Part shown: one piece after another, positions 1 to 20,693 of the stretch
Layout: each line of letters starts with the position of its first letter
How positions within the stretch are numbered: position 1 is the first letter of the stretch
Source of the DNA: Pigoraptor vietnamica
Taxonomy: Eukaryota; Opisthokonta; Filasterea
Assembly (NCBI GenBank): GCA_943704525.1
Contig: CALSCQ010000751.1
Coordinates: 1-20,693 of the forward strand
DNA: 20,693 nt
Direction of reading: 5' to 3'
The notes under the pieces: generated by a model
Told to the model about the DNA's origin: nothing
The model's database searches: none
What the model saw: the letters and a program-made list of their open reading frames with translations, nothing else
Made by a program: the position numbers and the translations under genes

Positions 1-12
1 GGGGGGGGGGGG
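1..12. repeat. poly-G homopolymer at left edge
   Basis: The window opens with twelve consecutive G, then T and a further G run. It lies inside the last visible CPSF3 intron (155 down to 1). No AG acceptor for the next exon is visible in that stretch, so the rest of CPSF3 lies beyond the edge. The matching G-rich right edge suggests both ends are assembly breaks at homopolymers. Confidence 0.9.
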
Positions 13-155
13 TGGGGGAATTGTGCAGGAACAAGGCGTAACGGCGCCGGACACAAGGGTCATGCACGCATAGAGAGGCCCACGCACATGTACACATCCC
101 CCAAACACACGCACACGGACGCACACGCACGAACACGCGGAACGGCTTGACGCAC

Positions 156-3100
156 CCTTTTTGACGAGAATGCCGGACACTTCCTGGCCGTCGACCGGCG
201 GCTTGGCTGCAATCGAACCCATCGCCTGCGAAGCAGAGGGTGAGACTCACAGACCCAATTCACAGACAGCCCTTCATGCTAAAATAATGTCGCGTGTCGA
301 ATGCAACGACGCCGGTGAACACATAAGGGAGCGCCGCCTGAAAACACACGAGCAGCCGACCCCTCACCTTCGCCATTTTCTCCCCGCGAAAGTTGAGCTC
401 GACCGACTGGCAATTGGAGGGGTTGTGCAGCGCGAGCTTGTAGTCCTCCCGGTCCTCGTAGCGCTGGCGAAGGGCGTTCTTCAGACTGTGGAGACGGAAA
501 CGACGAACACGCGCATGTGAGCCCAGTGAAATCCATCAGAGCCAAAATGGACGTCTTGTCCATATTACGTTCAGTCGGCGCCGCTTAGAAACACAACACC
601 CTTTGCTTGCCACACAAAAAAAAACGCACCGTCCCATTTCGTTTGAGTCGCCGTGCACAAGGACGACGTTGGGCGGGCGCAGCGTGTCGATGTACTCGCT
701 CGTCTGCATGAAGTCCGAGTGCGCGCTGAAGGAAATGTAGTGCACAGACATGTTGAGGTGCAGCTTGCGACCGCTGAGCGAATTGACCTCCTTCGGGGCA
801 GAGAGAATGTGCTGCGCAGGCGAAGGCCAGCCAATGTCAACAACGGCGGGTAAAGGGAGTAAAGCAAACAACGGCGGAAAGAGAGCAAAGGTAAACAACG
901 GACCAATCTCCAATGCAGGCATGGCACAGCATGGAGGCCGACTCACCTTCGCAAGGGTGCCCTCGACCGAGTAACCAGTGACAATGCACCCGTTACGCCT
1001 GTCCTCGCACCACAGCTCAAACAGTTCGCGACTGAGGCCGCTCTGGAGCATACCGGGACTCGCCATGACGACAGAGGGTCTGCCGGGGACACAAGCGTCA
1101 GGGCCGTCGTATCAACGTGCGCGTCCACGCAGGACACAATAGAACAGCACATATAGTATGCCCAACGACCAGACACATTGATGGCAAACATCCAAGAGTC
1201 CAAGGACGTTAAAGCTAAAAACAAAGGCCGAAGGTGTCCAGCCACACACCCACCCGACATCGTCAAACTGATCCATGCCGCGGAGGCTGCTGATGTGCTT
1301 GAACACGAAGGGATTCGAAATGGCGAATTGCCTGTGCGCGCGGAAGGGGCGTTGGGTCAACACAGCACAACGCAGACGCGCGCCCTCACGCACCACCACG
1401 CAGTGACACAACAGAGGAGCGAGGAGAGGAACAATGTGAGCACAAAATAACTGAGAGTAGAGAAGAGAGCCAAGTTGTCACTCCCATGTCCCAGCAAGCA
1501 CCCACTTTCGGATGCGGTCGTTCATGTGGTTGATGTACGTCTGGTACACCGACATGCACTTCTTCGCAAGCGACGACGCATAGTAGATGGGGATGCTGTG
1601 AAGCTGCGCGGGAAGGGTGGGGATTAGCGGCGGACAAGGCTCTCGCCAACAAACATCCACGCACACGATAAAGAAAAATCCCGCAAACACGCACACGCTG
1701 CACACACTACGCACGCACACAACACAACATACCTCGGGGTGCGCCTCCCAGTACTCGTCGAGGATGAGCAAGAGCTCCTGCGCGCGGCCGAGCGCAAACA
1801 CGGGCAGGAGACACCGCCCTCCGCGGCTGACGATGTCATGCACAAGGCCCGTGAAGCGCCCCTCGCGCTCAGCACGGGGCTCGTGAATCTGCGGAGAGAA
1901 GGGGAGAAGACAGAAATTAGGGGTGATTTGCAAGGTAAAATTGCTGACGGTCGCGTGCTATCAGACTGCGGGAGGCGCGTGCATGCATGCGGGTGCATGC
2001 TGTCGTGGCTCTCCATGCATGCCGGTGTGCGCGTTTGTGTAGGCGTGCATTATATGTGCGTGCTGTGTGCGCGTTGTGCATGTGTGCGTGTCTTGCATGC
2101 GTGTGTGCATCCGTGCGTCCGTGTGCCCACCTGCACGCCGTACGTCGACTCGACAATGAGAATGTCCGGCACAATGTCCGGGATTTCGGCTGCCATCAGA
2201 TGGCGGTCCTCCTGTCGCGAGAAGTCGCCCGTGTAGAGCACCTGCGGAGGGTTGCGCGAGTGAGCACGAAGGCGCAGGATCACAAGCCACGCGATGCAGC
2301 GCATGTAACGCACATCGAACGAACACATTACATAGCTTCCAGTAACAAACGAGTGAGAAGAACTTATCCCTCCTGCCACCCGTGCACAGTGCATTGCAAT
2401 TTCATACATTGCGAATAAGAATAGCCTATCCGTACTCGCGCAATTGCAGACGCACTCACCCTCACGCCCGCAATTTCAATCATGAACATGCACGCGCCAA
2501 GCACGTGCCCCGCATTGTAGCACCAGAACTTGACGCCGTCGATCTGTGGACACGGAAGGGCCGACACAAAAGTGGTCAGGTCAGCGTGTGGGCGAAGTGC
2601 GGGATAGTGCCGTATCTCATTTTCACGCGGCAATGGAATGTGAGTGCGGCGGATGATCGAATGTGTGAGTGCGTGGGGCGTTTGCGCGTGTGTGCGTGTG
2701 CAGGTCGCGATCGTGCGTGGGTATGCGCGTGCAGGTCGCGAGTGTGCGTGGCAGCCACCTCCTTAATCTGGTGCGTGTCGACCGTCTCGATCTTCTCCAT
2801 GCTTCGGTCGAGGTCCTTCTCGTCGTAGAGCATGTCCTCCACGGAAATGTTGCTCACGCGCACGTAATCCGAGAGCATCCACTTGTAAATGGCCTGCGTG
2901 CGTGCGTGCGATTTGTGTGCGTGTGTGTTTGTTAGTATGTGTTTTGGGTGTGGAGTGAGTGTGCGTGTGTGAGAGTGCGTGTGTGAGTGTGCACGCATGC
3001 GGTCCGCGCGATTAGTGTTTGTGCAAAGTGTAGTTGCGAGAGCACAGTGTGTCGGTGTGCGTTGTGTGAGAGAGAACGAGAGAGTGTGTGGGGGTGAGAG

Positions 3101-3864
3101 AACGCTCCCACAGTTCACGACGGCTTTTCATAACATGAGGTTTTGAACTAACATACGAACGCACACAGCACACAACAGAAGACGGTGGGGCTAAGAGGCC
3201 TGATGAAACAGGCACATCCCACACACGCCACACGCAGCGCACCTTCGTCGGATGTGTCATGAACACGCGCCCCTTGAACGTCGTCTTGTTGAGAAAGTAC
3301 GGAAGGGCGGCGCAGTGGTCGAGGTGGAAGCTGACGAGCGCAAGACAGGCAAAGGGTGAGCGCAGAAAGAACACAGCACAACTAATTCAGAGAAATAAGA
3401 TCCAGGGAGGGGGGGGGGGGGAGAAAACAACTATGCCCTTATGCATTAGGCCCATTATTGTGAGTGCGACTGCGACTGACGACCCACTGGCTGACAAGCA
3501 GGAGGTCAATCTCTTCTGGGTCGATTTCGTCGAAAAAAGGGAGAGCGGCAAGGCCAGTGAAAGCGGGATGGATGCCGCAGTCAAGCTGCATGGGGGAAGA
3601 AAGGCACGGACGGACAGATGCACGCTGTGAGAAGATGCAACGCAGGATACGCCTTCTTTCGCCGATGTAATCACGCACGCAAGCATAACACGCGCACACA
3701 CACACACAGACACACACAGACACGCATGCAGGCAAGCACGCACACACACGCACACGCACGCACGCACACACGCACACACGCACACATGCACACACACGCA
3801 CACACGCACACACACACGCACGAACACACACGCACACACACACGCACGAACACACAGACACACA

Positions 3865-3908
<44 letters not shown>

Positions 3909-3926
3909 CACACGCACGAACACACA

Positions 3927-3979
<53 letters not shown>

Positions 3980-4124
3980 ACACACACACACACACACACA
4001 CACGCACCATGATCTTCTTGCCCTTGAACTCGAGCATGACGCACGATCGCCCGACCTCCTGCCCACCGCCGAGTGGCGTGATCTTGAGAATGTCGTCTTC
4101 GTCGTCGTGCTTTCGCTTCGACAT
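156..4124 (-). CDS. CPSF3: CPSF3/CPSF73, cleavage and polyadenylation specificity factor subunit 3 (3' partial)
   Basis: This is the zinc-dependent endonuclease of the metallo-beta-lactamase/beta-CASP family that cuts pre-mRNA before polyadenylation in the nucleus. Thirteen exons were built: 4124-4008, 3585-3488, 3330-3243, 2893-2759, 2543-2460, 2241-2131, 1888-1733, 1603-1506, 1331-1254, 1079-947, 811-630, 485-368, 225-156. They give 489 residues of a protein usually near 680; the C-terminal domain lies beyond the left edge. From memory of the human enzyme, all zinc ligands are present at one residue offset: HFHLDH at 72-77, His159, Asp180, His397, His419. The sequence starts [11 protein letters not shown] and continues into [10 protein letters not shown]; this ATG has A at -3. 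[24 protein letters not shown] and [16 protein letters not shown] distinguish it from INTS11. It is head to head with SGF29. Every donor is GT; twelve of thirteen have G at +3. Confidence 0.95.
2000..2130. repeat. TG/CG-rich low-complexity tract in CPSF3 intron 6
   Basis: The plus strand is an alternating GT/GC/CAT purine-pyrimidine tract that runs up to the donor of CPSF3 exon 6 (2131). The coding strand therefore reads CA-rich. It is non-coding: the frames through it give only His/Thr or Cys/Val runs. Confidence 0.7.
2896..3092. repeat. GT-rich microsatellite-like tract in CPSF3 intron 3
   Basis: This stretch is degenerate GTGTGC/GTGAGT repeat on the plus strand. It fills most of the 349-nt intron between exons 3 and 4 (3242-2894) and touches the acceptor. 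Nothing else is recognisable in the intron. Confidence 0.7.
3409..3421. repeat. G13 homopolymer in CPSF3 intron 2
   Basis: Thirteen G on the plus strand, read as C on the transcript, lie within the 157-nt intron between exons 2 and 3. It is a short slippage-prone run. Confidence 0.85.
3691..4007. repeat. long (CA)n / (CACG)n microsatellite filling CPSF3 intron 1
   Basis: About 315 bp of CA-dinucleotide repeat is interrupted by CG, AG and ATG units. It occupies most of intron 1 (4007-3586) and begins at the donor itself, so the coding strand reads GTGCGTGTGTGTG from the splice site. The long Cys/Val and His/Thr open frames across it are artefacts of a dinucleotide repeat having no stops. The alternating purine-pyrimidine run could adopt Z-DNA; that is inference. 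Confidence 0.92.
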
Positions 4125-4409
4125 TTTAGCGCTAAGAGGGAGAGCTCCCCCCTCGTCACAACACAACAACACTTATAGCGAAAAGAGTGCCCAAACGAAA
4201 AGAAGCGCGATTTCAGTGGTGTCCTTGTGATTGTACTCCCCCGCCACACAACTCACATGGGAAGTAACAGTTGTTACGACATTTGGGTGGAGGTAGGGTG
4301 AGGGTCTTCTCTCGTGGATGGGTGTGATGTGCGGTGGGGGTTGTGGCGCACAAAGGTTCAGCAGAGAAGACTAGATTTCGTAGCGCACGTGCCTTTGACG
4401 CGAGTCGAA
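4125..4409. promoter_or_regulatory. shared bidirectional promoter between CPSF3 and SGF29
   Basis: These 285 bp separate the two divergent start codons. On the minus strand CTATAAGTG (about 4171-4179) is TATA-like, 47 nt before the CPSF3 ATG. No TATA is seen for SGF29, but CACGTG lies at 4386-4391, about 20 bp before its ATG. An inverted repeat GTAACA-GT-TGTTAC sits at 4264-4277 near the middle and could bind a dimeric or MYB-like factor. Transcription starts are inferred. Confidence 0.6.
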
Positions 4410-6361
4410 ATGGCGAAACGGAAGGGCGCACCCCCTATCGACGAAGAAGTGGACACGGCAGCGCTGCGACAGGTGTGTGCAATCCTCTGTGGCGTACGCG
4501 GGAGTGCGCTTCGTCGCGTATTGTGGACCATTGTCTGTCTTTGGCGGGTTGTTTGATGCCGACACACACTTCGAACAGGCTCTTCTTACCTATGACAAAC
4601 TGCGAAAAGACAATGAGGCGGCATTGCGAGCCCTCATGCGTGCGCGATTAAGCCTTGGCAGTGTGCCTGCGGGTATGTGAGCTGCGTGCGCGCGTGTGTG
4701 TGTGTGCGTGTGCGTGTGTGTGTGTGTGTGTATGTGAGCTGCGTGCGTGGTGAGGGTGTGCGGGCTTCGTGTACTGCTCGTGCGCTATGCGGATTACGCT
4801 GCAAGTACTGAGGCACTTTTGTGCTCGTTGTTCGCAGATGACCGTCGTTTGGATGAGATTGATGGGACATGCAAGGACGCGGCTGCCAAGACTGAAGCAG
4901 AGCTGCAGTGCGTGGCGCCCACACGTGTTCAACGTTCCTCCCTCCATTCGCCCACCCGTTAACAGACGTATGGAACGCCACACACAACGACATGGCAGAC
5001 TCGGCACGGGCGACACTATGCCTCTCGGCGACAACTGTTCTCACCGGCCCTTTTTTCCCCGCAGAAATTTGGGTTCGCTTATCGCAAAGATCAACGCCGC
5101 GATCGACATTTTGGGCCGCAAGGACGCAGAAATTCGCGCGCGTAACGCGAGTTTGGACGACCAGTCGCGGCGTGTGAAGCGAAAATCGTCCGTTCTCAAC
5201 TCGATTGTCGGGCGGCTGCCCGTATGGAGGGGACCGCCGTGAGTGTTCCGCTGCCGTGCATTGAAATTGGAGCCTTGAGAGTGCTATTGTGTGCGTGGCG
5301 GGGACGCGCGTAACGCTCCACTCCCGCTATGCCATCGCAGAGATGTCCTTCCGCCGCTCGTGGGTGCCATTCCAGCGGAGCCTGGGTACATTGTGCCAGT
5401 GGGCGAGCAGGTGGGTTGTGCACCTGTGTGCGCTTTCCTGTTACTCCCAGCCTCTTTCTCTTGCCTTTTTGAGACAGTGCGAATGGTGTTTTAAGCGGGC
5501 TCCCTGAAGCATATGCGAAACGCTCGCGGACGAACCCGCTTTTAAGCACAGTTGAGGGTGCCGTTTTGCTCTCAGGTGGCTGCGCGCACGTCCAAGCCCA
5601 AAGACACGGAGAGCGTGTGGATTTTGGCCGTCGTCCTGCAGTACATGCCCGACAAGCAAAAATATCCCCTCGCCCTCCTATCGCGCCTTTTTTGGCCCCA
5701 AACTGCCTCTGTTTGCCTGTTGTGGTGTGTGTGAAAATCTTCCTTGACTCGCTCTGCTACGTATGAAGTGGAGGATATCATTGAGGACGGCATCGATGAC
5801 TCGGATGGCGTCAAGTGGGTTATGTTTTGCCATTGCGTGATCGCGACTGCGCTTACGTCCGGAGTGTCACGCTCTCCGCACCTCTCTAGGTCGGCTCTGC
5901 TGACTCCGAGTGACTTTACGCAGGCGCTATGTGCTGAATGCGAACGCCGTCGTGCCCCTTCCTCGCTGGATGCCCCTCCCGACGGCCACGCAGGCGCACC
6001 ATGCTGTTGGTGCGGAAGTGCTCGCGCTGTACCCGCAGACGACCTGCTTCTACGCGGGTCACGTGGGCGGCCTGCCCTCCAAGGTGCATCCATTGTGGCC
6101 TTCTGTCGACCGCTGTGCTTCGTCATTCTGCTCTCGGCACATTGGACGTGTTCTCTCTTGCCTGTCGTGTTTTGTTGTTCTCCTCGCGGCGTATTTGATG
6201 TGTTAGACGTAACATTTTGTCTCTGTTACATGTCGCAGGAGCGGAGCGAGTACCTCATACGTTTTGCGGATGACGAGGACGTGGATGGGTCGACGCCCGA
6301 CCGCGAAGTCGCGCAGAAGTTTGTCATTGCAATGCCAAAGAAGGTCAAGGGGAAGCCGTAA
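4410..6361 (+). CDS. SGF29: SGF29, SAGA-associated factor 29 (tandem Tudor H3K4me3 reader)
   Basis: SGF29 anchors SAGA-type histone acetyltransferase complexes to H3K4me2/3 chromatin in the nucleus. Nine exons (4410-4472, 4579-4672, 4838-4907, 5065-5238, 5341-5410, 5576-5661, 5761-5814, 5924-6083, 6239-6361) give 297 residues, close to the human 293. Residues 20-135 are helical and charged, as expected for the N-terminal coiled coil. The linker GAIPAEPGY precedes the Tudor pair (about 150-290). The human aromatic cage, recalled as Tyr238, Tyr245 and Phe264, matches Tyr240, Tyr247 (in LYPQTTCFY) and Phe266 with identical spacing. The ATG has G at -3 and G at +4. Exons 6 and 7 join only across an AT-AC intron of U12 type (5662-5760), restoring the conserved K-Y-E-V-E-D. 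The gene is divergent from CPSF3 and upstream of, and tandem with, the helicase. Confidence 0.94.
4673..4747 (+). repeat. GT microsatellite flanked by an 18-bp duplication that includes a splice donor
   Basis: In SGF29 intron 2 the sequence GTATGTGAGCTGCGTGCG occurs at 4673-4690, where its first GT is the exon 2 donor, and again at 4730-4747. A GT/GC repeat lies between the copies. The second copy is thus a decoy donor 57 nt downstream. Its use would bring an in-frame TGA into the transcript immediately after exon 2. Confidence 0.85.
5662..5760 (+). other. U12-type AT-AC intron (minor spliceosome) in SGF29
   Basis: No GT lies near the required exon 6 boundary, yet protein homology demands a junction inside a Lys codon (AA|G). 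The 99-nt intron starts ATATCCCC, against the U12 consensus ATATCCTT, and ends in CTGCTAC. It carries TTCCTTGAC at 5740-5748, a perfect match to the U12 branch-site consensus TTCCTTRAC. The branch A (5747) lies 13 nt from the 3' end, the spacing typical of U12 introns. Removal restores the family motif KYEVED in frame. This implies that the organism keeps a minor spliceosome. Confidence 0.9.
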
Positions 6362-6677
6362 AACACAGAGAGAGAGAGTGTGTGTGTATAGCCGCAGTAA
6401 CAGCTTATGTGAATACATTCATGCGAATGTATGAGGTGGTGGCTGTTACGCCCGTGCATTGGGCACGTCATGGGTGGGTGTTACATCGGCCGATCATGGC
6501 GATCGAAACCGCACCCGCACGAGTGTGCGACATCTATAATCGCTTTAATCGTTTCATTCCCTCGCTTCAAAGACCCTCCTTTTCACGCCGATCTTCGTTT
6601 TTCTCTTCGCTCTTTTGCCATTGTTCTCCGATCTCACGCCAGCTTCGCCAAAGCTTCTTCTCTTCTCCCCCATCGTG
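6362..6677 (+). other. SGF29 3' UTR / helicase leader spacer with nested hairpin
   Basis: These 316 bp hold no gene. A compound inverted repeat is present: outer arms GTAACAGC (6397-6404) and GCTGTTAC (6442-6449), inner arms ATACATTC (6413-6420) and GAATGTAT (6425-6432) with an ATGC loop. All arms pair perfectly. It begins about 35 nt after the SGF29 stop, so it most likely sits in that 3' UTR as an RNA structure. No AATAAA is visible. The rest, about 6540-6677, is C/T-rich and probably the helicase 5' leader. Confidence 0.6.
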
Positions 6678-9382
6678 ATGGACGACCCTGGCAGTAGGAC
6701 ACCCACCAGCGCCCCGAAGCGGCGCCGCGTCGACGAATCCGGCGGTGGCGACGCAAACGCACGCCCTCGCTCCCATGGCGATGCCTTTGGGGGTGCCGGA
6801 CGCGGCGGACGGGGTGCCGGACGTGGTGCGCCAGGGGGCGGAAGGGGTGGCGGACGTGGCGGACGCGGTGGTGGCGGCGGCGTACGCGAGTTTCGCCCGC
6901 AGGCGCACGATCACTCCATGGAGGCGCAATCGCATGCGCACACGGGTGCACAGCCGCAGATGCAGAGGGCTCCGGTGGCTGCGCCTGCCCAGCGAGCCCC
7001 TGCGGAGGCCGTGAGGGCGCAGGGGGGCAATCCAGCTCACGATGAGCGCACAACAGACTCGCCATCGGCGCCGCCGAAGCGCCGCCGCAATCGCCGTCGC
7101 GGAAAGCGCGCGGATGGCACGGGGGACGCCATGGAGGTGGACGGGGACGAAGGCGAGGACGGTGAGGTGGACGGGGACGGCGATGTCGCGATGGCCCCTG
7201 CGGATGGCGCGGCTGGGCCGTCCGCTCCGGCGCCGCGCGGTGCGACCGCGACGGGCACATCGGGCACGTCTTCCATTCATCTCACGACGACGACATTCGC
7301 CAGCCTTCCGATTTCGCCGCTGTCTGTGCGCGCGCTGGAGACGGTGCTTGGGTATCGGTTTCTGACCGAAGTTCAGCTGGCCACCCTCCCGCACATCATG
7401 CAGGGGAGGGACGTCCTCGCACGTGCACGCACGGGCACGGGCAAGACACTCGGCTTCCTCATCCCCAGCGTGGAAAGGCTGCTCGCGTCTCCTCCCGCGC
7501 GCGGCGATATTGCCGTGCTCGTGCTGTCTCCCACGCGCGAGCTGGCCACGCAGATCGCGACGGAGGCGGCTGCTCTGCTCAAGTTCCACTCGTTCGGTGT
7601 GCAGTGCGTGTACGGCGGGACGAACATTGCGACGGAGCGGCGCAAGATGAACTCTGAGCGGTGCGACATTCTCGTGGCAACGCCCGGTCGCCTGACGGAC
7701 CATCTCGAGAACACGGAGGGGCTGCGGGGACGCCTCAGCCGGCTCAAAGTGGTGGGTGTCGTGGTGGAAGTAATGGAGAGCGTGCATGCACATACGCATA
7801 TTCGCCTGCACACGCGCTCTGAGGCGGGGGGGGGGGGGGGGGGGGGGGGGGGGGAGTGGGAGAAGGGAGCGGTAGCGTGCAAGAGCAATATTCTGAAGCA
7901 TGCACTTTCTAACCCATTTGTTGTCTGCGCCACAGCTGGTCCTCGACGAGGCCGACCAGCTGCTTGAGATGGGCTTTCGCCCTGCGATTGAGCGCATTCT
8001 GTCGCTGCTGCCCAACGGCACGGCGACCGGCCGACAGACGCTCCTCTTCAGCGCGACGATTCCGCAGCAACTGCACCAGGTCGCGGGGCTCTGCATGCGC
8101 ACCGACCGCCAGTTTGTGGACACTGTCGGCGAGGAGAGCGTGCACACGAACGAGCAGGTGCGAGAACCCTTCCCTTTTGCTAGTACACGTCCTGTGCCTC
8201 CCTCCGTGCCGCACAGGCACACACGCGCGCGCATACCGCGCACTACTGCTGGTCGCACACGCAACCACAGTGACGCTGTTGCCGTCCTCCTGCGTTACCC
8301 ATCTCGCCCATTCTCCCTCTGAGTCGACTAACATGTCTGTAATTCAAGCTGATCCGACATGGCTCCCTCCGCGTGGCAGGTGGTCCAGTCGTACGCGGTC
8401 GTTCCCTTTGAGACGCAGATCCACGCGGTGATGGAGCTGGTGCAGGCCGAGCGGCGCGATCCCGGGCACAAGATCATCTGCTTCTTCACCACGGCGCGCC
8501 TCACGCAGTTCATGGCAGAGCTGTTCAACGCCGCGGCAATCCCCGTGCTCGAGATTCACTCGCGCAAGTCGCAGGCGCAGCGCACCAAAGTGTCCGACGC
8601 ATTCCGCTCGTCCGCCCAGGCCATCCTCTTCACGAGCGACGTCTCGGCGCGCGGCATCGACTACCCTGACGTCACGCTGGTGCTCCAAGTCGGTGCGTGT
8701 GAGCGGATAAGGCCACTTTTATACGTTAACATGCTTTCCCGCCGGTTCTGGGCCCTTCGTGCCTTGTTTCCCCCCGCGTTTGTCGTCCGTGCGTGCGTTT
8801 GCTGGCTTGTTGGGCTGTCTACTGCCAGCCATTCTGACATCCCCTCTCGTCCACACACACACAGGCATTCCGTCTGACCGCGAGCAGTACATCCACCGCG
8901 TGGGTCGCACAGCGCGCGCCGGCAAAATCGGACGCGGCGTCCTCGTCCTCGCGCCGTTCGAGCGCTTCTTTCTCCGCCACATCGCCGACCTTCCCGTCAC
9001 CGAAGCGCCGCCGATCACCGTGACGCCTCAGACGACCGCGGCGGTGGCGAATGCCCTGCAGCGCCTCTCTCCCGTCGTGAAGGGCATGGCGTATCAGGCG
9101 TGGCTCGGGTTCTACAACTCGTCGCGCGGGACGGGATGGGACAAGCCGACGCTTGTGCAGATGGCGAACCACTTTGCGGCACTTATCGGGTGCGACTCGC
9201 CCCCGCCGCTCCTCGCAAAGACAATCGGTAAGATGGGACTCAAGGGCGTCCCCGGCCTTGTCGTGGACAGGGGACAGGCTGGATGGGGCGGCGACGGAGG
9301 GCGCGGAGGCGGCGGCGGCGGAAGGGGCCAGGGGCACGGTGGTGGCCGCGGGGGCCGCGGGGGCGGTGCCGGCATGCGATAG
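6678..9382 (+). CDS. DEAD-box ATP-dependent RNA helicase, Mss116 / plant RH25-RH31 type, with RGG-rich ends
   Basis: This is an ATP-dependent RNA-unwinding or annealing protein of 708 residues. Exons are 6678-7751, 7936-8157, 8380-8692 and 8865-9382. Motifs in order: Q-motif Gln near 233, ARTGTGKT (250-257), PTRELA (284-289), TPGR (335-338), DEAD (362-365), SAT (397-399), TSDVSARG (from 517), HRVGRTARAG (547-556). IHSRKSQAQRTKVSDAFR, DYPDVTLVLQVG and LVLAPFERFFL match the Mss116/RH31 group rather than eIF4A or DDX18. The N-terminus has no evident mitochondrial presequence; it carries PKRRRV (13-18), RGG repeats (about 39-71) and a second basic cluster (about 131-146), suggesting nuclear or nucleolar work. 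The C-terminus (about 677-708) is again RGG-rich. Intron 1 contains G29. The ATG has G at -3 and +4. Precise orthology is uncertain. Confidence 0.93.
7826..7854 (+). repeat. G29 homopolymer in helicase intron 1
   Basis: Twenty-nine uninterrupted G on the transcribed-sense strand lie in the 184-nt intron between motifs Ib and II. As RNA this could form a stable G-quadruplex. The reported length is also liable to sequencing error. Confidence 0.9.
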
Positions 9383-9734
9383 GGTGTTGTGTTGCGTCCG
9401 TCTGTGGACGCGAGTGAGAAATGAATCTCTGTTTGTGGTGCAATCAGGACGCACGCACATGCATGCGAATACACCCGCGTGTGCTGCACACGCTCGCACA
9501 ACGAGTTTTGTTTGCGAACGAGTGCTTTAGTGAGTGGACAGATGTACAGTGACGCAGAGAGACGCAGCGAGTGCAAGGCGAAACAGACGAAGTCAAGAAC
9601 AAACGAACGAGCTTGCCAAGAGTGAAGAGCAGCGCGGATGTGTGCGTGCGCGTGTGAGTGTTTGAGCGTGTGAGTGCGTGTGTGTGCGCGCGTGCATGCG
9701 TGCGTGTTGGCGGCGCGTGAAGAACCAGCGCGCA
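9383..9734. other. convergent intergenic region, helicase 3' / NDRG 3'
   Basis: These 352 bp lie between two convergent stop codons and must contain both 3' UTRs. A GT/GC-rich tract lies at about 9639-9710. No AATAAA, gene or clear hairpin is visible. Confidence 0.6.
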
Positions 9735-12497
9735 CTAGTCCTTGACGGTCCGTGTGAAGTCCATCCGTGCAAAGCGCGTCGCAATCGCATCGGGGAAGTC
9801 GAGGCTTGCGAGGAACAGCGTCATCGCGCGGATAATCGTCTCTGTGCGCTCCTCGTGAGGCATGGCGCCGCAGTTCTCCACCTGGAGGGCCACAGCAAGA
9901 TTCAGCACAATTGCCATGGCGAGACCAAAACACACAGGCTGAGCACGATTGCCATGTCCCAGAGGGTTGTACCAACACCCGAGGGATGAATTCCGAGCAC
10001 GTGACACAAGAGACACGCGACGGGACATTTGCGCGAAGGTCCAACGGAGGCGGAGGCGCACCTTGTACAGCTGGGATAGCGCGGGGTTGAGGCACGAGAG
10101 CGTCGCCTCCGCCTCGGCAAATCGCTCGTTCGAGAGCTTGCCGGCAAAAATCATCGTCTTGAAGCTCGGGTTCATGCCCTGCACGTTGGGCGTCGAGCTT
10201 CCCGTCGCGAGCGTGTTGCTGACGCTCATGCGGCGGATGCTTTGATCGACGCGCGTCCTGCGAGGGTGAAGGGGGGAATTGCGCCAGGTCCGTCAGGAGA
10301 TTGCACCAGGGACAGATAACAGATAAGTCAGAGAGAAAGGTGCACGCATGATATGCGCTTTCACATGCACGCACACACGCGCACACATTCACAAGCGTAT
10401 GCCCACCCACCTCATCTCCGCAAGCTGTCCCGTAATGCTGTCACGCCTGTGGCCGAAGCGGGGCGAATGCAGCAGAGTGAGAAATTGGCATGGGACCCCC
10501 GACTGGCATCCCACTGCCACACAGTGCATGCCGCAGACACTCTTTACGCACATCGCGCTTCCGTGCTGTGCGCGTTAACTCACCCCGCAAACGCCTCGAC
10601 GAATTTTGCGACGTTCGTCGGCTTCATCCCTTTCATTATTTCGCTCCGGCGGAACTCGCCCAGATCAAGGCCACGCGGAGACTGCGCGCAAACGGGCGGA
10701 AAGAGAGTGAGCGATGCAGCAGGTCAATGTCACACGTGAACGCCATTAGCCACGGTTGCCATTTTTTCTGACCCAATATGTGAATTTGAGACGAGAAAAT
10801 AAAGGTGGGCACACGGACGGAAGAGAGTGAGCGCCGCATACGACACGTGGACGCCATGCGCTCTGCTTAGCCAAATTCTATCTGGCCAATATATGGATGG
10901 GCTTCCTCACCGAGCCGTAATATCTGTCGATGAATGTGTTGACGTTGCCGAGTGTGAGGCCCCAGCGGTAGAGATTGTACACGGCGATCTAAACGAAACC
11001 GCGTTACGTTAGTTGGCGCAAGCACATACACACACAAACGAGCGCAAGCCGCCCCCTTCCCCCCCCCCCCCCACACACACACACACACCCATCACACACA
11101 CTCACACACACACACGCATACACACACACACGCATACACACACACACATACACACGCAGGCGCATGCGCACGATAGCAATTATCGCTGCCGGCGCACCTT
11201 CGTTGGCACCCAGTCCAGCCAGCTCACACTACCGACTGTCGGCGAGACGAGAAGAAGGCCATGCACCATCTTGGGGTGCGCCGCCTTGGTGAGAGAAGTC
11301 AAGAGAACGTGTGAGAAGGGCAGGTCTGCGCGATGCACGCTTCACGCAGAACGATAGTCGTCACGTGAGGCGATGCTGCGTACCCCATAGCGCAAGAAAA
11401 TGTTGGCTCCCGCTCCAACGCCAAAACCGACAAACTTTCGGATGCTGTAAATGGAAGTTGAACAGGATATGGGACTATAAGGGCAAGAAGGCTGACACGC
11501 AAACCCAACACGCACGCACACACATATACGCCCACATGCACACAGGACGCGCGCGAACACATGCGGAGCCCGCACTCACTGGAAGTGGTTGACGACGGAC
11601 GTGATGAGCTCCGACAGCTGAGCCATCGTGGGATACGACGCACTGCGGCAAAGGCGGAAGCGCAGTCAGTTAAGTGCACGATATCAACGAAAAGAAGTGG
11701 CGTCGCTTCGAAGGGAAGCGTTAGGGAACACAAAACGCGAGGTCGCGGAAGACCGAGGATATGTCGCGATAGAGAGAAGGCTAGAGTGGACAGTAATCTG
11801 GCTTGCGCACGTAAGCCACGTGTGGCTGACACAGCTGAGAGCATTGCCCCCACGAGTCCACGACAGGTCACGTGAGAAGGGAGACACGCACTTTGCGTCC
11901 ATTTCAGCAGCGCCTTCCTCGTGGCCGGGTGCATCGATGTGGTAGATGACGAACGATTCGACGAGGTCACGTGCGCTCGGGTGGTTGATGAAGCGGCCAA
12001 AGCAGATTTTGTCTGAACGCGGAGGGGGTTTGGAGAGAGAGGATAGGGGTGTCAGTGTGTTTGTATGTGTGTTTGTGTGTTTGTGTGCGTGCGTGCGTGC
12101 GTGCGTGCGTGTGTGTGTGTGCAAATGTCCCTGACTGCGTGGTAGTCAACGCCAAGAGAGAGGCGAATCAGAGGGGGGATTCAAAAACGACGAGAAGCAA
12201 CCCACGGTTCAAGCCAATGTCATGGAATGTGATCATGGCGGGTTTGTATCCGTCGGCCTCTCCCTGTTGGCACAGAATGGCGCATGAGAACGGGAAGTGG
12301 AGAGGAAAACGCGCAACAACAGACACGCACACACACGCACACAGACACACAGACACACACACACAGAGACACACAGACACACAGACACACACACTCAGAC
12401 AAACACAGACAACATACCGCACGCGCGCGACACACACAAGCGGCCACTCTCCCACAAAACACACAGACACAACTAGACGCACACGCACAGACACACC

Positions 12498-12535
<38 letters not shown>

Positions 12536-12841
12536 GGTTGCAAAGCACAGCCGGCGAATTAGTACACGCACCTGCACGAAGACCTTAATCTTGCCCGTCA
12601 TTGTCTGCACAACGACCTCCTGAAATGGCACACGACGTCAGCGACAACCGCACGCAACACCAGTGAATGACTTTGGTGCGCCGGAAACAAATCGAGATTC
12701 CCTTTCCGTTCAAATTCGCAAAGCGCAAGTACCCGCACGCACCTTCTCCATGGGAAGGGGCGGCAGAGTGGAGTCCACCTTGGAGAGTGCGTCAATGTTG
12801 ACGCTCATGAGGGTCGCGGGGACCGTGCCCTCCGACGCCAT
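9735..12841 (-). CDS. NDRG: NDRG-family protein (N-myc downstream-regulated, alpha/beta-hydrolase fold)
   Basis: NDRG proteins are cytosolic, stress-linked, non-enzymatic members of the alpha/beta-hydrolase fold. Twelve exons: 12841-12743, 12619-12572, 12263-12206, 12012-11892, 11642-11580, 11444-11384, 11284-11198, 10988-10911, 10681-10584, 10446-10411, 10257-10062, 9881-9735, giving 363 residues (family about 340-390). Diagnostic stretches are ITFHDIGLNHK near 59-69, IYHIDAPGHEEGA near 91-103, VGFGVGAGANIFLRYG near 135-150 and LLLVSPTVGSVSWLDW near 159-174. The nucleophile elbow reads GVGAG instead of GxSxG, so it is predicted non-catalytic, as in animal and plant NDRGs. The Ser/Thr-rich region near 271-285 could take phosphorylation like the NDRG1 C-terminus; that is inference. 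Introns carry CA/TG microsatellites and a duplicated block. It is convergent with the helicase and divergent from gene A. Confidence 0.92.
10693..10897. repeat. imperfect tandem duplication (about 90 bp twice) in NDRG intron 8
   Basis: Copy 1 (10693-10783) and copy 2 (10814-10897) share, in the same order, CGG(G/A)CGGAA.GAGAGTGAGCG, then CACGTG(A/G)ACGCCAT, then TAGCCA, then CCAATAT. They fill nearly all of the 229-nt intron between exons 8 and 9. On the transcript the shared GCTCACTCTCTTCCG block is the pyrimidine tract, and copy 1 leads into the real acceptor at 10684-10682. It looks like an ancient duplication of the 3' half of the intron. Confidence 0.75.
11059..11157. repeat. C14 run followed by (CA)n in NDRG intron 7
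   Basis: Fourteen C (11059-11072) are followed by about 85 bp of CA repeat with CG/AT interruptions. The coding strand reads TG repeat then G14. It lies within the 209-nt intron between exons 7 and 8. Confidence 0.85.
12052..12122. repeat. GT/GTGC repeat in NDRG intron 3
   Basis: (GT)n, then (GCGT)n, then (GT)n on the plus strand, so the coding strand reads CA/ACGC near the acceptor of exon 4. This is opposite in orientation to the tracts in introns 2 and 7. Confidence 0.85.
12322..12532. repeat. CA/CAGA microsatellite in NDRG intron 2
   Basis: CA repeat with regular AG interruptions (ACACAGAC units) occupies much of the 308-nt intron between exons 2 and 3. It ends in a nearly pure CA run at about 12495-12531. 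No gene lies here. Confidence 0.85.
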
Positions 12842-13503
12842 TTCAGTCTCTCGCTCCTTGGCGATGTCCACTGAGAGCGGTGAAATGCTACCACACTATA
12901 TGTTTTATGTTCTGCTACAGAAAGTGAGCTCTGCACGAGGGGCGCAAGGGATAAGAGAGGAGAGAGAAGAGAGAAGAGAGTTCGCTTTCGCCTACGGACG
13001 AGAGAGAGTGTGCTGCAGTGCTGAGCGGCAGTGTCAGTTTGCGGCCGGGAATACGTCGGCATCCGGACACTATCGGCTGAGAGGTGTCGACAAATTGAGA
13101 AATTGGCGAAAAAGACCAAAGTTTTCTTCAAATTTCAATGAAAGTCTATATCAATGAGAGAAATAATCATCACGTGATAGCACGTGCCACCAAAGGGATT
13201 TCGACCGTCTGAACACCCCGGATTCAACCCTCAAGTGCGCAGCAGTCTGTTAACTGTTTTAATTATTTCGCTCCCCAGAGACTATCAAAAATGTATTGCC
13301 GATCGGTTTTATTTTACGCGCGAGCCAAAAGCGATGACGTAGTTTCGCCGCTGCACAGCTGACGCGCGTGCTGGGGACACAAGAAAGTTCTATTGACTCG
13401 CCACACGACTCGCGCGTGCGTTGTTTTCAGTATGCGTTTTGTATGGCGCCTCAATTTGACGCCACTCTTGGAAGATTCTCTTGGGTTGCCCCGCACACGC
13501 GAG

Positions 13504-13536
13504 CATAAAAGCGGCAACGCATCGTCAGTTCAACTC
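13504..13536 (+). promoter_or_regulatory. probable core promoter of gene A (TATA-like plus initiator)
   Basis: CATAAAA at 13504-13510 lies about 20-26 bp before initiator-like pyrimidine-A motifs (A at 13527 or 13532). The implied leader of roughly 120 nt has no upstream ATG. A similar CATAAAA box serves the divergent NDRG gene. The start site is inferred. Confidence 0.45.
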
Positions 13537-13539
13537 TGC

Positions 13540-13557
13540 AATCAGATTAATCTGATT
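13540..13557. promoter_or_regulatory. perfect 18-bp palindrome in the gene A leader
   Basis: AATCAGATTAATCTGATT is its own reverse complement over all 18 bases. It starts a few bases after the inferred transcription start. It could be a binding site for a dimeric regulator, perhaps an autoregulatory one, or a hairpin in the 5' UTR. Confidence 0.6.
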
Positions 13558-13651
13558 TTCGATTCGGACGGCGTTTCACAAGTGAGACCGATCGACGAGC
13601 CGTCTTTCCGCCGACGACTTTGAAGAGACGATAGCACAAGACTCCGCAAAG

Positions 13652-15229
13652 ATGGGGGTGCCCCCACAATTTCCATTGGACATGCGGCGGTGGGTTACTT
13701 TCTAACCCACCACACCACTGACATATGTCAACGACTAGCGCCTTCAGTATACAATTTATCCAAACTGACACACCATTCCTCGCGATAGGATCTTGTGCAA
13801 GAAGGGTCAGCGCACGAAGATTGCGAAGCGAGGGCACGGCAAAAAGCGCTACCGCGTGCGTGACGGGATAGGATGGACACCCGATGGGGCGTTCCTTGCC
13901 ATCCTGCGCGACAAGACTGAGCGCGGTGAGCACTGCACACAATGTTGTTGCCCACGAGGCCGTTATGGAAGCTCATTTTCCCGAGTGACTGCTGCAGGCG
14001 AGCAACTCATCAAGCGCATTCAGACACACATTGGCCTGCGCTCCAAGTTCAACAGGACGAGCCTGAACACCAACATGCGTGCGTGGGGATGGACCCCCGT
14101 GAAGGGGATCAACCCGTTGACGATGCTATGGCCCAAAACTAAGTGGAAGTTCACGCGGAAGGGGGAGGCGCGGTGGACGTACTGGTTTCACCCTCTGGTG
14201 TCGCGCGACCACCAGGAAGCCCTCGGAGAGCCCGGTGTCGACGGGCGCGAAGACACGCCTCCCACAATCAAGCGGGTTCCCGCGGCGTCGGACGGCGACT
14301 CGACCCGCCGCCGCCCGAAGGCTGTTGAGGTGCGTTATGCTGACGAAGAGCGCTATCGAACATTCCACCTCGGAAGATTATCTTGTCCTTCGGTTCATTC
14401 GCTCGTCCAGTCTTGCTTTCCATTGTACTGAGTGCCGTCATTACCACACGCAGGATGCTCTCCTCGAGTCTCTCTCCGGCGCGCACAACATCCCCGCCGT
14501 GCGCAACGCTCCTGCCGCGATCGACACGCCCGCCAGCAACTTCATGATCGACCAGTGGGCACTCGACGGCTCCAGCGCCGTTCTGAGAAACGAGGGCATC
14601 GGCAGCGATCCAAACGTCAACAGCGATGCGGCCGTCGACGACTCGGACGTCGAGAGCGAGGGGGATGACAGCGATCTCTCCTCAGTGGCTGGATCGAACA
14701 GCGATGAGGACGAGGACGCGTCGATGGGTGACCACGACGATTCGCCGGTGGACTCTGTGCCCTCGACTCCCCTGTCGTGTGGCAAGCCGGGCAACGATTC
14801 CTTGCTTCCAGCGCCAGGCGGACAAGGTAGAGTTGAAGGGAATGAAATTGTCGAAGCTGTGAGTGACACATGTGACGCAGGGCCATCGCTGATGTGACTT
14901 GCTCACCATTCCCGCTCATCTATGCAGTCGCCGTCGGCATCGGACACGACAGCAGCCAGCCACTCACTGACGCGGGCCAACAAGTCGTCGTCTTCAACGA
15001 CGTCATCACTTTGGGCAAGGGGGTCGGCGATGTTGTGAGAGCCTACCATTCCGTTCTCACGGACGACACGGGAAAGGCACCCGACTTTGCCAACACGCGA
15101 CTCCACGTGATCGTGAACATTTTCGACGAAGCGCCGGATTCCTCGGGCGTTTCTGAAGAGGTCTTGTCCGGTCTAGAGCAATTGTTCCTTACGGAGTACC
15201 GCGTCCACGTTCACTTCCACAAGCTCTGA
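13652..15229 (+). CDS. gene A: HSF-like winged-helix family protein (paralogue 1)
   Basis: No named gene is recognised. Exons 13652-13689, 13789-13925, 13998-14329, 14454-14826 and 14928-15229 give 393 residues, with junction phases 2, 1, 0, 1. Residues 17-37 are very basic, nuclear-signal-like. Residues about 36-134 resemble an HSF-type DNA-binding domain: VRDGIGWTPDGAFLAI, then SLNTNMRAWGWTPV where HSFs have the recognition helix SFVRQLN.YGF, then KWKF and a WTYWFHPLVSRD block like the HSF H..F.R end. Residues about 170-290 are disordered and Asp/Ser-rich, possibly an activation region. The last exon matches the last exons of genes B and C. Exon 1 was chosen for its ATG (A at -3, G at +4) and a phase-2 donor that matches B. 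Intron 2 (72 nt) is in frame without stops, so retention would add 24 residues. The exact end of exon 4 is the weakest boundary. Confidence 0.62.
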
Positions 15230-15620
15230 GCCTGCCGATGGCGGAGAAACAACGGCACCGCTCGGTTCCACGCGTAATCTGCGCACAAACATATGTATAA
15301 CAAACGATAATCTCCTAACTACGCCTCGATTTTGCGCTCGCTTTCATTCGTGCCTTTTTTTTTTGGAAATACATTTATATCTTCACGAAAGAACTCTGTC
15401 CAAAGAAAAAACTCAACCTGCCACACACCGAAGGAGTGATGTATTGTGCAGAGTTTTGCCTGGAAAATAACGCCGCGCTGAAAAGACACGCGCCACACAA
15501 ACATTCCACATTAACATCAAACGACCACACGCACACTGCACGCTGCGATGAGACTCCGAGTGGCCCGGACCCGACCGGTCGAGAAATCTTCTAGCTGGGC
15601 TTCGCAGATCGGACCTGGCC
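15230..15620. other. convergent intergenic region, gene A 3' / gene B 3'
   Basis: These 391 bp lie between two stop codons and are more A/T-rich than the surroundings, with T10 at 15355-15364 and ACATTTATAT after it. They are presumably the two 3' UTRs. No gene, canonical AATAAA or strong hairpin is seen. Confidence 0.55.
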
Positions 15621-17485
15621 CTACGTCGCTCGTGGCTTTCCCTTGCGGTCGATGACCACGTTCTCTGCGCGAGCGGGAGGCTCCCTGTTAACAGGGACGG
15701 CGTTCGCGTGCGACGCGTCGCCGGAATTGGCAAGTTTGACGGACTCGAACGACAGCATCGATTTTGAAAACGCCTCGAGATAGTCGTCCGGGCCCGCATG
15801 ATTGCGCGCGTGCTCCGCGGACGCGATGCCGGCTTGAAGTGGACCGAGAGGGAGGAGGCCAAAGCCTACTCCAGGGAAGCGCCCATTGTCGAGGTGATCC
15901 ATCCACGCTGCGAGGTCGGCAGAGCACATACATTAAGTGCATGCGCGTGTGATGCAGACAAGTACAAAGTTACATAACTTCACTGCGAGTACATGACACG
16001 CGATAGGCAAAGAACCCACCGCCGTAGTACGAGTCCCCGCCGTCGGACTCAATGTGCACGTCAGTCATCAGAGGCTTCAGAGGCTGCGCGGAAGGACCAG
16101 CACTGTTGATGTAATAGAAAACGCCGACCGCAGCGTCGACCGGAGCATAGAGCACATCAGGCTTGATGGCACCCTGCATGTCCTGTGAGCGGGAAGGGAA
16201 AAACAAATTAAAATAATCAAAATCAACTGAATACATTCATAAGTAAGGACCTGCTGTCTTGCCAGCAGTGACACGTTCACAACAACTGTTCTCACCGGCG
16301 CAGTGTCATGGTCGTGCGTGTTGTGGTTCGGGTTCTCCGCAACAGCAGCAACGTGGGGATTTTCGGGATCGCAGTACACGTCGCGGAGCTCTTCCACATC
16401 GCCGGCGAGATTGAGCCCCTCGGCCGGCGGCAGTTGAAAGTCCCCGTTGAAGTTGATGGGCGCGTTGTTCATGCGGTTGAGCGCCTGTGAGCCGCGCACG
16501 TTAAATGTAGGTATACGCGCAAATCAAAGTTGTTTCATCGCGAAACCTTCTCAGTCCGCCTGTTAATCTACAGTACATGCTACGCACTCGGACAGGCCAG
16601 GCCTCAAGACGACAGCGCACCTCGTTCAGCTTCACTCGGGTCTGCCGTTTGGCCGGTGGCTCGTCGGCGTCACCGTCGTCCTCGTCACGCGGCCGGCGGC
16701 GGTTGTTTTGCAGGTCGGCCTTTTCGCGCACGATCGTCGCCTTCCGCCGTGGGCTCGTGATTCGTCCACGAGCATCAAGCTCTTCGAAGCGGCCCAGTGC
16801 GGCGCAGTCGTCACGCTTGACCTTTCCCAGCGCGTGCCAGAAGTACGTCCAGTGTGCTTGGGCGCGGTTGCCGATGGATGACATGAATTGCCACCCGCCC
16901 CAGACGCCCGGATCGGTCGTAGTGTTCTTGACGTCCGTGACCTCGACAAACCCCCAATTGGCCATGTGCGTGTTGACCGTCGCCTTCGTCCACTGCACAG
17001 CAACGTCCTCGGGAACGAGACCGCGTTCGACGATCACCTGCATTAGGCGTCGAAAGAGTGCGTCGGCTGCGGAGGGACGAAGGCGCGCGAAGAGGCACGT
17101 AAGCCGAAGCATTTCACAAGCGTTGTGTGCAATTCAAATTGCTGCATGCACACGAAAGAGGAAAGAGACCACACGAAAGGCAAAGACCCACCAAAGGCCC
17201 TGTCGCGCACAATGGCGATGAACAGGCCATCGGGACTCCACCGCAGGATGTCGCGAACAAAGTATGTCCTGCCGTTCTCGTAGAGACGGCCATACTCGTC
17301 TTCGATTTGGCCGAGCTCGATGTCCTGGATCGCCTCGTTCAGTAGTCTGCGAGAGCACATTTCGTAGCGAACCAAAATTTAGGCGTAGTCTCATATTGCA
17401 AACCTGAGGTGCGGAGGCAATTCCCACAAAAAAAGCGCTCGGTCGTGCCCATGTTCACTTACCGCGCAATAACCAGGGGATACAT
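15621..17485 (-). CDS. gene B: HSF-like winged-helix family protein (paralogue 2)
   Basis: No named gene is recognised. Exons 17485-17463, 17346-17192, 17066-16621, 16484-16296, 16182-16020 and 15907-15621 give 420 residues; phases are 2, 1, 0, 0, 1. It starts MYPLVIAR and its first donor is the only perfect GTAAGT in the window. Residues 38-59 (VRDILRWSPDGLFIAIVRD, then RAF) match the strand-turn-strand opening of HSF DNA-binding domains, where WSPDG is usual. Residues about 89-102 (TVNTHMANWGFVEV) fit the recognition-helix position. HWTYFWH followed by KRDDCA closes the domain near 130-145. A basic, acidic linker follows (RRRPRDEDDGDADE, PPAKRQ), nuclear-signal-like. The C-terminal exon begins in phase 1 with AW and contains FGLLPLGPL, like gene C. 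A DNA-binding regulator is inferred from fold resemblance only. Confidence 0.65.
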
Positions 17486-18588
17486 TCTCGGTCGTCACTG
17501 GCCGTTGCCGAAATGGTATTAGCGGCCGCAGACATTAATGCTGCAGCCGGGGCGGTGGATCGTGCACGCGCTGGTTTCTCCTGCGAACCCTTTCCACGGT
17601 GTCAATTACTGAAAAAACAGAAAGCAAACGGATGGCCGTACGCCCGCATCTCGCAAGAGGTTCTGTTGCGCATATGGACAATGCTGAAGTAGAGAATCGA
17701 CGTCGTAAACGGAAAAGGAATGTAAACAACATGCGTGACACTCACAGTTACAGCAGCAGCCCCGAGTGCTTGGCTGGCCGTGCGGCGACTCGGATCGGTT
17801 CTTGAGTTCGTTCACTGTCAACGTCCAAGGGCGCTGTGGCGGAGACGGGGCGATGTCGCAAGTTGGACTGCCTTGTGTGCACACGCCGCGCTGTTGCACT
17901 TGTACTATTGGGAGAGAGAGGCGAATCCCACTGGCAGTCACGAGGGCTGACGTCTGTTTCGCCGCAAACTGCCATATTGAGCCCATACTGACCAGCCCAA
18001 CCAATGGGAAGCTGACGCAGTTATTTTTTGTGAGCAATTGTATTGAATTGTATGAAAATTCGCTTTATGTGGCACCCACCAATCAGCTGCATCAGTTTTG
18101 TTAACGGCCCCCGTGATGTCACGTGAAGGTTGGGTTGCGGTGTCCGAGTAATCACGAGTCCAGCGTGCCGGGAGTTCAAAGGCGCCATATATATACGACA
18201 AACTCTGTACAGCCGGGACGCCCGTACTGAATTGAAGATCGCCAGATGTTTGTAACTCTCCGGTGCCGGCACCACTGCGCGGTTTCCGTTCAGACTGATT
18301 TCGGACCGATGGCTGCTACACTAGCGGCCACTCAGTACTAGAGCGCCTGCTTTCGATATGCGCACATGCGGTGCGCATTTATTATCGGTTACAACCATAT
18401 CAAGTCCGGCAGCGAAAGAAAAAAATAACTGCCGCGAAGCCTGACGGCACGACACATACGACGGACGACACAACAACGATTCTCAATCCGCAGCCGACGC
18501 ACGCCGTCAAAAAAAAGCACGGGCGTTGAGCGAATTAGAGCAGTGCTCAACACCCGTGAAGAAAAAAGTAGGAGACGCAGCAGCATTT
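17486..18588. other. 1.1-kb intergenic region between genes B and C with unassigned promoter-like signals
   Basis: No exon is supported here. The B-proximal part should hold the B promoter; an upstream ATG at 17535-17533 opens an out-of-frame 26-codon uORF that overlaps the B start. Farther off, CCAATCAG (18079-18086), TCACGTGA (18119-18126), CGTGA-TG-TCACG (18112-18123), TATATATA (18188-18195) and the 12-bp palindrome GGTGCCGGCACC (18262-18273) cluster within 200 bp. Read on the plus strand they would drive a transcript with no gene but a 31-codon ORF (18246-18341). Confidence 0.5.
18188..18195. promoter_or_regulatory. TATA box candidate
   Basis: TATATATA lies in otherwise GC-rich DNA, 109 bp after a CCAATCAG box on the plus strand. 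It is symmetrical, so direction is undecided: plus toward an unassigned transcript, or minus as a distal start for gene B, whose ATG lies about 700 nt away. Confidence 0.4.
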
Positions 18589-20598
18589 CTAGCTCTGGTC
18601 CTTGGCCGGACGCTTCCCCTTCGGATCGTAAGCAACCTCGTCCGCACTTCCACGACCACCCGCCCCTCCCTGATCGTTGCCGCCCTTGTCGTCATGCGAC
18701 TCGTCCGCCGGTTGCGTCTCGACAGCCGTGCCCATTGCGACGACCTCGAAAAGCATCCGCGCGCTTTGGTTGAGCACAACGTCCTCCGTGTTGGCGTAGA
18801 AAAGGAGCATGGCCTTGAGCTGGAGCCACGTGGAATTGGTGAAGTCCGGACAGATAAGCTGGACGCGTGCGAGCAGCTCGTCGAGCGAAATGACGCCGAA
18901 CCGCCAGAGGGGAATGAAGTTCATCGAAAGGGCGACTTGCCACGCTGCGGGAAAGAGAGACATTAGTCATGTGTGCACTGTCCCTGGGAACCGCGAGTCG
19001 ATACACGGCACGTCCGCATCAAGACACACAGCGGGACACAAGCGACAATGCGGCGTACCTTCGTAGAACATACTGCCGCCGTCGTCGACGACGCGCATAT
19101 CGCCGCGGTCGGACGAAAGGCCGATGTCCATGCAGCCGAAGTACCTGTTTTCATCCAAGGGCTCGCTGAAAAACGTAAGTCCGTGAGCGTCAGTCGAGTC
19201 GAGGGAGATGGACCCACGCGCCGTCGTGTCCCCAGTATCGGTGGAAGGGCCAGCGCCGGCATGGTCGTAAAGCGGTGAGGCGCCGCCTTGATCGAAAAGT
19301 GCCGCGACTTCCTCGCTCTGCAGAGCAGACAAATTCTTTTATGGGTTGCATGCACGCACAGCTGTCTGCAGCACAAATTGCCCGGCAGGCCACACAGACA
19401 ACAACATAACAAGCCGGAACGCACCGACGCAAGCTCGTTGACGTCCATCTCGTCAGCGCCCAAAAGCAAAATCTGTCGTCCGGTCCAAGGAACTTGCGCG
19501 TATTCGAGAGTCGCGCTGCTTAATGCAACGAAAGATAATGGACTGGTGAGCGTTGGTCAGAAACGGACCATCCCAAGCGTCTGCGGAAGCTTGCTCTGCA
19601 CTCAACGCAACCTCCGTACCTCTCCTCCGACCAGGGCGTTGGGCTTGCCTCGACCACAGAGGCAGGCTCGGCCGGTGCGACAGGCGCGTCATTGGGACGA
19701 CGTTGGACGCCAATCGCAGGCGATTCGTCGCGCGTGGCATCGGCCGATGCGTTCGTCTGTGAAGGGCTAGCCGCATTCGAAGAGTTACTCTGCGCAGGAC
19801 AAGGTCACTTGTCAAATCCAGCCCAAACACCGCAGTAATGGATGTAATAGCGCGCACACGTGCACGCAAAACCCACCTGATTAGTGCGCCTCTTCTTAGG
19901 CGCGGCCGGCGAGTTGTCGCCAGCGCTGCTGGGGCCCGCTTCCTCCAGCGGGCGCTTCTTGTTGTGCGAGGACCCCAAGCGCACAAACACTTTGTCGTTG
20001 CGTTCTCGCCACGCAGTAATCTCGTGCCCTTCGTATGTCGTGCGCGGCATGCCCATTTCCGCGCAATCGTCACGACATGCCTTCCCCGATTCGTGCATGT
20101 AGTAAGTGCAGCACTCGTCTTCATCGCCGTTGCCGCCGTCGGTGTTCGAATTCGGCTCTTCGTCGACGTCGTCGGCCGCGACCGTTTTGAATTGATAGTA
20201 CTCGAGGTTCCGGTTCAGTGAGTCTTTGTTCGTCACTTCAAACTTGAGGCCGAACAGGGCCGCTAACATCCCGACACGCTGAAGAAGCCCGGCTCCTGCG
20301 TCGTGCGGGATGGTGTAAAACAGTGCATCATTGGGTTCCGAGCTGAGCACTGTCACCAAACAATGGAACGAATGTCGAGTGGGACGCCACATGGACTCGT
20401 CCGAGTGACCGGTTACACTGAAAACACTCACCGAAGTCCTTGTTACGAACAACGACGATGAACTTGCCGCCCCTGCTCCACCGGATGAGGTCTCTCACCC
20501 GACATTTCTCCCTCTTGACGACTCGGCGCCTGTTGGCACCGCCAGTCTCGTACTCGACTGTTCCGAGCTCCATGTTTTGTATAAAGGGCAACAGGAGC
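18589..20598 (-). CDS. gene C: HSF-like winged-helix family protein (paralogue 3, 5' partial)
   Basis: No named gene is recognised. Visible exons 20598-20432, 20349-19877, 19789-19620, 19515-19425, 19317-19059 and 18944-18589 give 504 residues plus stop. The first exon, expected to be short and to end in phase 2 as in A and B, lies beyond the right edge. The opening (VRDLIRWSRGGKFIVVVRN, KDF), SLNRNLEYYQFKTV and TYYMHESGKACRDDCAEMG align with gene B. Between the last two lies a long Asp/Glu-rich insert where HSFs have the wing loop. After a Ser/Pro/Ala linker, the DDGGSMFYE-AW junction mirrors DGGDSYYG-AW of gene B. The last exon carries FGVISLDELL and CPDFTN. Phases are 1, 0, 2, 0, 1. The 19619-19516 intron (GTACGG...AAGCAG) is the least certain. 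B and C look like a tandem duplication. Confidence 0.6.
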
Positions 20599-20660
20599 CT
20601 GGCGGCAGGAAGTGATCGACGACAATGAAAGGAGATGCGCCGAGGCGTTAGTGCAGGAAT

Positions 20661-20693
20661 GGGGGGAGAGAGAGAGGGGGGAGGGGGGGGGGG
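20661..20693. repeat. G/GA-rich right edge
   Basis: G runs separated by GAGAGA end the window in G11. It lies in the intron before the first visible exon of gene C. Like the left edge, this is a probable assembly break. Confidence 0.8.

Follow-up and report, generated by a model that had tools for sequence, protein, structure and literature searches.

To our knowledge, helix 3 of the DNA-binding domain of heat shock factors (HSFs) is nearly invariant across eukaryotes, and it is also so in the HSFs of Pigoraptor vietnamica, in whose genome 11 canonical HSF loci were grouped from 14 exon matches (e.g., C497:30522-30719, C822:18332, C611:28724, C1243:3019, and C1297:5094). These loci keep a helix 3 of the SFVRQLN type and, judged by eye, all 11 have Arg at the position of HSF1 Arg71; one of them, C1037, has His at the position of Asn74. 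In human HSF1/HSF2, Arg71/63, which reads guanine, is invariant, the contacting Asn74/66 three residues further along is conserved, and the wing of HSFs serves protein contact (PMC8379338). A growth of an HSF-type family in one lineage is documented for the diatom Phaeodactylum tricornutum, with 67 HSFs counted by transcription factor family classification (PMC4827209). The diatom proteins are recognised as HSFs, whereas the members of the family described here stay below the Pfam cut-off.

The window analysed, a P. vietnamica contig of 20,693 nucleotides, contains at positions 13652-20598 a cluster of three intact multi-exon genes, A, B, and C, each modelled with one open frame and GT-AG splice sites (Table 1). 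The limits given to the cluster in the original prediction coincide with the ATG of A and the edge of the first visible exon of C, and the three genes are, as proposed there, paralogues: their similarity is far beyond chance (blastp, A-B 1e-15, B-C 6e-13, A-C 2e-4), and the introns through the domain follow in the same order of phases, 2, 1, 0. Counted genome-wide, the family has six or more members spread over three contigs of one 32.5 Mb assembly, D, E, and F being located on two other contigs; E is devoid of the core Trp and of much of the domain pattern. The motif VRD.I.W(S/T), which A, B, and C had been said to share, is present in its strict form in A and C, while B has VRDILRW, with Leu for Ile. 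The closing TY..H...RD motif had been given a spacing of 8-10, which was loose, since the distance from H to RD read from the sequences is 4-6. Weak matches on contigs C1114, C358, and C914 (E 0.03, 0.1, and 0.9) were taken as chance, the C1114 stretch reading by eye without the family pattern, and the Pfam matches of F to DUF4123 and Acetyltransf_1 (E 0.012 and 0.12) were rejected because they lie below the cut-offs of those families. A literature search, mostly without subscription papers, found no published description of such a family. With members sought in this one assembly, the family may be restricted to its own lineage.

Table 1. Gene models of the A, B, and C cluster; helix and strand names in the rows for the exons of A are assigned by analogy with HSF.
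Feature	Position	Strand	Description
Gene A	13652-15229	+	393 aa
A exon 1	13652..13689	+	MGVPPQFPLDMR, start of helix 1, end phase 2; splice model
A exon 2	13789..13925	+	strands 1-2 and basic linker, YRVRDGIGWTPDGAFLAILRD, end phase 1
A exon 3	13998..14329	+	helices 2-3 (SLNTNMRAWGW), wing of 27 residues, strand 4 (TYWFHP); Thr at HSF Arg71 position
A exon 4	14454..14826	+	Ser-rich, acidic
A exon 5	14928..15229	+	C-terminus including stop
Gene B	15621-17485	-	429 aa
B exon 1	17463..17485	-	MYPLVIA, end phase 2
B exon 2	17192..17346	-	rest of helix 1, linker, strands 1-2 (YFVRDILRWSPDGLFIAIVRD), end phase 1
B exon 3	16621..17066	-	helices 2-3 (TVNTHMANWGF), wing of 32 residues, TYFWHA, basic tail; Thr at HSF Arg71 position
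B exon 4	16296..16484	-	
B exon 5	15993..16182	-	
B exon 6	15621..15907	-	C-terminus, last residues VIDRKGKPRAT
Gene C	18589-20598	-	504 aa; first exon outside window, off contig
C first visible exon	20432..20598	-	rest of helix 1, linker, strands 1-2 (CRVRDLIRWSRGGKFIVVVRN); preceding exon off contig
C exon	19877..20349	-	pre-helix-2 insertion, helices 2-3 (SLNRNLEYYQF, Arg71 position kept), acidic wing of 26 residues, TYYMHE, PKKRR cluster
C exon	19620..19789	-	spacer, low-complexity
C exon	19425..19515	-	
C exon	19059..19317	-	LYDHAGAGPSTDTGD, motif common to E and F (by eye)
C last exon	18589..18944	-	tail YDPKGKRPAKDQS; tails of B, E, and F similar (by eye)

The order and spacing of the domain elements had been described as HSF-like, and a comparison of hidden Markov models, proposed along with that description, agrees with it. 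When the five-member profile was compared with 177,635 PDB sequences, HSF-type proteins occupied ranks 1-13 of the 14 matches (best E 1.8e-4), with no other winged-helix family among these 14; the 13 HSF-type sequences are redundant, coming from only a handful of proteins, and 12 of them are named heat shock factors. The best match, 5d5w, is a fungal HSF-type protein named 'Putative transcription factor', which we take to be Skn7; its alignment begins at strand 1 and extends towards strand 4, but it differs from the family in retaining the SFVRQLN helix, visible in its alignment with the four-member profile. With that profile HSF-type proteins took ranks 1-13 of 19 and 17 of the 19 matches overall (best E 0.0029). 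The DNA-binding domain of human HSF1/HSF2 aligns over strands 1-2 and helices 2-3. A single hhalign comparison between the family and six of the organism's canonical HSFs gave a probability of 95.2% (E 2.5e-8). The match spans 55 columns, beginning with strands 1-2 and ending with helix 3, and does not include the wing or strand 4.

Single members are more distant. HSF_DNA-bind was the only Pfam match of a piece of D (E 0.0017, 19.3 bits, profile positions 15-92 of 100) and the best match of C (E 0.0081, 17.1 bits), both sub-threshold; A, B, and F gave no HSF match, so that the gathering score of 22 bits was reached by none of the five members scanned, E not being among them. Likewise, none of the three contigs carrying the family appeared among the matches of a whole-genome HSF family search, whereas the canonical HSFs of the organism pass the Pfam cut-off. 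Against an HMM built from eight of the organism's own HSFs, A, B, C, and D scored above every reported shuffle (1352, 1415, 1383, and 1856 reported, respectively, of 2000 made per member), the margins of A (7.0 vs. 5.3) and B (8.9 vs. 4.9) being small; neither F, equalled by 191 of 1614 reported shuffles, nor E, equalled by 969 of 1792, beats them. When five members and ten HSFs are put in one tree, a single branch supported at 100/100 separates the two groups. Homology of the DNA-binding domain to HSF is detectable at the profile level and, taken one by one, for A-D, not for E and F; the resemblance most likely reflects real homology.

The family has the domain order and the core I-W-S-x-x-G in common with the canonical HSFs of the genome, and their introns were also compared; where several GTs could serve as donor, consensus and phase decided the choice in some cases. 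The family and six canonical HSFs share a phase-1 intron after strand 2, its place agreeing within 0-2 codons: counted from the core Trp, it lies at codon 17 in B, C, and D, at 18 in A, and at 19 in F, which has a two-residue insertion and uses a GC donor (GC-AG) for this intron, and it is found at codon 16 in five of the canonical HSFs and 17 in the sixth. The other 5 of the 11 canonical loci are without it. The acceptor of the helix-1 intron is in phase 2 in all five family members and in the four canonical HSFs checked; counted from the sequences, this intron precedes the core Trp by 36 codons in B versus 13 in the C497 HSF, and its position is therefore equal only if the family linker is an insertion. 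Taken together, the profile ranks, the hhalign match, and the agreement of intron phases make the descent of A, B, and C from HSF genes very likely.

In helix 3 the family departs from the canonical pattern, and the rewriting of the SFVRQLN core, pointed out originally, is confirmed by the alignment of A, B, C, D, and F (the alignment of E is too uncertain for comparison). At the position of HSF1 Arg71, C and F have Arg, D has Lys, and A and B have Thr, and at the position of Asn74 there is Arg in A, Ala in B, Glu in C, and Thr in D and F; Asn is lost in all five, and none keeps the pair. The wing of C had also been called expanded, but its loop from helix 3 to strand 4 has 26 residues, compared with 27 in A and 32 in B, which rules it out as a defining oddity. 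The same loop has 9, 16, and 18 residues in three of the organism's own canonical HSFs, 9 in D, and 10 in F, and a fourth canonical HSF, C500, has a wing of about 38 residues, counted by eye; long wings are therefore not peculiar to the divergent family. What distinguishes the wing of C is its acidity, with 10 of the 26 residues acidic.

Could such a domain have ceased to read DNA and turned to protein contact, its products acting through a binding face made of the rewritten helix 3 and a long acidic or Trp-rich wing, for example as antagonists of canonical HSFs or as chromatin adaptors? The Thr in place of the guanine-reading Arg in A and B and the loss of Asn throughout would suit this, as would the acidic wing of C, which disfavours DNA, and the fact that the HSF wing is already a protein-contact site (PMC8379338); the Arg kept in C and F, the Lys of D, and the strongly basic linker of A nevertheless speak for DNA, and this explanation is considered unlikely. 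In the favoured explanation, by which the family still binds DNA, helix 3 would still enter the major groove with changed base contacts: the guanine contact would remain within the reach of C and F and perhaps of D with its Lys, while A and B with Thr would not make it in the HSF way. Given altered base contacts, the targets would not be ordinary nGAAn arrays.

Outside the domain, heptad repeats are weak. By a simple score, the stretches after the domain reach 3.0 in A, 3.5 in B, 3.0 in C, and 4.5 in F (p 0.04), in contrast to 5.5, 6.0, and 7.5 in the three canonical HSFs tested, whose heptad repeat is strong, and no HSF-like HR-A/B coiled coil was found by this score in A, B, C, and F; F, whose heptad stretch scores highest within the family, may nevertheless self-associate. 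The family members are thus not ordinary HSFs, differing in the Pfam cut-off, helix 3, and the coiled coil alike. A simple NLS-like pattern follows the domain in C and F, occurs in A only within the linker, and is absent from B. The high divergence, the reduced domain of E, and the GC-AG intron of F could suggest decaying HSF copies, i.e., pseudogenes or almost neutral remnants of an earlier HSF expansion. In neutral copies so diverged, however, one would expect stops and frameshifts, whereas the frames of A, B, and C run intact through 5-6 exons joined at GT-AG splice sites, their core positions are conserved at about 25-30% identity, and B, C, E, and F share, by eye, C-terminal motifs far from the domain; decay is therefore regarded as very improbable.

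The AlphaFold2 models of A (with the in-frame intron read through and pieces of exons from B and C added as rows; pLDDT 44.8) and of B exon 3 (with A and C; pLDDT 56.3) are too low in confidence to judge the fold. The predicted element order of the first model, strand-strand-helix-helix-strands, would fit HSF, and a Foldseek search with it gave 59 matches, none with E <= 0.001 and no HSF among the 50 listed. Although these models and the sub-threshold Pfam scores leave room for an unrelated winged-helix family resembling HSF by convergence, the PDB ranks and the intron phases, with the second intron also in place, make this the least probable explanation of all, a very slim chance.

The explanation that probably holds is that A, B, and C belong to an HSF-derived, lineage-specific family of DNA-binding regulators with altered targets. 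Such a small family would have been born by duplication of an HSF gene in the lineage of the organism, retaining the winged-helix scaffold (helix 1, strands 1-2, helices 2-3, wing, and strand 4) and the exon structure, acquiring new C-terminal regions and a lengthened linker from helix 1 to strand 1, and losing the HR-A/B trimerisation coiled coil. A, B, and C would most likely be nuclear DNA-binding regulators, acting as monomers or via other partners, and the suggestions of the original prediction, lineage-specific transcription factors or a loss of heat-shock specificity, may hold. With the DNA-reading part rewritten, they probably control other genes, and differently. The chances seem about even for the broader proposal that the HSF lineage has here given rise to regulators without trimerisation and without reading of the heat-shock element, with the HSF scaffold making new base contacts and with Arg, Lys, and Thr intermediates coexisting in one genome. 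If true, this would mean that a DNA-binding domain that ranks among the most conserved in eukaryotes has been re-targeted in nature, and a family in which scaffold and intron pattern are kept while key contacts are changed would amount to a natural experiment on how a domain is re-targeted. A further implication is that surveys of transcription factors based on standard cut-offs may overlook HSF-derived genes.

The right end of contig C296, part of an assembly of 32.5 Mb in 1395 contigs, is the site of three neighbouring multi-exon genes, A, B and C, encoding HSF-like proteins. The contig is recognisably eukaryotic from its split genes and the genes next to them. Every modelled intron has GT-AG borders, the reading frames contain no internal stops, and in each gene the intron phases across the domain and its tail are 2, 1 and 0. 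The paralogy proposed for the three in the original prediction is borne out by blastp (E-values of 1e-15 for A-B, 6e-13 for B-C and 2e-4 for A-C), the best local A-B and B-C matches covering approximately the first 190 residues. The first motif described as common to them is exact in A and C and differs by one change in B. The duplications look old, since positions 12600-20693, searched for repeats with a seed length of 14, contained no DNA repeat of at least 30 bases. Among the other genes of the contig, the split beta-CASP gene, presumably encoding a CPSF73-type mRNA 3'-end endonuclease, contains a long GT/CA-rich microsatellite, and the DEAD-box helicase is glycine/arginine-rich at both ends. 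The ORF at 9738-10229 could, judging by its below-threshold match, perhaps encode a COP9 signalosome or proteasome-lid subunit.

Features of contig C296 and member E of the family
Feature	Contig	Positions	Strand	Details
Split gene whose exons encode beta-CASP and RMMBL	C296	536-4172	-	Beta-Casp E 2e-8 and 4e-11, RMMBL 8e-11
DEAD-box RNA helicase	C296	6615-9382	+	DEAD 1e-29, Helicase_C 2e-15
ORF, PSMD12/CSN4 N-terminus match below threshold	C296	9738-10229	-	E 6e-4, 19.9 bits against cut-off of 27
Gene A	C296	13652-15229	+	Five exons, 393 aa
Gene B	C296	15621-17485	-	Six exons, 429 aa
Gene C	C296	18589-20598	-	Six visible exons, 504 aa; first exon past contig end
Member E	C903	1413-3841	-	Strongly diverged

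Genome searches with the family proteins turned up three more members, two on contig C903 (D and E) and one on C1231 (F), giving at least six members on three contigs, a lower bound because the searches were run exon by exon and only the best candidates were scored. In E the core Trp and the Gly of strands 1-2 (elements are named by analogy with the HSF DNA-binding domain) are gone; the phase-1 intron at strands 1-2 and the shared C-terminal motifs are still present, and this member may be degrading or specialising. By eye, the motif GAGPSTDTG is common to C, E and F, and a DRKGK/DPKGK tail ends B, C, E and F, which argues for homology outside the domain; Pfam returned nothing of note for these regions. 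E also carries, at approximately 2700-3600 (- strand), several KKR(R)-like clusters separated by Asn/Pro-rich spacers, comparable to SPAAPKKRRTNQ of C, as if a nuclear-localisation-like segment had been multiplied.

Homology to HSFs is shown at the profile level. In Pfam, a piece of D of 168 residues matches HSF_DNA-bind and no other family (E 0.0017, profile positions 15-92), and C has HSF_DNA-bind as its best match (E 0.0081); neither match reaches the curated cut-off. A and B match no family, and F matches two other families, also below cut-off, and no HSF. When a profile built from A, B, C, D and F was searched against all PDB sequences, 14 matches were obtained at E ≤ 10, of which ranks 1-13, deriving from a handful of proteins and so not 13 independent results, are HSF-type: 12 are named heat shock factors, and rank 1 (E 1.8e-4) is a 'Putative transcription factor' with the HSF helix. 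With F omitted, HSF-type entries take ranks 1-13, and 17 of the 19 places overall (best E 0.0029). HHalign aligned the family with six canonical HSFs of the same genome with a probability of 95.2% over 55 columns, from strand 1 to helix 3, in agreement with the predicted likeness. Against an HMM of eight of these HSFs, A, B, C and D each outscored all their shuffles (2000 made per member, only part of them reported by the program; the margins of A and B are small), while E and F did not. In a midpoint-rooted tree of 126 columns, computed without E and the HSF at C1297, the five remaining members and ten HSFs lie on opposite sides of one long branch (100/100, with the bootstrap not fully settled). 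The AlphaFold2 models drew on the window sequence alone, in alignments three to five rows deep, and had pLDDT values of 44.8 and 56.3; in the first of these low-confidence models the order of elements fits a winged helix, the fold we infer, and Foldseek with the model found nothing usable.

Gene structure was compared with that of the canonical HSFs, which account for 14 exon-level PF00447 matches, all above cut-off, grouped by us into 11 loci; about 11 is a large number for a eukaryote whose genome has this size. A phase-1 intron after strand 2 is present in six of the loci, 16 (five genes) or 17 (one gene) codons from the core Trp, and absent from the other five. The corresponding family intron, likewise of phase 1, lies at codon 17 in B, C and D, 18 in A and 19 in F, which has a two-residue insertion. 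In F (C1231, approximately 3301, - strand) this intron has a GC donor and seems to be GC-AG (G|GCAAGT). The helix-1 intron is of phase 2 in five of five family members and in all four HSFs with an examined acceptor. It lies 36 codons upstream of the core Trp in B, compared with 13 in the HSF at C497, so that the positions correspond only if the longer linker of the family is an insertion. Sequence and gene structure agree, and the family very likely derives from HSF genes of this lineage.

The family departs from ordinary HSFs at several points. Helix 1 and strand 1 are separated by a longer linker. The wing was predicted to be expanded in C, which does not hold: it has 26 residues in C, 27 in A, 32 in B, 9 in D and 10 in F, that of C being the acidic one; in four HSFs of this genome it has 9, 16, 18 and, by eye, approximately 38 residues (the last at C500). 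In HSF1, Arg71 is described as forming paired hydrogen bonds with the guanine of GAA, and Asn74 a solvent-mediated contact (PMC8379338). Arg occupies aligned position 71 in all 11 canonical loci; in the family, C and F share this Arg, D has Lys, and A and B carry Thr, and the residues at position 74 are Arg (A), Ala (B), Glu (C) and Thr (D, F). In the strongest rival explanation, at least A and B have turned into protein-binding modules. By a simple heptad score, no substitute for a coiled-coil predictor, three HSFs of this genome show clear repeats after the domain (5.5, 6.0 and 7.5 of 8); the corresponding scores in the family are 3.0 (A), 3.5 (B), 3.0 (C) and 4.5 (F), with shuffle p-values of 0.26, 0.085, 0.47 and 0.04. 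Most likely, the family members are nuclear regulators built on the HSF scaffold, in which helix-3 contacts would be altered and HSF trimerisation absent, so that they would act on targets other than ordinary heat-shock elements.

HSF-type domains occur in other factors too, as the PDB profile search indicates, and HSF families expand in some lineages, e.g., diatoms, with 67 HSFs in P. tricornutum (PMC4827209). Searches of open-access literature brought up no report of an HSF family lying below standard detection with the key contact changed, and the probably HSF-derived family of P. vietnamica seems to be new in combining these two features.
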